64,000 nt of DNA, taken from NCBI RefSeq assembly GCF_001418015.1, contig NZ_LIQG01000026.1, forward strand, positions 62,001 to 126,000, given 5' to 3'. The notes under the pieces were generated by a model. It had not been told where the DNA came from. It was given only the letters and a program-made list of their open reading frames with translations, and did no database searches. Source of the stretch: Lacinutrix mariniflava. Lineage in GTDB: Bacteria; Bacteroidota; Bacteroidia; Flavobacteriales; Flavobacteriaceae. Shown here one piece after another: positions 1 to 64,000 of this stretch (positions within the stretch are counted from its first letter, which is position 1; every line of letters starts with the position of its first letter). The position numbers and the translations under genes were made by a program.

Positions 1-998
1 TTAAAACCTTTATTAAGTATTTTGATAGTCCTTCTGCTATAAACAATAACATCTCTAAATATACCGAAGACGCACATTCACTTTACACCTTATTAAAATT
101 AAATGAAGTAAAAGACAAAAAAAATCTCATCATTATTCCTGATGGTTTTTTAAACTTCATTCCTTTTGATGCGCTTTTAACTACAAAAACAGAAAGTAAA
201 GTTTTCGAAAAAATGTCGTTTTTAGTAAAATCTCATAATGCTGTTTTCAACTCTAATGTTTCGTTATATATAAAAGACAATACATCAAAAAAAGAACAAC
301 GCGTTTTAGGTGTTTTCCCTGTATTTAAAGACACATCGCAAGAGCTTGTTTATTCTATAGATGAAGCAGAAAACATTAAAAAAGAAATAGAAACCACATT
401 ATTGATGAATAAAAATGCTACAAAAAGTAATTTTTTAAGTCAAGCCAAAAACTATTCTATTTTACATTTATCTACACATGGAACGAGTGGTGATTTTTTT
501 GAACCCGCTCAAATAGCATTTACAGACCAACCAATTTCTACTAACGAACTTTATAGCATTAACCTTAATACGGAACTCGTTGTTTTAAGTGCATGCGAAA
601 CTGGAGTTGGAGAAATAAAGCGTGGTGAAGGTGCTTTAAGTATTGCAAGAGGTTTTCAATATGCAGGAGCAAAAAAGGTATTGTATTCGCTTTGGCAAAT
701 TAGCGACTTGTCTACTTCCCAAATTATGACATCGTTTTATATGCATCTAGATAATAGTAAATCTATAAGTTACGCAAACCAACAGTCTAAGCTTGACTAC
801 TTATATAATGAAGACATAAAGAACTTAAAAAAATCACCATACTATTGGGGTGCTTTTACACTTTACGGTAGTTTTGACAAAGTTGAAGACAACAATTATT
901 TGTGGTTAATTATTGGCGTTTCAATAGCAATTATACTACTTTTACTATGCCTATTTAAACGAAAAAATGGAAAACGCACTTTGGGAATTTCTACTTGA
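1..998 (+). CDS. CHAT-domain (caspase-like) protein, 5' truncated by window edge
   Basis: The reading frame is open from base 3, so the true start lies outside the window. The visible part is a CHAT domain: an IPDGFLNFIPFDALL strand, then STHG with the presumed catalytic His codon at 477-479, and LSACETG with the presumed catalytic Cys at 594-596. The C-terminus has one membrane segment (LWLIIGVSIAIILLLL) and a short basic tail. CHAT domains are caspase-related cysteine proteases usually fused to N-terminal TPR repeats; the TPR part would be upstream and is not seen. Both catalytic residues are present, so activity is plausible. The 3' end overlaps the next gene by 32 bases, which suggests an operon with a second protease and a response regulator. 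Confidence 0.85.
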   Translation, partial: KTFIKYFDSPSAINNNISKYTEDAHSLYTLLKLNEVKDKKNLIIIPDGFLNFIPFDALLTTKTESKVFEKMSFLVKSHNAVFNSNVSLYIKDNTSKKEQRVLGVFPVFKDTSQELVYSIDEAENIKKEIETTLLMNKNATKSNFLSQAKNYSILHLSTHGTSGDFFEPAQIAFTDQPISTNELYSINLNTELVVLSACETGVGEIKRGEGALSIARGFQYAGAKKVLYSLWQISDLSTSQIMTSFYMHLDNSKSISYANQQSKLDYLYNEDIKNLKKSPYYWGAFTLYGSFDKVEDNNYLWLIIGVSIAIILLLLCLFKRKNGKRTLGIST

Positions 999-1413
999 AA
1001 AAGAATACAAAAAGATAAAATTAAAACTTACAAAAACTAATCATTTTGAAGTTAAAGCTACAATTAATGGTGTAAAGGGTCTGTTTATACTTGACACAGG
1101 AGCATCAAATAGTTGCATTGGTTTTGAGGATGTTACTTTATTCAATCTTAATGCAAAAGCATCCAACATTAAAGCCGCAGGAGCAGGAGCAATAGATATG
1201 CTAACACAAACAGCATCTAAAAACACTATTAAAATTGGTCGCTGGAAAAGCTCTAATGCTACTTTTGTTCTTTTCGATTTAACACATGTAAATACAGCCC
1301 TAACTATGCATAATGCAAAACCAGTAAATGGAATTATTGGAGCAGATGTACTAAAAAAAGGAAAAGCAATTATAGATTACAACAAGAAATACCTATATTT
1401 AAAAACGTTATAA
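967..1413 (+). CDS. Retropepsin-like aspartic protease (clan AA), 148 aa
   Basis: A small protein with the aspartic protease signature LDTGASNS (Asp43), followed by a second half ending in NGIIGADVLKKGKAIIDY, the GxDxL element typical of retroviral-type bacterial proteases. One DTG motif per chain implies a homodimer. No signal peptide is evident; the first 20 residues are charged. The ATG at 967 lies inside the end of the CHAT gene and no other ATG precedes the DTG motif. The gene lies 21 bases before the response regulator. Substrate unknown; a link with the CHAT protease is inferred from gene order only. Confidence 0.8.
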   Translation: MENALWEFLLEKEYKKIKLKLTKTNHFEVKATINGVKGLFILDTGASNSCIGFEDVTLFNLNAKASNIKAAGAGAIDMLTQTASKNTIKIGRWKSSNATFVLFDLTHVNTALTMHNAKPVNGIIGADVLKKGKAIIDYNKKYLYLKTL

Positions 1414-1434
1414 AGTAAAAAATTCCCTTTAATT

Positions 1435-2067
1435 ATGAGTACCTCTATTGTTATTGCAGACGACCATCCATTAATGCTACGTGGTTTAAGTGATTTTTTA
1501 TCTTCAAAAGGTTATAATATTTTAGGCAAAGCTGAAGATGGTCAAGTTGCATACAACCTTATTATTAAGCATAAGCCGGACATTGCCGTACTAGATATAA
1601 GAATGCCCTATTTAACAGGTTTAGATGTTGCGGAACAATGTCAAAAACATGAGTTAAACACAAAAGTAATTTTAATTACTTTCGATAATGAAGAAGAACT
1701 CTTTGATAAAGCTAGAGCCTTTAATGTTTATGGTTATATTCTAAAAGAATTTGCAATTGAAGAAATTGAAATATGCATTGGTCATGTAATAAAAAATGAA
1801 AAATATTTTAGTGAAGAAATAGCTTCTTATTTAAACTCCAAAATAAAATACTCTAATGCTCACATTAAAGATTTACTTACTAAAACGGAGCTGAAAATTG
1901 TTAGATTATTATCTAAAAACAAATCTAATCAAGAAATTTCAGACACTTTACAAAGCTCTATACGCACAATAGAAAAACACAGAAGTAATATTGTAAAGAA
2001 ATTAAAGCTTCAGAAATCTCATAATGCTTTAATGCTTTGGGCCAACTTGAATAAAGATTTATTTTAG
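1435..2067 (+). CDS. NarL/LuxR-family response regulator, 210 aa
   Basis: N-terminal receiver domain with acidic pocket Asp9-Asp10, phospho-acceptor Asp54 in VLDIRMP, Thr82 and Lys104. The C-terminal LuxR-type helix-turn-helix (about residues 145-205) shows LTKTELKIVRLLSKNKSNQEIS and SIRTIEKHRSNIVKKL. Such regulators are phosphorylated by a sensor kinase and bind paired heptamers. No kinase gene is next to it in the window. It is the last gene of the CHAT/aspartic-protease operon, and three perfect 7-2-7 palindromes lie in the next kilobase, which makes it the obvious candidate to bind them (inference). Confidence 0.93.
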   Translation: MSTSIVIADDHPLMLRGLSDFLSSKGYNILGKAEDGQVAYNLIIKHKPDIAVLDIRMPYLTGLDVAEQCQKHELNTKVILITFDNEEELFDKARAFNVYGYILKEFAIEEIEICIGHVIKNEKYFSEEIASYLNSKIKYSNAHIKDLLTKTELKIVRLLSKNKSNQEISDTLQSSIRTIEKHRSNIVKKLKLQKSHNALMLWANLNKDLF

Positions 2068-2201
2068 TTTTGTTTCAAATAACATTTGCAATGTATTTAT
2101 CTAAAAACAAAACGCTCTAAAATAATAATTGAGCAGCGACAAAACCAGAACTAAAGAGCACTAGCAAGACCTGAAAGCAAAATTTATAAAAATTTGAAGT
2201 C

Positions 2202-2256
2202 AAAAAAAATACGTAGTTCTACGTATTTTTTTTTTCGTTTATTCGAATTACCTTTA
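2202..2256 (+). promoter_or_regulatory. Regulated promoter copy 1: 7-2-7 palindrome plus -7 element
   Basis: Perfect inverted repeat (arms 2202-2216 and 2219-2233, spacer TT) with core TACGTAGttCTACGTA. The -7-like TACCTTTA starts at 2249, 31.5 bases from the palindrome centre. There is no TTG -33 element; the palindrome occupies that place, as expected for activator-dependent promoters. CTATTAAT, 13 bases after the TA, is conserved in all three copies. Confidence 0.75.
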
Positions 2257-2260
2257 CAAG

Positions 2261-2332
2261 GCTATTAATCAATTACCTATAAGAGAGTTTCAAGCTCTAC
2301 ATTATATTATAATGTAGAGCTTTTCTTTTTTT
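2261..2332 (+). ncRNA. Candidate small RNA 1 (about 70 nt)
   Basis: Short unit between promoter copy 1 and a strong intrinsic terminator. It begins near the conserved CTATTAATCAAT and ends with an almost perfect 15-bp stem (2292-2306 / 2308-2322, core AGCTCTACATTATA) followed by a T-rich run. No ORF of useful length. Predicted from sequence only; it could also be a leader that terminates early. Confidence 0.5.
2292..2332 (+). terminator. Intrinsic terminator of RNA 1
   Basis: 15-bp perfect stem with a one-base loop at 2307, then TTTTCTTTTTTT. Confidence 0.75.
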
Positions 2333-2535
2333 ATCATTTTCTAAAACTTACATCTACTTCTTTTCTTATTAATTAGATTCCTAGTTATTTTATGAAAAAC
2401 AAAATGGAAATGACTTAAACTCGCGTTCTTAATTATAAAATAAACTTTACAAAAAAAGTTTAAAAACAAATAGAATCATCGTTAACCTCATTAAACACTA
2501 ATAAATGTAACGTTTGAAGATTATAGTAGATTTAG

Positions 2536-2588
2536 AAAAAATACGTAGTTCTACGTATTTTTTAAACCGAATATTCAGCCTATCTTTA
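2536..2588 (+). promoter_or_regulatory. Regulated promoter copy 2: 7-2-7 palindrome plus -7 element
   Basis: Inverted repeat arms 2536-2548 and 2551-2563 with the same core and TT spacer. The -7-like TATCTTTA starts at 2581, again 31.5 bases from the palindrome centre. Confidence 0.75.
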
Positions 2589-2592
2589 TAAT

Positions 2593-2662
2593 GCTATTAA
2601 TCAATGACTATAGGAGAAACCAAAGCTCTACATTATAACCTAATGTAGAGCTTCTCTTTTTT
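2593..2662 (+). ncRNA. Candidate small RNA 2 (about 70 nt)
   Basis: Same architecture as RNA 1: CTATTAATCAAT at 2594, then a purine-rich stretch, then a terminator stem (2623-2635 / 2641-2653) sharing AGCTCTACATTA with RNA 1. The middle part differs between the two. No ORF. Confidence 0.5.
2623..2662 (+). terminator. Intrinsic terminator of RNA 2
   Basis: 13-bp stem, loop TAACC, tail CTCTTTTTT. Confidence 0.75.
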
Positions 2663-2868
2663 ATACCTTTAACTATTATATATATATCGCCGTCACTTCG
2701 ACTACTAGCATACTCCACAATTTTCAAATAAAAAAGGTAATTAGGCCCTAGACTCGCGTTTCAAACTTCGATAATAAAGTGTGAAAAATAAATACCAAAG
2801 TAGCCATAAACACTATAACCTCAATAAAGGCATAGCTTAACAAGGTTTTCGCTATAATTTTTACTTTG

Positions 2869-2922
2869 AAAAAAATACGTAGTTCTACGTATTTTTTTTT
2901 ACGTTAATTCAAGCTATCTTGA
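2869..2922 (+). promoter_or_regulatory. Regulated promoter copy 3: 7-2-7 palindrome plus -7 element
   Basis: Inverted repeat arms 2869-2882 and 2885-2898, same core and TT spacer. The -7-like TATCTTGA starts at 2915, once more 31.5 bases from the centre. Confidence 0.75.
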
Positions 2923-2926
2923 TAAA

Positions 2927-2999
2927 GCTATTAATTGATTTTTAAGGGAAGAATTAATTAAAAAAAACTCTGTATTGTAAAAGGTGCAGAGTTTTTACT
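2927..2999 (+). ncRNA. Candidate small RNA 3 or attenuated leader
   Basis: Begins with the conserved CTATTAAT (2928) and ends in a different hairpin, AACTCTG/CAGAGTT (2968-2974 / 2989-2995), with a T run. A 34-codon ORF starts 15 bases later, so this unit may be a leader whose terminator controls read-through into the peptide gene. Confidence 0.45.
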
Positions 3000-3014
3000 T
3001 TAAAAAAACTATTT

Positions 3015-3119
3015 ATGGAAGAAATAAATAATACAAAAAGTAATAAATTTATTATTGGCATAATTGTTATTGCTGTAGTTCTAATATGCGTTAACATAGT
3101 TACCGTTTTTATTAATTAG
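3015..3119 (+). CDS. 34-residue single-span membrane peptide
   Basis: Short ORF: a hydrophilic N-terminus (MEEINNTKSNK) followed by one hydrophobic segment of about 20 residues (FIIGIIVIAVVLICVNIVTV). It sits directly downstream of the third palindrome promoter and is followed by its own terminator. I do not recognise a family. The clean membrane segment and framing by regulatory elements support it being real; its length keeps certainty moderate. Confidence 0.5.
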   Translation: MEEINNTKSNKFIIGIIVIAVVLICVNIVTVFIN

Positions 3120-3139
3120 AAATTATTAATTTTATAAAT

Positions 3140-3174
3140 AAAAAAGGTTCTCTATTAGTAGAATGCCTTTTTTT
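3140..3174 (+). terminator. Terminator after the 34-residue peptide gene
   Basis: AAAAAAGGTTCT pairs with AGAAtgCCTTTTTT across a short loop. Confidence 0.6.
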
Positions 3175-3193
3175 ATTTATATAACTTGTATTA

Positions 3194-4408
3194 TTAAAGC
3201 TCTAAAGCTCTCTTAACATCATTGTCCATTAATATCTCTATTGGGTTTTCTAACGCCTCTTTAACAGCTACCAAGAAACCAACACTCTCTTTACCATCAA
3301 TTATTCTGTGATCGTAAGATAAAGCTACAAACATGATTGGTCTAATCTCAACATGTCCATCTATAGCTACAGGACGATCAACAATATTGTGCATCCCTAA
3401 TATTCCACTTTGTGGTGGGTTAATAATTGGAGTTGATAACATCGAACCAAATACACCACCATTGGTAATAGTAAAGGTTCCACCCGTCATTTCATCTATA
3501 GTTATTTGTCCGTCTCTAGCTCTAAGCGCTAAACGTTTTACTTCTGATTCTATACCTCTAAACGTTAAGTTTTCAGCATTTCTAATTACAGGAACCATTA
3601 ATCCTTTTGGACCAGAAACAGCGATACTAATATCTACAAAATCGAAAGTTTTCATTTCCTTTCCATCTATCATAGAATTAACTGCTGGATACATTTGTAA
3701 TGCACGAACGATAGCTAATGAGAAGAAAGACATAAACCCTAAACCAACACCATGTTTTGCTTTAAACGTTTCTTTATACTCTTTTCTAAGCGCAAAAATT
3801 GGAGACATATCTACTTCGTTAAAAGTAGTTAACATTGCTGTTGTGTTTTTTGCTTCAACTAAACGTTCTGCTACTTTACGACGTAGCATAGACATTTTAG
3901 AATTTGAAGATCCACGATTACCACCAGTTGGAGTTCCCATAGATGGTACTGCATTTACAGCATCATCTTTAGTTATACGTCCAGATTTTCCAGAACCAGA
4001 AATTGTACTTGCGTCCATTCCTTTTTCTGCTAAAATCTTTTTTGCTGCAGGACTAGCTGTTCCAGTTGCATACGTTTTAGTTTCAGTCACTTTTGGAGCT
4101 TCTACAGTTGCTTTTGGAGCTTCTGTTTTTTCCTCAGTTTTTGGTGCATCAGAAGAACCTTCTGGTTTAGCAGCGCCTGTATCTATTAAACAAACAATTG
4201 CTCCTACTTGCACGGCATCACCTTCTTCAGCTTTCAAAGTAATTGTTCCGCTGGCTTCAGCTGGTAACTCTAAAGTTGCTTTATCGCTATCTACTTCTGC
4301 AATAGCTTGATCTTTTTCTACATAATCACCATCTTGAACTAACCATTCTGCTATTTCAACTTCTGTAATAGATTCGCCTGGCGAAGGTACTTTCATTTCT
4401 AAAATCAT
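3194..4408 (-). CDS. odhB: 2-oxoglutarate dehydrogenase E2, dihydrolipoyllysine succinyltransferase
   Basis: 404 aa, usual length for one-lipoyl E2. It transfers succinyl groups from E1 to CoA within the 2-oxoglutarate dehydrogenase complex of the TCA cycle. N-terminal lipoyl domain with lipoylated Lys in [13 protein letters not shown]; an Ala/Pro/Glu/Lys-rich linker (about 80-115); a peripheral-subunit-binding domain ([20 protein letters not shown]); and a C-terminal acyltransferase domain with the active-site motif [10 protein letters not shown]. Same strand and downstream of the E1 gene, with two small genes between. The symbol sucB is equivalent. Confidence 0.96.
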
Positions 4409-4421
4409 AATCTTTTATCTT

Positions 4422-4535
4422 TTATATAGAACTATTTGTAGTAATAACGATTAGAATGCATCCAACAATAATTAAAGAAAGGATTCCCCAATGTTTCTTA
4501 AACATTGATTTTGTCCATTTATTTCCTCCCCACAT
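4422..4535 (-). CDS. 37-residue membrane peptide between odh genes
   Basis: Small ORF starting MWGGNKWTKSMFKKHWG, then one hydrophobic segment (ILSLIIVGCILIVITT) and a stop. The positively charged N-terminus before the span predicts the N-terminus inside. It lies 13 bases upstream of odhB on the same strand, so it is probably co-transcribed. No known family recognised. A non-coding leader of odhB is the alternative. Confidence 0.45.
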   Translation of the reverse strand: MWGGNKWTKSMFKKHWGILSLIIVGCILIVITTNSSI

Positions 4536-4664
4536 AGGAAAATTATTGTTTTTTTGTCATATCAACTTTTATTCTTACTACTAATTCAAAACTTTAATTT
4601 GTTCAATCTAAATCAAACTTCTGTAATTTTGCTATAATGTCTTCTTACTGTTTTTATTGTTGTC

Positions 4665-5039
4665 TTATTTTTTTGGTGGATACATTTGTAAACCACTAAT
4701 TTTATTATTGTCATCTAAAAGAAAAAAAGCTTCTCCTACTCCGTTCTCGAAAGTTACTTCGTAGTTGTGTCCTGTTCTAATAATCTCTTTTAATGCTACT
4801 GCTTTTATATTACCTAAAGCTTCAGCATTAATATTTGTTTTAAAAAACGCCTTTGTTTTTTCTAACGTTAATGTCTTTTGAAAATTTGCATTAAACATAT
4901 TATAAACACTCTCAAAATCTCCATTATTATAATGTGTTTGGAAATCTGAAATTACTGTTTTATAATTTGATTTTTCAGTTTGAGCAAATCCTAAAGAGAA
5001 GCTTAATACTGCTATTACAATTAATACAATTTTTTTCAT
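4665..5039 (-). CDS. Secreted DUF3887-like small protein, 124 aa
   Basis: Signal peptide (MKKIVLIVIAVLSFSLGFAQ) followed by a roughly 100-residue alpha+beta domain with FQTHYNNGDFESVYNMF, the pattern of DUF3887/NTF2-like exported proteins, ending GLQMYPPKK. Function unknown. It follows the E1 gene by 17 bases on the same strand and precedes odhB, so it is probably carried in the odh transcript. A metabolic role there is not implied by its sequence. Confidence 0.75.
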   Translation of the reverse strand: MKKIVLIVIAVLSFSLGFAQTEKSNYKTVISDFQTHYNNGDFESVYNMFNANFQKTLTLEKTKAFFKTNINAEALGNIKAVALKEIIRTGHNYEVTFENGVGEAFFLLDDNNKISGLQMYPPKK

Positions 5040-5056
5040 AATATTATAATTTATGC

Positions 5057-7813
5057 TTAACGCTGGTTATTTTTTGTTTTATCAAACACGAAATCAATAA
5101 CCTCTTGATGACGTTTTTTTGATCGCACAGAACTTCCTGCAGACGGCGCTCCATAAGAACGTCTTGATGCAGCTCTAAACGTTTTAGCTTCATCAAAATG
5201 CATCAACATATGTGCATAAGCTCCCATATTTCTTGGTTCTTCTTGCGCCCAAACAATATCGTCTGCTTTACTATATTTTTTTAATGCTTTACGCATTTCT
5301 TCTGCTGGTAATGGAAACAATTGCTCTACCCTAACAATAGCAACATCGTCACGTTTAAGTTCGTCACGTGTCTCATCTAAATCGTAATAAAACTTACCTG
5401 TTACGAATATTAATGTTTTTACTTTATCAGCTTTTGCTTCAACATCATCTATAACTGTTTGAAAACTTCCATTTGCAAAAGAATCTACTGTAGACACACA
5501 TTTAGGATGGCGTAATAAACTCTTTGGCGTAAATACTATTAAAGGTTTTCTAAAATTAGATTTCATTTGTCTACGTAACAAATGGAACATATTTTCTGGT
5601 GTTGTACAATCTGCAACGTACATATTATCTTTTGCACATAATTGCAAGTAACGTTCCATTCTAGCCGAAGAATGTTCTGCTCCTTGGTTTTCATAACCAT
5701 GAGGTAATAACATTACTAATCCGTTTTGTAGCTTCCATTTATCTTCTGCAGCAGAGATATATTGATCTAGCATGATTTGAGCACCATTACTAAAATCTCC
5801 AAACTGTGCTTCCCAGATTGTTAATGTTTTAGGGCTTGCCATAGCATAACCATAATCGAAACCTACAACTCCATATTCTGATAATAATGAGTTATAAATA
5901 TGAAATTGTCCTTGAGTTTTACTTATATTATTGTGTAGAATAATCTCTTCTTCACTGTCTTCAACCTTTACAACAGCATGTCTATGAGAAAACGTACCAC
6001 GTTCTACATCTTGACCTGAAATTCTAACATCGTAACCTTCTGTTAAAAGTGATCCATAAGCCAAATGTTCTGCCATAGCCCAATCTAATTGGTTATCATC
6101 GAACATGGTTTGGCGAGACTTAATTAGTCTTTCGATTTTACGAATAAACTTTTTGTCTTTTGGTAAATTTGAAATTACTTTAGTAATATCTGCCAAGTTC
6201 TCCTTAGAAACTTTGGTGTCTACTGTTTTCATCATTTCCACCTCATCAACACGTGTAAAACCTTCCCACGTTGCTTCCATAAATGGAGTAATGACTGTTT
6301 TATCTTCTTTTCTTGAAGCGTCTAGTTTTTCTTCTAGACTATCTTTATATGCTTTTTCTAATTGCTTGACATGGTCTTTACCAATTACGCCTTCAGCAAT
6401 TAATTTTTCTGCATATATATTTCTTGGATTAGCATGTTTTGCTATCGCTTTGTATAATTTTGGTTGTGTAAAACGTGGCTCATCTCCTTCATTATGTCCA
6501 TATTTTCTATAACCTAACATGTCTATAAATACGTCACGCTTAAAAGTCATTCTAAAATCTAAGGCAAATAATGTGGCATGAACTACAGCTTCTGCATCGT
6601 CTGCATTAACGTGTAACACTGGAGATAAGGTAACTTTACCCACATCTGTACAATATGTACTAGATCTGGCATCTAAATAATTTGTAGTAAAACCAACTTG
6701 ATTATTTACTACTATGTGTATAGTTCCATTTGTTTTATAACCATCTAGTTGTGCCATTTGCACTAATTCGTATACCAAACCTTGACCTGCGATTGCAGCA
6801 TCTCCATGAACAATTATTGGTAATACTTTACTAAAGTCGTCTTTATAAAATCTATCTTGTTTTGCTCTAACAATACCTTCTACTACTGCACCTACCGTTT
6901 CTAAGTGAGATGGATTAGGAGCAATACTTAATCTTATTACTTTTCCAGAGTCAGACTTTCTTTTACTGGTCCACCCTAAATGGTATTTCACATCACCATC
7001 AAATACTTTTTCTTCGTAATCTTTACCATCAAATTCGCTAAAGATATCTTTTGCACTTTTACCAAAGATGTTTGTTAATGTACTTAAACGACCTCTATGA
7101 GCCATTCCCATTATAAACTCCTCAACTCCTAAATCTGCCGCTTTTTCAATTACAGCATCTAAAGCTGGGATTAAAGCTTCTCCTCCTTCTAGAGAAAAAC
7201 GCTTTTGCCCAACATATTTTGTATGCAAGAAACTCTCGAAAGATACTGCTTCGTTAAGTTTTTTAAGGATATGTTTTTTCTGATCTGAAGAAAACTTTGG
7301 CTGATTATCATTAATATTCAGCTTGGTTTGAATCCATTGTATTTCCTCTGGCTTTCTTATATACATGTACTCCACACCAATAGAATCGCAATAAATACTT
7401 TCTAAATGATCTATTATTTGCTGAAGTGTTTGCGGCCCTAAGCCTAAAGTATCACCAGCATTAAAAGTCGTATTAAGATCTTGGGTTGTTAAACCAAAGT
7501 TTTCAATCTCTAAAGTCGGCGCGTATTTTCTACGTGCGCGAACAGGATTGGTTTTTGTAAATAAATGTCCTCGATTTCTATAACCATCGATTAATTTTAC
7601 TACTTGAAATTCTTTTTGAACATGTTCTGGGATTTGTGTAGAAACACTTTCTACAATGTCTCCATCCATGCCATAATTCTCACTACCAAAGTCGTAACCT
7701 TGAAAAAAGGCTCTCCAACTTGGTTCTATAGAATCAGGGTTTACTTGATATTGTTCGTATAAATCAGCAAAGTATGCTGTATGTGCTGCGTTTAAAAAGG
7801 AATATTTATCCAT
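5057..7813 (-). CDS. odhA: 2-oxoglutarate dehydrogenase E1 component
   Basis: 918 aa, normal for E1 of this complex. Thiamine-diphosphate-dependent decarboxylation of 2-oxoglutarate, handing succinyl to the E2 lipoyl arm. The N-terminus (YSFLNAAHTAYFADLYEQY, SWRAFFQGYDF) is the E2-binding arm. The thiamine fold shows EEFIMGMAHRGRLSTL, HGDAAIAGQGLVYE and NNQVGFTT. The C-terminal half has FGDFSNGAQIMLDQYISA and LLPHGYENQGAEHSSAR. First gene of the minus-strand odh group, with a consensus -7 element at 7852-7859 about 40 bases upstream. Confidence 0.97.
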   Translation of the reverse strand: MDKYSFLNAAHTAYFADLYEQYQVNPDSIEPSWRAFFQGYDFGSENYGMDGDIVESVSTQIPEHVQKEFQVVKLIDGYRNRGHLFTKTNPVRARRKYAPTLEIENFGLTTQDLNTTFNAGDTLGLGPQTLQQIIDHLESIYCDSIGVEYMYIRKPEEIQWIQTKLNINDNQPKFSSDQKKHILKKLNEAVSFESFLHTKYVGQKRFSLEGGEALIPALDAVIEKAADLGVEEFIMGMAHRGRLSTLTNIFGKSAKDIFSEFDGKDYEEKVFDGDVKYHLGWTSKRKSDSGKVIRLSIAPNPSHLETVGAVVEGIVRAKQDRFYKDDFSKVLPIIVHGDAAIAGQGLVYELVQMAQLDGYKTNGTIHIVVNNQVGFTTNYLDARSSTYCTDVGKVTLSPVLHVNADDAEAVVHATLFALDFRMTFKRDVFIDMLGYRKYGHNEGDEPRFTQPKLYKAIAKHANPRNIYAEKLIAEGVIGKDHVKQLEKAYKDSLEEKLDASRKEDKTVITPFMEATWEGFTRVDEVEMMKTVDTKVSKENLADITKVISNLPKDKKFIRKIERLIKSRQTMFDDNQLDWAMAEHLAYGSLLTEGYDVRISGQDVERGTFSHRHAVVKVEDSEEEIILHNNISKTQGQFHIYNSLLSEYGVVGFDYGYAMASPKTLTIWEAQFGDFSNGAQIMLDQYISAAEDKWKLQNGLVMLLPHGYENQGAEHSSARMERYLQLCAKDNMYVADCTTPENMFHLLRRQMKSNFRKPLIVFTPKSLLRHPKCVSTVDSFANGSFQTVIDDVEAKADKVKTLIFVTGKFYYDLDETRDELKRDDVAIVRVEQLFPLPAEEMRKALKKYSKADDIVWAQEEPRNMGAYAHMLMHFDEAKTFRAASRRSYGAPSAGSSVRSKKRHQEVIDFVFDKTKNNQR

Positions 7814-7851
7814 TATTAGGTATAAGTCGTGTTCGCTTCAACAAATTTTAT

Positions 7852-7859
7852 CAAAAATA
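7852..7859 (-). promoter_or_regulatory. -7 promoter element of odhA
   Basis: TATTTTTG on the minus strand, an exact TAnnTTTG match, 39 bases before the odhA start. Confidence 0.55.
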
Positions 7860-7928
7860 CAACTTTCTCTAAAAATAGCTATGCTTTTCTTATATTTATG
7901 TCTTTCTTAACAATCTAATATAATTTCT

Positions 7929-8462
7929 ATGATTTTAAAAGCACACTCTTTTACAAAAGCTATTGTCTTGTCCTCCCTTTTATTCTTTATTTTTTCTACA
8001 ATTTCAGCTCAGAGTATTGAGCAAAAAAGTGATTTTTGGGAACATGTCCGTTTTGGAGGTGGTTTAGGATTAAGCACAGGTAATAATATTTTTAGTGCTA
8101 CTTTATCACCAAGTGCTATTTACGATTTTGATTCACAATTCTCTTTGGGTCTAGGATTAAGTGGCACATATTACAGTCAGAAAAACATCGCTAAATCCAC
8201 TGTTTTTGGTGGGAGTATCATTAGTTTGTACAACCCTATTAGAGAGATTCAATTATCTGGCGAATTTGAACAAAATCATGTAAGCCGAAACTTTGACAAC
8301 CCAGCTATTATAGACGATAGCTATTGGATTCCTGCCTTTTTTGTTGGCGCTGGTTATAGAACCAATAATATTACAATTGGTGTGCGCTACGATTTACTTT
8401 ATGATGACAACAAAAGTATTTATGCTAATGCTTGGGCTCCTTTTATTAGAGTGTACTTTTAA
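7929..8462 (+). CDS. Outer-membrane beta-barrel-like protein, 177 aa
   Basis: Signal peptide (cleavage near FSTISAQS) then alternating Gly/aromatic strands (FGGGLGLSTGNNIFSATLSPSAIY; ITIGVRYDLLYDD) ending in the aromatic strand AWAPFIRVYF, as expected for a small outer-membrane barrel. Homologues beside the odh genes are sometimes labelled alpha-ketoglutarate decarboxylase; nothing in this sequence supports an enzyme. Divergent from odhA; its 3' end overlaps the next minus-strand gene by 4 bases. Confidence 0.7.
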   Translation: MILKAHSFTKAIVLSSLLFFIFSTISAQSIEQKSDFWEHVRFGGGLGLSTGNNIFSATLSPSAIYDFDSQFSLGLGLSGTYYSQKNIAKSTVFGGSIISLYNPIREIQLSGEFEQNHVSRNFDNPAIIDDSYWIPAFFVGAGYRTNNITIGVRYDLLYDDNKSIYANAWAPFIRVYF

Positions 8463-8809
8463 GAATATTTATTCCTAAACCAAACCTTTTGCCATTCTCG
8501 TTTCAATATTAAAAACGAAACTTGAGCAGCTAGTTCAACGGTATCATCACCATTTAAAGCTTTAACCTTATCCTCTGCAACATCTATTATATAGAGCACA
8601 TTAAGATATTCGTTAAATTTTTCTTGAATGAGTTTGTATACCGTTTCATGCAGCATTACTTTTAAACTTGAAGGCAGAATATCTTCCTCAAAATCTAAAT
8701 CTATATTAGCATACAAGAAATCTTTATTTAATTGATGGATTAACTTTTTATATAAATCTAATTGATTTGCTTCTTGAATTAAAGCTTCAAAGTTAGCTGG
8801 TAATTTCAT
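8459..8809 (-). CDS. Conserved hypothetical protein, 116 aa
   Basis: Soluble, mostly helical protein with many acidic and aromatic residues, no signal peptide and no motif I recognise. It starts 2 bases after the stop of the prenyl diphosphate synthase gene on the same strand, so it is the second gene of that operon. Function unknown. Confidence 0.7.
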   Translation of the reverse strand: MKLPANFEALIQEANQLDLYKKLIHQLNKDFLYANIDLDFEEDILPSSLKVMLHETVYKLIQEKFNEYLNVLYIIDVAEDKVKALNGDDTVELAAQVSFLILKREWQKVWFRNKYS

Positions 8810-8811
8810 GG

Positions 8812-9786
8812 TTATACTTTTCTTGTCATAAGTGAGCTACCAAACGCTTTTAAAATTTCTTTTTTATCTTCAGAAATATTTAAAGCTTCTAAAACCGTAA
8901 ATGCTTTAGTTGTATAACTTTCAATTTCCTTTTGGGTTGCTTCCGCAGAACCACTCTTAACAAAAAATTGTTTTACAGTATTTATTTTCTCAACGTTGTC
9001 TTCTAAACTAACAGAGAACAATTGTTCTAATTGATTACTTTCCGAAGCATTTAAAAAATCTAAAGCTTTTAAATATAAATAGGTTTTTTTATTTTCAATA
9101 ATATCACCACCAACCTGCTTTCCAAACGTTTCTGGATTACCAAAAGCATCTAAATAATCGTCTTGCAACTGAAATGCGATACCTAATAAACGGCCAAATT
9201 CGTAAATTCCATTCTGGTCATCATCTGAAGCATTTGCAACAATAGCACCCATTTTCATGGCTGCACCTACCAAAACGGCCGTTTTGTATTCAATCATCTT
9301 TAAATACTCCGGAATGGTAACATCGTCTCTAGTTTCAAAATCTACATCGTATTGTTGGCCTTCGCAAACTTCTAATGCTGTTTTACTAAACAATTTAGCT
9401 AAAGCTTGAAATGTTTCAGGCTCATAATTCTCGAACAGCTGGTAAGCCATAATAAGCATAGCATCTCCAGAAAGAATACCTGTGTTAGTATCCCATTTTT
9501 CGTGAACGGTTTGTTCGCCTCTTCTTAAAGGAGCAGCATCCATAATATCATCATGAACTAACGAAAAATTATGAAACACTTCAATACTCAATGCTGCATC
9601 TAAAGCCTTTTTATAATCGCAATTAAAAATCTCTGCGCTCATTAAAGTTAAAACAGGACGTAAACGCTTACCTCCTAGTTTTAGAATATAATTAATGGGC
9701 TCGTATAAATTTTTAGGCTCACGAACTTTAGAAAACGTTCCTAAATAGTCTAAAAATGCGCCTTGGTAATCTTGAGTGTTTTGCAT
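8812..9786 (-). CDS. Polyprenyl (geranylgeranyl/farnesyl-type) diphosphate synthase
   Basis: 324 aa from the preferred start. Chain-elongating trans-prenyltransferase condensing isopentenyl diphosphate with allylic diphosphates. First aspartate-rich motif DDIMD in HNFSLVHDDIMDAAPLRRG, second motif DDYLD in FQLQDDYLDAFGN, plus GGKRLRP near the N-terminus. Product length cannot be read safely. The ORF can be extended to 9804, but the -7 element TATTTTTG (9791-9798) would then lie inside the gene. From the ATG at 9786 the transcript would be almost leaderless, so that start is preferred. Confidence 0.92.
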   Translation of the reverse strand: MQNTQDYQGAFLDYLGTFSKVREPKNLYEPINYILKLGGKRLRPVLTLMSAEIFNCDYKKALDAALSIEVFHNFSLVHDDIMDAAPLRRGEQTVHEKWDTNTGILSGDAMLIMAYQLFENYEPETFQALAKLFSKTALEVCEGQQYDVDFETRDDVTIPEYLKMIEYKTAVLVGAAMKMGAIVANASDDDQNGIYEFGRLLGIAFQLQDDYLDAFGNPETFGKQVGGDIIENKKTYLYLKALDFLNASESNQLEQLFSVSLEDNVEKINTVKQFFVKSGSAEATQKEIESYTTKAFTVLEALNISEDKKEILKAFGSSLMTRKV

Positions 9787-9790
9787 AGCG

Positions 9791-9798
9791 CAAAAATA
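9791..9798 (-). promoter_or_regulatory. -7 promoter element of the prenyl synthase gene
   Basis: TATTTTTG on the minus strand. Its last G is 5 bases from the A of the ATG at 9786, implying a leaderless mRNA. Confidence 0.55.
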
Positions 9799-9859
9799 AT
9801 GCAAAAAGCTAAATAAATTGACGCATTAGAAAATCTATATCAAGAAATTTATAAAACCT

Positions 9860-9889
9860 TGGAAACTTTTATTGTTTTTAAAGTTTCCA
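9860..9889. promoter_or_regulatory. Probable TetR operator overlapping its own promoter
   Basis: Perfect inverted repeat TGGAAACTTT / AAAGTTTCCA (arms 9860-9869 and 9880-9889, 10-base spacer). It covers the -33 TTG at 9872-9874 of the tetR promoter, the usual place for a repressor to block initiation. Confidence 0.65.
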
Positions 9890-9901
9890 TGTGTATATTT
9901 G
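9872..9901 (+). promoter_or_regulatory. tetR/efflux operon promoter
   Basis: -33 TTG at 9872-9874, 19-base spacer, -7 TATATTTG at 9894-9901; exact Bacteroidota consensus. The ATG follows at 9911. Confidence 0.7.
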
Positions 9902-9910
9902 CACAAAATT

Positions 9911-10519
9911 ATGAGAGAAAAAATTATACATAAATCTGCCGAACTATTCTTAACCCTTGGTTTTAAGAGCGTTACTATGGATGATATAGCAAATGGCTTG
10001 GGCATATCAAAAAAAACAATTTACCAACATTTTGATAATAAAACAAAATTAGTTGAAGCAACCACACTTAACATGTTTAATAACATATGTGACGGCATAG
10101 ACTGTATTTGCAATGCATCGCACAACCCTATTGAGGAATTATACGATATTAAAATGTTTGTAATGAAATATTTAAAAGACGAAAAAACCTCGCCTCAATT
10201 TCAATTAAAAAAATACTATCCACAAATACACCAACAACTTCAATTTAAACAATTTGAAAAAATGCACGTGTCTGTAAAAAACAGCATGCAAAAAGGTGTA
10301 GATACTGGTTTATTTAGAAAAAACATTGATGTAGATTTTATTTCCCGAATGTACTTTAATGGTATGTCTGGAATAAAAGATAAAAACATTTTTCCATCAA
10401 AATTATTTACAATGGAATATTTAACAGAAAGCTACTTAGAATACCACCTAAGAGCTATTTGTAATGAAAAAGGCTTACAAACATTAGATAAATTTACTAA
10501 CAAACACAACCTTAACTAA
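9911..10519 (+). CDS. TetR-family transcriptional regulator of the efflux operon
   Basis: 202 aa. N-terminal helix-turn-helix (about residues 5-50): IIHKSAELFLTLGFKSVTMDDIANGLGISKKTIYQHFDNK. The ligand-binding C-domain is variable. It is first in a four-gene efflux operon and its stop overlaps the next ATG (TAATG), so it is likely a local repressor. The ORF reads back to a TTG at 9872, but that codon is the promoter -33 element, so the ATG at 9911 (MREKIIHKS) is the start. A 30-bp inverted repeat over the promoter is its likely operator. Confidence 0.92.
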   Translation: MREKIIHKSAELFLTLGFKSVTMDDIANGLGISKKTIYQHFDNKTKLVEATTLNMFNNICDGIDCICNASHNPIEELYDIKMFVMKYLKDEKTSPQFQLKKYYPQIHQQLQFKQFEKMHVSVKNSMQKGVDTGLFRKNIDVDFISRMYFNGMSGIKDKNIFPSKLFTMEYLTESYLEYHLRAICNEKGLQTLDKFTNKHNLN

Positions 10520-11844
10520 TGAGAAAAATACTCATATTATTTAGTTTAATTATTAGCTCAATTACTTTCGCCCAAGAAACGAAAACCGAGTTTTCTTTAC
10601 AAGAAGCCATTGACTATGCATTAGAAAATAACCGACAAGCAAAAAATGCGACGTTAAACATTGATGCCGCCAAAGCGCAACAATGGGAAACTATCGCTAC
10701 TGGCTTACCTCAATTAGGAGCAACTATAGATTACATTAATAATATTAAACAACAGTTTCAAGAACCAGTAGATTTTGATAATAATGGTTTTATAGACTTT
10801 GGGGCTAAACAATCTATAAATGCAAGCGCAACTATAAATCAATTAATTTTTGATGGCTCTTATTTAGTTGGACTTCAAGCTTCAAAAGTATTCCTAGAGA
10901 TTTCTAAAAACAGTAAAGAAAAAACAGATCTTGACATTAGAAAAGGAGTAATTAATGCCTATGGAAATGTTTTACTTACAAAAGAAAGCATCTCTATTTT
11001 AGAGAAAAACATTAGCATTCTCGAAAAAAATTTAAGTGATACTACTAAGATTTTTGAAAATGGTTTAGAAGAAGAAGAAAGTGTAGAGCAGCTTAAAATT
11101 ACACTTTCGGGTGTAAAAAGTAACCTTAATAATGTTATTAGACTTAAAAGTGTTGGTAACAAAATGCTAAACATTGCTATTGGAAAAGATATTAACGATC
11201 CAATAACAACAACCGATAGCTTAGATTCTTTAGCCGAACAAAACATAACTCTAAACTTATTAGAGGCTACCGATGACGTTAAAAATACAATAGATTTTAA
11301 AATAGCAGATAACGACAAACGTTCTAAAGAGCTTTTAGTAAAACTTGAAAAAAGTAAGGCATTACCAACTATTGGCGCGTTTATAAATGGCGGTTATTTA
11401 GGTAACAGTCAAAAATTCACTTTTTTAAACAACAACCAACAATGGGTTGGAACAGCAAATTTTGGAGCAAGAATTACCATACCTATTTTTGGTGTTGGTT
11501 TGCAAAGCGCAAGAACACAACGTGCCAAAATAAATTTAAATATTGCTGAAAATAATTTAAAAGAAACCGAACAACAATTAAAACTTCAAATAGCTGCCGC
11601 TAAAAGCGAGTATCAATTTGCTATCGAAGAATACGATAACAAAAAAGATAATTTAGCATTAGCAGAACGTATTGAAAAAAAGAATCAAACCAAGTTTTTT
11701 GAAGGTATTGGTTCTAGTTTCGAATTACGTCAAGCACAAACACAACTATACTCGGCACAAAACGAGTTATTACAAACCATGCTTGATGTCATTAATAAAA
11801 AAGCAGCGTTAGAAACTGTTTTAAACAACATACCAACAAAATAA
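10519..11844 (+). CDS. TolC-family outer-membrane efflux protein
   Basis: 441 aa with signal peptide (ILILFSLIISSITFAQ). Two outer-membrane-efflux repeats are visible: FSLQEAIDYALENNRQAKNA near the N-terminus and long helical segments such as QLKLQIAAAKSEYQFAIEEY and FFEGIGSSFELRQAQTQL near the C-terminus. It forms the trimeric exit duct of a tripartite pump. Overlaps the tetR stop by one base and is followed 24 bases later by the adaptor gene. Confidence 0.93.
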   Translation: MRKILILFSLIISSITFAQETKTEFSLQEAIDYALENNRQAKNATLNIDAAKAQQWETIATGLPQLGATIDYINNIKQQFQEPVDFDNNGFIDFGAKQSINASATINQLIFDGSYLVGLQASKVFLEISKNSKEKTDLDIRKGVINAYGNVLLTKESISILEKNISILEKNLSDTTKIFENGLEEEESVEQLKITLSGVKSNLNNVIRLKSVGNKMLNIAIGKDINDPITTTDSLDSLAEQNITLNLLEATDDVKNTIDFKIADNDKRSKELLVKLEKSKALPTIGAFINGGYLGNSQKFTFLNNNQQWVGTANFGARITIPIFGVGLQSARTQRAKINLNIAENNLKETEQQLKLQIAAAKSEYQFAIEEYDNKKDNLALAERIEKKNQTKFFEGIGSSFELRQAQTQLYSAQNELLQTMLDVINKKAALETVLNNIPTK

Positions 11845-11868
11845 TCCAACCGAAAAAACACTATCAAA

Positions 11869-13038
11869 ATGAAACATATATTTTCAGTATTAATCGTAAC
11901 ACTTCTTTTAGCTTCTTGTGGAGGAAACAAAAAGAATACAGTCGAAAAGGTTTTAGAAACTAATAACTTAGAAGGTATTCGTACTAAAAGAGCAGAGTTA
12001 GTAGCAGAGCAAGACGTTATTCACTCTAAAATAAAATTATTAGACAACCGAATTAAGACATTAGACACAACACAAAATATTCCTTTAATCACCACTTTTA
12101 AAGCAAAGGAAGAAGTATTTAATCATGTTTTAGAATTACAAGGAAATGTAACTACTAAAAACCTTTTGATTATAACACCTGAATTTAATGGAATACTAAC
12201 AAACGTATATGTTAAGGAAGGGCAACGTGTCTCTAAAGGACAAGTGTTAGCTAAAATTGATGATGGTGGATTAAGCCAACAATTAGCCCAATTTAGAATA
12301 CAATCTGACTTAGCAAAAACAACTTTCGAGCGTCAGAAAAGATTATGGGACCAAAAAATTGGTAGTGAAATTCAGTTTTTACAAGCCAAATCATCTTACC
12401 AATCTCAACAAGAAGCCATCAACCAATTACAACAGCAAATAAACAAAACAACAGTAAGAGCGCCTTTTAGCGGTACTATTGACGATGTTATTACAGAAAA
12501 AGGAAGTGTTGTTGGCGCAGGACAAACACCACTTATGCAAATTGTAAATTTAGACGATATGTATATTGAAACAGATGTACCAGAAAGCTATGTTTCTAAT
12601 GTAATAAAAGGTAAAAGTGTTAATGTAGAATTCCCTGTTTTAGGCAAAAATATTGATACAGAGATTCGCCAAGCTGGAGCAGTAATTAATCCTGTAAACA
12701 GAACATTTAGAGTAGAAATTGGAGTCCCAAATAAAGACAAAAGTATCAAGCCAAACTTAACCGCTAGACTTAAAATTAACGATTATACAAACGAGAAAGC
12801 GATACTTGTTCCACAAAGTATTATTTCTGAAAATGCTGAAGGTGAGCAATACGTGTATGTTGTAAAAGACAAAAAAGATAATGATGAAGGTAAAGTAAGT
12901 AAAGTCATTATTAAAACAGGAAAAACCCAAGGTGATGTTATCGAAGTTTTGGAAGGTGTACCAGATGGAGCTGAGCTAATTTTAGAAGGCGCACGTAGTG
13001 TTAAAGACGGACAAACGGTTAAAGTAATAAACTACTAA
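11869..13038 (+). CDS. RND efflux periplasmic adaptor (membrane fusion lipoprotein)
   Basis: 389 aa. Lipoprotein signal LLLASC with Cys at about residue 17. Adaptor domains in order: beta-barrel/lipoyl halves (NGILTNVYVKEGQRVSKGQVLAKIDDG and KTTVRAPFSGTIDDVITEKGS) separated by a coiled-coil hairpin rich in Gln (about 130-185), then the membrane-proximal domain. It links the inner-membrane pump to the TolC-like duct. Two bases separate it from the pump gene. Confidence 0.93.
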   Translation: MKHIFSVLIVTLLLASCGGNKKNTVEKVLETNNLEGIRTKRAELVAEQDVIHSKIKLLDNRIKTLDTTQNIPLITTFKAKEEVFNHVLELQGNVTTKNLLIITPEFNGILTNVYVKEGQRVSKGQVLAKIDDGGLSQQLAQFRIQSDLAKTTFERQKRLWDQKIGSEIQFLQAKSSYQSQQEAINQLQQQINKTTVRAPFSGTIDDVITEKGSVVGAGQTPLMQIVNLDDMYIETDVPESYVSNVIKGKSVNVEFPVLGKNIDTEIRQAGAVINPVNRTFRVEIGVPNKDKSIKPNLTARLKINDYTNEKAILVPQSIISENAEGEQYVYVVKDKKDNDEGKVSKVIIKTGKTQGDVIEVLEGVPDGAELILEGARSVKDGQTVKVINY

Positions 13039-13040
13039 GC

Positions 13041-16000
13041 ATGACTAAAAAGAAAAAACAAGTCGAAAAAGAATTTGGTTTATCATCGTGGGCAATTAAC
13101 AACAAAACCACAATGTATGTGCTAATTGCTGTTATCTTTTATTTAGGTATTGCAGCTTTCTTTAGTATGCCAAGAGAAAATTTTCCCGAAGTAAATGAAA
13201 CTAAAATTTATGTTAGTTCTATTTATCCTGGAAACACCGCAGAGGATATTGAAAAACTAATAACAGATCCATTAGAAGACAAACTAAAAACAGTAAGTAA
13301 TGTTGTAGAGATTACCTCAACATCTCAAGAAGATTACTCGATGTTAATTGTTGAGTTTGATGAGGGTATTACCGTAGATCAAGCAAAACAAAAGGTTAAA
13401 GACGAAATAGATACAGAAACGTCTGGCGAAGATTGGCCAACTTTTAATGGTGCTAAAGTAGAACCTGATGTATTTGAATTAAGTTTATCTGAAGAAATGC
13501 CAATCCTGAACATTAATATTTCAGGAGATTATCCTATTCAAAAATTAAAAGATTTTGCTGAATACCTTCAAGATGACATTGAAGATTTACAGGAAATTAA
13601 GAAAGCAGATATTCGTGGAGCACAAGAAAAAGAAGTCGAAGTTGCTGTAGATATCTATAAAATGATGGCAGCACAAGTTACTTTTAATGATATTACAGGA
13701 GCCATTAATAATGGAAACTTAACGATGTCTGCAGGTAATTTAAAAGCTAGCGGACAAAGACGTACCATTAGAATTTTAGGTGAAATTGAAAAACCTTCAG
13801 AATTAGAAAATTTTGTGGTTAAATCTGAAAAAGGAAAATCTATTTACTTAAAGGATATTGCAACTGTTACATTTCATGAAGAAGACAAAACAACATTTGC
13901 AAGAGAATACGGAGAACCTGTAGTTATGCTGGACGTAAAAAAACGTGCTGGTAAAAACATGGTTGCTGCAGCAGAACAAATTCAGGTTATTGTTGAAGAC
14001 GCTATTGCTAATGTGTTTCCTCCAGATTTAAAAGTAACAATTACTAACGATCAATCTTCAAAAACTATTGGTCAAGTAGACGACTTAGTAAACAACATTA
14101 TTTTTGGTGTTATCTTAGTAGTCACTGTTTTAATGTTCTTTTTAGGATTTAAAAACGCCCTATTTGTTGGTTTTGCTATTCCAATGTCCATGTTTATGTC
14201 ACTTATGATATTAGAATTACTTGGACAAAGTTTAAATACAATGGTACTTTTTGGTCTTATTATGGGACTTGGTATGCTTGTAGATAACGGTATTGTAGTT
14301 GTAGAAAACGTCTATCGTTTAATGGAAGACGAAGGTATGGGTAGAATTGAAGCTGCTAAAAAAGGTATTGGTGAAATTGCTTTTCCTATTATTATTTCTA
14401 CAGCAACAACTGTTGCAGCCTTTACACCTTTAGCATTCTGGCCAGGAATTATGGGAGAGTTTATGAAAATTCTACCAATAACATTATCTGTAGTATTAGG
14501 ATCTTCATTATTTGTAGCCATCTTTTTCAACTCCGTATTGGTCTCTAATTTCATGACTATTGAAGATAAAGACATGCCTTTAAAGCAAATTATTAGAACA
14601 ACAATAATAGTTGGTGCTATTGGTGTACTTATTCTATTATTTGGTGGCACTTACAAAGGTTTAGGTACAGTAATGATTTTTACTGCGATTATGCTTTGGG
14701 CTTACCGTTTCTTTATTCGTAAATGGGCAAATAGCTTCCAGAATAAAGCATTGGTAAATTTAGAAAACTGGTATGAGCGTCAATTACGTGGTGCACTTTC
14801 TGGTTGGAGACCTTACATTTTAAGTATTGGTACCTTTTTACTACTAATTGCTTCGTTTATCGCTTTTGGTATGTCATTAAGCGCTAAAAGAACTAAGGTT
14901 GAGTTTTTTCCAGATAACAAACCAAATCAAATTATTGTTTATATCGAGTATCCTCAGGGAACTGCAATCGAGAAAACAAATGCTATTACTAAAGAAATTG
15001 AAAAACGTGTCTTTACAGTTGTAAACCAAGAAAAATACATATTTGAGGGCGAGAACTTTTTAGTAGAAAGTACAGTCTCACAAGTTGGTGAAGGTGCAGG
15101 AAACCCGCAAACTGATGGTGGATCTGCTGCCGAAATGCCTCACAAAGGTAAAATTACAGCATCCATGCGTGAGTTTAAATTTAGACGCGGAGAAGATAGT
15201 GAGTTACTTCGCCAAGAAGTACAAGCCGCATTAGTTGGTATTTATCCAGGTGTTTTAATCTCTGTTGAAAAAGATGCTAATGGCCCACCTGCTGGTTCTC
15301 CAATTAATATTGAAATTGAAGGCGACGATTATAACGAGCTTATTGCAACTGCCGAAACCATGCGTGAGTTTATAAATACCAAAAATATTGCTGGTATCGA
15401 TGAGCTTAAAATTGATGTTAATAAAGATAAGCCTACAATGCGAGTTACTATCGATAGAGAAAAAGCAGGTGAATTAGGTATTAGTGCGGCTCAAGTTGGG
15501 CAACAATTGCGTAGTTCTATCTTTGGGTCTAAAGCTGGAGTTTACAAAGAAGGTGGTGACGATTTCGATATTTACGTTCGCTTTAATGAAGAAAATAGAT
15601 ATAATAAAAGTGCATTATTTAATCAAAACATTACGTTTAGAGATAATACTGGACAAGTAAAAAGTGTCCCTGTTTCTGCTGTTACAAAATACGAAAACAA
15701 CTCAGGTTTTAGTGCTATTAAGCATAAAGACACCAAACGTGTTGTAACGGTGTATTCTGCTTTATCTCCTGGTTTTACAGATGCAGCAGCCATAGTAAGC
15801 CAAATTCAAAACGAAATGAAAGCTTATGAAGGTTTACCAACCAATATTAAAATTGATTACACAGGTCAAATTGAAGAACAAAACAAACAAATGCTCTTTT
15901 TGGTCGGTGCATTCTTTACAGGATTAGGTTTAATATTTTTCATCTTAATATTTCAATTTAATTCAGTTTCTAAACCAACAATAATCATGATTGCTATTTT

Positions 16001-16553
16001 CCTTAGTTTTATTGGTGTATTTGGTGGTATTGTAATTTCAGGAAGTGCCTTCGTTATCATGATGACAATGGTTGGTATTATATCGCTTGCAGGTATTGTT
16101 GTAAACAACGGTGTGGTACTTTTAGATTATGCACAATTGCTTATAGATAGAAAGAAAGCAGAATTAGATTTAGAAAAAGAAGATTACTTATCTAACCAAG
16201 ATCTATTTGAAAGCATTGTAAAAGCAGGAAAAGCACGTTTAAGACCCGTTTTACTAACAGCAATTACTACCATTTTTGGTTTAATTCCTTTAGCTATTGG
16301 TTTAAACATTAACTTCTTTACACTGTTTGCAGACTTCAACCCAAATATTTATATGGGAGGAGATAACGTTGTCTTTTGGGGACCACTAGCTTGGACAGTA
16401 ATATATGGTTTACTAATCGCTACTTTCTTAACATTAATTGTAGTACCAATATTGTTTTTCTTGTCTGTAAAATTAAAAATGTGGTTGAAGAGTAAATTTT
16501 CTTCAGAAGAAAAAGAAGAAATAATAGCTATTGAAACTGTAATTGAAGACTAA
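13041..16553 (+). CDS. RND-family efflux permease (HAE1-like)
   Basis: 1170 aa, longer than AcrB (about 1050). Inner-membrane proton-driven pump. N-terminal MYVLIAVIFYLGIAAFFSMPRENFPEV is TM1; TM4 has GLGMLVDNGIVVVENVYRL; the C-half TM10-12 region has GIISLAGIVVNNGVVLLDY. At the AcrB Asp407-Asp408 proton-relay position the sequence is Asp-Asn, so one carboxylate is lost, as in several RND subfamilies. Extra length includes inserts near residues 505-560 and 660-690. Drug or other substrate cannot be read from sequence. Confidence 0.94.
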   Translation: MTKKKKQVEKEFGLSSWAINNKTTMYVLIAVIFYLGIAAFFSMPRENFPEVNETKIYVSSIYPGNTAEDIEKLITDPLEDKLKTVSNVVEITSTSQEDYSMLIVEFDEGITVDQAKQKVKDEIDTETSGEDWPTFNGAKVEPDVFELSLSEEMPILNINISGDYPIQKLKDFAEYLQDDIEDLQEIKKADIRGAQEKEVEVAVDIYKMMAAQVTFNDITGAINNGNLTMSAGNLKASGQRRTIRILGEIEKPSELENFVVKSEKGKSIYLKDIATVTFHEEDKTTFAREYGEPVVMLDVKKRAGKNMVAAAEQIQVIVEDAIANVFPPDLKVTITNDQSSKTIGQVDDLVNNIIFGVILVVTVLMFFLGFKNALFVGFAIPMSMFMSLMILELLGQSLNTMVLFGLIMGLGMLVDNGIVVVENVYRLMEDEGMGRIEAAKKGIGEIAFPIIISTATTVAAFTPLAFWPGIMGEFMKILPITLSVVLGSSLFVAIFFNSVLVSNFMTIEDKDMPLKQIIRTTIIVGAIGVLILLFGGTYKGLGTVMIFTAIMLWAYRFFIRKWANSFQNKALVNLENWYERQLRGALSGWRPYILSIGTFLLLIASFIAFGMSLSAKRTKVEFFPDNKPNQIIVYIEYPQGTAIEKTNAITKEIEKRVFTVVNQEKYIFEGENFLVESTVSQVGEGAGNPQTDGGSAAEMPHKGKITASMREFKFRRGEDSELLRQEVQAALVGIYPGVLISVEKDANGPPAGSPINIEIEGDDYNELIATAETMREFINTKNIAGIDELKIDVNKDKPTMRVTIDREKAGELGISAAQVGQQLRSSIFGSKAGVYKEGGDDFDIYVRFNEENRYNKSALFNQNITFRDNTGQVKSVPVSAVTKYENNSGFSAIKHKDTKRVVTVYSALSPGFTDAAAIVSQIQNEMKAYEGLPTNIKIDYTGQIEEQNKQMLFLVGAFFTGLGLIFFILIFQFNSVSKPTIIMIAIFLSFIGVFGGIVISGSAFVIMMTMVGIISLAGIVVNNGVVLLDYAQLLIDRKKAELDLEKEDYLSNQDLFESIVKAGKARLRPVLLTAITTIFGLIPLAIGLNINFFTLFADFNPNIYMGGDNVVFWGPLAWTVIYGLLIATFLTLIVVPILFFLSVKLKMWLKSKFSSEEKEEIIAIETVIED

Positions 16554-16590
16554 CCTCTTATTTTATATAAATAGCACAAACTATTTAAAC

Positions 16591-16623
16591 AAAAAAATCC
16601 GAAGTCTTTGCTTCGGATTTTTT
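16591..16623 (+). terminator. Terminator of the efflux operon
   Basis: AATCCGAAG tctttg CTTCGGATT stem followed by T run. Confidence 0.85.
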
Positions 16624-16630
16624 ATTTTTG
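16623..16630 (+). promoter_or_regulatory. -7 element of aspS
   Basis: TATTTTTG, 20 bases before the aspS ATG; it directly abuts the preceding terminator. Confidence 0.55.
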
Positions 16631-16649
16631 CAACTTATAAAAACACACT

Positions 16650-18398
16650 ATGTACAGAAGTCATAATTGCGGTGAATTAACTGCATCACATATAAACACA
16701 GAAGTAACCTTATCTGGTTGGGTTCAAAAATCAAGAGATAAAGGTTTTATTGTTTGGGTAGATTTACGCGACCGTTATGGTATTACGCAACTTGTTTTCG
16801 ATGAAGAACGCACCTCTAAAGACATGCTTGAGAAAGCGCAAAAATTAGGTCGTGAGTTTGTTATACAAGTAAAAGGTACTGTTATTGAGCGTGCTTCAAA
16901 AAACCCTAACCTTGCAACTGGTGATATTGAAATTTTAGTTTCAGAACTTAACATCTTAAACGAAGCATTACTACCTCCTTTTACTATTGAAGATAAAACT
17001 GATGGTGGAGAGGATATTAGAATGAAGTATCGTTACTTAGATATTAGACGTAATCCTGTTAAAAACAGTCTTATTTTTAGAGCTAAAGTAACTCAAGAAG
17101 TTAGAAACTATTTATCTAATGGTGGTTTTATTGAAGTTGAAACACCTTACTTAATTAAATCTACACCAGAAGGTGCTAGAGATTTTGTAGTGCCTTCTCG
17201 TATGAATGAAGGTGAATTTTACGCACTACCACAATCACCTCAAACGTTTAAGCAATTGCTTATGGTTGGTGGTATGGATAAATATTTTCAGATTGTAAAA
17301 TGCTTTAGAGATGAAGATTTACGTGCCGACAGACAACCAGAATTTACACAAATTGATTGTGAAATGGCCTTTGTTGAACAAGAAGATATTTTAAATGTTT
17401 TTGAAGGATTAACACGTCACTTACTAAAAGAAGTAAATGGTGTTGAAGTGGATAAATTCCCAAGAATGCTTTACGACGATGCTATGCGTTTATACGGAAA
17501 CGACAAACCAGATATTAGATTTGGGATGGAATTTGGCGAATTAAACGAAGTGACACAGCATAAAGAATTTGGTGTCTTTAATAGCGCAGAATTAGTTGTT
17601 GGTATAGCAGTTCCTGGCGGAAACGCTTATACAAGAAAAGAAATAGATAAATTAATTGATTGGGTAAAGCGTCCACAAGTTGGTGCTTTAGGCATGATAT
17701 ATTCTCGCTGTAATGACGATGGAAGTTTTAAATCTTCTGTAGATAAGTTCTACGATCAAGACGATTTAGCAAAATGGGCTGAAGTAACTGGTGCAAAAGC
17801 TGGAGACTTAGTATGTGTACTTTCCGGAGAAACTAATAAAGTGCGTGCACAATTATCTGCTTTACGTATGGAATTAGCAACACGTTTAGGACTTAGAGAT
17901 CCTAAAGTATTTGCTCCGCTTTGGGTAATTGATTTCCCATTATTAGAATTAGACGAAGAGACTGGACATTATCACGCGATGCACCATCCATTTACCTCTC
18001 CAAAACCAGGTCAAATAGAATTATTAGACACTAATCCTGGAGATGTTAAAGCGAACGCTTACGATTTAGTTTTAAACGGAAACGAAATCGGTGGTGGTTC
18101 TATTAGAATACACGATAAAGCAACACAAGCTATCATGTTAAAACACTTAGGTTTTAGCGATGAAGATGCTAAAGCGCAGTTTGGTTTCTTAATGGATGCT
18201 TTCGAATATGGTGCACCTCCGCATGGTGGTTTAGCCTTTGGATTAGATAGATTGGTTGCCATTCTTGGCGGACAAGAAACCATTAGAGATTTCATTGCAT
18301 TCCCGAAAAATAATTCTGGTCGCGATGTTATGATTGATGCTCCTGCTCCAATTGATGCAGCGCAATTAAAAGAGTTAAGTTTAAAACTTGATTTGTAG
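16650..18398 (+). CDS. aspS: Aspartyl-tRNA synthetase
   Basis: 582 aa, bacterial-type length with GAD insertion. N-terminal OB-fold anticodon domain ([20 protein letters not shown]), class II motif 2 [18 protein letters not shown], insertion domain about 290-410, and motif 3 [15 protein letters not shown]. Charges tRNA-Asp. The start is supported by the -7 element 20 bases upstream. Stands alone between two terminators. Confidence 0.97.
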
Positions 18399-18429
18399 TT
18401 TATACCTTCAAATTAACTGTTTATAAATC

Positions 18430-18455
18430 AATCCTGCTTTTTGCAGGATTTTTTT
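18430..18455 (+). terminator. Terminator of aspS
   Basis: AATCCTGC ttttt GCAGGATT then TTTTT. Confidence 0.85.
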
Positions 18456-18469
18456 GTTAGCTTAGATTT

Positions 18470-19030
18470 ATGAAACGCAAGAAAGTCTTTAAAATTATTG
18501 GAATAGCACTCTTAATAATTATTATAGCCATTGCCGGAATTATTGGTTACGGCTATTACTATTACACAGAAGCTCACAATACAGAAAACAAACCTTACCA
18601 AAACTACATTGGCTATATAGACCAAGATAAAGCGCTGCTTAAAGATAAATATGAACTTTGTGAAGATGGTTTTATACAAAGAACTTACAATGGCTCTGCA
18701 TTAGAAGGGTACTACATTAACAAAAAACATTATAGAGATCAATTATTTAGTGAATTCAATACTAATAATTATAATGACTCTGGGTATTTAAACTTTCGGT
18801 TTTTAGTAAACTGCGAAGGTAATGCTGGATGGTTTGAAATTATTGAAATGAATTTAGACCTTGAGGAAACACCTCTTAATAAAGATTTAGTAGATGAATT
18901 ACTAACCTTTACTTCAAACTCAAAACACTGGAATATTTTAAAATATCCAAAAAACAATAAGCCATACAATTATTACAATTACATCTCATATAGAATAGAA
19001 AATGGAAAAGTTACTCAAATCATACCTTAG
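18470..19030 (+). CDS. Hypothetical membrane-anchored protein, 186 aa
   Basis: One N-terminal membrane segment (IIGIALLIIIIAIAGIIGYGYYYY) followed by an exported domain rich in Asn and aromatics. NCEGNAGWFEIIEMNLDLEE recalls TonB-C-like folds of small Bacteroidota periplasmic proteins, but I cannot assign a family. It starts 15 bases after the aspS terminator and overlaps the next gene by 29 bases, so the two form a pair. Confidence 0.75.
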   Translation: MKRKKVFKIIGIALLIIIIAIAGIIGYGYYYYTEAHNTENKPYQNYIGYIDQDKALLKDKYELCEDGFIQRTYNGSALEGYYINKKHYRDQLFSEFNTNNYNDSGYLNFRFLVNCEGNAGWFEIIEMNLDLEETPLNKDLVDELLTFTSNSKHWNILKYPKNNKPYNYYNYISYRIENGKVTQIIP

Positions 19031-19838
19031 TCTATGTTGCTTACTAGTACTTTTTTCTTGTAAAAATGAAACTAGTTTAAACGCTTCTGAAAAAAGAGAA
19101 TCAGCTGAAAAGACCTATAAAGCTGCAATTCAATTTAGGCAAGGCTCTACTGCATTTCAAAATGGCATAGCAGAAGCTGTTACAATAGATCCAACTTACG
19201 AACCTGGTGTTTATGAGTTATCTGTCGCAGATTTAAAAAGAGGGCTTCCTCACAAATGGCTTCCGCAATATAATAAGGCTGTAAAAATGGATTCTGTAAC
19301 ACGAATTCCTTGGAGAGGTTACCTCTATTTATGGTTTTATAGAGATTATAAAAAAGCAATTGCAGATTTTGACGCCAGCGATACGTTAACACCAGATTTT
19401 ATTGATGCTCCACAAGGACATAGTGTAGATTATTGGAGAGGTATTGCCTATTTAGGTTTAAACGATTATAAAAACTCTAATGCCTATTTTGAAAAACACA
19501 TCACTAAAGAGACCAAAGAATTTGGAGAAGATTACGTAGATATTACTGCTTTTCTATACAATGGTATTTCTTATTTTGAAGCAGGAGATTATGAAAAAGC
19601 ACTTTTAAACTTCAATAAACAACTTGAATATTCAAGAAACCTCAGCGCAGATGCTAAGTATTATAAAGCGCAAATTTTTATAGCTGAAGATAAAAACAAA
19701 GAAGCTTTAGAAACTATAAATGAAGCGATAGACGATTATAATCAAGGCTATAACAATAAACGAGCGTACGTAGAAACCTTAAGACAAATTTATCCTCAAG
19801 ATTTAACAGTACTCAAGTCTAAGATTGAAAAACTCTAA
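19002..19838 (+). CDS. TPR-containing lipoprotein, 278 aa
   Basis: Lipoprotein signal with Cys20 in LLVLFSCKN. The body has TPR-like helices: AIADFDASD, YWRGIAYLGLNDYKNSNAYF, YNGISYFEAGDYEKALLNF, YYKAQIFIAEDKNKEALETI. Likely a scaffold on the envelope; partner unknown. Overlaps the preceding membrane protein by 29 bases (translational coupling) and ends 15 bases before a terminator. Confidence 0.85.
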   Translation: MEKLLKSYLSLCCLLVLFSCKNETSLNASEKRESAEKTYKAAIQFRQGSTAFQNGIAEAVTIDPTYEPGVYELSVADLKRGLPHKWLPQYNKAVKMDSVTRIPWRGYLYLWFYRDYKKAIADFDASDTLTPDFIDAPQGHSVDYWRGIAYLGLNDYKNSNAYFEKHITKETKEFGEDYVDITAFLYNGISYFEAGDYEKALLNFNKQLEYSRNLSADAKYYKAQIFIAEDKNKEALETINEAIDDYNQGYNNKRAYVETLRQIYPQDLTVLKSKIEKL

Positions 19839-19852
19839 ATACTTTTAATATT

Positions 19853-19879
19853 AAAATCCTGCTTGTCGCAGGATTTTTT
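19853..19879 (+). terminator. Terminator after TPR lipoprotein
   Basis: AATCCTGC ttgtc GCAGGATT then T run; the stem is identical to that after aspS. Confidence 0.85.
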
Positions 19880-19904
19880 GTTACTTTGATATAAGTAACT
19901 AATC

Positions 19905-21683
19905 ATGCCAAAAAGAACACTTCTTAAACGCTTTTTAATTTGGAAATATAAACACATTTCCGAAAAGAATTTTACTTTTATATTAAGTGCATTAGTCGGG
20001 TTATTAGCAGGATTGGCTGCTGTAACATTAAAAAACGTAACCTTTGCAATAGAAGCGCTTCTTGCTAAAGGTATTGTCTTTTCTCAAAATCAGTTATATT
20101 TTATATTGCCTGTAATAGGTTTATTATTTGTGTATTTGTTTGTAAAATATGTAAGTAAAAAACCTATTGAACATGCAATTCCATCTATATTATTTTCGTT
20201 AACACGAAAAAGTGGATTTCTAAAACGCTCAAAAATTTATTTTCCTTTAATTGCTGCTCCTTTAACCGTTGGTTTTGGAGGGTCGGTTGGTTTGCTTGGT
20301 CCTGCTGTAGCTTCTGGTGCTGCAATAAGTTCTAACCTAGGAAAACTATTTCATATTAACAGAAAAACAAGAACACTACTTATTGGCTGTGCTGCAGCTG
20401 GAGCAATTTCTTCTATTTTTAAATCCCCAATTGCCGCAATTATTTTTGCCGTAGAAGTCTTTAGTCTAGATTTAACTTTTGTGTCGTTATTACCTCTACT
20501 TATAGCCTCGGTGTCATCTGTAATTACCTCCTATTTCTTTCTAGGAGACGATTTACTTTTCAATTTTAATTTTTCAGATAAATTTCAAATAAAAGATATT
20601 CTCTTCTATGCAGCTTTAGGTATTGGAACCGGCTTTGCTTCTATCTACTTTACGAAGATGTATTTTGCTATACTTAAATTTTTCGAACGCTTTAAAACTC
20701 CTTTTCAACGTTTAATTATTGGAGGCTTAGCTATTGGTATTATGCTGTATTTTATTCCGCCGTTATATGGTGAGGGTTTTGGCTTTATAAACAATTTACT
20801 CGCAGGAAATCACATTCAAGCTCTAGGAAAAACACCTTTCGATGCTTTTAATGATAACATTTGGGTGGTTATTGCTCTTCTTATTGGCATTACCGTGTTT
20901 AAAGCAGTAGCCATGACTACAACTTTTGCTGCTGGAGGAGTTGGTGGTATTTTTATTCCTACACTAGTTATGGGAAGCGCACTTGGTAATGCAGTAGCCA
21001 AAGTAATAAATAATATAGGCTTAGGTTTTAATGTTAGCGAAACCAATTTCACTTTAATAGGTATGGCCGGTCTAGTTGCGGGTGTTTTGCATGCGCCTTT
21101 AACTGCTATTTTCTTAATTGCAGAAATTACTGGTGGTTATGAATTATTCATCCCATTAATGATTGCCGTTGGTATTTCTTTTAGTATTAAAAAAAGCGCA
21201 ATCGACTACACTATTTACACCAGAGAACTTGCAGAAAAAGGGCAACTTTTAACGCACGATAAAGATCAAAATGTTTTAACATTAATGACTCTGGACTCTA
21301 TTATAGAATGTCATTTTTCTAAACTACACCCAAAAATGACTCTTGGAGAAATGCTTTATGAAGGTGTTGCTAAATCGACAAGAAATTTATTTCCGGTTGT
21401 AGATGAACATGGTAAATTATCTGGAATTATTTTATTGGACGATGTTCGAGATATTATGTTCGACCAATCGCTTTATGACGCTACTTTAGTTGAATCTTTA
21501 ATGCATAATCCACCAGATAAAATTATTTATGAAAAAGATTCTATGCAAACAGTTATGCAAAAGTTTCAAGATTCTGGAGCATGGAATTTACCTGTAATTA
21601 AAAATGAAAAATATGTTGGTTTCGTTTCGAAATCGAAATTACTAACAGCTTACCGAAGACAATTAATTAACGCTTCATCTTAA
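19905..21683 (+). CDS. ClC-family chloride channel with CBS pair
   Basis: 592 aa. The transmembrane ClC core (about 20-440) shows FGGSVGLLGPAVASGAA, IFKSPIAAIIFAVEV and AAGGVGGIFIPT. The C-terminus has two CBS domains (about 455-585: NLFPVVDEHGKLSGIILLDD; AWNLPVIKNEKYVGFVSKSKLL) that usually sense nucleotides. Inner membrane, anion transport. The conserved gating glutamate of GREGP/GLEGP is Leu here (GLLGP), which in studied ClC proteins uncouples proton exchange or holds the pore open. Monocistronic between a terminator and the next promoter. Confidence 0.93.
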   Translation: MPKRTLLKRFLIWKYKHISEKNFTFILSALVGLLAGLAAVTLKNVTFAIEALLAKGIVFSQNQLYFILPVIGLLFVYLFVKYVSKKPIEHAIPSILFSLTRKSGFLKRSKIYFPLIAAPLTVGFGGSVGLLGPAVASGAAISSNLGKLFHINRKTRTLLIGCAAAGAISSIFKSPIAAIIFAVEVFSLDLTFVSLLPLLIASVSSVITSYFFLGDDLLFNFNFSDKFQIKDILFYAALGIGTGFASIYFTKMYFAILKFFERFKTPFQRLIIGGLAIGIMLYFIPPLYGEGFGFINNLLAGNHIQALGKTPFDAFNDNIWVVIALLIGITVFKAVAMTTTFAAGGVGGIFIPTLVMGSALGNAVAKVINNIGLGFNVSETNFTLIGMAGLVAGVLHAPLTAIFLIAEITGGYELFIPLMIAVGISFSIKKSAIDYTIYTRELAEKGQLLTHDKDQNVLTLMTLDSIIECHFSKLHPKMTLGEMLYEGVAKSTRNLFPVVDEHGKLSGIILLDDVRDIMFDQSLYDATLVESLMHNPPDKIIYEKDSMQTVMQKFQDSGAWNLPVIKNEKYVGFVSKSKLLTAYRRQLINASS

Positions 21684-21697
21684 TCTAAATTTTGATT

Positions 21698-21705
21698 AGT
21701 TTTGT
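21698..21705 (+). promoter_or_regulatory. -7 element before the 78-aa membrane protein gene
   Basis: TAGTTTTG, exact TAnnTTTG match, 18 bases before the ATG at 21724. Confidence 0.5.
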
Positions 21706-21723
21706 GCCAACAATTTTTATAAA

Positions 21724-21960
21724 ATGAAATATATCATCTGGTTCTTCTTTATTGCTTCTTTTGCCTCAATTATTTGTGGCTACGCTTTGGATGTTTCTTA
21801 TTCTCAAAAGTTAATAGGTTATGGAGTCCTTGGTTTCTTTTTTATTGTAGTCCCTTTATTTTCATGGTACAGTTGGAAAGATAAAAACCCAAGAGATTAC
21901 ATGATAACTAAAGAGAACCTTGATAAAATGCGTGAGCGAGAAGGTGATAAAAGACGTTAA
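21724..21960 (+). CDS. Small two-span membrane protein, 78 aa
   Basis: Two hydrophobic segments (IIWFFFIASFASIICGYAL and LIGYGVLGFFFIVVPLFSW) and a charged C-terminal tail (KENLDKMREREGDKRR). No family recognised. Its stop overlaps the convergent tadA gene by 4 bases. Confidence 0.7.
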   Translation: MKYIIWFFFIASFASIICGYALDVSYSQKLIGYGVLGFFFIVVPLFSWYSWKDKNPRDYMITKENLDKMREREGDKRR

Positions 21961-22406
21961 TTTAGGTTTCTTCTTTCTACAAAAAAGCGCTTCATTAATT
22001 TTGAAGCCTCTTCTTCAAGTATTCCGCCTTCAATTTTTGTTTTAGGATGTAATTTTGTCTTTAAATTTATACAGCCTCTGTCTTCGTCTCTTGCTGCATA
22101 TACTATTTTAGAAATCTGACTCCAATATAAAGCACCTGCACACATCTGGCAAGGTTCTAGTGTCACATATAATGTGCAGTTTTTAAGATATTTTCCACCT
22201 AAAAAATTTGCTGCAGCAGTAATAGCTTGCATTTCTGCGTGTGCAGTAACATCATTTAAAAGTTCTGTAAGATTATGTGCTCTTGCAATAATTTTATCTT
22301 CAATTACAATAACAGCTCCAACAGGAATTTCTCCTTTTTCGTAGGCTTCCTCTGCTTCTTGCAATGCTTTTTGCATGAAATATTTGTCGTCGTATGGTTT
22401 TATCAT
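21957..22406 (-). CDS. tadA: tRNA-adenosine (A34) deaminase
   Basis: 149 aa from the preferred start. Zinc deaminase that makes inosine at the wobble position of tRNA-Arg(ACG). Motifs HAEMQ (zinc His and proton-shuttle Glu) and PCQMCAGA (zinc Cys pair), with GEIPVGAVIV before them. The ORF extends to 22427, but a -7-like TATTTTTA (22411-22418) lies within that extension, ending 5 bases before the ATG at 22406 (MIKPYDDKYFM), so the shorter form is favoured. A guanine/cytidine deaminase of the same fold is less likely given the PCQMC context. Confidence 0.9.
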   Translation of the reverse strand: MIKPYDDKYFMQKALQEAEEAYEKGEIPVGAVIVIEDKIIARAHNLTELLNDVTAHAEMQAITAAANFLGGKYLKNCTLYVTLEPCQMCAGALYWSQISKIVYAARDEDRGCINLKTKLHPKTKIEGGILEEEASKLMKRFFVERRNLN

Positions 22407-22482
22407 TTTATAAAAATACGATTTCAATTTAAATAATACGCTTCGGCAAGAGTTTTGATACTAGTTTAAAAAGATTTATAAT

Positions 22483-23469
22483 ATGGCAAATTATTATTCT
22501 ATTAAAATACCAGAACCCTGTCACGAAGGTTGGAACACAATGTCTCCTAAAGACAAAGGCCGTTTTTGTAACTCTTGTTCAAAAACAGTTGTTGATTTTA
22601 CAAAAATGAACACTTTGGAAATTCAAGATTACTTGATACAAAACAAAGACCAACGTATTTGTGGACATATAAAACAAACACAATTAGACTCTATAAATAT
22701 TAGGGTTCCTTTAGATTTAATTCAGCAAAAACATAGTATTTATAAAGCGTTCTTTTTGGCACTAATAATTACCATGGGAACATCAATTTTTAGTTGTTCT
22801 TCAAAAAATGGAGCGCCTAAAAAAATTGACAGTATAGAAGTAATTGATACTACTAAAAATGAAGTTATTGATGTTTTAGGAATGATTACTCCTTCTCCCA
22901 TAACAAAAGATAGTATTGTAAAAAAGAAAGCGTGTAAAGCGCCTTTAATTAGCCCTCGAAATCCAGAGACAGATGGTATGATAGAAATTGAAACAATAAT
23001 TACTGGAGATATTATTGCTACTCCAGAGCCAATAGATGAAACTTCTTTAAGTATTGAAGCTCCACTTACTATAGGAAAGATGAGTATTGAAGAGAATTTT
23101 CCTAAAAAACCGTACAACATACATTATGTTGATGAATTACCAAAGTTTAAAGACACACCTAAAGACTTATCTAAAAAAGAAGAATTAAAATACTTTCAGG
23201 CTAAGTTAAGTGATTTTGTTAAAGGTAACTTTTGTACACCTTCAACTGTAAACTTAGATCTAAAAGGAAAACAAAAAATATATGCTAAATTTATTATTAA
23301 CACCTCTGGAGGTATTGAAGATATAGAAGTTAGAGCTCCTCATCCTGCATTCGAAAAAGAAACGATAAGCGTTATCAATAAATTACCTTTATTAACTCCA
23401 GCCAAAAACACGCACAAAAAAGCGACTCCAGTATCCTATATACTTCCAATATTTATTAATGTTGAATAA
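22483..23469 (+). CDS. TonB-like energy-transducer protein, 328 aa
   Basis: Unusual cytoplasmic N-terminus with Cys pairs (CHEGWNTMSPKDKGRFCNSCSK and ICGH), possibly metal-binding, then one membrane segment (AFFLALIITMGTSIFSC), a Lys/Pro/Ile-rich periplasmic spacer, and a C-terminal TonB-type domain (about 245-328: KIYAKFIINTSGGIEDIEV). This layout is common in Flavobacteriaceae. Which receptor it serves is unknown. Faces the M36 protease gene across a shared terminator. Confidence 0.75.
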   Translation: MANYYSIKIPEPCHEGWNTMSPKDKGRFCNSCSKTVVDFTKMNTLEIQDYLIQNKDQRICGHIKQTQLDSINIRVPLDLIQQKHSIYKAFFLALIITMGTSIFSCSSKNGAPKKIDSIEVIDTTKNEVIDVLGMITPSPITKDSIVKKKACKAPLISPRNPETDGMIEIETIITGDIIATPEPIDETSLSIEAPLTIGKMSIEENFPKKPYNIHYVDELPKFKDTPKDLSKKEELKYFQAKLSDFVKGNFCTPSTVNLDLKGKQKIYAKFIINTSGGIEDIEVRAPHPAFEKETISVINKLPLLTPAKNTHKKATPVSYILPIFINVE

Positions 23470-23471
23470 AA

Positions 23472-23498
23472 AAAGGCAGCTATAAAATAGCTGCCTTT
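23472..23498. terminator. Bidirectional terminator between convergent genes
   Basis: AAAGGCAGCTA taaaa TAGCTGCCTTT, nearly perfect; A and T runs on each side serve both strands. Confidence 0.8.
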
Positions 23499-23522
23499 AA
23501 AATAATTATTTAAAAACTATCT

Positions 23523-26189
23523 CTAGTTTTTAAGAATTTTATCATTTGTATTAATACCATCACCTTTAATAGTAAGAATATACATTCCAGATTGTAATGC
23601 ACTAATATTTAATTGAGCTTCTGAAGCTAAATTAACATTCTTAGTTAATACAATTCTACCATTAATATCTGTTAATGTCATTTTTACATCTCCAAAATTC
23701 TTTTTCACTTTAATATTCAACATATTGTTAGCTGGATTAGGGAAAATTGAATAATTAGACGTTTTAAACTCATCTACACTTAAACTTGTACAGTTTTGTA
23801 GTGTTGGATCAGAAGAATCAGGCTGTGTAAAATCCTCAACTTGATCTAATCTTGAAGCAAAACTTCCCTGAGATGCATTAACACCAACTCCTCTAGCAGC
23901 AAAAGCTTCCCAAATCATACATTGGTCTTCACCACCAGTTAAAGCCATATCCGCAGCAAGTATACCATCTCTACCATTTATGAAACCAGCATCACAACCT
24001 TGAAGCTTTAAACCATCTAAAACAAGTTGCATTATTTTGTTATTTCCTCCTGTACCATAATAAACATCAGTATCAAACCCATATTTATCAATATAATCCC
24101 ATGTTAAATCCCATAAAATGGTAGCCCATACTGTACCAATACCATGAGGAGAAGAAATAGTTAATTCATTATTTGTATCTGCATACGTTAAAGGGTTTAC
24201 AGAAGTATCTGTACTATATGGAAAAGGTCTAATTCCAACGCCTCCTAATTCTTGCCCAACAGAGTACGTAACGTATCCTCTTGCATCTGTAGCTAAATCT
24301 GTAGTTTTCATTGTAATCATCATACCAAACCAATCGGACCATCCTTCGCCCATTTGCTCTGCATTACCTAAACAATTAGAATCTGAAGGCCCACCTGCTA
24401 ATCGTGTTGAAATTCCATGACCATATTCGTGTGCTACAATTTCATTATCTAAACTACCATCTATTGTAGGTCTACTAAGAGTAGCGTTTATAATAGTACC
24501 ACTTGAAAGTGCTGCAATTAATTGTTCTCCATCTAAATTATTAATAAAAACAGATGGTATCGCTAAAACAGGGGTTGTAAAACCTGCCATAGTAACATAT
24601 TCCGTATACGCTGGATCATTAGTTGGGTTATTATGATTTACCATAATCACTCCTACTGCTCCAGCATTTTGAGCGTTTTGAATTTTATCTGTAAAATTAC
24701 ATGTCCCTCTTTTTATTACAGCTATCTTTCCTGATACTGCCGAACTGTTAACTAATGCACTACATCCTTCCGTAGGCGTTGCTCCTCCTGAGTTAACTAA
24801 AACTAAATCTGCCGTTACAGGCTCAGGACTTGGGAAAGTTACATTGTTTGTATCATCTGTTGGAGCAGGATAACTTGCAACAACCTCTCCTATTATTGGT
24901 CCTCCAGAGTTAACATTTAAAGGACTTGTAGTTGTATCCCATAAAAACATTTGCATTCTTGGATTATTACCATCTGGTGGTGTAGAAAAATTAGCATTAT
25001 TAAAGCCAATTCCATCTTGTCCATCTGCGATTACAGAATCATTTTGACTTCCTCCATTTCCATAATTATTTAACTGAAAATTACCTGAAACCTCATCAAA
25101 GCCATATTGATACCAAACATCATGCATTACATTACTTACATAAAACAAATTAGTTAATGATAAATCTTCAAATCCGTATGGATTAAGATCAATAACCGAA
25201 CTAGAATAATCAAAGTTTAAAGTTGCTCCTCCATCTGGTGCATATCCAAATCCATTATTTCCATCTCTATCATCTTGTGCATAAACATTATTTCCTCTTG
25301 TAATAGTAAATTCCGCTCCTGCAGATCCAGTAAAATCATGCCATCCATAAGGAGAGGCATTTACATCTGCCGGTTCAGAAACTACAGATATTCCGTTTTC
25401 TAATGGATTTTCAAAAGGAAAAGGCACAACGCTATATTGAGACCCATCTACCATCATAGCAGAAGATGAAGTTTTAAATAAATTTACAGTTTCTGTATTA
25501 AGTTTATGCGCTTTATGAGTTGCATGATTACCATCTCCATAACTACATTTTACAACCCAGTCATTTGTACTTAAAACTTCTCCATTAGTAGCATCTACTC
25601 TTACACTATACCAATGCTCTCCACTAAGTGCATTAATATTTAAATCCCAAGCTAATTTTAAATCACCATTGATTGTAGGTTGTAAAACTAAAGCTACAGG
25701 AATATTGCTTTGAGACACATTACTGTTAGAAAAAACGTAATCATTATTACTATGACTTATTTCAGACATATTAGAAATACTTCCTAAATTATATTCGTTA
25801 ACCACCGCACTAATTGCATCTTCTGCACTAATTACAGGAGAAACAGTATTTACTTTAGCAGCAATGTTTTGTATAAAACCATTAGCATAATAAAAGACAT
25901 TATTATCTTTAATTGCAATACTTGATTTAGCATTATGGATTTTCAAACCTTGATAAGCTTGATTAACATAGACATGATTGATTCTTGTTTTTTTAGAAAA
26001 ATAGGAATCAGTTACTAATAAGTTAGATAAATCATTTTCAGTTAAGTTGTGTTTTTCTTTGTTTTGGTCTAACCAGTTTTGAATTAGCGAACCAAACTCG
26101 TTGCTAGCTAAGTCATTTTGAGCTTGCCCCAATTGGAAAACAAGTAAAAATACAGTGGCAAATAAGCCTAGAATGTAATTTTTCTTCAT
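23523..26189 (-). CDS. Secreted M36 (fungalysin) metalloprotease with PA domain and T9SS tail
   Basis: 888 aa. Signal peptide (ILGLFATVFLLVFQLGQAQ), FTP-type propeptide (about 30-215), M36 catalytic core with zinc motif HEYGH in DNEIVAHEYGHGISTR and downstream third ligand in EGWSDWFGMM. A PA domain is inserted about 470-580 (GKIAVIKRGTCNFTDKIQNA). The C-terminal about 75 residues (YSIFPNPANNMLNI ... GMYILTIKG) form a type A type IX secretion sorting domain. Secreted or surface-attached protein degradation. Monocistronic. Confidence 0.93.
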   Translation of the reverse strand: MKKNYILGLFATVFLLVFQLGQAQNDLASNEFGSLIQNWLDQNKEKHNLTENDLSNLLVTDSYFSKKTRINHVYVNQAYQGLKIHNAKSSIAIKDNNVFYYANGFIQNIAAKVNTVSPVISAEDAISAVVNEYNLGSISNMSEISHSNNDYVFSNSNVSQSNIPVALVLQPTINGDLKLAWDLNINALSGEHWYSVRVDATNGEVLSTNDWVVKCSYGDGNHATHKAHKLNTETVNLFKTSSSAMMVDGSQYSVVPFPFENPLENGISVVSEPADVNASPYGWHDFTGSAGAEFTITRGNNVYAQDDRDGNNGFGYAPDGGATLNFDYSSSVIDLNPYGFEDLSLTNLFYVSNVMHDVWYQYGFDEVSGNFQLNNYGNGGSQNDSVIADGQDGIGFNNANFSTPPDGNNPRMQMFLWDTTTSPLNVNSGGPIIGEVVASYPAPTDDTNNVTFPSPEPVTADLVLVNSGGATPTEGCSALVNSSAVSGKIAVIKRGTCNFTDKIQNAQNAGAVGVIMVNHNNPTNDPAYTEYVTMAGFTTPVLAIPSVFINNLDGEQLIAALSSGTIINATLSRPTIDGSLDNEIVAHEYGHGISTRLAGGPSDSNCLGNAEQMGEGWSDWFGMMITMKTTDLATDARGYVTYSVGQELGGVGIRPFPYSTDTSVNPLTYADTNNELTISSPHGIGTVWATILWDLTWDYIDKYGFDTDVYYGTGGNNKIMQLVLDGLKLQGCDAGFINGRDGILAADMALTGGEDQCMIWEAFAARGVGVNASQGSFASRLDQVEDFTQPDSSDPTLQNCTSLSVDEFKTSNYSIFPNPANNMLNIKVKKNFGDVKMTLTDINGRIVLTKNVNLASEAQLNISALQSGMYILTIKGDGINTNDKILKN

Positions 26190-26338
26190 AATTTTGTGTA
26201 GTTTAAAGATAGTTTTATAGAATGTCGCAAATATAACAAGCAGCTTACAATTATTTTAATTAAAACATAATTTTTATTGAGAATTCATTCAGTTTTAACA
26301 TGTTTTTTCTGTATTTTATAACATTACTACAATAACAA

Positions 26339-28111
26339 ATGCAAAATCATCCATTAAATGCAATTCATTCTATTGAATCGTTGAGAACACTAAAACAAGC
26401 CGATCTTCCTGTTTTAGCTAAAGAGCTTAGAGCATTTATTATTGAGGCTGTAGCTGCAAAGGCAGGACATTTAGGTGCCAGTTTGGGCGTTGTAGAGCTA
26501 ACAATAGCGTTACATTATGTTTTTAACACTCCTGAAGATCAATTAATTTGGGATGTTGGACATCAAGCATATGGACACAAAATACTAACTGGTAGAAGAG
26601 ACTTATTCGATACTAATAGACAAAAAAATGGTCTTAGCGGGTTTCCAAAGCGAGAGGAAAGTGAATTTGATAGTTTTGGTGTTGGCCATTCTTCTACTTC
26701 AATTTCGGCTGCTCTAGGTATGGCCATTGTTTCAAAATTAAAAGGCGACTACAACAAACAACATATTGCTGTAATTGGAGATGCCTCTATTGCAAGTGGG
26801 ATGGCTTTTGAAGGCCTAAACCATGCAGGAGTTACAGATTGCAACTTATTAGTAATCCTAAATGACAATGCTATTGGTATAGACCCAAGCGTTGGTGCTT
26901 TAAAGCAATATTTAACAAACGTTAAAAAAGGCACACAAAAGCAAGACAATATTTTTGAAGCTTTAAATTTTAATTATTCAGGACCTATTGATGGACATAA
27001 TCTACCACTTTTAATTTCAGAATTAGAACGACTAAAAACCGTAAAAGGACCTAAGTTCTTACATGTTATTACTACCAAAGGAAAAGGTTTACGCCAAGCG
27101 GAAGAAAACCAAGTTACATACCATGCTCCCGGAAAATTTGATCCTAAAACTGGCGATTTATACAAAAAAGAAAACCCTATTCAAGCACCAAAATTTCAAG
27201 ATGTATTTGGGCATACTATTGTAGAATTAGCAAAACAAAACAAGAGTATTATTGGCATTACTCCTGCTATGCCCACAGGAAGTTCTTTAAAATACATGAT
27301 GGAACAAATTCCTGATCGCGCTTTCGATGTTGGTATTGCAGAGCAGCATGCAGTAACTCTTGCTGCAGGAATGGCAACTCAAGGCATGATACCATTTTGC
27401 AATATTTATTCTACTTTTTTACAACGCGCCTACGACCAAGTTATTCATGATGTTGCAATACAGGATTTACCTGTTGTTTTTTGTTTGGATCGCGCTGGTT
27501 TGGTTGGAGAAGATGGTGCAACTCATCATGGTATTTTTGACATTAGCTTCCTGCGTTGCATTCCTAACTTAATTATTTTCGCTCCACGGAATGAAATAGA
27601 GTTACGTAACATTATGTACACTGCTCAATTAAGCTTAGAACACCCAATTGCAATTCGCTATCCTCGCGGTCGTGGAAGTATTATTGACTGGCAACAACCC
27701 TTCTCTAAAATAGAAATTGGCAAAGCCGAAGTATTAAAACAAGGTCATAAACTTGCAGTTTTAACTATTGGCACAATGGCTACCAATGTAGAAAAAGCCA
27801 TTACTCTATCTAAAACGCTTAAAGAAATTTCGCATTACGACATGCGCTTTATAAAACCATTAGACCTAAAACTTCTACACGATATCTTTAAAACTCACAA
27901 TACTATTATTACAGTTGAAGATAATGCTATTAAAGGCGGTTTTGGAAGTTCTATTTTAGAATTTGCAGCAGAGAACAACTACAAGAATAACATTTATTTA
28001 AAAGGTATTCCCGATGTATTTATAGAACATGGAACTGTTCAAGAACTACAACAATCTACGGGTCTAGATGCAGAAAGTCTTTCAATATTTATATCGAACA
28101 AACTCTCCTAA
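26339..28111 (+). CDS. dxs: 1-deoxy-D-xylulose-5-phosphate synthase
   Basis: 590 aa, slightly shorter than the E. coli enzyme. First step of the MEP isoprenoid pathway: pyruvate plus glyceraldehyde-3-phosphate, with thiamine diphosphate. Visible: GHLGASLGVVELTIALHY, WDVGHQAYGHKILTGRR, the thiamine motif IGDASIASGMAFEGLNHAG ... NDN, DVGIAEQHAVTLAAGMA (catalytic Glu) and DRAGLVGEDGATHHG. Convergent with dgt, overlapping it by 4 bases. It supplies the substrates of the prenyl diphosphate synthase encoded at 8812-9786. Confidence 0.96.
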   Translation: MQNHPLNAIHSIESLRTLKQADLPVLAKELRAFIIEAVAAKAGHLGASLGVVELTIALHYVFNTPEDQLIWDVGHQAYGHKILTGRRDLFDTNRQKNGLSGFPKREESEFDSFGVGHSSTSISAALGMAIVSKLKGDYNKQHIAVIGDASIASGMAFEGLNHAGVTDCNLLVILNDNAIGIDPSVGALKQYLTNVKKGTQKQDNIFEALNFNYSGPIDGHNLPLLISELERLKTVKGPKFLHVITTKGKGLRQAEENQVTYHAPGKFDPKTGDLYKKENPIQAPKFQDVFGHTIVELAKQNKSIIGITPAMPTGSSLKYMMEQIPDRAFDVGIAEQHAVTLAAGMATQGMIPFCNIYSTFLQRAYDQVIHDVAIQDLPVVFCLDRAGLVGEDGATHHGIFDISFLRCIPNLIIFAPRNEIELRNIMYTAQLSLEHPIAIRYPRGRGSIIDWQQPFSKIEIGKAEVLKQGHKLAVLTIGTMATNVEKAITLSKTLKEISHYDMRFIKPLDLKLLHDIFKTHNTIITVEDNAIKGGFGSSILEFAAENNYKNNIYLKGIPDVFIEHGTVQELQQSTGLDAESLSIFISNKLS

Positions 28112-29448
28112 ATACTAAATCCTTTTATTTTTCTATATTGAATGATAGCTTGACTATCGCTTAATAATGAAATGTAATGGCAAACACTTAAAAGTCTTTC
28201 ATACAAACTTTCTTGATCTGTTTTTATCGTTTTTGGTAATCCTTTTAGAATTAACTTATCGTAATTAGATTCAGTATTAGAAAAACAATTATTTACTGCA
28301 CTTGTATAAGTTTCTAGTAAAGTACTTAACACGCCATAACCAGCAATCTCTTTTTCTATAACCTCTGTAGACTGGTAAATTTTCTCAACACTTAACTTAA
28401 TAATATCATTAATTTGAGCTTCATATTTACTCTTATCTAGCAGACCTTCACTAAAAGTTCCTGCCAAAATAGCCTCTTCATTTTTCATGAACATATCGAT
28501 AGCTTCTTCAATTAGTGCTCCAATTGCTAACGCTCTTAAGTAACTTATGCGATCTTCAGTGTTAGAAAGCGTGTGATATTTTTCTGTTTTAATGCGATCT
28601 CTTACCAAGTTTATTAGATACTCTAAAGCAAAAGCTTCTGGTATTAAACCTAAATTAATACCATCTTCAAAATCGATTATTGTATAACAAATATCATCTG
28701 CTGCTTCAACTAAAAAAGCTAAAGGATGCCTAGCATAACTTGTATCTTTTTCACTTCTTTTCTCTAGACCCAATTCTTCTGCAACATCGATAAAGGCTTC
28801 TTTTTCATTCTGAAAAAATCCGTATTTCTTATCTGCAATATGTTTGGTTGGCTTTTTAGGCAAGGATTCTTTTGGGTATTTTGTAAATGCACCAAGTGTT
28901 GCATAACTTAAACGCAAACCACCTTCTCTGCCCACTCTACTTTGTGTAACAATTTTAAATCCGTTAGCATTACCTTCAAAATCACATAAATCTTGATATT
29001 CTTTATCGGCTAAACTTGCCGCATGCTCTTTTCCTTTTCCCGATTTAAAAAACTCACCAATCGCTTTTTCTCCAGAATGCCCAAAAGGTGGGTTTCCAAT
29101 ATCATGTGCCAAGGCAGCAGCAGCAACAATAGCTCCAAAGTCGTGCGCTTGATATCCATGAATATTTTGTAAATGCGGGTGTTTTTCTAATACTTTCTGT
29201 CCAACACGTCGCCCTAAAGAACGACCAACAACACTAACCTCTAAACTATGCGTTAACCGCGTGTGTACAAAATCGGTTTTAGATAAAGGAATAACTTGAG
29301 TTTTATCCTGAAGGCTTCGAAATTCTGAAGAAAAAATAATTCGATCGTAATCGACTTCGAAACCCAAACGTGTTTCATCCTGTTCTTTACGTAATCTTTT
29401 ATTTGTATCACCAAAACGTTTTAGCGATAGTAGTTGTTCCCAATTCAT
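28108..29448 (-). CDS. dgt: dGTP triphosphohydrolase (Dgt), HD domain
   Basis: 446 aa. Hydrolyses dGTP (often other dNTPs) to nucleoside plus triphosphate. HD-fold metal motif: RLTHSLEVSVVGRSLG, then AAALAHDIGNPPFGHSGE, and later EAADDICYTIIDFEDG. FSSEFRSLQDKTQVIPLSKTDFVHTR is the family N-terminus. Monocistronic; divergent from the TonB receptor gene across a Pho-like repeat region. Convergent overlap of 4 bases with dxs. Confidence 0.93.
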   Translation of the reverse strand: MNWEQLLSLKRFGDTNKRLRKEQDETRLGFEVDYDRIIFSSEFRSLQDKTQVIPLSKTDFVHTRLTHSLEVSVVGRSLGRRVGQKVLEKHPHLQNIHGYQAHDFGAIVAAAALAHDIGNPPFGHSGEKAIGEFFKSGKGKEHAASLADKEYQDLCDFEGNANGFKIVTQSRVGREGGLRLSYATLGAFTKYPKESLPKKPTKHIADKKYGFFQNEKEAFIDVAEELGLEKRSEKDTSYARHPLAFLVEAADDICYTIIDFEDGINLGLIPEAFALEYLINLVRDRIKTEKYHTLSNTEDRISYLRALAIGALIEEAIDMFMKNEEAILAGTFSEGLLDKSKYEAQINDIIKLSVEKIYQSTEVIEKEIAGYGVLSTLLETYTSAVNNCFSNTESNYDKLILKGLPKTIKTDQESLYERLLSVCHYISLLSDSQAIIQYRKIKGFSI

Positions 29449-29529
29449 AGTAAGCTATTAAGTGCTTGCAATATATAAATTTCAATGTTAAATTAAGGTT
29501 TCCAAATTATAAAAACACAACTTCCTTGG

Positions 29530-29606
29530 TAACATTAAACTAACCTTTTGATGAAAAAGGTTTAACCTCTAGTTAACCTTGACTTTACATGTTGATAGTT
29601 TCTTTG
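29530..29606 (+). promoter_or_regulatory. Pho-box-like repeats and -7 element before the TonB receptor gene
   Basis: Heptamers TAACATT (29530), TAACCTT (29541), TAACCTC (29563) and TAACCTT (29574) all lie on one 11-base register (one slot at 29552 is empty). TTTG of the -7 region is at 29603, 29 bases after the last heptamer start. The 7-4-7 direct-repeat layout is that of PhoB sites. Confidence 0.65.
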
Positions 29607-29627
29607 CAGCAGAAATTAAACCATAAA

Positions 29628-32453
29628 ATGAAACAATTTTTTCTTACCGTTATCTTATTAACATCAGTATTCACTTTCTCCCAAAATAGTGCTTCAATTT
29701 CCGGAAAAGTATTAGACAAAGAGTTTAACAACGAACCGCTTCCATTTGCAAATGTTCTTATTAAAGGAACAGACAAAGGAACATCAGCTGATTTTGACGG
29801 TCTTTATAAGATTGAAAACTTAGAAGCTGGCTCTTACATTATTGAATTTAGTTTTATTGGTTATGAAACACAGAACATACCTTTTGAATTAAAAGCAAAC
29901 GATGATAAAGTTTTAAATATTACTTTAAATGCAAGTGCTGCAGCTTTAGACGAAGTTGTTTTACAAACTACAACAAAACGTGAAAGCGAAACTGCTCTAC
30001 TTCTAGACCAAAAGAAAGCTGTTGAAATTAAACAAAGTATTGGTGCAGATGAACTCTCTAGAAAAGGTGTTAGCAATGCTGCAGGAGCCGTTGCTAAAAT
30101 CTCTGGAGTTTCTAAGCAAGAAGGCTCTAGTAATGTTTATGTTCGTGGACTTGGAGACAGATACTTAAACACCACTATGAATGGTCTTTCATTGCCATCT
30201 AACGATGTTAACAAAAAGAACATTGATTTAAACCTATTCTCTTCGGATGTTATTCAAAACGTATCCATTAGTAAAGCGTACTCTTCTAAATTTTATGGCG
30301 ATTTTTCTGCCGGAAATATAGACATCACTTCAAAAGAACATAAAGGTAATTTAGCTTTTAGTGTAGTCGCTGGCTCTGGTTTTAACACTAACGCAATAGA
30401 CAAGAGCTTTATAAGAAGTAATGATGCTGGTTATTTTGGATACTATGGTAAATACGAGCACAACCCATTTGCTGTTATTTTATCGCATGGTATAGATCCT
30501 AAAAGTACAAGCACTCCAATTAATATTAACTATGGTGCTTCTATTGGAAATACTTTCGACTTTAATGACGACTCTCGTTTAAGTGTCTTTGCAACTGCTT
30601 CTTTCGAGAACAATTACGAGTACAGATTTGGTAAAGCTGTAGATTTTTCGACTGTAGAAAAAAAGAGTTTTGAGGCTGCCGAAGAATATGAGTACAGCAC
30701 AACTACAACTGCTATGGCTAACTTAAACTATAGAATGAATGATGATAATAGTATAAAGTTTAATTCTATTTTTATTAATAGTTCTTCAGAAGAAATCGGT
30801 TATTTTGGTATTGATGGTAAAGGAAAAAACAGAGATGCAATCCTTAATACAGACGAAGGTTTTTACCAAATGAATGTTCAGTTCGATCAAACTAGAATGT
30901 TTGTAAATCAATTATTAGGAAATCATAAATCTGGTAAATACGAATTAGATTGGGGATTTGGATATAACAAAGTATACGCAAATCAACCAGACAGAAAACG
31001 TATAAGTTTAGAAAACTACCACTTAGCACTTGACAACGATCCTAGTACAAACCCAAGTTTTTATAGTAATGTAGATTACGATAACCAACGTTATTTTCAA
31101 AATATTGAAGATGATGAGTACAACAGTAGAATCAATTTAGCATACGAAGCTAATGAGAATGTAAAATTAAATTTTGGGTATAACGGAAGATATAAAACAA
31201 GGCAATTTGATAACATCCGTTATGGATATGACATCCAAGACAATGGATATGCAGTAACAGATATAAATAATTTTGACAGTTTCTTCTCTTTATCTAATAT
31301 TAGTTTTGACAACAACACTACAGGATACGATATTTCTGTTATAAACGGTATCCCTGTAAGCTCAACTGATCCAAATCAAACTTTAGGAAACAGTAATTTA
31401 CCTGGTTTGCCAGAAAACACTTACTCAGGGAAATTAAGTATTGCTGCTGGTTATGCTGATGCTGAAATTAAAGCTGGTGAGAAATGGCTATTTGTTCCTG
31501 GTGTTAGATTAGAATCTTTCGACCAATCTATTAAATACGACGTTATAAACCTAGGTAATCAAGGAAACAGCGAACGCTCGTTTAAAGAGACTTTTGTTCT
31601 TCCAACTTTAAATGTAAAATATGGCTTAAACGATGATCAAAACATACGTTTCTCTGCAAGTCAAACCGTTTCTGTACCAGAATTTAAAGAAGTTGCTCCT
31701 TTTGTTTACGAAGATGTATCAACAAGAATTGGTGGTAATCCAGATGTATTAGGATATTCTAAAATATTAAATATCGATTTAAAATACGAATGGTTTTTTA
31801 GCAGAAGCGAAATCTTTTCGATAGGTGCTTTTACTAAACAAATTGACAACCCAATTAATCTTGTTGTAGTAGGTGATGCAACCGGAACACAACGTTATGT
31901 TAGAACAGGAGATAAAGCTAGCGTATATGGTGTTGAAGTAGAATTAAGAAAAAACATTTTAGTAGATGATGAAGAGAACACCAACTTATCTTTTGGAGTT
32001 AATGCTACATACATGAAAACAAAACAAGATTTGTATCCAACAATAGATGGTACTTTTGATTTGGCTTTCAATAAAACTGAAGATGAATTACAAGGTGCTT
32101 CGCCATTAATATTAAATGCAGACATAAGCTACTCTCCAACTTTTAAAAACTACAAGCCCGTAGCAAACTTAGTATTCTCATATTTCTCTGATAGAATTGA
32201 TGCTTTAGGATCTGGAGATCTAGGAAATATAGTAGAAAAAGGGATTCCTACTTTAGACTTCGTTTGGAAAAACACTATAAACAAAGATTTTGAAATAAAC
32301 TTAAGCGCTAAAAACATACTAAATCCTTCAATACAATACGTAAGAGAAGATGGTACTGTTGGAGATGTATTTGTAACCTCAGCGAACGGAAAAGGTGTTA
32401 CAGATTACAAACGCGGTTTAGACATAAACATTCAATTTAAATATAAATTTTAA
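29628..32453 (+). CDS. TonB-dependent outer-membrane receptor
   Basis: 941 aa. Signal peptide (MKQFFLTVILLTSVFTFSQ), a carboxypeptidase-like regulatory domain (about 22-105: SISGKVLDKEFNNEPLPFAN), plug domain (ISGVSKQEGSSNVYVRGLGD) and a long beta-barrel ending in aromatic LDINIQFKYKF. The start was set at the signal peptide; a longer in-frame ATG at 29589 overlaps the promoter. Imports a scarce ligand with TonB energy. The Pho-like repeats upstream and neighbouring phosphate porin and PiT genes suggest a phosphorus compound (inference). Confidence 0.92.
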   Translation: MKQFFLTVILLTSVFTFSQNSASISGKVLDKEFNNEPLPFANVLIKGTDKGTSADFDGLYKIENLEAGSYIIEFSFIGYETQNIPFELKANDDKVLNITLNASAAALDEVVLQTTTKRESETALLLDQKKAVEIKQSIGADELSRKGVSNAAGAVAKISGVSKQEGSSNVYVRGLGDRYLNTTMNGLSLPSNDVNKKNIDLNLFSSDVIQNVSISKAYSSKFYGDFSAGNIDITSKEHKGNLAFSVVAGSGFNTNAIDKSFIRSNDAGYFGYYGKYEHNPFAVILSHGIDPKSTSTPININYGASIGNTFDFNDDSRLSVFATASFENNYEYRFGKAVDFSTVEKKSFEAAEEYEYSTTTTAMANLNYRMNDDNSIKFNSIFINSSSEEIGYFGIDGKGKNRDAILNTDEGFYQMNVQFDQTRMFVNQLLGNHKSGKYELDWGFGYNKVYANQPDRKRISLENYHLALDNDPSTNPSFYSNVDYDNQRYFQNIEDDEYNSRINLAYEANENVKLNFGYNGRYKTRQFDNIRYGYDIQDNGYAVTDINNFDSFFSLSNISFDNNTTGYDISVINGIPVSSTDPNQTLGNSNLPGLPENTYSGKLSIAAGYADAEIKAGEKWLFVPGVRLESFDQSIKYDVINLGNQGNSERSFKETFVLPTLNVKYGLNDDQNIRFSASQTVSVPEFKEVAPFVYEDVSTRIGGNPDVLGYSKILNIDLKYEWFFSRSEIFSIGAFTKQIDNPINLVVVGDATGTQRYVRTGDKASVYGVEVELRKNILVDDEENTNLSFGVNATYMKTKQDLYPTIDGTFDLAFNKTEDELQGASPLILNADISYSPTFKNYKPVANLVFSYFSDRIDALGSGDLGNIVEKGIPTLDFVWKNTINKDFEINLSAKNILNPSIQYVREDGTVGDVFVTSANGKGVTDYKRGLDINIQFKYKF

Positions 32454-32499
32454 TAACAACAACAACTCACAATTAAAAATAAAACTAAAAAAGAACACG

Positions 32500-33666
32500 A
32501 TGAAAAAACAATTAATTTTAGGATTAGCACTATTAGCTTCAGTATTTTCTTGCACAACAGACGATACTTCTGATATCGTAATAAACTCAACTACAAACAA
32601 CACTACAGGTGGTGAAACTGGAACAGACCCGCAAACTATTTTCTTATCTGGTACTTATACTGAAGATTTAACACTTGACATTAACAACACATACAAAGTT
32701 AATGGTTCTTTAATTATGGCAAGCGGAACAACATTAACTGTCCCTCCTTGTATGACAATAGAAGCTTTATCTTCTGGTGCAGATGTTTACATTGCAATCT
32801 CTCAAGGTGCTCAAATTATAGCAAATGGTACTGCTAGTTGTCCAATTGTATTTACTTCAGATTCATCTAATCCACAAGCTGGAGATTGGGGCGGATTAAT
32901 ATTATTAGGAAAAGCGCCAATAAATTCTGTTACAGGATCGGCTACAGCTACTTCAGAAATTGCTAGCTTACCTTATGGTGGTAATATTGCTAATGATAAT
33001 TCTGGCTCTTTAAACTACGTAAGAGTAGAATATTCTGGTGGTGCAGCAGATGGACAATCTGAAAACAACGGATTTTCTTTCTACGGTGTTGGAAGTGGAA
33101 CAACTGTAAATTACATTCAAGCTATCGAAGGTAAAGATGATGGTGTTGAGTTTTTTGGTGGTACAGTAAACGCAAGTTTTATCTCGGTTATAAACGCTGA
33201 AGATGATTCAGTAGATTGGACTGAAGGTTTCTCTGGAACTTTAACAGATGTTTATATTTCTAACAGAGCTACAGATGACAAAGCTATTGAAGCAGATGGT
33301 TACAATACAGATTTTAGTAATGCTACAGGTATTTTCTCTAAGCCAACAGTAAACAACGTAACAATTATAGGAGACGGTTCTGCTAACTCGTCTGAAGCTG
33401 TAAGATTAAGAGCTGGTACTCAAGGTATCTTTTCAAACATTCATATTACTGGTTATGCTGAAGGTTTTGATTTAGATGATTTAGATACTGGAAATGGTGT
33501 TGTAAGTGACGATTTACAAGTAACAGGTGTTACTTTTGTAGATGTTACATTAAACATGAAAAACGATACAACAGTTACTTTTACTGATGCAGATTTGTAC
33601 ACAAGTGAAGGTACTGCAACTGGTACAGATTATGCTACTTGGGGAGCAAACTGGACAGTAGAGTAG
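32500..33666 (+). CDS. Repeat-rich surface lipoprotein paired with the receptor, 388 aa
   Basis: Lipoprotein signal with Cys18 in LASVFSCTTD. After a Thr/Asp/Asn-rich linker, the body consists of short beta-strand repeats with many Gly/Asn/Asp (IEGKDDGVEFFGGTVNASFISVINAEDDSVDW style), as in right-handed parallel beta-helices. No catalytic motif recognised. It lies 46 bases after the TonB receptor gene in one transcription unit, so it may be the receptor's surface partner that captures substrate, or an enzyme of unknown activity. Confidence 0.75.
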   Translation: MKKQLILGLALLASVFSCTTDDTSDIVINSTTNNTTGGETGTDPQTIFLSGTYTEDLTLDINNTYKVNGSLIMASGTTLTVPPCMTIEALSSGADVYIAISQGAQIIANGTASCPIVFTSDSSNPQAGDWGGLILLGKAPINSVTGSATATSEIASLPYGGNIANDNSGSLNYVRVEYSGGAADGQSENNGFSFYGVGSGTTVNYIQAIEGKDDGVEFFGGTVNASFISVINAEDDSVDWTEGFSGTLTDVYISNRATDDKAIEADGYNTDFSNATGIFSKPTVNNVTIIGDGSANSSEAVRLRAGTQGIFSNIHITGYAEGFDLDDLDTGNGVVSDDLQVTGVTFVDVTLNMKNDTTVTFTDADLYTSEGTATGTDYATWGANWTVE

Positions 33667-33675
33667 TAAACAATA

Positions 33676-33736
33676 AAACTATTACAAATAAAAAAACATC
33701 TTCAGTCTAATATAATTTTTTTATTTGTAATAGTTT
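33676..33736. terminator. Very long bidirectional terminator
   Basis: 21-bp perfect inverted repeat (33676-33696 / 33716-33736) around a 19-base loop, A7 and T7 inside the stem; it separates convergent genes. Confidence 0.75.
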
Positions 33737-33743
33737 CAATAAT

Positions 33744-34103
33744 CTAATTATTATCAGCAACCGGAGATTTTACCTTCCAATCACTAACACTTGTAATCGC
33801 ATTATTGTTATAATCTACTTCTTTTAGAGTAGCATCTTTCCAGATTAACCACTTGCCGACTTTTTTACCATTATCATAATTTGCAGAAACTTGTTTCTTG
33901 CCTTGTGTGTTATAACTAAGCCACTCACCTTGTAATTTACCATCTGCAGTATAAGCACCTGTTTGGCTTACAACTCCATTGTCATGATAATAAACAACTT
34001 CTATTAAATTAGTGTCTTCGTTAAGTTTTAAGTCTCGCTTTTCTTGAGCGAAAGTTACCACAGCCATTAAAAAGGCAATTGAAAATAAAATTGATTTCTT
34101 CAT
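33744..34103 (-). CDS. MORN-repeat-like exported protein, 119 aa
   Basis: Signal peptide (MKKSILFSIAFLMAVVTFAQ) followed by three short repeats of the MORN/YwqK type: YYHDNGVVSQTGAYTADGKLQGEW, NTQGKKQVSANYDNGKKVGKW and LKEVDYNN. Such proteins have no agreed function. A longer ORF to 34121 exists, but the -7 element TATCTTTG (34130-34137) and the signal peptide favour the ATG at 34103. Lies inside the phosphate region; a four-unit Pho-like array is immediately upstream but faces the other strand. Confidence 0.8.
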   Translation of the reverse strand: MKKSILFSIAFLMAVVTFAQEKRDLKLNEDTNLIEVVYYHDNGVVSQTGAYTADGKLQGEWLSYNTQGKKQVSANYDNGKKVGKWLIWKDATLKEVDYNNNAITSVSDWKVKSPVADNN

Positions 34104-34129
34104 AATTATGGGTTTTAACATTATAATTC

Positions 34130-34137
34130 AAAGATAC
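34130..34137 (-). promoter_or_regulatory. -7 element of the MORN-protein gene
   Basis: TATCTTTG on the minus strand, exact TAnnTTTG match, 27 bases before the ATG at 34103. Confidence 0.55.
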
Positions 34138-34145
34138 GTATTTAG

Positions 34146-34185
34146 TAACATTAAAACAACAATTACGTAACATTAAATTAACATT
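34146..34185 (+). promoter_or_regulatory. Four-unit Pho-box-like array
   Basis: TAACATT (34146), CAACAAT (34157), TAACATT (34168) and TAACATT (34179) at exact 11-base steps. Lies between the MORN gene (-) and a candidate small RNA (+). No -7 element stands at the usual 29-base distance on the + strand. Confidence 0.6.
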
Positions 34186-34254
34186 GCGACTGCAACTACT
34201 TGTTTATTAGAATTTTAACTATTTTATTTAACTCCAAAAAGCTTAATAATTACT

Positions 34255-34298
34255 TAATACTAGGTTTACATTAACTTTAACTAAGGTTACCATCTTTG
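34255..34298 (+). promoter_or_regulatory. Pho-like promoter of a candidate small RNA
   Basis: TAATACT (34255) and TTACATT (34266) on the 11-base register; CATCTTTG (-7-like) at 34291-34298, with TTTG exactly 29 bases after the last heptamer start, as at the TonB receptor and PiT promoters. Confidence 0.45.
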
Positions 34299-34302
34299 CT
34301 AT

Positions 34303-34405
34303 GTCTTAAGACAAACAATTAGTTTTTCATATAATCTATTAGTTTTTGTCGACTACATTATTATGATTTCTAATGAGGCTGCTTTGGCCAAGGCAGCCTC
34401 TTTTT
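34303..34405 (+). ncRNA. Candidate phosphate-linked small RNA (about 100 nt)
   Basis: Gene-free stretch between the MORN gene and the porin gene, starting after a Pho-like promoter and ending in a strong terminator. The 5' end carries the palindrome GTCTTAAGAC. The only ATG-started ORF runs through the terminator hairpin and looks like chance. Predicted only from promoter and terminator. Confidence 0.45.
34375..34405 (+). terminator. Intrinsic terminator before the porin gene
   Basis: GAGGCTGC / GCAGCCTC stem with TTTGGCCAAG between arms, then TTTTT. Confidence 0.8.
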
Positions 34406-34427
34406 GTATGTTTTTACATTAAAAAGT

Positions 34428-34471
34428 TAATTATTTAGAAACATTCAGTTAACATTAGAATCAGTTATTTG
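34428..34471 (+). promoter_or_regulatory. Pho-box-like repeats before the porin gene
   Basis: TAATTAT (34428), AAACATT (34439) and TAACATT (34450) at 11-base steps; TTTG of the -7 region at 34468, 29 bases after the middle unit and 18 after the last. Confidence 0.6.
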
Positions 34472-34496
34472 CATCGACAAAAAACTAAAGATTATA

Positions 34497-35699
34497 ATGA
34501 GACTTAAAATTACCCTAACGGCATTATTTTTATGTGCTTTAATTTCTACGAATGCACAAGAAATAAGTGACACTAAATTTGGTAAAGGCATGATAAACTT
34601 TACGGCAAAAGATAGTTCGTTTAGTATAAAATTTGCTCCAAGATTTCAAGTCCGCTCAATATCTTCATGGGATTATGACGGCAATCAATACGAAAGTCCA
34701 GAACATAATTTTATTGTACGCCGAGCACGTTTAAAGTTTAGTGGCTTTGCTTACAGTCCTAAATTAAAATATAAAATAGAGTTAGGCGTCTCTAATAGAG
34801 ATATTTCTGGTGCAAATGACTTTAATAGAAACACACCTCGAATTATTCTTGATGCTGTTATTATGTGGAACTTTGCCGAAAATTTTGAACTTTGGGCTGG
34901 ACAAACAAAATTACCAGGAAACGTAGAGCGTGTTGTATCTTCTGCAAATCTTCAATTAGTAGATCGCTCTTTATTAAACAGTCGTTTTAATATAGATCGT
35001 GATTTAGGTATCCAATTACGACATAAATTTAATTTAGGAGGTGATTTTTTAATGCGTGAAAAACTAGCCATTTCTCAAGGAGAAGGACGTAATGTTAGTG
35101 AAGGGAATATTGGTGGACTACAATACACCGGTCGCTTAGAGTTTTTACCATTTGGCGAGTTTCAATCTAAAGGAGATTATATCCAAGCTGCTATAAAAAG
35201 AGAGCAAACACCAAAATTAATGATAGGTGCTACATATAATTACAACCAAGATGCAGTTAGAGACCGTAACGGATTAGGAGATTATATGTTTAGAAGTGAC
35301 GACTCATTATACGAAACAGACATTACAACCGTGTTTATAGATACAATGTTTAAATATAAAGGCTTCTCTTTTATGGGAGAATATGCTTCTCGTAGTGCAG
35401 AAAATCCTATTGCCATTGACTTAGACGGTACACCAACTGGAGATGTTGTTTTAACTGGAAATGCATTAAATTTGCAAGCTGGTTATATGTTTAAAAGCAA
35501 TTACGAAATTGCAGGACGCTTTACCACATTAGATTTTGATACAGTAACAGGAAGCGACCCTCAAGAACAATACACTTTAGGCGGCTCAAAATACATTGTT
35601 GGTCACAAATTAAAGGTGCAGAGTGACTTAAGCTATACAACTGTAGCTGGCAATAAAGATAACATCACCTTTAGAATTGGATTCGATATACACTTTTAA
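34497..35699 (+). CDS. Phosphate-selective porin O/P family protein
   Basis: 400 aa. Signal peptide (LTALFLCALISTNAQ), then a 16-strand-type porin domain: FSIKFAPRFQVRSISSWDYDG, FIVRRARLKFSGFAYSPKLKYKIELGVSN, LWAGQTKLPGNVERVVSSANLQ, ending in ITFRIGFDIHF with the terminal Phe of outer-membrane barrels. Family members form anion- or polyphosphate-preferring pores. Preceded by Pho-like repeats and followed 73 bases later by the PiT transporter gene, consistent with phosphate uptake through both membranes. Confidence 0.9.
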   Translation: MRLKITLTALFLCALISTNAQEISDTKFGKGMINFTAKDSSFSIKFAPRFQVRSISSWDYDGNQYESPEHNFIVRRARLKFSGFAYSPKLKYKIELGVSNRDISGANDFNRNTPRIILDAVIMWNFAENFELWAGQTKLPGNVERVVSSANLQLVDRSLLNSRFNIDRDLGIQLRHKFNLGGDFLMREKLAISQGEGRNVSEGNIGGLQYTGRLEFLPFGEFQSKGDYIQAAIKREQTPKLMIGATYNYNQDAVRDRNGLGDYMFRSDDSLYETDITTVFIDTMFKYKGFSFMGEYASRSAENPIAIDLDGTPTGDVVLTGNALNLQAGYMFKSNYEIAGRFTTLDFDTVTGSDPQEQYTLGGSKYIVGHKLKVQSDLSYTTVAGNKDNITFRIGFDIHF

Positions 35700-35703
35700 A
35701 CAA

Positions 35704-35758
35704 TAATTATTTAATAACATTGAGATAACATTACAATAGGTATCACTCAAGATATTTG
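35704..35758 (+). promoter_or_regulatory. Pho-box-like repeats and -7 element before the PiT gene
   Basis: TAATTAT (35704), TAACATT (35715) and TAACATT (35726) at 11-base steps; TTTG of the -7 element GATATTTG at 35755, 29 bases after the last unit. Confidence 0.65.
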
Positions 35759-35772
35759 CAAAATCAAAAATT

Positions 35773-38052
35773 ATGGAAAACATGTATTTATTTATGTTAA
35801 TTGCTATTACTGTATTGGCAGTAGCAGATATTGTAGTTGGAGTAAGCAACGATGCAATTAATTTCTTAAACTCAGCGATTGGTTCTAAAGCTATTTCTTT
35901 GCGAACAATAATGATAGTTGCTAGTTTAGGTATCTTTATTGGAGCTGTATTTTCTAGCGGAATGATGGAAGTAGCACGTAAAGGTATTTTTGTGCCTGCG
36001 ATGTTTAGTTTCGAAGAGATTATGTACATTTTTATGGCCGTAATGATTACAGATATTCTATTGCTAGATTTCTTTAACACCTTAGGTTTACCAACCTCAA
36101 CAACTGTATCTATTGTCTTTAATTTATTAGGAGCAGCTGTAGTTATGTCTTTAATTAAAATTAACGCACCAGATAGCACACAAACTTTAGCAGATATAGG
36201 TGACTATATAAATACAAAAAAGGCCGTAGAAATTATTCGAGGTATTGTAATGTCTGTTTTTATAGCTTTTACTGTTGGAGCTTTTGTACAATGGCTATCA
36301 AGATTAGTTTTTACTTTTCAATATGAAAAAAGAATTAAAAACTTTGGTGCCTTTTTTGGAGCCTTCTGTTTAACAGCTATTACCTATTTTATCTTTTTAA
36401 AAGGATTAAAAGGTTCACCATATTACAACGATTTAAAAGGATTTATTGAAGGTAAAGAAATCCTTATTATCCTTGGTAGTTTTTTACTATGGTTGGGTGT
36501 TTCTTTTGCTTTTCAAACCATTACAAAAAAATCAATATTATTAGTAGTAATCGCAGTTGGAACTTTTGGTTTAGCATTAGCATTCTCTGGTAACGATTTA
36601 GTGAATTTTATTGGTGTACCAATGGCTGCATATCACTCTTACGAAGCATGGATTGCTGGAGGTATGGATAGCACAATGTCTATGTCTATTTTAAGCAAAA
36701 AAATGCCAGCAGAACCTTTTCTACTATTTATCGCTGGTGCAATAATGGTTTTAACATTATGGTTTTCTAAAAAAGCTAAAACAGTTGCTGAAACTGAATT
36801 AAGTCTATCTCGTCAAGGAGATACACATGAAAAATTTGAACCAAACATGTTGTCAAGAGGTGTTGTAAAAGGTACAACTTGGTTATCTAATGCTATAAGT
36901 TCTATTATACCTAAGTCGCTTCAAGAAAGTATGGGTAAAAGTTTTGAAAAACCCGATACTGCTGCCTTAACGAAAGATCAAAGTATAGATGCTCCTGCTT
37001 TTGATATGATTAGAGCTTCGGTAAACTTAATGGTTGCTGGTGTTTTAATTGCTATTGCAACATCCATGAAACTACCATTATCTACAACATATGTAACGTT
37101 TATGGTTGCTATGGGATCGTCTTTTGCAGATCGCGCTTGGGGAAGAGAAAGTGCTGTTTATAGAGTTGCTGGTGTATTAAATGTTATTGGTGGTTGGTTT
37201 GGTACTGCATTTGGTGCATTCATGGCAGCTGGTATTGTAGTATTTTTAATTAGCTGGAACCCAAGAGTAATGACTCCTATTTTATTGTTAATAACAGGAT
37301 TCTTATTAGTTAGAAACTATTTAGCACATAAAGAATCTTCAAATAAAACAATTGATGAAGACAGCTTAAAAGCAACTGGAAGTAGCTCTGTACAAGGTGT
37401 AATACATGAAAGCGCTAGTAATATTGCAAGTGTGGTAAAACGTGGAAACACTATCTATAGTAATGCTATTAGAGGTCTTGCAAAACAAGATACTTCGTTA
37501 CTTAAAAAGAATAAAAAACAGGTTACTAAACTATCGGATGAGGTAGATAGTTTAAGAGATAACATCTTCTATTTTATTAAAAATTTAGATGAAACAAGTC
37601 TTAGAGCGAGTAGTTTCTATATTAATATTTTAGGCTACTTACAAGACATGACACAATCTTTAGAATATATATCAAAAGCAAGTCATAAACACATTAACAA
37701 CAACCATAAAAACCTTAAGTTTAGTCAGATTAAAGAACTGAAAGAAGTTAACGTAGCTTTAGAAACACTTTTTAATGATACTAAAAATGCTTTCGATTCT
37801 AGATCATTCGAACAAATTGGTGGTATTATAGGTCGTAAAAAGGAATTATTTGATTTAGTTACTTCAAAAATTGTTAAGCAAGTTGCAAGAACAAGAACTG
37901 AGGAATCTAGTCCAAAAAATACAACGCTATACTTTAGCTTATTACTAGAAACTAAAGATTTATTATCTGCAACCATGAACTTATTAGAAGAGTATTACGC
38001 TTCTCATGATAGTTCTGTAGAAATAGCAACTATTCCAGAGACCGAAGAATAG
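35773..38052 (+). CDS. PiT-family inorganic phosphate transporter with PhoU-like tail
   Basis: 759 aa, much longer than E. coli PitA (about 500). N-terminal PHO4 half with VGVSNDAINFLNSAIGSKA (the signature repeat), a second repeat with GSSFADRAWGRESAVYRVAG in the C-half, about 10-12 membrane spans in total. Residues about 540-745 are soluble and helical (KKQVTKLSDEVDSLRDNIFYF; IGGIIGRKKELFDLVTSKI), resembling DUF47/PhoU regulators of phosphate carriers. Imports phosphate (or metal-phosphate) across the inner membrane with protons or sodium. Own Pho-like promoter. Confidence 0.92.
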   Translation: MENMYLFMLIAITVLAVADIVVGVSNDAINFLNSAIGSKAISLRTIMIVASLGIFIGAVFSSGMMEVARKGIFVPAMFSFEEIMYIFMAVMITDILLLDFFNTLGLPTSTTVSIVFNLLGAAVVMSLIKINAPDSTQTLADIGDYINTKKAVEIIRGIVMSVFIAFTVGAFVQWLSRLVFTFQYEKRIKNFGAFFGAFCLTAITYFIFLKGLKGSPYYNDLKGFIEGKEILIILGSFLLWLGVSFAFQTITKKSILLVVIAVGTFGLALAFSGNDLVNFIGVPMAAYHSYEAWIAGGMDSTMSMSILSKKMPAEPFLLFIAGAIMVLTLWFSKKAKTVAETELSLSRQGDTHEKFEPNMLSRGVVKGTTWLSNAISSIIPKSLQESMGKSFEKPDTAALTKDQSIDAPAFDMIRASVNLMVAGVLIAIATSMKLPLSTTYVTFMVAMGSSFADRAWGRESAVYRVAGVLNVIGGWFGTAFGAFMAAGIVVFLISWNPRVMTPILLLITGFLLVRNYLAHKESSNKTIDEDSLKATGSSSVQGVIHESASNIASVVKRGNTIYSNAIRGLAKQDTSLLKKNKKQVTKLSDEVDSLRDNIFYFIKNLDETSLRASSFYINILGYLQDMTQSLEYISKASHKHINNNHKNLKFSQIKELKEVNVALETLFNDTKNAFDSRSFEQIGGIIGRKKELFDLVTSKIVKQVARTRTEESSPKNTTLYFSLLLETKDLLSATMNLLEEYYASHDSSVEIATIPETEE

Positions 38053-38071
38053 ACAATCTATTATAAAGACA

Positions 38072-38104
38072 AAGAAAGCCATCACTTAAAATGATGGCTT
38101 TCTT
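38072..38104. terminator. Bidirectional terminator, PiT gene / chrA
   Basis: 13-bp perfect stem AAGAAAGCCATCA / TGATGGCTTTCTT with a 7-base loop. Confidence 0.85.
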
Positions 38105-38114
38105 GTTTTAATAA

Positions 38115-39239
38115 CTATAAGACCTTAATTAAAACGAAACCAAGCGCTGCTCCCATTACAATAATCCAAATTGGACTTACTCTAGATTTAAAAACCAATA
38201 CTGTTGCAATTATTGCTATTACTATGCCTCTCCAATCTAATAACGTTTCTTTTGCCATTATAACTAATACTGAAAGCATAACAGCAACTGCCGCAACATT
38301 GACCGCATCTAAAAAGTAACGTAATATTTTAGAGTTTCTCATTTTTGGAATAAAAGGATTGAGAATTAATACGAATAAAAACGAAGGTAAAAAGATACCT
38401 GTTGTAGCCGCTAAAGCTCCACTAAATCCTGAAAGCTGATAGCCTATAAAAGTAGAAGTCGATAATACTGGTCCAGGTGTAAACTGCCCAACTGCAATAG
38501 CATCTATTAATTCTGCTCTTGTTAACAAACCTGTTGTTACTAACTCTGCATCTAAATAAGCAAAAAGCACATAACCGCTTCCATATAAAATAGCACCCAC
38601 TTTTAAAAACACCAAAAACACTTTTAATGTGGATAAATTTGCCAACACAGCACCTATTCCTGAAGAAAAAAGCAGGGGAGAAAAACTGTTTAGGCTTGAT
38701 ATCTTTTTTTCTTTAATATAAAAATAGAGCATTCCTAAAACTCCTGCCCCTAATAGCGCCGTAATTTCGTTTACACCTAATAGTGTAACAATTAAAACTA
38801 ACACACCTAAAACAGCTAATTCTTTAGATTTAACAGCTTTCTTGCCCAACTTTATAACTGCTGCTGCTATAATAGCTAGTACTGCTGGTTTAATACCAAA
38901 AATAAAAGGAGCCACTTCTGGCAACTCTCCATACTTAACATACAAATAAGCCAATAAAGCAGTAATAGTAATTGCTGGTAAAATAAAGGCTAATCCTGCT
39001 ACAAAAAGACCTTTGTTACCAGCACGTTCGTAACCACAATGCATAGTCATTTCTGTAGAATTTGGTCCTGGAATTAAATTAGTAGTTCCAATAAGGTCTA
39101 AAAAATAATCACGCGTCATCCATTTGCGTTTGGTTATAACCTCATCTTCCATCATTGCAATATGTGCTGCTGGACCTCCAAAGGCAAAGCACCCTAATTT
39201 AAAAAACACCAACGCAACTTCTTTTAGCTTACTGTCCAT
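38115..39239 (-). CDS. chrA: Chromate transporter (CHR family), two-domain form
   Basis: 374 aa with two homologous CHR halves. First half: FFKLGCFAFGGPAAHIAMMEDEVI and the family motif LIPGPNSTEMTMHCGY. Second half: FLKVGAILYGSGYVLFAYLDAELV and AVGQFTPGPVLSTSTFIGYQ. About 10 membrane spans. Known members expel chromate; the true substrate of many environmental homologues is unproven. Monocistronic on the minus strand. Confidence 0.9.
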   Translation of the reverse strand: MDSKLKEVALVFFKLGCFAFGGPAAHIAMMEDEVITKRKWMTRDYFLDLIGTTNLIPGPNSTEMTMHCGYERAGNKGLFVAGLAFILPAITITALLAYLYVKYGELPEVAPFIFGIKPAVLAIIAAAVIKLGKKAVKSKELAVLGVLVLIVTLLGVNEITALLGAGVLGMLYFYIKEKKISSLNSFSPLLFSSGIGAVLANLSTLKVFLVFLKVGAILYGSGYVLFAYLDAELVTTGLLTRAELIDAIAVGQFTPGPVLSTSTFIGYQLSGFSGALAATTGIFLPSFLFVLILNPFIPKMRNSKILRYFLDAVNVAAVAVMLSVLVIMAKETLLDWRGIVIAIIATVLVFKSRVSPIWIIVMGAALGFVLIKVL

Positions 39240-39389
39240 TATTTTTTTATTCTTTTAAAAGCTTCAATATAATTAATCTAATATCAAATAATAGACATTG
39301 TCATTTGTTAAAGTTTATTTAAAATCTAATTATAACAAAGTCCATAAATGTATATTCATCGTAACTATATTAAATTCTAAAACTTAATT

Positions 39390-40247
39390 ATGACTATTAA
39401 AAAAACAGCAACAGCAGTATTCGCATTTATTATCCTTGCAAGTTGTGTCTCAAAAAAGAAATACGTAGCACTAGAGCAAGAAAAAGGTGAAGCTATTAGT
39501 GAACTAACTAAAACTAAGATTGAGAAAGAAGAACTTGAAGCAAAATTCGCTAAAATTGAAACTCGTGTAAGTGAATATAACGCAAAAATAAACTCTTTAG
39601 TTACAGACAACGAAGGATTACAAATAGAAAATGACAGTAAAATTGACATAGCTCCAGATGGTACTGTGGCGTCAAATTTAACGAAACAACAAATGAGAAA
39701 TACTTTAACTAAAGTAGATCCATATAAGTTGAGTCAAGCAAGAACATTAAAAGATTCTATGAATCTTGCAGTAGAGTACAGTTTAAATCGTGTAATTGAT
39801 ACAAGTTCTTTAAATGAAGATGAAGATATCTCTGTAAATATTAACGAAACTGTAGTTATGATTTCTATTAGCGATAAAATGCTTTTTAACAGCGGAAGCT
39901 ATAGATTAAGTAACAAAGCAAATGGTATTTTGAAAAAATTAGCAGATGTTATAAACTCTGAGCCAAGTATAGATGTTATGGTTGAAGGTCATACAGATGC
40001 TAGAACAATTAATACAGCTAAGGTTTCAGATAATTGGGACTTAAGTGTTTTAAGAGCAACTTCTGTTGTTAGAAAATTACAAAACGATTTTAATGTTGCA
40101 CCAGAAAAATTAATTGCTTCTGGACGTAGTAGTTACCAACCTTTAACAGATAACACATCTAGAGAAGGACGTTCTAAAAACAGACGTACTAGAATAATTT
40201 TACTTCCTAATATTGATAAGTTTTTTGCTTTAATGGCAGCGAACTAA
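39390..40247 (+). CDS. OmpA-family lipoprotein, peptidoglycan-binding
   Basis: 285 aa. Lipobox IILASC, Cys at about 18. A coiled coil about residues 25-75 (EQEKGEAISELTKTKIEKEE) leads to a C-terminal OmpA domain (about 150-275) with VMVEGHTDARTINT, NWDLSVLRATSVVRKLQ and GRSKNRRTRIIL, which binds diaminopimelate-type peptidoglycan. Anchors the outer membrane to the wall. Monocistronic; terminator directly after. Confidence 0.93.
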   Translation: MTIKKTATAVFAFIILASCVSKKKYVALEQEKGEAISELTKTKIEKEELEAKFAKIETRVSEYNAKINSLVTDNEGLQIENDSKIDIAPDGTVASNLTKQQMRNTLTKVDPYKLSQARTLKDSMNLAVEYSLNRVIDTSSLNEDEDISVNINETVVMISISDKMLFNSGSYRLSNKANGILKKLADVINSEPSIDVMVEGHTDARTINTAKVSDNWDLSVLRATSVVRKLQNDFNVAPEKLIASGRSSYQPLTDNTSREGRSKNRRTRIILLPNIDKFFALMAAN

Positions 40248-40267
40248 TATTAGTAAATTAATATTAT

Positions 40268-40301
40268 AAAAAAAGCATCTTCTAAACGAAGATGCTTTTT
40301 A
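40268..40301. terminator. Bidirectional terminator after the OmpA gene
   Basis: AAAAAGCATCTTC taaac GAAGATGCTTTTT; also usable by the convergent 38-residue gene. Confidence 0.85.
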
Positions 40302-40311
40302 ATTTAAGAAA

Positions 40312-40428
40312 CTATTTTCTTCTAGTCTCTTTCACAGTAGTTGCTGGATGCTTTTCTGCGTACTTCTTAGTAACATACTCACCAGTCTTAGCACTTCTGT
40401 GCTTCGTTATTCTAGCTTTTGTCGCCAT
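40312..40428 (-). CDS. Small basic protein, 38 aa
   Basis: Starts MATKARITKHRSAKTGEYVT and ends in TVKETRRK; about one third of residues are Lys or Arg. Similar tiny basic proteins recur in Flavobacteriia, to my recollection, without a known role; nucleic-acid or ribosome binding is a guess from charge alone. It faces the OmpA gene across a shared terminator. A 76-codon ORF on the opposite strand is its shadow. Confidence 0.75.
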   Translation of the reverse strand: MATKARITKHRSAKTGEYVTKKYAEKHPATTVKETRRK

Positions 40429-40484
40429 AATAATTAAGGTTTTAATTAAACAATATGAAAATTCTTTTTTGCCTAATCATTTTA

Positions 40485-40492
40485 TATATTTG
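40485..40492 (+). promoter_or_regulatory. -7 element of a candidate small RNA
   Basis: TATATTTG, exact match. The nearest TTG (40469-40471) is closer than the usual 17-23 bases, so promoter strength is uncertain. Confidence 0.4.
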
Positions 40493-40497
40493 AGCTC

Positions 40498-40597
40498 TGA
40501 AAATCAACTAATAAAACATTAGGTTCTGGACAGAAGTTCCTTTTTTCCAGATTTAAACTTTTATATAAAGCGCATCAATTGAGTTGAAGCGCTTTTT
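40498..40597 (+). ncRNA. Candidate small RNA (about 100 nt)
   Basis: Gene-free unit from a TATATTTG element to a strong plus-strand terminator. It contains a second hairpin (TCTGGA ... TCCAGA, about 40533-40555). There is no ORF. Its terminator lies against the 3' end of the convergent 225-aa gene but has its T run on the plus strand, so it needs a plus-strand transcript. Confidence 0.35.
40568..40597 (+). terminator. Plus-strand terminator
   Basis: AAGCGC-a-TCAA ttgag TTGA-a-GCGCTT followed by TTT. Confidence 0.7.
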
Positions 40598-40599
40598 AT

Positions 40600-41277
40600 T
40601 TAAGCTACATTCCAAATAGATTTTACTTCTTCACAGATAAACTCTATGTCATTAATCGCTTTAGGGAAATTATTTGGTGTTGAAATAACTTTTTCACCAA
40701 ATACATCAATCGACAAACAAAGTTCCTCTAAAACATCTTCTCCTTCTTCTGCTACCACTTCTTTAAGATACTTATATATTAAACTTGAAATATATCGTGA
40801 CTGTTGATTATCAAAAATATTGTTTTTAGAAATGTGAACTTTAACACCTCCTATATAAACTTTCTCATTTATTTTAAGTTTATAAATAACGTCCGGAGAA
40901 ATAATAATTTCTACTCCATTAATTATTATAGATTTAGATGGAACTTTTTTTATTATTTCATTTGGTACATCTTTAAGTAGTTTTGGTAATTTAATATTGA
41001 CAAATCGCCTTAAGGCTTCTAACGAAACTTGTCTATTAGCAATTTGTCTTGGCATTTCAGGTTTTCTAAGCTTAAGTTCTTCAATACCATTTAAAATTGG
41101 CTCTAAATCACAATTAGTTGAAATTGCTTTTCTAATTCTAGCTTTTGGTAATTGATACCAAGCAACCATAAATTTATTTGGCTGTTTTTGTTGCTTAATG
41201 ATTCTTCTTTTTTTCGCATCACTTCCGTTTGAAAAATCAGCTAATTGATTTATTGATATCACGTAATTACTCTTCAT
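40600..41277 (-). CDS. Hypothetical protein, 225 aa, possible nuclease-like core
   Basis: Soluble protein: very basic first 90 residues (KKRRIIKQQKQPNKF, KARIRKAIS), then beta-rich SIIINGVEIIISPDVIYKLKINE and YIGGVKVHISKNN followed by a Gln-rich helix (NQQSRYISSLIYKYLKE). The order Asp ... (I/V)xVKxxxSK ... Gln-helix resembles the PD-(D/E)xK nuclease core, but this is only a shape match. Standalone gene, no close partner. Rather high Lys/Ile content; could be accessory DNA. Confidence 0.65.
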   Translation of the reverse strand: MKSNYVISINQLADFSNGSDAKKRRIIKQQKQPNKFMVAWYQLPKARIRKAISTNCDLEPILNGIEELKLRKPEMPRQIANRQVSLEALRRFVNIKLPKLLKDVPNEIIKKVPSKSIIINGVEIIISPDVIYKLKINEKVYIGGVKVHISKNNIFDNQQSRYISSLIYKYLKEVVAEEGEDVLEELCLSIDVFGEKVISTPNNFPKAINDIEFICEEVKSIWNVA

Positions 41278-41429
41278 GTTTATTAAATATTTAATTTGAA
41301 CACCACTTTAATTAAGTGAAATTCTAGTTGTTAACATATTGTAGCAGATTAGTTGATAAATTATTAGACCCATAAAGTCTTATATAATTAGACTTATCAA
41401 CAACTTTGCTATCAGTTGAAATATTTAAC

Positions 41430-41460
41430 TTGGCTGAAAGATTCTAATTTCGTACGTTTG
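41430..41460 (+). promoter_or_regulatory. Strong promoter of a free-standing small RNA
   Basis: -33 TTG (41430-41432), 20-base spacer, -7 TACGTTTG (41453-41460): full Bacteroidota consensus with no ORF after it. Confidence 0.7.
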
Positions 41461-41465
41461 GAGAA

Positions 41466-41580
41466 CGAAAAGAGAGGTGAGCTAACCTCATTTCCTTTTT
41501 TTAATACAACTTAGGCGTCGGAACCAATTTTGTAATCAAAAAAACCAAGTGGGATATTTCGATATCCCTCTGTTTTTTTT
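41466..41580 (+). ncRNA. Free-standing small RNA, unclassified (about 115 nt)
   Basis: Begins just after a consensus promoter. The first hairpin is GAGGTgagctaACCTC (about 41475-41490), then a U-rich single strand, a middle region with GGCGTCGGAACC, and the terminal hairpin GGGATAT-TTCG-ATATCCC with a T run. No ORF. It does not match tmRNA, RNase P RNA or the SRP RNA core as I know them. A family seen in Flavobacteria (for example Flavo-1) is possible but not checked. Confidence 0.6.
41551..41580 (+). terminator. Terminator of the unclassified small RNA
   Basis: 7-bp stem GGGATAT/ATATCCC closed by a TTCG tetraloop, then CTCTG and eight T. Confidence 0.8.
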
Positions 41581-41753
41581 CTTTTCTAACTCTTCATTTA
41601 TTTTACTATCATTTATATAAAAATAGTTCTAAACCTTTTTATAGGCTAATTTATATGATAATCGTTGTCAACAAGTTTTCACTAAAAATTACACATAAAA
41701 ACCTGTTAAACAACACTTTGTATTGTTTTTAACAATTCAAAATTGAGCCTTAA

Positions 41754-41784
41754 AAAACCATCTATATTTCAAGATGGTTTTCTT
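41754..41784 (-). terminator. Terminator of the nrd operon
   Basis: Minus-strand stem AAAACCATCT / AGATGGTTTT with a T run, 25 bases after the nrdA stop. Confidence 0.75.
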
Positions 41785-41808
41785 AAATTTTTATCTAAAC
41801 AGTACTAA

Positions 41809-43614
41809 TTATCCTTCACAACTAGCACACTCTTTCTTTTGTTTAAATTTCTGAGCAGCATTCATACTGTGTTGGTAATACAGAGATTTAACTCCTAATT
41901 TCCAAGCTGTAACATATATGTTATTAATCTCTTTAACTGGCATATCTGGATGTACCATTATGTTTAAAGATTGTCCTTGATCGATATGGTTTTGTCTATT
42001 TGCTGCTTGATAGATTAATGTCATTTGATCTATTTCAGAATAGGTTTTAAACACTTCTTTTTCATGATCTGTAAGTCCTTCTAAATGTTGTACAGAACCA
42101 TCAAAATCACGTATACTCTTCCAAGTATCTACAGTATTTAATCCTTTCTCTTTTAACAGCTCTAATAAAAACGGATTTTTAATAGTCGTTTTTATTTTTG
42201 CAATATCTTTTACATAACAGTTAGACCAAATTGGCTCGATACCTTGAGATACTTGTCCTAAAATAAATGCTGAAGATGTTGTTGGCGCTACTGCATTTAA
42301 AGTAGTATTACGTCTTCCGTATCCTTTTAATACTTCTGGCTCTCCAAATAACTCAGCTAACTCTTCTGATGCCTTAACAGACTTCTCTTGAATGGTTTTA
42401 AATATTTCACTATTTAAATCAAACGCTTCTTGGCTATCAAAAGGTAACATTTTAGATTGTAATAAAGAGTGCCATCCTAAAGCTCCTAAACCTAAAGCTC
42501 TATTTTCTTTAGAAAAATTATAAGCTTTTTCCATGAACATGAACGTTTGCCTATCGTCTCTATTATCTGAATCTCTATAATCCTCTAACTTTGTAATAAA
42601 CTCTTCTAAAACAGCATCTAAAAACTGTACCATAGTTTCTACGGCATCAGTATCTTTCCACTTATCGTAATGTAATACGTTTATTGAAGACAATACACAT
42701 ACAAAAGACCATCTGTCGTTTGTTGGTAACATGATTTCCGAACATAAATTACTCGCGTAAATTTCATGATTTTTATCTTGATACACATCTGGAGCTGTAT
42801 TGTTAGCATTATCTCTAAAAAAGATATAAGGATACCCTATCTCTCCTCTACGTTGTAATACTTTTGCCCAGATTGCTCTTTTGTCTTGATCTCCGTCAAT
42901 CATTTCTTGCATCCAGTCATTCCCAACAGTAACACCATGTGTTAATTCTTGTATTGGGTTTCCTTCTGTTCCTATTTCTAAAAACTCGTGAATATCTGGG
43001 TGATCTATTGGCAAGTAAGGAGAAAAACGGCCTCTTCTTACAGAACCTTGACTTACTACATCTACCATTTTTTCAAACAGTTGCATAATATGTACTGCTC
43101 CAGAAGATTCTCCGTTATTTTTAACAGGAGCACCTCTATGACGTAACTTACCAAAGTAACCAGAAGTACCACCTCCTAATTTAGACATCATTCCTACTTC
43201 AGATTGTGTATATAGAATATCTCCCATATCATCATCTATATGCGATCCAAAACAACTAATTGGTAAACCTCTTTTTTTACCAAAGTTAGACCAAACTGGA
43301 GAAGCTAATGAGTAATAGCCTTCTGCCATATAACCATAAAACTTATCTGCAAAGCCATCGATTTTTAAAATAGATTCTGCGTTCTCTGCAATTTCTCTTA
43401 TACGTTCTTCTGGAGTTGTATCACCTGTTAGGTAACCTGAAGCTAAAAACTTACGACTGTTTTCTGTTAACCACTTAATCTCTGGTTGCGCAGTAGCTTC
43501 TTTTTTATTTTCTTTAATAGTTTCTTTTCTAGCGTTAATTAATTCATCGTAGTTAGATGCTTTTGCATCTTGACCTAGATTTGCTTCTGTGTTTTGTTTC
43601 GTTTGGTTGCTCAT
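41809..43614 (-). CDS. nrdA: Class I ribonucleotide reductase large subunit (no ATP-cone)
   Basis: 601 aa; E. coli NrdA has about 760 because it carries an N-terminal ATP-cone that is absent here. Reduces ribonucleoside diphosphates. Visible: GLPISCFGSHIDD (first redox Cys), SNLCSEIMLPT (active-site Cys and Glu), FVCVLSSIN (second redox Cys), the radical-path Tyr region near GVKSLYYQHSMNA and the C-terminal CASC thiol pair. Allosteric overall activity control must come from the cone fused to NrdB. Follows nrdB by 2 bases on the same strand. Confidence 0.95.
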   Translation of the reverse strand: MSNQTKQNTEANLGQDAKASNYDELINARKETIKENKKEATAQPEIKWLTENSRKFLASGYLTGDTTPEERIREIAENAESILKIDGFADKFYGYMAEGYYSLASPVWSNFGKKRGLPISCFGSHIDDDMGDILYTQSEVGMMSKLGGGTSGYFGKLRHRGAPVKNNGESSGAVHIMQLFEKMVDVVSQGSVRRGRFSPYLPIDHPDIHEFLEIGTEGNPIQELTHGVTVGNDWMQEMIDGDQDKRAIWAKVLQRRGEIGYPYIFFRDNANNTAPDVYQDKNHEIYASNLCSEIMLPTNDRWSFVCVLSSINVLHYDKWKDTDAVETMVQFLDAVLEEFITKLEDYRDSDNRDDRQTFMFMEKAYNFSKENRALGLGALGWHSLLQSKMLPFDSQEAFDLNSEIFKTIQEKSVKASEELAELFGEPEVLKGYGRRNTTLNAVAPTTSSAFILGQVSQGIEPIWSNCYVKDIAKIKTTIKNPFLLELLKEKGLNTVDTWKSIRDFDGSVQHLEGLTDHEKEVFKTYSEIDQMTLIYQAANRQNHIDQGQSLNIMVHPDMPVKEINNIYVTAWKLGVKSLYYQHSMNAAQKFKQKKECASCEG

Positions 43615-43616
43615 GT

Positions 43617-44891
43617 TTAAAATAAATCGTCGCTAGTTATACTTTTTGTTCTTTTACTATAGTTTATTGATCGCTTAACAAAGAAATCTCCATGTTTAGT
43701 TCCAATGATTTCGTCGTCAAACCATTCGGTTTGGGCAATTAATTTTTCGTCTACTTCAAATACTTTTTCAATTCCTATACTTTCTAAAGAGTTATTAAAA
43801 CGATTTTTAATAAATTCATTTATAACATCTTTTGGTAAGAAATCTAATTCTCCAGCCTCAAAAATCCAGTCTATAATATCACTTTCAGACTGAAATGCTT
43901 CTTTACACAAATCTTGTACTTGAGTTGCGTGCGCTGCATCAAACCAAGTTGGATTTTCGTCTTTAATTATTTTAAGTATATCAATACCAAAATCACCATG
44001 TATTTGTTCTTCTTTAGAAGTTGCTTCCACTACATTAGACACACCTTTAAGCATGTTCTTATGCTTATTAAAAGCCATAATTATTAAAAACTGAGAGAAA
44101 AGAGACACATGCTCTATAAATAAAGAGAATAATAAAATAGATTCTGAAAACTCTTTATTGTCTTCACTTTTCGAATTTTTTAATGCAATCTCTAAATACT
44201 GCACGCGACGCATTATTACAGGCTTCTTTTTTAAGTTTTTAAACTCATTGTTTAAACCTAAAATTTCCAATAGATGTGAATAGGCATCATGATGTCTTAC
44301 TTCACTTTCTGCAAAAGTTGCGCCTACAGATCCAATTTCTGGCTTAGGCATTTTGTTATACAAATCTCCCCAAAAACTTTTAACTGCAACTTCAATTTGC
44401 GAAATAGCTAGCATTGTGTTTTTAATAGCATTTTGCTCTACTATAGTTAATCTTGTTTTAAAATCTTGTATATCACTTGTAAAGTTGAATTCTGAATGAA
44501 TCCAGTACGAATGTCTAATAGCATCTACATACTCATTAAGTGCTGGATACTCGTAAGGTTTTAGGTTTATTCGCTTTTCAAAAATATTTGTTTTTCTATT
44601 TCTAGTTTGCTCATCTCTATATAAGATATAAGCCTTAGCCACATCGTGAAATGCACTTTCCATTAACTTCTCTTCAACAAGATCTTGCACTTGTTCTACA
44701 GTTGGTAAGTATTGGTTATCTATTTCCTTTCTTCCTACTAACGTACTTAAAACGTTTGAAGAAATTTCTTGCGCATCCTCTTTAGTTCCATTTCCGACAG
44801 AAAGCATTGCCTTTTCAATAGCATTAGAGATTTTATTTAAAACAAAAGGGCTTGTTTCGTAATCTCTTTTTATAATTTGTGTAATCTCCAT
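43617..44891 (-). CDS. nrdB: Ribonucleotide reductase small subunit with N-terminal ATP-cone
   Basis: 424 aa from the preferred ATG. Residues about 1-95 are an ATP-cone (QIIKRDYETSPFVLNKISNA ... VAKAYILYRDEQTRNR), normally on NrdA. The ferritin-like domain follows, with metal-ligand motifs SEVRHHDAYSH and KEEQIHGDFG. Cone-on-NrdB enzymes are known from Leeuwenhoekiella and Flavobacterium, where the subunit is a class Id dimanganese protein whose oligomerisation is set by dATP/ATP; this one probably behaves alike. A longer start at 44942 is possible, but adds 17 residues not expected in a cone and overlaps an inverted repeat. Confidence 0.93.
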   Translation of the reverse strand: MEITQIIKRDYETSPFVLNKISNAIEKAMLSVGNGTKEDAQEISSNVLSTLVGRKEIDNQYLPTVEQVQDLVEEKLMESAFHDVAKAYILYRDEQTRNRKTNIFEKRINLKPYEYPALNEYVDAIRHSYWIHSEFNFTSDIQDFKTRLTIVEQNAIKNTMLAISQIEVAVKSFWGDLYNKMPKPEIGSVGATFAESEVRHHDAYSHLLEILGLNNEFKNLKKKPVIMRRVQYLEIALKNSKSEDNKEFSESILLFSLFIEHVSLFSQFLIIMAFNKHKNMLKGVSNVVEATSKEEQIHGDFGIDILKIIKDENPTWFDAAHATQVQDLCKEAFQSESDIIDWIFEAGELDFLPKDVINEFIKNRFNNSLESIGIEKVFEVDEKLIAQTEWFDDEIIGTKHGDFFVKRSINYSKRTKSITSDDLF

Positions 44892-44914
44892 ATTTCTTGT
44901 ATTAATAGCTAAAG

Positions 44915-44937
44915 TGACACGAGAACGCTTAGTGTCA
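44915..44937. promoter_or_regulatory. Inverted repeat in the nrdB leader
   Basis: TGACAC and GTGTCA separated by 11 bases. Possible operator or leader hairpin. Its 23-bp span does not fit the 16-bp NrdR box. Confidence 0.3.
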
Positions 44938-44942
44938 TTCAA

Positions 44943-45448
44943 TATTATTTGTTAATCTATAAAAACGGTTTAAAATTTCCCTTTTTAAGGGAATAATGTG
45001 AGGTTTCTAAAAAGACGAATTTTCAGTTCTTATTTCTATTTAAGAACATAAAAAATGTACTCTTTTTAACCTCCACAAAGATTGCTATTTGTAGCTTAAA
45101 AAGAAAGGTCATTTTGCAAACGTTTTCAACAAGTTTTTAACAAAACGGTAAAGCCCTTTGTTTTAGGGAGTTCTTTCTAAAATTTATAACTAATTGTTTT
45201 TTAGTGAATTAAAATTAACTTAATCGCTTAGCAGCAGTGAAATAAGCATTCTTGATTTTTTTAAAATCACAAATATTCTATTATAAAATTCAATTAAAAT
45301 ATTGAATAATTTTTGAGTAAAGACGTTAATCGGTGATTTTGACAAATTAACGACTCAGCTGCTTTATAAAATTAAACCAAAAGCGCATTTTTTTGACGAA
45401 CAACGTCCAAAATTAGGATTCAAAAATACTAGAAGTGCTACTTTGTAA
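44943..45448. other. Intergenic region upstream of nrdB
   Basis: About 500 bases with no supportable gene. It contains a short stem CCCTT ttt AAGGG near 44980-44993, several TTTG/CAAA promoter-like pieces on the minus strand that may serve nrdB, and AT-rich sequence. The last 100 bases may hold more of the decayed gene that follows. Confidence 0.5.
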
Positions 45449-45720
45449 TTTCAAAAAAAAATAAATTCAAAATTCGCAAGTATTTTACTTACAGATAAGG
45501 GTATTAACAGAGAAGATTCTGCAAAAAGAAAAGAAATTAATAAAAAAGAAAATCTGTTGGCATCGACGCAACCTTGCAACGTTTAGAATATTTCTCTAAA
45601 AACTACAACCACGCTTACAAAATTAATAATGAAGACTTAGACAAGAACGATAAGCCGATTGGTAAAAAAGCGAATATAGAAATCACGATTCAAGAAATTT
45701 ATGATTTAAAAACAGGGTAG
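45449..45720 (+). pseudogene. Relic of a LytS-type sensor histidine kinase (C-terminal ATPase part)
   Basis: Two adjoining frames give a broken ATPase tail. Frame A (45449 to about 45547) reads KFASILLTDKGINREDSAKR, like the N2 box DNGIGRExS of LytS-family kinases. Frame B (about 45544-45720) reads KSVGIDATLQRLEYFSKNYN and ends GKKANIEITIQEIYDLKTG, like the G box and last strand. A frame shift sits in an A-rich run around 45543-45552. No start or dimerisation domain remains. Family call is inference from short motifs. Confidence 0.5.
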
Positions 45721-45723
45721 AAT

Positions 45724-46290
45724 CTATTTCATGGTAGCAGCAACTTTCTCTAATTCAGAATACCAATCTTCGCCAAATTTTCTAATCAATGCTTCTTTTA
45801 CAAACTTGTAAACGGGAACCTGAAGCTCTTTACCCAAACTACAAGCATCGTCACAAATTTCCCATTTATCATAATTAACAGCAGAAAACTCGGTATAATC
45901 CCTTACTCTAATTGGATATAAATGACATGATACTGGTTTTTTCCATGATATCTCGCCTTGATTATACGCTTCTTCGATAGCACATAATGCTGTCTTCTTT
46001 TCATCGAAAATAACATACGCACAATCTGCTCCATTAATTAATGGTGTTTCTAATTCATCGAAATCTGCTACTATAGAAGTTCCTTGAGCTTCGATAGCAT
46101 CAATTCCTTCTTGCCTTAAAAACGGCTTTACTTTTGGATAAATATCTTTAAGAATTTGCGCTTCCTCTACTGTTAGAGGCGCACCTGCATCTCCATCAAT
46201 ACAACATGCACCTTTACATGCCGAAAGATTACACACAAAATCGTTTTCTATAATAGACTCTGAAACTATTGTTTTTCCTAATTGAAACAT
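45724..46290 (-). CDS. DUF3109 family cysteine-cluster protein, 188 aa
   Basis: Cys-rich soluble protein: CNLSACKGACC near residue 20-30, then GADCAYV, TALCAIEEAY, KPVSCHLYPIRV and EICDDACSLGKE. The spacing matches DUF3109/YkgJ-type proteins thought to bind zinc or an iron-sulfur cluster. Function unknown. Monocistronic; its 3' end is 3 bases from the kinase relic on the other strand. Confidence 0.85.
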   Translation of the reverse strand: MFQLGKTIVSESIIENDFVCNLSACKGACCIDGDAGAPLTVEEAQILKDIYPKVKPFLRQEGIDAIEAQGTSIVADFDELETPLINGADCAYVIFDEKKTALCAIEEAYNQGEISWKKPVSCHLYPIRVRDYTEFSAVNYDKWEICDDACSLGKELQVPVYKFVKEALIRKFGEDWYSELEKVAATMK

Positions 46291-46372
46291 ACTTAATATA
46301 AACTCGAATAGAATACAAATATACCACGAAATTATTCAATGTTTAGATAATAAATTTAACATCAAATTAATA

Positions 46373-46402
46373 TTGACAATCTGTTATTAAGAAGTACTTT
46401 TG
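46373..46402 (+). promoter_or_regulatory. Promoter of the marC operon
   Basis: -33 TTG (46373-46375), 19-base spacer, -7 TACTTTTG (46395-46402); ATG 24 bases on. Confidence 0.7.
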
Positions 46403-46425
46403 CCGAAAATTTAAGAAACTGAGTT

Positions 46426-47007
46426 ATGAATTTCGATTTCAAAGAAATATTTACAGTATTTATGGTCCTATTTGCCGTAATAGATATTATTGGTAACATT
46501 CCAATTATCATAGACTTACGCAAAAAAGCTGGACATATACAAAGTGAAAAAGCTTCAATTATTGCCGGAGTAATATTAATTGCCTTTTTATTTTTAGGAA
46601 AAAGCATATTAAACCTTATTGGTATCGATGTAAGCTCTTTTGCTGTGGCTGGTTCTTTTATCTTATTTTTTATTGCACTAGAAATGATTTTAGGTATCAC
46701 ATTATATAAAGAAGAAGACACAAACCCAATGACGGCTTCTGTATTTCCTTTAGCTTTTCCATTAATTGCGGGTCCAGGAAGTTTAACAACATTATTATCG
46801 CTTAGAGCAGAATACGAAATAAGCAATATTATTATTGCTGTATTAATGAATGTCGTTTTAATTTATATTGTACTAAAAACATCTAGCAGAATTGAACGCT
46901 TTATAGGACAAAACGGAATAAGCATTATTAGAAAAGTATTTGGTGTTATATTATTAGCCATCTCAATTAAACTATTTGCTCACAACGTTAAAATTCTTTT
47001 TGCTTAG
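46426..47007 (+). CDS. MarC family integral membrane protein
   Basis: 193 aa, six membrane spans. FAVIDIIGNIPIIIDL and the second half VFPLAFPLIAGPGSLTTLLSL are the MarC/UPF0056 repeats. Once thought linked to antibiotic resistance; real function unknown. First of three close genes on the plus strand. Confidence 0.88.
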   Translation: MNFDFKEIFTVFMVLFAVIDIIGNIPIIIDLRKKAGHIQSEKASIIAGVILIAFLFLGKSILNLIGIDVSSFAVAGSFILFFIALEMILGITLYKEEDTNPMTASVFPLAFPLIAGPGSLTTLLSLRAEYEISNIIIAVLMNVVLIYIVLKTSSRIERFIGQNGISIIRKVFGVILLAISIKLFAHNVKILFA

Positions 47008-47016
47008 ATTTGTACT

Positions 47017-47214
47017 ATGAAAATATTCACACTTATACTCAATATTATCGCTGTTGTATTAATAATTTACAATGCAACTAAACTAGATTTTAAAGAACCA
47101 TTCCAAGGAGAAAGCATGATTGCGGCAATCACAATTTTAGCATCTCTTTGCGCTATATTATTACTTCAAGTATTACGTATTTCTAAAAAAATAGAAGAAA
47201 AAAGCAAAGGATAA
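47017..47214 (+). CDS. Small two-span membrane protein, 65 aa
   Basis: Two hydrophobic segments (IFTLILNIIAVVLIIYNATKL and MIAAITILASLCAILLLQVL) and a Lys-rich tail. No function known. It is 9 bases after marC and overlaps the next ATG by one base, so it is part of the operon. Confidence 0.75.
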   Translation: MKIFTLILNIIAVVLIIYNATKLDFKEPFQGESMIAAITILASLCAILLLQVLRISKKIEEKSKG

Positions 47215-47822
47215 TGTTAGACACTTTAATTATTGGAGGTGGAGCAGCTGGTTTATCTTGCGCCTTAGTTTTAGGTTCTGGATTAAAAAAACCGTTTGCA
47301 GAAGGCAAAGAAGTTGCTATTATTACGCACCAAAAAGCATCTCACTTGCATAACGCTCTATTTAATAACGTATTAGGCTTGAAATCTGGCACTTTAGGCA
47401 AAAATATTCTAACTGATGGTACACAGCAGTTAACTGATCTATATCCTGAAGTTCTTCAAATTGAAAATGAAAAAGTAAACGAAATTTCTAAAACAGATAA
47501 AGGCTTTTTAGTCACTACAAACAAAAAAGCATACAACACCAAACGCGTAGTTATTGCAGTTGGCTACACTAACTTGTTAAACATTGAAGGTTTAGAAAGT
47601 TATATAAAACCACACCCAAGAGCAACTATCGAAAAAGATAGAATTTGGCTCGAAAATAAAGATCATTTAATTGAAGAAAACCTATATGTCGCTGGAACTC
47701 TTGCTGGTTGGAGAAGTCAATTTGCAATTGCTTCTGGCAGCGGAGCGCATGTTGCTACAGATATCTTAACACTTTGGAATAACGGAAAGCAAACTAAGGT
47801 TCACGATAAAACTAATCTGTAA
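47214..47822 (+). CDS. FAD-dependent pyridine nucleotide oxidoreductase-like protein, 202 aa
   Basis: N-terminal dinucleotide-binding motif IIGGGAAGLSCALVLGSG, a middle VVIAVGYTNLL strand and a C-terminal NLYVAGTLAGWRSQFAIASGSG, the FAD-site motif of thioredoxin-reductase-like proteins. At about 200 residues it lacks a full NADPH domain and the CxxC pair, so it is a short relative of uncertain reaction. Third gene of the marC operon; overlaps the convergent S41 protease gene by 11 bases. Confidence 0.82.
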   Translation: MLDTLIIGGGAAGLSCALVLGSGLKKPFAEGKEVAIITHQKASHLHNALFNNVLGLKSGTLGKNILTDGTQQLTDLYPEVLQIENEKVNEISKTDKGFLVTTNKKAYNTKRVVIAVGYTNLLNIEGLESYIKPHPRATIEKDRIWLENKDHLIEENLYVAGTLAGWRSQFAIASGSGAHVATDILTLWNNGKQTKVHDKTNL

Positions 47823-49413
47823 ACTCTTTATTTAAACTTAAGTTTATAACTTCATTAATCATAATATCTCCCTGATTTAAAACCTCTTCGTAAGCACCAT
47901 ATCCAAAAAGCTGATCTGCCAATGCAGCCTTAAGATATTGTTTCACCTCTTCTTTATAGGTAATAAAAACAATGTTAGTATTTCGTTTTTCATTTAAATA
48001 ATCTTGAAAATCCAAAACAACTTCATCTTCAATTTCATAATTAATTAAAAAATCTTCTTTAGAAATATCTTCAAAAACAGTTCTATCTTTTTCCAATTGC
48101 TCGAAAGTAAAATTACCAACAAATCCGCGACGTTGTAAATAAGTTATAGTCTCATTCTGCATCCCTTCATCTAAAGGCACAAAGACATCAGGAATTATTC
48201 CTCCTCCTCCATAAACCACTTTTCCTTTTGGAGTCGTAAATTTTAAAGAGTCTGCAATTTCAATTTTTTCAGGATCGAGCAACTCTCCACTATTTATTCT
48301 AGAATAATAATCATCAAAATAATCACTATTTCCTTTCTTATAAGAACGTTGAATTGATCGACCTGTAGGAGTATAATAACGAGAAACAGTTAATCTTACA
48401 GCGCTTCCATCTCCTAATTGCATTTCGCGCTGTACCAAACCCTTACCATAAGAACGACGCCCAACAATAGTACCCTTGTCATTATCCTGCAAAGCTCCCG
48501 CCACAATTTCGCTAGCCGACGCAGAATTCTCGTCTATTAGAACATAAACATGGCCTTTCTCAAAAGAACCCTTACGCGTTGCAAAACTTTCTTCTATTTC
48601 ACCTCTTTTATTTTTTGTAAAAAGAATAAGCTTGTCGTCTTCTAAAAACTCATCAACAATACGCTCGGCGATACCTAAAAAACCACCTGGATTCCCTCTT
48701 AAATCCAGTGCCACTTCCGTAGCTCCAGCTTTCTCAAGTTTAGTTAAAGCTTTTTTAAATTCTTTATATGTAGATTCTGCAAAACGATTAATTTTTATAT
48801 AACCTAAAGATTCAGTTAACATATAAGACGCATCTACACTTACAATTGGAATATCTCCTCTAGTTACTTTAAATTTCAAAGGCTTTTCCTCTCCTTTTCT
48901 TACAACCTCTAGAGTAACATCTGTATTTTTTTTGCCCTTTAGCTTTTTAGCCAAATCACCATTTGTTAAATCCCTTCCAAACAACGAATCTCCATCTGCA
49001 GTAATTATTCTATCTCCACCTTTTAATCCAGCACGCTCGCTAGGACCATTTTCTATAGCTCTAATTACAGTAATAGTATCTTTAAATGTATAAAAACTAA
49101 TACCAATACCTACAAAATCACCTTTCATATTCTCGGTAACACTTTGCATATCTTCTTTTGAAATGTAAACAGAATGTGGATCGAGATTGTCTAAAATTCC
49201 ATTAACCGTCACATCTACAATGCTATCCGTATTTACATCTTCAACATAATCATGGTCGATGTAATCTATAAGCCTATTAAGTTTATCTTTTTTACTATTA
49301 GATGTAAAAAGACTATCAGATTTATCGTTAAAATCTAAAGAACCACCAATAAAAATACCAACCGCAATTGCAGCTCCTAAAAGTAAAGGCAGATATTTAG
49401 TTTTTAATTTCAT
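47812..49413 (-). CDS. S41-family C-terminal processing peptidase
   Basis: 533 aa with an N-terminal membrane/signal segment (LLLGAAIAVGIFIGG). A PDZ domain (about 85-175: PSERAGLKGGDRIITADGDS) binds the substrate tail; the catalytic domain has DENSASASEIVAGALQDN (Ser) and GRRSYGKGLVQ (Lys dyad). An extra C-terminal helical region (about 410-533) is typical of Bacteroidota forms. Periplasmic protein processing or degradation. Second gene after the dCMP deaminase gene (14-base gap). Confidence 0.93.
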   Translation of the reverse strand: MKLKTKYLPLLLGAAIAVGIFIGGSLDFNDKSDSLFTSNSKKDKLNRLIDYIDHDYVEDVNTDSIVDVTVNGILDNLDPHSVYISKEDMQSVTENMKGDFVGIGISFYTFKDTITVIRAIENGPSERAGLKGGDRIITADGDSLFGRDLTNGDLAKKLKGKKNTDVTLEVVRKGEEKPLKFKVTRGDIPIVSVDASYMLTESLGYIKINRFAESTYKEFKKALTKLEKAGATEVALDLRGNPGGFLGIAERIVDEFLEDDKLILFTKNKRGEIEESFATRKGSFEKGHVYVLIDENSASASEIVAGALQDNDKGTIVGRRSYGKGLVQREMQLGDGSAVRLTVSRYYTPTGRSIQRSYKKGNSDYFDDYYSRINSGELLDPEKIEIADSLKFTTPKGKVVYGGGGIIPDVFVPLDEGMQNETITYLQRRGFVGNFTFEQLEKDRTVFEDISKEDFLINYEIEDEVVLDFQDYLNEKRNTNIVFITYKEEVKQYLKAALADQLFGYGAYEEVLNQGDIMINEVINLSLNKEFTD

Positions 49414-49427
49414 TGAGAATACTCTTA

Positions 49428-49865
49428 TTACGCGGTTAAATCTTCAATTTTTACAATTTCGATACCTGCTTTTTCTAAAAACCTTAAACCAGAATCGTCT
49501 TTATATCCTTCTTTATAAACGACACGAACTATACCAGCTTGGTGTATTAGCTTACTACATTCTTTACAAGGTGATAATGTTATATATAAAGTAGCACCTT
49601 TACAAGACTGTGTGGAGGATGCTACTTTTAAAATAGCATTTGCTTCGGCATGTAAAACGTACCATTTTGTATAACCTTCATCATCTTCGCAATAGTTTTC
49701 GAAACCAGTGGGCGTTCCATTAAACCCATCGCTAATAATCATACGCCCTTTTACAATTAATGCACCAACCTGCTTACGTTCACAGTGAGACAACTTCCCC
49801 CACTCTTTAGCGATTCTTAAATAAGCTTTATCGTATTTCTCTTGTTTATTCTTTGACATATTCAC
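49428..49865 (-). CDS. Deoxycytidylate (dCMP) deaminase, ComEB-like
   Basis: 145 aa. Zinc deaminase motifs HAEANAI and PCKECSKL. The long insert GFNGTPTGFENYCEDDEGYT between the first strands, with an extra zinc-type Cys, is typical of dCMP deaminases and not of TadA. Converts dCMP to dUMP for dTMP synthesis. Upstream gene of a two-gene unit with the S41 protease. Confidence 0.9.
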   Translation of the reverse strand: MNMSKNKQEKYDKAYLRIAKEWGKLSHCERKQVGALIVKGRMIISDGFNGTPTGFENYCEDDEGYTKWYVLHAEANAILKVASSTQSCKGATLYITLSPCKECSKLIHQAGIVRVVYKEGYKDDSGLRFLEKAGIEIVKIEDLTA

Positions 49866-50034
49866 TTTTAGTCTTTCTGATTTTTTTTTAATACTAAAAT
49901 ACCTCAGGTTGATTCAGCTTAATATTAAATATAGAAAAGTGGTAATACACAATACACTACCAACAACGAAGATAGCGTGTTAGTATTTTAATTACAATTC
50001 TATTAATGAAGATTTATGAAAACTTTATCGTCTC

Positions 50035-50625
50035 TTACTTTAAAAAAGGGCTATTTATTAACATCGGAATTACTAAACCAACAACTATTGCAGACACCAC
50101 CATAATCCAATCGCGCTTGGTAAATCTAAAAACTGTTTGTGTAATGTAACCCAAGAACAAAATAATAAACACAATTATCACTTGAGCTAATTCGATTCCT
50201 AAAGCGAACTCTAAAAGAGTTAACAGCTTATTATCTTCTCCTCCAACTAACAACTTGAACTCTCTGGCGAATCCCAAACCATGCACTAAGCCAAAAAACA
50301 GGGTTGAAATAAAAAGTATACCAATTTTCTCTTTCTGAGCTCCTTTTCCTGAGGTAAACACATTAAATAGTGCCACAATTAAGATAGTAACAGGTATTAA
50401 AAACTCTACAAGGCTTCCCGAAATTTTTACAGCTCCATAAGTAGAGAGTATAAGTGATAATGTATGGCCAACAGTAAAAATTGTTACTAACATGAAAACG
50501 CGTTTCCAATCTTTAAATAAATAAGGAACGGTTAAAACTATTAAAAATAACACATGATCGTAAGCGTTAATATCTAGTACATGATTAATTCCGTACTGTA
50601 TGTTAAACCATAATTCTTGAAGCAT
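50035..50625 (-). CDS. HupE/UreJ-type membrane protein, 196 aa
   Basis: Starts MLQELWFNIQYGINHVLD; six or so membrane spans. NAYDHVLFLIVLTVPYLF, VGHTLSLILSTYG and FGLVHGLGFAREF carry the conserved Asp and His residues of HupE/UreJ proteins, often credited with nickel or cobalt transport. The ORF continues upstream to 50781, but that part is tRNA-Leu read as protein, so the ATG at 50625 is correct. Located about 80 bases after the tRNA with a terminator between. Confidence 0.85.
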   Translation of the reverse strand: MLQELWFNIQYGINHVLDINAYDHVLFLIVLTVPYLFKDWKRVFMLVTIFTVGHTLSLILSTYGAVKISGSLVEFLIPVTILIVALFNVFTSGKGAQKEKIGILFISTLFFGLVHGLGFAREFKLLVGGEDNKLLTLLEFALGIELAQVIIVFIILFLGYITQTVFRFTKRDWIMVVSAIVVGLVIPMLINSPFLK

Positions 50626-50668
50626 TGTAAATTTCTTTTTGGGTGTTGTAAATATATAATAAAAAGAG

Positions 50669-50698
50669 AAAAGCATCAACTTTAAAGTTGATGCTTTT
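50669..50698 (-). terminator. Terminator of tRNA-Leu
   Basis: 22-bp perfect palindrome GCATCAACTT-TAAAGTTGATGC (50673-50694) with A/T flanks. Confidence 0.75.
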
Positions 50699-50705
50699 GT
50701 TATTG

Positions 50706-50787
50706 TACTCAAAGTGGGAATCGAACCCACACTTCCGAAGAAATTGGATTTTGAATCCAACGCGTCTACCAATTCCGCCATTTGAGC
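50706..50787 (-). tRNA. tRNA-Leu (anticodon CAA)
   Basis: Minus-strand cloverleaf: acceptor GCTCAAA pairing with TTTGAGT, D-arm with GGTAGACGCG, anticodon loop TTCAAAA flanked by GGA/TCC, a long variable arm, and T-loop GGTTCGATTCC. 82 nt, long variable arm as in tRNA-Leu; CCA is not encoded. Upstream -7 element TATTTTTG at 50800-50807. Confidence 0.95.
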
Positions 50788-50799
50788 AATTTGAGATTA

Positions 50800-50807
50800 C
50801 AAAAATA
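50800..50807 (-). promoter_or_regulatory. -7 element of tRNA-Leu
   Basis: TATTTTTG on the minus strand, 13 bases before the mature 5' end. Confidence 0.5.
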
Positions 50808-50871
50808 TATCTTTTTTACGTAAACACCTTAAAAATACTAGTGATTATGCAATAGAAAAGAAAAAAAATTA

Positions 50872-50916
50872 TAAATTTGCACCTCATTAAAAATAACGTA
50901 GTGTTTTCCACTACTT
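50872..50916 (+). promoter_or_regulatory. prs promoter element and leader hairpin
   Basis: -7 TAAATTTG at 50872-50879, then a hairpin GTAGTG ttttc CACTAC (about 50899-50915) inside the 5' leader, ahead of the ATG at 50932. Confidence 0.45.
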
Positions 50917-50931
50917 TAAAACATTTTTACG

Positions 50932-51873
50932 ATGCCAAATACTAAGCCAGACGCAAAAATTTTTTCAATAACACAAAGTAAAGCTTTGGCCGAGAAAATT
51001 GCTGCCGCTTACGGAGTACAATTAGGTAACGTAATTACCTCGACTTATAGTGATGGTGAATTTCAACCATCTTACGAAGAGTCTATTCGTGGTACAAGAA
51101 TTTTCATAATTGGATCTACAAATCCAAGTTCGGAAAATTTAATGGAAATGTTATTAATGATTGATGCCGCAAAGCGTGCTTCTGCTAGACACATTACAGC
51201 AGTTTTACCATACTTTGGTTGGGCAAGACAAGACAGAAAAGACAAACCTAGAGTGCCAATTGCAGCAAAATTAGTTGCTAAAATGCTAGAAGTAGCAGGT
51301 GCTACTAGAATTATTACAATGGATTTACATGCAGATCAAATCCAAGGGTTCTTTGAAAAACCAGTAGATCATTTATTTGCATCCACTGTATTTTTACCTT
51401 ATCTAAAGGAATTAAATTTAGATAATTTAATGATTGCTTCTCCAGATATGGGAGGAAGTAAAAGAGCCTACGCCTATTCCAAAGCGCTAGAAAGCGATGT
51501 GGTAATATGTTATAAACAACGTGCTAAAGCTAATGTGATTTCACACATGGAATTAATTGGTGACGTAACAGGTAAAAATGTAGTTTTAGTAGATGATATG
51601 GTTGATACTGCTGGAACATTAACAAAAGCGGCCGATTTAATGATGGAGCGTGGTGCAATTAGTGTAAGAGCAATATGTACACATCCAATATTATCTGGTA
51701 GTGCTTACGAAAGAATAGAAAATTCTAAATTAGAGGAACTAATTGTAACAGATTCAATTCCACTAAAACAGGAAAGTAAAAAAATTAAAGTTATAAGTTG
51801 TGCAAATTTATTTGCAGAAGTAATGCACAATGTGCATTTTAACAAATCTATAAGCTCTAAATTTTTAATGTAA
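50932..51873 (+). CDS. prs: Ribose-phosphate pyrophosphokinase (PRPP synthase)
   Basis: 313 aa, normal length. Makes PRPP from ribose-5-phosphate and ATP for nucleotide, His and Trp synthesis. Visible: TYSDGEFQPSYEESIRG, YFGWARQDRKDKPRVPI (flexible loop), MDLHADQIQGFF, and the PRPP-binding loop VLVDDMVDTAGTLTKA. Followed 52 bases later by rplY, the usual order in this phylum. A small hairpin (GTAACCT ttt AGGTTAC, 51870-51886) overlaps its stop. Confidence 0.97.
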   Translation: MPNTKPDAKIFSITQSKALAEKIAAAYGVQLGNVITSTYSDGEFQPSYEESIRGTRIFIIGSTNPSSENLMEMLLMIDAAKRASARHITAVLPYFGWARQDRKDKPRVPIAAKLVAKMLEVAGATRIITMDLHADQIQGFFEKPVDHLFASTVFLPYLKELNLDNLMIASPDMGGSKRAYAYSKALESDVVICYKQRAKANVISHMELIGDVTGKNVVLVDDMVDTAGTLTKAADLMMERGAISVRAICTHPILSGSAYERIENSKLEELIVTDSIPLKQESKKIKVISCANLFAEVMHNVHFNKSISSKFLM

Positions 51874-51925
51874 CCTTTTAGGTTACCCAAATAAGTATAT
51901 TAATAATTAAATTTAAATAACAAAA

Positions 51926-52546
51926 ATGAAGTCAATTACAATCAACGGATCTCAAAGAGAAAGCGTGGGCGGCAAAGCAACAAAAGCCTTACGTAATGCT
52001 GGTCAGGTTCCTTGCGTATTATACGGAGGAGACAAATCAGTACATTTTTCAGCAGCTGAATTAGCATTCTCTAAATTGGTTTACACACCTAATGCGCATA
52101 CAGTTGTAATCGAATTAGAAGGTGGAGACACTTTTAATGCTATTTTACAAGACATCCAATTTCACCCAGTTACAGATAGAATTCTACACGTAGATTTCTA
52201 CCAAGTATTCGAGGATAAAGAAATTACAATGGATATTCCAGTAAATTATGTTGGAAACCCAAGAGGTGTACGTAATGGTGGTGTTTTACGTAAAAACAAA
52301 CGTAGCTTAAGAGTTAAAGCTTTACCAGGAAATTTACCAGATTTTATCGATGCAAACATTGAAGGTCTTAAAATTGGTAACAAACTATATATTACTGCAT
52401 TAGAAAATGAGGCATATTCATTTATGCACCCAGATAATACAGTAGTTTGTTTAGTAAGACGTTCTAGAGCGGCAGTTACTGAAGATGAGGATGAAGAAGA
52501 AGAAGGAGCTGAAGGAGAAACTCCAGAAGAAGCAGCAGCAGAATAA
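51926..52546 (+). CDS. rplY: 50S ribosomal protein L25 (Ctc form)
   Basis: 206 aa. N-terminal L25 domain binding 5S rRNA ([20 protein letters not shown]), then the Ctc-type C-domain (about 95-180), ending in a low-complexity acidic Glu/Ala tail common in Bacteroidota. Lies between prs and pth, the typical context. Confidence 0.95.
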
Positions 52547-52570
52547 ATACTACATTCTATAAATATTATT

Positions 52571-52602
52571 AAAGCATTCTGATTTATTCAGGATGCTTTT
52601 TT
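52571..52602 (+). terminator. Terminator of prs-rplY
   Basis: AAAGCATtCTGA / TCAGgATGCTTT stem, then T-rich tail. Confidence 0.8.
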
Positions 52603-52626
52603 ATTTTTACAAAAACAATTCTACTC

Positions 52627-53262
52627 ATGTTTGACTGCATTTCAAAATTTTTCAAAAGAAATAAAATAACAAACATTAAAGAAGAACTCGATCCTATGAA
52701 GAAATTTTTAATTGTTGGCCTAGGAAATATTGGCGCAGAATATTCACATACACGCCATAACATTGGCTTTAAAGTATTAGACTATTTTGCTAACAAAGAA
52801 GCAATAACCTTCGAAACTCAAAAACTAGGAGCCATTGCGACCTACAAATTAAAAGGAAGAACGTTTATTTTTCTTAAACCGAACACTTACATGAATTTGA
52901 GTGGAAAAGCGATTCTCTATTGGCTTACAAAAGAAAAAATTCCTTTGGAAAATTTATTAGTAATTACAGACGACTTAAACCTACCATTTGGAAGTATTCG
53001 CCTAAAAACAAAAGGGAGTGCTGGAGGGCATAATGGTTTAAAAGACACTCAAGATAAGCTGAACACTTCTCAATATAACAGATTTAGGTTTGGTATTAGT
53101 GATGCTTTTGGCAAAGGCAAACAAGTGGATTACGTTTTAGGAGAATGGACAGATACAGAAAATATAGAATTAAATGAGCGCTTAGAAAAAAGCATTGAAA
53201 TAATAAAATCTTTTGGCTTAGCAGGAATTAATAATACAATGAATAGTTTTAATGGTAAATAA
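52627..53262 (+). CDS. pth: Peptidyl-tRNA hydrolase
   Basis: 211 aa. Recycles peptidyl-tRNA released from stalled ribosomes. Core begins FLIVGLGNIGAEYSHTRHNIGF (catalytic His in TRHN), with FLKPNTYMNLSGKA and DDLNLPFGSIRLKTKGSAGGHNGL. The usual bacterial start corresponds to MKKFLIVG at 52696; the longer basic extension from 52627 is kept because a -7-like TATTTTTA at 52602-52609 places the transcript start just before it. The start remains open. Confidence 0.93.
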   Translation: MFDCISKFFKRNKITNIKEELDPMKKFLIVGLGNIGAEYSHTRHNIGFKVLDYFANKEAITFETQKLGAIATYKLKGRTFIFLKPNTYMNLSGKAILYWLTKEKIPLENLLVITDDLNLPFGSIRLKTKGSAGGHNGLKDTQDKLNTSQYNRFRFGISDAFGKGKQVDYVLGEWTDTENIELNERLEKSIEIIKSFGLAGINNTMNSFNGK

Positions 53263-53296
53263 AAAAAGGAAGCTACAAATGAGCTTCCTTTTTTTT
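53263..53296. terminator. Bidirectional terminator, pth / metalloprotease
   Basis: AAAAAGGAAGCT acaaatg AGCTTCCTTTTT, with long A and T runs. Confidence 0.85.
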
Positions 53297-53318
53297 ATTG
53301 AATTTTAATCTACTATTC

Positions 53319-56300
53319 TTAATTAACAATAACTTTTTTCGTTTGTGTATTTACGCCATCATTAACTTGTACTAAATACATTCCTGATTGCACTCTATTT
53401 AGATTAACAGTCTCATTAAATTCTGGATTAGGTTCATAATTTTTATTAAAAACTTCTCTGCCTCTAATATCGAATACAGAAACTTTAATATCATTATTTG
53501 ATAAACTATTTAATCTCACATTAAACAACCCATTGTTTGGATTTGGAAATATTGAGAAACCTCCCAAACTTCCAAACTCATCTACAGATAATAAAGGAAT
53601 AACATTTATAGTATAATCTTCAACTTCTGCATCATGACCATTTTCACAAGATGTTGCACTAGAGGCGTATTTGGTCGTTACTCTCATAATAGTACTACCA
53701 TCCAAAGCATCAGCAGGAACAGTAACGGCAAAAGGTGAATTTGAAGCCGGCCCATCTACCGTGCCAAAAGCCGTACCTAAATCGTAACCTTCATCATCAT
53801 CAAATAAACAATTTTGATTCCAATCTATCCAAACTGTACTTACACAAGTATAGTTACCATCTGTATTTTGATTTACAACTAAATCGTAAACACCACCTGT
53901 AGTAACATCTGTAGAAATAGAGGTATAATCGCTATATCCTGAAGGTTTACCTGATGCATTATCTATAGTATTAAATTGTACTAAAGTTGTACTAGTATCA
54001 AAAGAAGTATTTGCTACCGAGACACATAAACCATCCACTACAGATAGCTGAACATCAACTGTTTTAGTTTCACTAGCAGAAGTACCCGTTATTGTTATAG
54101 TATAATCTCCTGCTGCCGCTGCCAACAGGTTACTTACATTCATTTCTGTAACTCCATCCGTATTTAATGAAGCCGGTGTAAATACTACTGAAGATCCTGC
54201 TGGATTACCAGTTGCACTAAATGTAGTCGTCTCATTAAAACCATTAACAGTATAAAAATTAATTGTATAATCTGCAGTATCTAAATTACAAATACTCTGA
54301 GAACCATTACCATTATTAAGTGCAAATGAAGGTGCACTAGATATTGGAAAAACATCTGAAAGCGCATAGAAAATATTATCGACTGCTTCAATTAATATTC
54401 TTGCATTGTTACTATCTGGCACAGAAGGTACCGTAACTGACTCTGACCCATCATTTGCTGTAGCACTAGCTAATGTTGTAGGGAAAGTTAAACCGCCATC
54501 AGTAGAAAATTTAATATTTACCGTTTGGCAATTTACAGGAGCTACATTTGTAGTTCCAACATTCCATGATACAGTCTGTGTACTTCCTGAACCCCAAGCT
54601 GGAGGAGACACCACAGTAAAAGGACTTCCTCCTTCAACCGTTACAACCATTGTATCAAAATCTGTTTGTGGTGTTTGTCCTACACCTCCAGCTTCTGACC
54701 TATCTCTAACAGTTAAACCAAAATTTAATGTTCTAGCAATTGTAGACACTGTTTCCCAAGAGCTATTATCTACTGTTTCAACTGGATTACTTTCTGTAAG
54801 TTGTCCTGCAACAACTCTACTGTAGATTGGCATATATCTATCACCACTTGTACTTGGTGGACGAGATCTCCATACCGGACCCGTATGAGTTGGTCCAAAT
54901 TGTCCATTTGTTGTTTGTCCACTATCTATTTGTTCCCAAGTATAGGTTAGCACATCTCCTCCATCAGGATCTGTAGCAGTTGCTTTTAAAATAAATGCTG
55001 TTCCGTTTGGTATTGTATAATCTACACCTGCATTTGCAATTGGAGGATTGTTACTTATTGTTGTTAATGTAGCACAAGTATTTGCTCCACTTGTTACATT
55101 GTTTAATATTTGATTAATTGTGTGGTAGTGAAAATAAGGATCACTATGATCTTGTACATCATTACCTCCTGTTATACCAGCATAACCCATAATTGTAGTT
55201 CCACTTCCTGGTTCAGAATTTACACCTGCTCCTTCTGTATTATTTGAAAACGTATGATTTCCTCCCATTTGATGTCCAATTTCATGTGGCACATAATCAA
55301 TATCAAAAAAGTCTGACATATATGGTCCTCCATCATTATCAGTAAAACTATGAGAAGAGAATCCACTCCCTTTGCCACCTTCGCAAACACAACCTATGCA
55401 TCCTGCATTTCCATTGTTTCCACCAAAAGCTAATAAATGTCCAATATCATAATCTCCCTCACCAACTGTAGCTGTTAGCTCAGTTTGCAAATCACCATTT
55501 AAATTTCCTCCATAAGAATCTGGAAATGAAGGTGAAAAAATCAAATCCAACGCTGGATCATCTGCAGTATCAACTAACACAAATGTAATAGCCATGTCTA
55601 CTTCAAAAACCTCATTGGTTCTGTCTAAAGTAGAAACTAACTGCGCTAAAGCATCGGCTCTATCATCCCCATTTGCAGCATTACCATCATCCCAAAAACT
55701 GGTATACTCTTGGTTAACGGACATTGCCATTCTAAATGTTCTTAATAATTGATCATTAGCATCGCGAGAAACTTCACTACTAATTATCCTCTTAGAAATA
55801 TCTCCATCTTCTGTTAAACACTCAAAAGTATCTAAAGAATTAATTTGTGCCGTTCTCTTATAAACAATATACTCACCATTAGAGACTTTTGTTATTGGTT
55901 GAATAAAAACTGTTTCTTTACCTGGCTCAGAAATCATTGCCTTAAGCCCTAGAGGTGTTACACTAAATCTTACTCTTGTACCAGAATCATCAACCCTAGA
56001 ACCTAAGTACGTTTTTATCCCTGGATGCTGTGCTGCATTATCTTCCGAAGAAAAAATAGCAGTTTCTACAACTCTATATTGTTGCATTTTTCCATTTACT
56101 GAAGGAAAATGTATAATTTTATTAGATTTACCGTTTGTAGCACTTCTTAAAGGCATACCTACTAATTGCTGCTTAAAACTTTGAATATCTAGTTGAAAGA
56201 CCTCAAAGCTCTCAGCATCTAAACCCATAAGAGAAACTCCGTTAGCTCCCTCTTTGTATGTTGTTTTAGACCATGTTTTGTTTTGAGCAAACAATACACT

Positions 56301-56351
56301 TGTAAAAAACAACATACCCAATATTAATGAATAATGTAGTTTTGTTTTCAT
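53319..56351 (-). CDS. Secreted reprolysin-type metalloprotease with T9SS tail
   Basis: 1010 aa. Signal peptide (SLILGMLFFTSVLFAQ), a prodomain to about residue 200, and an M12B-like catalytic domain with the zinc motif HEIGHQMGGNH (HExxHxxGxxH) preceded by GCVCEGGKGSGFSSHSF. Then Ig/fibronectin-like beta domains (about 440-760), a GEVED-type domain (TVWIDWNQNCLFDDDEGYDL), and a type A T9SS sorting domain at the end (FSIFPNPNNGLFNV ... GMYLVQVNDG). Extracellular protein degradation; exported by the Por system, not encoded here. Confidence 0.93.
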   Translation of the reverse strand: MKTKLHYSLILGMLFFTSVLFAQNKTWSKTTYKEGANGVSLMGLDAESFEVFQLDIQSFKQQLVGMPLRSATNGKSNKIIHFPSVNGKMQQYRVVETAIFSSEDNAAQHPGIKTYLGSRVDDSGTRVRFSVTPLGLKAMISEPGKETVFIQPITKVSNGEYIVYKRTAQINSLDTFECLTEDGDISKRIISSEVSRDANDQLLRTFRMAMSVNQEYTSFWDDGNAANGDDRADALAQLVSTLDRTNEVFEVDMAITFVLVDTADDPALDLIFSPSFPDSYGGNLNGDLQTELTATVGEGDYDIGHLLAFGGNNGNAGCIGCVCEGGKGSGFSSHSFTDNDGGPYMSDFFDIDYVPHEIGHQMGGNHTFSNNTEGAGVNSEPGSGTTIMGYAGITGGNDVQDHSDPYFHYHTINQILNNVTSGANTCATLTTISNNPPIANAGVDYTIPNGTAFILKATATDPDGGDVLTYTWEQIDSGQTTNGQFGPTHTGPVWRSRPPSTSGDRYMPIYSRVVAGQLTESNPVETVDNSSWETVSTIARTLNFGLTVRDRSEAGGVGQTPQTDFDTMVVTVEGGSPFTVVSPPAWGSGSTQTVSWNVGTTNVAPVNCQTVNIKFSTDGGLTFPTTLASATANDGSESVTVPSVPDSNNARILIEAVDNIFYALSDVFPISSAPSFALNNGNGSQSICNLDTADYTINFYTVNGFNETTTFSATGNPAGSSVVFTPASLNTDGVTEMNVSNLLAAAAGDYTITITGTSASETKTVDVQLSVVDGLCVSVANTSFDTSTTLVQFNTIDNASGKPSGYSDYTSISTDVTTGGVYDLVVNQNTDGNYTCVSTVWIDWNQNCLFDDDEGYDLGTAFGTVDGPASNSPFAVTVPADALDGSTIMRVTTKYASSATSCENGHDAEVEDYTINVIPLLSVDEFGSLGGFSIFPNPNNGLFNVRLNSLSNNDIKVSVFDIRGREVFNKNYEPNPEFNETVNLNRVQSGMYLVQVNDGVNTQTKKVIVN

Positions 56352-56518
56352 AACACCTATTTTTTAGTTATATAATATAATCCTCTAACTTAATCAAAAA
56401 AAACTATTAATACCTTATTAATTAAGCCTTAAAATCGAATTATCACTAAAAAATCTTACTAGTTAGCAATTGAATTTAAAAAAAAAATAGATTGAAAGTA
56501 ATTTCAATACGCTTTTTC

Positions 56519-56526
56519 TATTTTTG
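56519..56526 (+). promoter_or_regulatory. -7 element of ribF
   Basis: TATTTTTG, exact match, 19 bases before the TTG start codon. Confidence 0.55.
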
Positions 56527-56544
56527 TAATTAAATTATTAAGCG

Positions 56545-57465
56545 TTGAAACCAAATTTAGACGACAAAACAAATACAGTAGTAACCATAGGCACCTTTGA
56601 CGGTGTGCATATTGGTCATCAAAAAATTATCCAACGTCTAATAGAAGTTGGAAACAACAAGGGTTTAACTCCAACTATACTCACCTTTTTTCCGCACCCA
56701 AGAATGGTACTACAAAAAGATGCAGATATTAAACTTTTAAACACTTTAGACGAAAAAAAACAAATTTTAGAACAATTTGGCTTAAAAAACTTAGTTGTTA
56801 AAAAATTTACGAAAGAATTCTCTAGATTAACAGCTCAAGAATTTGTTGAAACTGTGTTAGTAAAACAATTAAATGCAAAGCATGTGATAATAGGTTACGA
56901 TCATCATTTTGGTAGAAACAGAACTGCTAATATCGACGATTTAAGAGCTTTTGGCAAGCAATACAATTTTGAAGTTGAAGAAATAACTGCCCAAGATATA
57001 AACGACGTTGCGGTTAGCTCCACAAAAATTAGAACAGCATTATTTGAAGGTGAAATACAAACAGCAAACAGCTATTTAGGATATCCTTTTGTTATTACGG
57101 GAGCCGTTGTAAAAGGAAAAGGCTTGGGAAGAACAATTAATTTTCCAACTGCAAATATTGCTATTAGTGAAAATTATAAATTAATACCAAAACAAGGTGT
57201 TTATGTTATTAAATCTACCATAAATAAAGAAATTATTTTTGGGATGATGAATATTGGCACAAACCCAACAGTTAATGGTAAGACCCAAACTGTAGAGGTT
57301 AATTTCTTTAATTTTAATGAAAATATTTATGATAAAATATTAACCATTGAAATACTAGAAAGACTTCGGAATGAAGAAAAATTTGAATCGGTTGACGTGC
57401 TTAAACAGCAATTATTAAAAGATAAAATTAACGCCCTAAAATTTATAAATAACCATGCTCAATAA
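56545..57465 (+). CDS. ribF: Bifunctional riboflavin kinase / FAD synthetase
   Basis: 306 aa. N-terminal FAD synthetase (nucleotidyl transferase) with TIGTFDGVHIGHQKI and IIGYDHHFGRNR; C-terminal riboflavin kinase with YPFVITGAVVKGKGLGRTINFPTANI and GMMNIGTNPTV. Converts riboflavin to FMN and FAD. The start is a TTG: an in-frame stop lies at 56539 and the conserved core begins only 12 residues in, so no ATG can serve. Overlaps the HTTM gene by 11 bases. Confidence 0.95.
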   Translation: MKPNLDDKTNTVVTIGTFDGVHIGHQKIIQRLIEVGNNKGLTPTILTFFPHPRMVLQKDADIKLLNTLDEKKQILEQFGLKNLVVKKFTKEFSRLTAQEFVETVLVKQLNAKHVIIGYDHHFGRNRTANIDDLRAFGKQYNFEVEEITAQDINDVAVSSTKIRTALFEGEIQTANSYLGYPFVITGAVVKGKGLGRTINFPTANIAISENYKLIPKQGVYVIKSTINKEIIFGMMNIGTNPTVNGKTQTVEVNFFNFNENIYDKILTIEILERLRNEEKFESVDVLKQQLLKDKINALKFINNHAQ

Positions 57466-58765
57466 GTTTCTTTTTAAACACATAGATAACAGTGGCTTAA
57501 TTGTTTTTAGAATTATTTTCGGGCTTTTGTGTTTTTTAGAATCTGTTGGTGCCATTTTCACAGGATGGATTACACGAACACTTGTTGAACCAAAATTCAC
57601 CTTTACTTTTTTAGGTTTCGAATGGCTACAACCACTACCAGGAAATTGGATGTATGTCTATTATGCCATAATGGGTAGCTTTGGGCTACTTATAATGCTA
57701 GGTTACAAATATAGATTAAGTGCATTTATGTTTTTTATAATGTGGTGTTCTGTATATTTAATGCAAAAATCGTCTTATAATAATCATTATTATCTATTAG
57801 TTTTACTAAGTGCTTTTATGGTTATTTTACCAGCAAATAAATACGCTTCTATAGATGCCAAGCAAAATCCTAAAATAAAAAGTATTTCTATGCCGGCGTG
57901 GTGTAAATGGATTTTTGTACTACAGTTACTTATACTTTACACTTATGCTTCCAAAGCAAAAATGTACCCAGATTGGCTAGATCTTAGCGTACCAACCATG
58001 TTAATGCAAAATAAAATAAACTATCCAATAGTTGGTGGTCTATTACAAAACGGATTTATGCCTTACCTTGTTGGATATGGTGGGATTTTATTTGATGGTC
58101 TAATAATTCCATTACTCTTATTTAAACCGACTAGAAAATATGCTTTTTTTGCTTCTATTTTCTTCCATTTATTTAATTCGTTTATATTTCAAGTTGGTGT
58201 ATTTCCATACTTATCCTTAGCATTCTCATTATTCTTTTTTGATCCTAAAACTATTAAAAATCTTTTCTTAAAAGGAAAAGAATATTATAACAAAGCTGAA
58301 GTTGTAGTTCCAAGCTACAAACCCGTTTTAATAACACTAGCAAGTATTTACTTTATAATTCAAATTATATTACCAATTCGCCATCATTTTATTCAAGATG
58401 ATGTTTTATGGACCGAAGAAGGTCATAGGCTTTCTTGGCGTATGATGTTGCGTTCTAAATCTAGCTATACCACTTTTAACGTCGTTAATATTAAGACCAA
58501 GGTAGAGACACGAATTAATATGAGTACTTATTTAACAAAGAAACAAATTCGCTTGGCAAGCACTAAACCGGATGGTATATGGCAATTTGCTCAATATTTA
58601 AAAAAGGAATATAAAGAAAAAGGTGAAGACATACAGGTTTTTGTTAATGCCAAAGTGAGTGTAAATAGCAAGCCACACAGGCAGCTAATAGATGAAAAAG
58701 TAGATATTGCTAATGTAGAATGGAATTACTTTACACATAACGATTGGATATTACCCTCAAAATAG
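57455..58765 (+). CDS. HTTM-domain membrane protein (gamma-carboxylase-like)
   Basis: 436 aa. N-terminal four-plus-span horizontally transferred transmembrane domain (IVFRIIFGLLCFLESVGAIF; YKYRLSAFMFFIMWCSVYLMQKSSYNNHYYLLVL; WIFVLQLLILYTYASKAKMYPDW), then a soluble C-domain (about 310-436: EEGHRLSWRMMLRSKSSYTTF). Related to vitamin K-dependent gamma-glutamyl carboxylase; the bacterial role is unknown. Translationally coupled to ribF by the 11-base overlap. Confidence 0.85.
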   Translation: MLNKFLFKHIDNSGLIVFRIIFGLLCFLESVGAIFTGWITRTLVEPKFTFTFLGFEWLQPLPGNWMYVYYAIMGSFGLLIMLGYKYRLSAFMFFIMWCSVYLMQKSSYNNHYYLLVLLSAFMVILPANKYASIDAKQNPKIKSISMPAWCKWIFVLQLLILYTYASKAKMYPDWLDLSVPTMLMQNKINYPIVGGLLQNGFMPYLVGYGGILFDGLIIPLLLFKPTRKYAFFASIFFHLFNSFIFQVGVFPYLSLAFSLFFFDPKTIKNLFLKGKEYYNKAEVVVPSYKPVLITLASIYFIIQIILPIRHHFIQDDVLWTEEGHRLSWRMMLRSKSSYTTFNVVNIKTKVETRINMSTYLTKKQIRLASTKPDGIWQFAQYLKKEYKEKGEDIQVFVNAKVSVNSKPHRQLIDEKVDIANVEWNYFTHNDWILPSK

Positions 58766-58842
58766 AAAACAAATACAATTACTTGTTTTTTGGCTAACAA
58801 AATCTTACTACTTTTACCACTTTAAAACAAGAGTTACAATTT

Positions 58843-58922
58843 CGCGTTAGGGATGGAAACGGCATCCTTTTTTATTTTTATTAAAAAGATACAGTGTACA
58901 GCCCGACCTTTAGGTAACGCCC
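58843..58922 (+). ncRNA. Structured RNA or leader before serS
   Basis: Compact fold: outer stem GCGTTA (58844-58849) with TAACGC (58915-58920); inside, a hairpin GGATG gaaacgg CATCC followed by a T run, and a second small hairpin GACCTttaGGT with the CCCGAC motif. It ends 15 bases before the serS ATG. I recall similar GCGTTAGGGAT ... GGTAACGCC blocks recurring in Flavobacteriia genomes but cannot name the family. It may be a free RNA or a cis-leader of serS. Confidence 0.55.
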
Positions 58923-58936
58923 AAAAAATTAAAATT

Positions 58937-60208
58937 ATGTTACAAGTTCCATTTATTAGAGATAACAAAGCTACTGTAATTGCAGGTTTAGCTAAGCGAA
59001 ATTTTGACGCTAAAGATTTAGTTGAGCAAGTAATTACATTAGACGAAGAACGTCGTGGATTACAAACGAAATTAGATAATACTTTAGCAGAATCTAATGC
59101 GATTTCTAAAGAAATAGGAAACTTATACAAATCTGGAAAAGCAGCTGAAGCTAACTTGTTAAAAGAAAAAACGGGTATATTAAAGGAGGATTCTAAAACA
59201 CTTTCTGAAGCGTTAAATGCTGCAGAAGAGAACCTACAAACTTTATTATATAAATTACCAAACGTCCCTCATGAAAGTGTGCCTGCAGGAAAATCTGAAG
59301 AAGATAATGAAGAGATTTTTAATGAAGGTGACATTCCTAAATTATATGACGGAGCGCAACCACACTGGGAATTAGCTAAAAAATACGATATTATTGATTT
59401 CGAATTAGGAACAAAAATTGCTGGAGCAGGTTTTCCAGTATATAAAGGAAAAGGAGCAAGATTACAGCGTGCTTTAATTGCTTACTTTTTAGATAAAAAT
59501 ACTTCTGCGGGCTACACAGAATACCAATTACCACATTTAGTAAATGAGGCTTCTTGTTATGGTACTGGACAGTTACCTGATAAAGAAGGACAAATGTACC
59601 ATGATTCTCGAGACGATTTATATTTAATCCCTACTGCCGAAGTACCTGGTACAAACATTTTTAGAGATGTTTTATTAAACGAAAGCGAATTACCTATTGG
59701 TATTACAGGTTACACGCCGTGTTTTAGACGTGAAGCTGGAAGTTATGGAGCCCATGTTCGTGGATTAAACAGATTACATCAATTTGATAAAGTTGAAATT
59801 ATTAGAGTGGAGCATCCAGACAACTCTTACAAAGCTTTTGAAGCTATGGTAGACCATGTAAAAGATATTTTACGTGAGCTTAAATTACCTTTTAGAATTT
59901 TAAGATTATGTGGTGGCGATACAGGTTTTCCTGCTGCTATGACTTACGATTTTGAAGTTTTCTCGACTGCCCAAGACCGTTGGTTAGAAATCTCTAGTAT
60001 TTCTAATTTTGAAACATACCAAGCAAACCGTTTAAAACTTCGTTTTAAAAATAGCGATGGTAAAAATGAATTAGCACATACACTTAATGGAAGTTCTTTA
60101 GCACTGCCTAGAGTTTTAGCCGGGATTTTGGAGAATTATCAAACTGAGAAAGGGATAGAAATACCTGAAGCTCTTATACCTTATACTGGTTTTTCATTAA
60201 TCGACTAA
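58937..60208 (+). CDS. serS: Seryl-tRNA synthetase
   Basis: 423 aa from the ATG at 58937 (MLQVPFIRDNK), the family start. A longer ORF from 58853 would translate the structured RNA and is rejected. N-terminal coiled-coil tRNA-binding arm (about 25-105), class II motif 2 FRREAGSYGAHVRGLNRLHQ, and motif 3 SSLALPRVLAGILENYQ. Charges tRNA-Ser and tRNA-Sec. Confidence 0.97.
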   Translation: MLQVPFIRDNKATVIAGLAKRNFDAKDLVEQVITLDEERRGLQTKLDNTLAESNAISKEIGNLYKSGKAAEANLLKEKTGILKEDSKTLSEALNAAEENLQTLLYKLPNVPHESVPAGKSEEDNEEIFNEGDIPKLYDGAQPHWELAKKYDIIDFELGTKIAGAGFPVYKGKGARLQRALIAYFLDKNTSAGYTEYQLPHLVNEASCYGTGQLPDKEGQMYHDSRDDLYLIPTAEVPGTNIFRDVLLNESELPIGITGYTPCFRREAGSYGAHVRGLNRLHQFDKVEIIRVEHPDNSYKAFEAMVDHVKDILRELKLPFRILRLCGGDTGFPAAMTYDFEVFSTAQDRWLEISSISNFETYQANRLKLRFKNSDGKNELAHTLNGSSLALPRVLAGILENYQTEKGIEIPEALIPYTGFSLID

Positions 60209-60361
60209 GCTTCTTTTTTCCTACAAATTAAATTTCAAAGACACTTATTATCGCTTAAGTGTTAAAAAAACACGCTGTTTAGCGAATAATTGCTCGATAT
60301 TTTCTTTTTTAGACATATTTGTTTGATATTTAGTATTCCCAAATTAAAACAACTTACAAAA

Positions 60362-60487
60362 ATGAAAAACTTTAATCGTCTGCTCCTACTTGCTGCATTA
60401 ATTATTTTGGCTGTTAAAGTGTTTTCGTCGGATTTCGACAAACTTAAAACAGAAAAAACGACGACTATAGCAATGGTTAAAGAATAA
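60362..60487 (+). CDS. Small exported or membrane peptide, 41 aa
   Basis: MKNFNRLLLLAALIILAVKVF gives a signal anchor or signal peptide, followed by a short charged tail (DFDKLKTEKTTTIAMVKE). A longer ORF from 60290 exists, but the MKNF start fits a signal sequence. No family recognised; modest support. Confidence 0.4.
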   Translation: MKNFNRLLLLAALIILAVKVFSSDFDKLKTEKTTTIAMVKE

Positions 60488-60581
60488 AAAATACATTTTT
60501 TAAAGATTACAAAGATTCCCCAGTCGAGTAATTGAATCATTTTAAATATAATGATTAATAGCACATTTATTTAGATTGGCT

Positions 60582-60610
60582 AATGCCTGATTAAGTTCAG
60601 GCATTTTTTT
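60582..60610 (+). terminator. Terminator before the TPR gene
   Basis: AATGCCTGA / TTCAGGCATT stem then seven T; it ends whatever transcript covers the 41-residue ORF. Confidence 0.75.
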
Positions 60611-60679
60611 ATGTCTTTTTTGTAATTTACAATATTAGCTTTGGGCATAACATTTGTTATATTTACACAAATACTTTTT

Positions 60680-62455
60680 ATGCGTTTACTTTTTACTTTG
60701 TGTTTTTTATTTAGCCTTAATGTTTTTGCACAAGAGGATATTGTTGCACGCGAATATTTTAAAAATGGCGAGTTTGAGAAAGCACTAATCTCTTACCAAA
60801 AATTATACGCTAAAAACATAAAAAACAGAAACTATTTAAATCAGTTAGTAAAAACACATCAGCAATTAGAACAATACAAAGCAGCAGAAAACTTACTTCT
60901 AAAATATTTGGATCTTTTAAACTATCCGCCCGCACTTATAGAATTAGGTTATAACTACAAACTGCAAAATGATACTATAAATGCCAATATAAATTATCAA
61001 AAAGCCGTAAGCGAATTAGATTTAAAACCAAATTACGCAGGCATGATAGGCCGTGCCTTTGAAAGTCATTCTCTTTTAGACCAAGCTATTGAAACCTATA
61101 ATAAAGCGATGCTTGTAAAGCCAGAATTAAATTTCAATATGCAATTGGCTCGTATTTATGGAGAACAAGGGAATATTGAAAAAATGTTTAATAGCTATAT
61201 TAATTTTTCTGAAATTAATGACACCTACATAAATACCATTAAAAGAGAGTTTAGTAGTTTTATTAGTGAAAACAAAGAGCATGAGAATAATACTATTTTA
61301 AGAAAAATTATACTTAAAAAAATTCAAACCTCACCAGATTTAAAATGGAATGATATGTTGAGCTGGTTATTTATTCAGCAAAAAGATTATAAAAAGGCAT
61401 TTACGCAGGAAAAAGCTATTTACAAAAGGCAAATGGAGTCTTTAGATCGTATTGAAGAATTAGCGAATATTGCATACACCCAGAAACAACCAGAAGTTGC
61501 CAAGGAAATATTTAGGTTTATAGTAGATAATAGTCAGGATATCGATATCAAAATTAATGGCCACTATAACCTTCTTAAAATTGAAACTGAGCAAAGCTCA
61601 ACAAAAGATTACAAAACAATAAACGAAAGCTACTTAAACCTATTAGAAACTTTTGGTAAAACAGGAAGAACTATAGATTTACAAATTGCATACGGGCATT
61701 TTTTAGCCTTTTACCTTAACCAAACAAGCAACGCCATTACATTTTTAAAGGATAGTTTAGAAATTGAGCTTGGTAGTTACCAATTAGCACGAATAAAATT
61801 AGAGCTAGGAGACATTCTCGTTTTAGAAGAAAAATTTAACGAAGCGTTAATTTACTATACTCAAATTCAAAGAGCTTTAAAAAACAGTACTATTTCTCAA
61901 GAGGCACGTTTTAAAGTGGCTAAGACTAGTTATTATAAAGGTGATTTTAAATGGGCCGAGTCTCAACTTAAAATTTTACAATCCTCAACATCTCAACTTA
62001 CCGCAAACGATGCTCTAGATTTAAAACTATTAATTGGCGATAACAAAGCAGAAGACTCTTTACAAACTGCTTTAAAAATTTATGCTAAAGCAGACTTATT
62101 AGCATTTCAGAATAAAAAAAATGAATCTATTAACCTTTTAAATACTATTTTAAAAGAGCATAAAACGGAAGCAATTGTAGCACAAACACTTTTAAAACAA
62201 GCGCAATTATTTGAAGAAAAAGCAGAATTTGAAAAAGCTAAAGAAAATTACGAACGAATTATTTCCAATTTTAAAGAAGGTATTTTAATTGATGATGCTA
62301 TTTATGCTTTAGCCGAAATTTATGCCAATAAATTAGAGCAACCTGAAAAAGCAAAAGCACTTTACGAAAGTATTATTTTCGAGCATGCAGACAGTATTTA
62401 TTTTGTAGACTCTAGAAAAAAGTATCGTGCTTTACGTGGCGATGCAATAAATTAG
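60680..62455 (+). CDS. Exported TPR-repeat protein, 591 aa
   Basis: Signal peptide MRLLFTLCFLFSLNVFAQ fixes the start at 60680; the longer ORF from 60641 overlaps a -7-like TATATTTA (60658-60665). The body is helical TPR-like repeats throughout (YKAAENLLLKYLDLLNYP; AIETYNKAMLVKPELNFNMQLARIYG; FEEKAEFEKAKENYERIISNFKEG). Periplasmic scaffold of unknown partners; similar proteins occur in cell-envelope assembly. Confidence 0.85.
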   Translation: MRLLFTLCFLFSLNVFAQEDIVAREYFKNGEFEKALISYQKLYAKNIKNRNYLNQLVKTHQQLEQYKAAENLLLKYLDLLNYPPALIELGYNYKLQNDTINANINYQKAVSELDLKPNYAGMIGRAFESHSLLDQAIETYNKAMLVKPELNFNMQLARIYGEQGNIEKMFNSYINFSEINDTYINTIKREFSSFISENKEHENNTILRKIILKKIQTSPDLKWNDMLSWLFIQQKDYKKAFTQEKAIYKRQMESLDRIEELANIAYTQKQPEVAKEIFRFIVDNSQDIDIKINGHYNLLKIETEQSSTKDYKTINESYLNLLETFGKTGRTIDLQIAYGHFLAFYLNQTSNAITFLKDSLEIELGSYQLARIKLELGDILVLEEKFNEALIYYTQIQRALKNSTISQEARFKVAKTSYYKGDFKWAESQLKILQSSTSQLTANDALDLKLLIGDNKAEDSLQTALKIYAKADLLAFQNKKNESINLLNTILKEHKTEAIVAQTLLKQAQLFEEKAEFEKAKENYERIISNFKEGILIDDAIYALAEIYANKLEQPEKAKALYESIIFEHADSIYFVDSRKKYRALRGDAIN

Positions 62456-62527
62456 TAAACAGCCTTCATTCTCCTTTAAAAGAAACATTACTTTTAAGTC
62501 ATAAATTTTAATACTCTATATAAAACC

Positions 62528-63037
62528 ATGATTGTTGCAGAAACAAACAGATTAACTATTTCTAAATTTACAATTGAAGATGCTCCTTTCTTCATGGCGT
62601 TAGTTAATTCACCAAACTGGTTAAAATATATAGGCGATAGAAATGTTAAAACAATTAAACAGGCTGAAGATAGTATAACAAACAGTCATTTAAAAAGTTA
62701 TAAAACCAATGGTTTTGGCTTTTACGTATTACGTTTAAAAGAAACCTTAGAACCTATTGGCACCTGTGGATTAATTAAAAGAGAGGAATTAGAAAATATA
62801 GATTTTGGTTTTGCTATGTTACCAGGATATGAAGGTTTAGGCTTCGGACTTGAATCTTCGCAAGCCATTATTGAAATAGCAAAATCAAACTTTAAAATCG
62901 AAAAACTAGTTGCAATAACACTAGAAATAAACAAAAACTCGATAAAATTATTAGAAAAATTAGGCTTCAGTTTCGAAAAAAAAGTAAAACCCTTTGAGGA
63001 TAACAAAGAACTACTGTTATTTGCAAAAACATTATAA
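62528..63037 (+). CDS. GNAT acetyltransferase, RimJ/RimL type
   Basis: 169 aa. ETNRLTISKFTIEDAPFFMALVNSPNW at the start and GFAMLPGYEGLGFGLESSQAII (acetyl-CoA loop region) with a C-terminal LEINKNSIKLLEKLGF, the pattern of RimJ/RimL-like N-acetyltransferases. Substrate unknown. Followed after 6 bases by the DUF4286 gene. Confidence 0.88.
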   Translation: MIVAETNRLTISKFTIEDAPFFMALVNSPNWLKYIGDRNVKTIKQAEDSITNSHLKSYKTNGFGFYVLRLKETLEPIGTCGLIKREELENIDFGFAMLPGYEGLGFGLESSQAIIEIAKSNFKIEKLVAITLEINKNSIKLLEKLGFSFEKKVKPFEDNKELLLFAKTL

Positions 63038-63043
63038 TAAAAA

Positions 63044-63367
63044 ATGATAATTTACAACGTTACAGTAAACATAGACGATAGTGCACACGACCAATGGTTA
63101 GAATGGATTAAAAATCATATTCCAAAGGTATTAGCAACAGGAAAGTTTAAAGAAGCGAAGCTTACTAAGGTTTTAATCGAGGAAGAAATGGGCGGTCAAA
63201 CCTACTCTATTCAATACAGAGCACATTCTCGCGAAGCATTAGATTTATACTATAAAGAAGACGCAGACCTTTTAAGAACAGAAGCAGCAAAACTATTTGC
63301 AGACAAAATGCTTGCATTTAGAACAGAGCTTGAACTTGTAGATGAATACACTGTAGATATTAAATAA
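63044..63367 (+). CDS. DUF4286 family protein, 107 aa
   Basis: Small ferredoxin-like alpha/beta protein: MIIYNVTVNIDDSAHDQWLEW, then LIEEEMGGQTYSIQYRAHS and FADKMLAFRTELELVDEY. DUF4286 proteins commonly sit next to rsmA in Flavobacteriia, as here (60 bases before it). Function unknown. Confidence 0.88.
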   Translation: MIIYNVTVNIDDSAHDQWLEWIKNHIPKVLATGKFKEAKLTKVLIEEEMGGQTYSIQYRAHSREALDLYYKEDADLLRTEAAKLFADKMLAFRTELELVDEYTVDIK

Positions 63368-63427
63368 TAGAGTTAGTTTTGTTGTTCTATATTCTAGCAT
63401 AGAAATCATCTAAAAAAATATTTTCAA

Positions 63428-64000
63428 ATGGCAAAAAAATTTCACAATCCTCACCAAGTAAAAGCAAAGAAGTTTTTAGGTCAGCATTTTTTAGAAGATG
63501 AAACTATTGCAGAACAAATTGGAGATGCATTATCATTAAAAGGTTACGATAAAGTACTAGAAATTGGTCCAGGAATGGGAGTCTTAACCAAATTCTTACT
63601 TAAAAGACCTTTAACACTTTACGCAATTGAAATAGACACAGAAAGTGTAGAATACCTTAAAAACAATTATCTAAACCTTGCGCCAAGAATTATAGAAAAA
63701 GATTTTTTAAAGTACGATGTTTCCGAAACTTTTGGAGACGAACCTTTTGCTATATGTGGTAATTTTCCATATAACATTTCTACACAAATTGTTTTTAAAA
63801 CCTTAGAATTAAGAGATCAAATTCCTGAATTCTCTGGGATGTTTCAAAAAGAAGTAGCTCAACGTATTTGCTCTAAAGAAGGCAGTAAAGTTTACGGTAT
63901 TCTATCTGTACTAACTCAGGCTTTTTATGAAGCCGAATACTTATTTACCGTTCCACCAACCGTTTTTAATCCACCTCCAAAAGTAGAATCTGGAGTATTA
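63428..64000 (+). CDS. rsmA: 16S rRNA dimethyladenosine transferase, 3' truncated by window edge
   Basis: 191 codons are visible and the frame is open to the last base. Dimethylates A1518/A1519 (E. coli numbering) of 16S r[21 protein letters not shown] start, SAM-binding [11 protein letters not shown], acidic [12 protein letters not shown] and the catalytic motif GNFPYNIST (NxPY type, here NFPY) are all present. The ORF has no stop in the window. Also known as ksgA. Confidence 0.96.

Follow-up and report, generated by a model that had tools for sequence, protein, structure and literature searches.

A conserved family of predicted small RNA genes beside a NarL/LuxR-type response regulator gene in Flavobacteriaceae, and its possible feedback on that regulator

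The locus and the geometry of its promoters

We analyse a stretch of 64,000 nucleotides from Lacinutrix mariniflava, hereafter the window, in which three promoter-RNA units lie between a response regulator gene and an odhB-like gene (Table 1). The regulator meets the criteria for the NarL/FixJ (LuxR-type) family, that is, a receiver with a phosphoacceptor Asp together with a GerE helix-turn-helix, and its residues D9, D10, D54, T82 and K104, which we take to be the phosphorylation residues, are unchanged across 17 aligned homologues. It is not NarL itself, since it scores 92.5 bits against the NCBIfam NarL equivalog, below the cut-off of 250. A protease homologue of 146-150 aa (judged by eye) stands upstream of the regulator in 8 of 9 loci. 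Further upstream of both genes the window holds a CHAT-domain protein with a weak TPR match (3-998); this gene is seen in full at L057 (3405-5999), and large ORFs occupy the equivalent place in L237 and L238. Far from the array, a Flavo-1 RNA (RF01705, 53.9 bits) lies at 58839-58912, upstream of a gene starting at 58937.

Table 1. Features of the locus in window coordinates
Feature	Position	Strand	Basis or remark
Retropepsin-like aspartyl protease gene, directly 5' of the regulator	967..1413	+	Asp_protease_2
UUCCCUU, weak candidate pairing site, 5 nt before the regulator ATG (1435)	1423..1429	+	sequence
NarL/LuxR-type response regulator gene (210 aa), presumed activator	1435..2067	+	Response_reg and GerE domains
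Operator 1	2210..2225	strandless	exact palindrome TACGTAGttCTACGTA
-7 element 1, TACCTTTA	2249..2256	+	spacer analysis; TAnnTTTG box (PMC9723704)
sRNA 1 (type A)	2261..2332	+	fold
Operator 2	2542..2557	strandless	exact palindrome TACGTAGttCTACGTA
-7 element 2, TATCTTTA	2581..2588	+	spacer analysis
sRNA 2 (type A)	2593..2662	+	fold
Operator 3	2876..2891	strandless	exact palindrome TACGTAGttCTACGTA
-7 element 3, TATCTTGA	2915..2922	+	spacer analysis
RNA 3 (type B)	2927..2996	+	two hairpins, the first with loop AAGGG, the second the terminator
Single-helix membrane microprotein ORF, 34 aa (MEEINNTKSNKFIIGIIVIAVVLICVNIVTVFIN)	3015..3119	+	recurs after the last unit
Convergent odhB-like gene	3194-4408		named from sequence, no family search

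In each of the three units the palindrome TACGTAGTTCTACGTA is flanked by an A-tract and a T-tract, and the only two further palindrome matches in the window both carry 3 mismatches. The palindrome lies 23 bases before the TA of each -7 element (at 2249, 2581 and 2915), and GCTATTAAT starts exactly 12 bases after the TA of the TAnnTT element in all three. Because the sigma-A box TAnnTTTG of Flavobacterium psychrophilum sits at -12 to -5 (PMC9723704), we predict +1 at the G of GCTATTAAT, positions 2261, 2593 and 2927. The initial annotation had described three palindromes at a constant distance from -7 elements, GCTATTAAT at these three positions and terminated RNAs of about 70 nt, two of which (RNAs 1 and 2) have a terminator stem in common, and all of this held. 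Its reading of the palindrome as a 7-2-7 pair of heptamers is corrected to 6-4-6, the inner heptamer bases being variable over 221 sites.

How strict is this geometry? Among 23 array sites, 19 have a spacer of 23 between palindrome and TAnnTT, with every other value from 14 to 35 occurring at most 4 times, and among 30 solo palindromes outside arrays it is 23 in 16, with no other value seen more than 3 times. These counts, at array and solo sites alike, show that the fixed spacing between operator and promoter is not chance. The conserved operator is TACGYA-N4-TRCGTA, as derived from the 221 sites at 103 loci, a set in which some genomes are counted twice and relatedness is not removed; TACGTAGAAGTGCGTA, an imperfect hairpin, is an equally common operator elsewhere (34/221 sites). 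One could instead suppose that the palindromes are bidirectional intrinsic terminators which insulate the genes and are not operators at all. In favour of this, folding the three palindromes and their A/T tracts as RNA gives -10.5 to -12.5 kcal/mol, and T tracts follow them. Against it, the 23-base spacing to the -7 elements is fixed, even at solo sites and leaderless promoters, the operator pair ahead of a curlin-repeat gene (see below) has no T run, and the common operator TACGTAGAAGTGCGTA is not a perfect hairpin. We consider the terminator explanation very unlikely.

The operator also varies along with the regulator. Of 44 loci with the GCGTA class of half-site, 43 have D or H at regulator residue 180, and the ACGTA loci (n=55) have E there in 32 cases, D in 19 and T in 3. 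In G004, where the regulator is 79% identical, the operator is changed to TACGTAATTCAACGTA, and G001 and G003, which have no close regulator, have 0 exact palindromes. This tracking is a correlation only: there are no binding data, some genomes enter twice and relatedness is not removed. G003 (L350; genome 89% complete) is of interest in itself as a natural deletion at the locus, in which the regulator is missing and the aspartyl protease gene is followed by a single RNA with a decayed operator and then by the odhB-like gene.

The RNA family and its distribution

All three RNAs fold better than each of 200 shuffled sequences (z of -5.63, -4.90 and -6.74 for RNAs 1, 2 and 3), much of this advantage coming from the terminator. 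The stem common to RNAs 1 and 2 is AGCTCTACATTA, and that of RNA 3 differs; types A and B have the same 5' end. With three homologous sRNA genes in the window, the criterion for sibling sRNAs (at least 2 per genome) is met. In nine Lacinutrix arrays type B is the last palindrome-bearing unit, and it is also the type closest to the form usual in other genera (GCUAUUAAUUAGUUCUUAGGGAGAAUUA). All 23 units chosen by the palindrome alone carry GCTATTAA at the 5' end; in several other sets its invariance holds by construction, because those searches required it, and operator-anchored loci do show variants such as GTTATTAA and GCTATTGA.

We find that the terminator stem is conserved through compensating change, all 10 of its pairs showing double changes across 63 aligned units. 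This alignment consists of 58 of 70 offered units plus 5 others, the remaining 12 (long, odd or paralogous) having been removed by hand; since the offered units all had a T run, this selection accounts for the T run but not for the stem. The first hairpin is of variable length. Most of 9 distinct 28-mers keep its pairing through changes, in a small set selected only on the loop, and RNAalifold run on the 63-unit alignment did not call it. A covariance model matches every one of the 13 genomes of the genus (E up to 0.1), some of which went into building it. Rfam 15 gives gathering-level matches in the window to tRNA and Flavo-1 only and none in 12 loci, its weak low-threshold matches were judged to be chance, and the phage records searched contain no match. 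The Winogradskyella-type RNAs (L284, L286, L292, L298, L302) begin with an additional hairpin, GTTATTAATTAAGGGTTAATAAC, ahead of GCTATTAATTAG; this hairpin is a second copy of the 5' end plus loop.

Now we consider how far the array extends beyond the window. The window's own genome holds 8 copies of the exact palindrome; a set of 60 genomes that includes it holds 53 sites, and the reversed pattern is found at none. Within the genus, a search pattern that joins half-site, -7 element and RNA start occurs in 12 of 13 genomes and its control in none; in the family it occurs in 38 of 249 genomes, with 69 matches against 9 in the control. Fifty-four of the 69 family matches, in 27 genomes, lie within 1 kb downstream of a regulator homologue on the same strand. 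The other 15 are not beside a listed homologue; two of them are at a contig end in G274, a genome that does have the array. Outside the family, the pattern used finds nothing above chance in 246 genomes of the order: there are matches in 11, with a regulator homologue just upstream in G000 and G188, and the others look like chance, the reversed control being matched no less often.

Approached from the regulator, the association is tighter still. Of the 46 full-length homologues with 56% identity or more, namely 44 fetched with 2.5 kb of downstream sequence plus G000 and G011, 45 have the RNAs next to them. Units are present at 43 of the 44 fetched loci (none in G254) and also in G000 and G011; 42 of the fetched loci hold 1-3 units and one holds 6. 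In G004 we count six units by eye, two with altered 5' ends. G086 is not among the 46, having only half a regulator (71%), yet it has a pattern match. A wider set takes the best 80 of at least 546 relatives, many from genomes also in the 249-genome family set, and includes Lacinutrix, Bizionia, Olleya, Algibacter, Flavivirga, Hyunsoonleella, Winogradskyella, Psychroserpens and Aequorivita. The comparison places the window within Lacinutrix or very close to it (97% to L. algicola). Among these 80, sRNA units are found in 66 (L246 being added by another scan), a leaderless form, discussed below, in 9 and neither in 4; depending on definition the number of sRNA loci is 68 or 66, the latter without L246 and L293. 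Two observations stand apart from these counts. In G008 (L040/L230), an 84% complete, single-contig genome, one TAA, real or a sequencing error, breaks the regulator frame and the RNA array is present. Paralogous regulators at L218, L219 and L220 (39-45% identity) are each followed by a single GCTATTAAT RNA, and the operators there are arranged differently.

From sequence alone, the initial annotation had inferred a regulator-controlled set of sibling small RNAs and proposed testing whether its palindrome co-occurs with the regulator across Flavobacteriaceae. Co-occurrence held, by the 54 of 69 matches beside a homologue, and the possibility that the palindrome is placed at random, unrelated to the regulator, is not borne out, given the adjoining RNAs in 45 of 46 homologues at 56% identity or above. 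The set as such is strongly supported by co-location, by the change or loss of the operator together with the regulator and by RNA covariation. That the regulator binds the operators and that the RNAs are transcribed remains inferred, as there are no binding or transcript data.

A membrane-microprotein ORF, predicted leaderless promoters and other operator sites

Beyond the last unit, an ORF of the microprotein type (about 30-45 codons, one hydrophobic helix) follows in 45 of 54 arrays; the same scan of the reverse strand gives none in 54, and shuffled sequence gives 4%. Pfam and NCBIfam searches of the microprotein are without a match. It is likely that RNA 3 doubles as the leader of this conserved microprotein gene, with both read-through and transcription inferred. 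Taken to its extreme, this suggests an explanation in cis only, in which every unit serves the microprotein mRNA as a leader or attenuator and the surplus copies are duplications in decay. The position of the ORF after the last unit in those 45 arrays speaks for it, as do the leaderless microprotein promoters of a sister clade. However, units 1 and 2 retain operators, promoters, 5' ends and covarying terminators in many genera, and they lie hundreds of bases ahead of the microprotein ORF, so we regard a purely cis role as very unlikely.

In the sister clade (Aequorivita and kin) the operator and promoter geometry is the same, and the start codon of such a microprotein ORF falls exactly at the predicted +1. 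This leaderless form is found in 9 of 30 loci (L284-L313) and 6 of 18 loci (L176-L193), some genomes being common to both. Over these two lower-identity sets, 48 loci in all, the start codon of a 25-60 codon ORF lies 35 bases after the operator in 15, and no other offset from 20 to 59 occurs in more than 6. A quick tree of 80 rows, built without roughly half, or more, of the sRNA rows, separates the sRNA and leaderless forms by one change. The direction of the switch is unsettled, because no branch has the outgroup as one of its sides and L191_G182 lies outside both clades. The leaderless and sRNA forms of this promoter allow the birth or loss of an sRNA to be traced.

The operator is not confined to the arrays. 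In Lacinutrix one or two operators stand ahead of a gene for a secreted curlin-repeat protein, for example at 2065-2104 in L089 (G000:C22); the Pfam assignment covers L089 only, and L066, L078, L082, L088 and L093 have N-termini that are similar by eye. The curlin-repeat gene may form an amyloid branch of the regulon, though we offer this as a possibility only. Further operator promoters precede species-variable genes such as those for a SAVED protein (L071) and a DUF3800 protein (L092), and in L077 an operator without the exact -7 spacing precedes a Tox-MPTase3 protein gene. As a separate observation, repeated operator-bearing promoter modules occur in Lacinutrix before unrelated variable genes (SAVED, DUF3800, HAD and others) at L090, L071, L081, L085, L070, L092, L083, L084, L072, L080, L086 and L091. 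Several have an upstream terminator, and in some a string resembling TATATAACAnGTTGT closes the module immediately ahead of the gene. They could conceivably be shared promoters at hotspots of gene exchange.

Complementarity to the regulator leader, the proposed circuit and known systems

The heptamer TAATAGC, the complement of the RNA 5' end, stands before the regulator start codon in many loci. We find it in 21 of 50 regulator leaders and in 2 of 205 other ORF leaders, one of the two being a start inside a regulator gene; the loop complement YCCCTA is found in 9 of 50 and 0 of 205. (The leader tests use the 50 closest loci, with the window added in some.) In the fuller set TAATAGC occurs in 35 of 68 loci with the sRNA and 0 of 12 without, the reversed word in 0 of 80. 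These are not 80 independent cases, because sRNA and leaderless loci occupy separate parts of the tree. In 12 loci, from Winogradskyella and Psychroserpens, the heptamer lies 3-5 nt upstream of the ATG; in 23 more, from Algibacter, Hyunsoonleella, Flavivirga and others, the distance is 17-25 nt and the loop complement often falls in the gap.

At the level of duplexes, loops pair better with their own leaders than with permuted ones (12 of 5000 permutations as good), a test that relatedness again inflates, and three loci have exact loop-leader complements of 12-13 nt. The 5' end alone shows no difference between own and permuted partners (2525/5000). RNAduplex on whole leaders gives a mean z of -1.43 over 51 loci, with a shuffle fraction of at most 0.05 in 17, and the window is not among these. 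In the window's own regulator leader TAATAGC is absent; its UUCCCUU is complementary to the loop AAGGGAA of RNA 3 (2944-2950), and the leader duplex is not significant (z -1.13, shuffle fraction 0.09). We name the regulator's own mRNA as the predicted target of the RNAs on complementarity, with repression inferred and the case weak in the window's genome. TAATAGC is absent from 33 of the 68 sRNA loci, and other targets must exist, since the RNA retains its 5' end even at loci whose leader has no complement. A search for TTAATAGC-N2-26-CCCTA in 35 genomes gave at least 174 matches against 92 for the reversed control. It recovered the regulator leaders of G107 and G168, but with matches in all 35 genomes it was not selective, and no target was identified.

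An alternative is that the regulator-activated sRNAs act as protein sponges of the Csr/Rsm kind, or on unlinked mRNAs, the leader match being secondary. Multiple copies with one conserved loop, AGGGA, do resemble sponge RNAs, and the retention of the 5' end where the regulator leader has no complement also speaks for this alternative. On the other side, CsrA (PF02599) is above cut-off in 0 of 40 genomes, with one sub-cut-off match in G051, in a search that does detect CsrA in 3 of 14 control genomes, and the leader sites are complements of the RNA, not copies of it. A sponge of known type is unlikely because CsrA was not found, and we judge the alternative as a whole to be unlikely.

The reading we prefer, and think likely, is that of a regulator-activated array of sibling RNAs that limits its own activator. 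The operator, the geometry, the adjacency, the RNA covariation and the complementarity are shown by computation; binding, transcription, repression, read-through and the function of the microprotein are inferred. In the proposed mechanism, an orphan response regulator of the NarL/LuxR family would bind TACGTA-N4-TACGTA, whose centre lies about 43.5 bases upstream of +1, and in that position would replace the -33 element and activate an array of 1-6 sRNA promoters. Each promoter would yield a roughly 70-nt RNA whose 5' end, GCUAUUAA, is nearly invariant and mostly unpaired and which ends in a terminator; in many lineages there is also a short hairpin, its purine-rich loop being UAGGG or GAGAGA. 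Through this 5' end and the loop, the RNA is predicted to pair with the regulator mRNA leader just before the start codon, which would lower translation and close a negative feedback loop. The last RNA would serve, through read-through, as leader of the small membrane-protein mRNA, and the same operator would drive scattered genes including that for the curlin-repeat protein. One possibility, no more than a guess, is that the microprotein restrains an unknown sensor kinase. A bolder reading then has two nested feedback loops, RNA on regulator mRNA and microprotein on the unknown sensor, plus a promoter that switches between leaderless mRNA and sRNA; we lean against it. If it were true, the first base of a coding transcript would be where an sRNA gene had arisen or been lost.

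The initial annotation was incomplete in that it missed the microprotein ORF, the leaderless start at +1, the leader complement and the other genes with operators. Its author knew of no description of such an array, and we found none in the open-access literature searched, which leaves out most subscription papers and all preprints. To our knowledge, no more than a few sRNA circuits are understood in Bacteroidota. Here one locus, recurring in many genera, brings together a conserved sRNA family, its likely activator, the operator, a predicted first target and a microprotein, and the circuit is directly testable because all of these are in one place.

Sibling sRNAs under a response regulator are known, and as far as the literature searched goes it is this family, its layout and the leaderless/sRNA switch that appear to be undescribed. 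Within the same bacterial family, the sRNA Rfp18 of Flavobacterium differs in that it is described as pairing via a third stem-loop and acting on protease mRNAs (PMC9723704). As general background (see PMC7911923), GacA, a regulator of NarL/FixJ type, activates the multicopy RNAs RsmX/Y/Z with purine-rich loops. These RNAs titrate RsmA/CsrA, whereas CsrA was not found here in 40 genomes. The csRNAs of CiaR (PMC4211561; PMC4507080), partly in tandem, and LhrC1-5 of LisR (PMC5880928) are likewise siblings under one response regulator, but in Gram-positive hosts and with other seeds; CiaR and LisR are OmpR-type regulators. The Qrr RNAs of Vibrio are siblings activated by the response regulator LuxO and take part in negative feedback loops (PMC4211561). 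They repress luxO itself, and LuxO is a sigma-54 activator. Their genes are distal, unlike those here, and the RNA is different.

The closest parallel is with OmrA/OmrB and OmpR in enterobacteria, where tandem sibling sRNAs likewise have common 5' and 3' parts and differing middles, are activated by a response regulator and repress that regulator's own gene (PMC4211561); for the window's array the same logic is only proposed. There is even a link through curli, csgD being an OmrA/OmrB target (PMC4211561) and a curlin-repeat gene carrying the operator here. The resemblance is by analogy, between unrelated RNAs: the Rfam covariance model of OmrA/OmrB has no gathering-level match in the window or in 12 loci, and the present system differs in having a NarL/LuxR-type regulator, RNA genes that adjoin it in 1-6 copies, a microprotein and a host in a different phylum.
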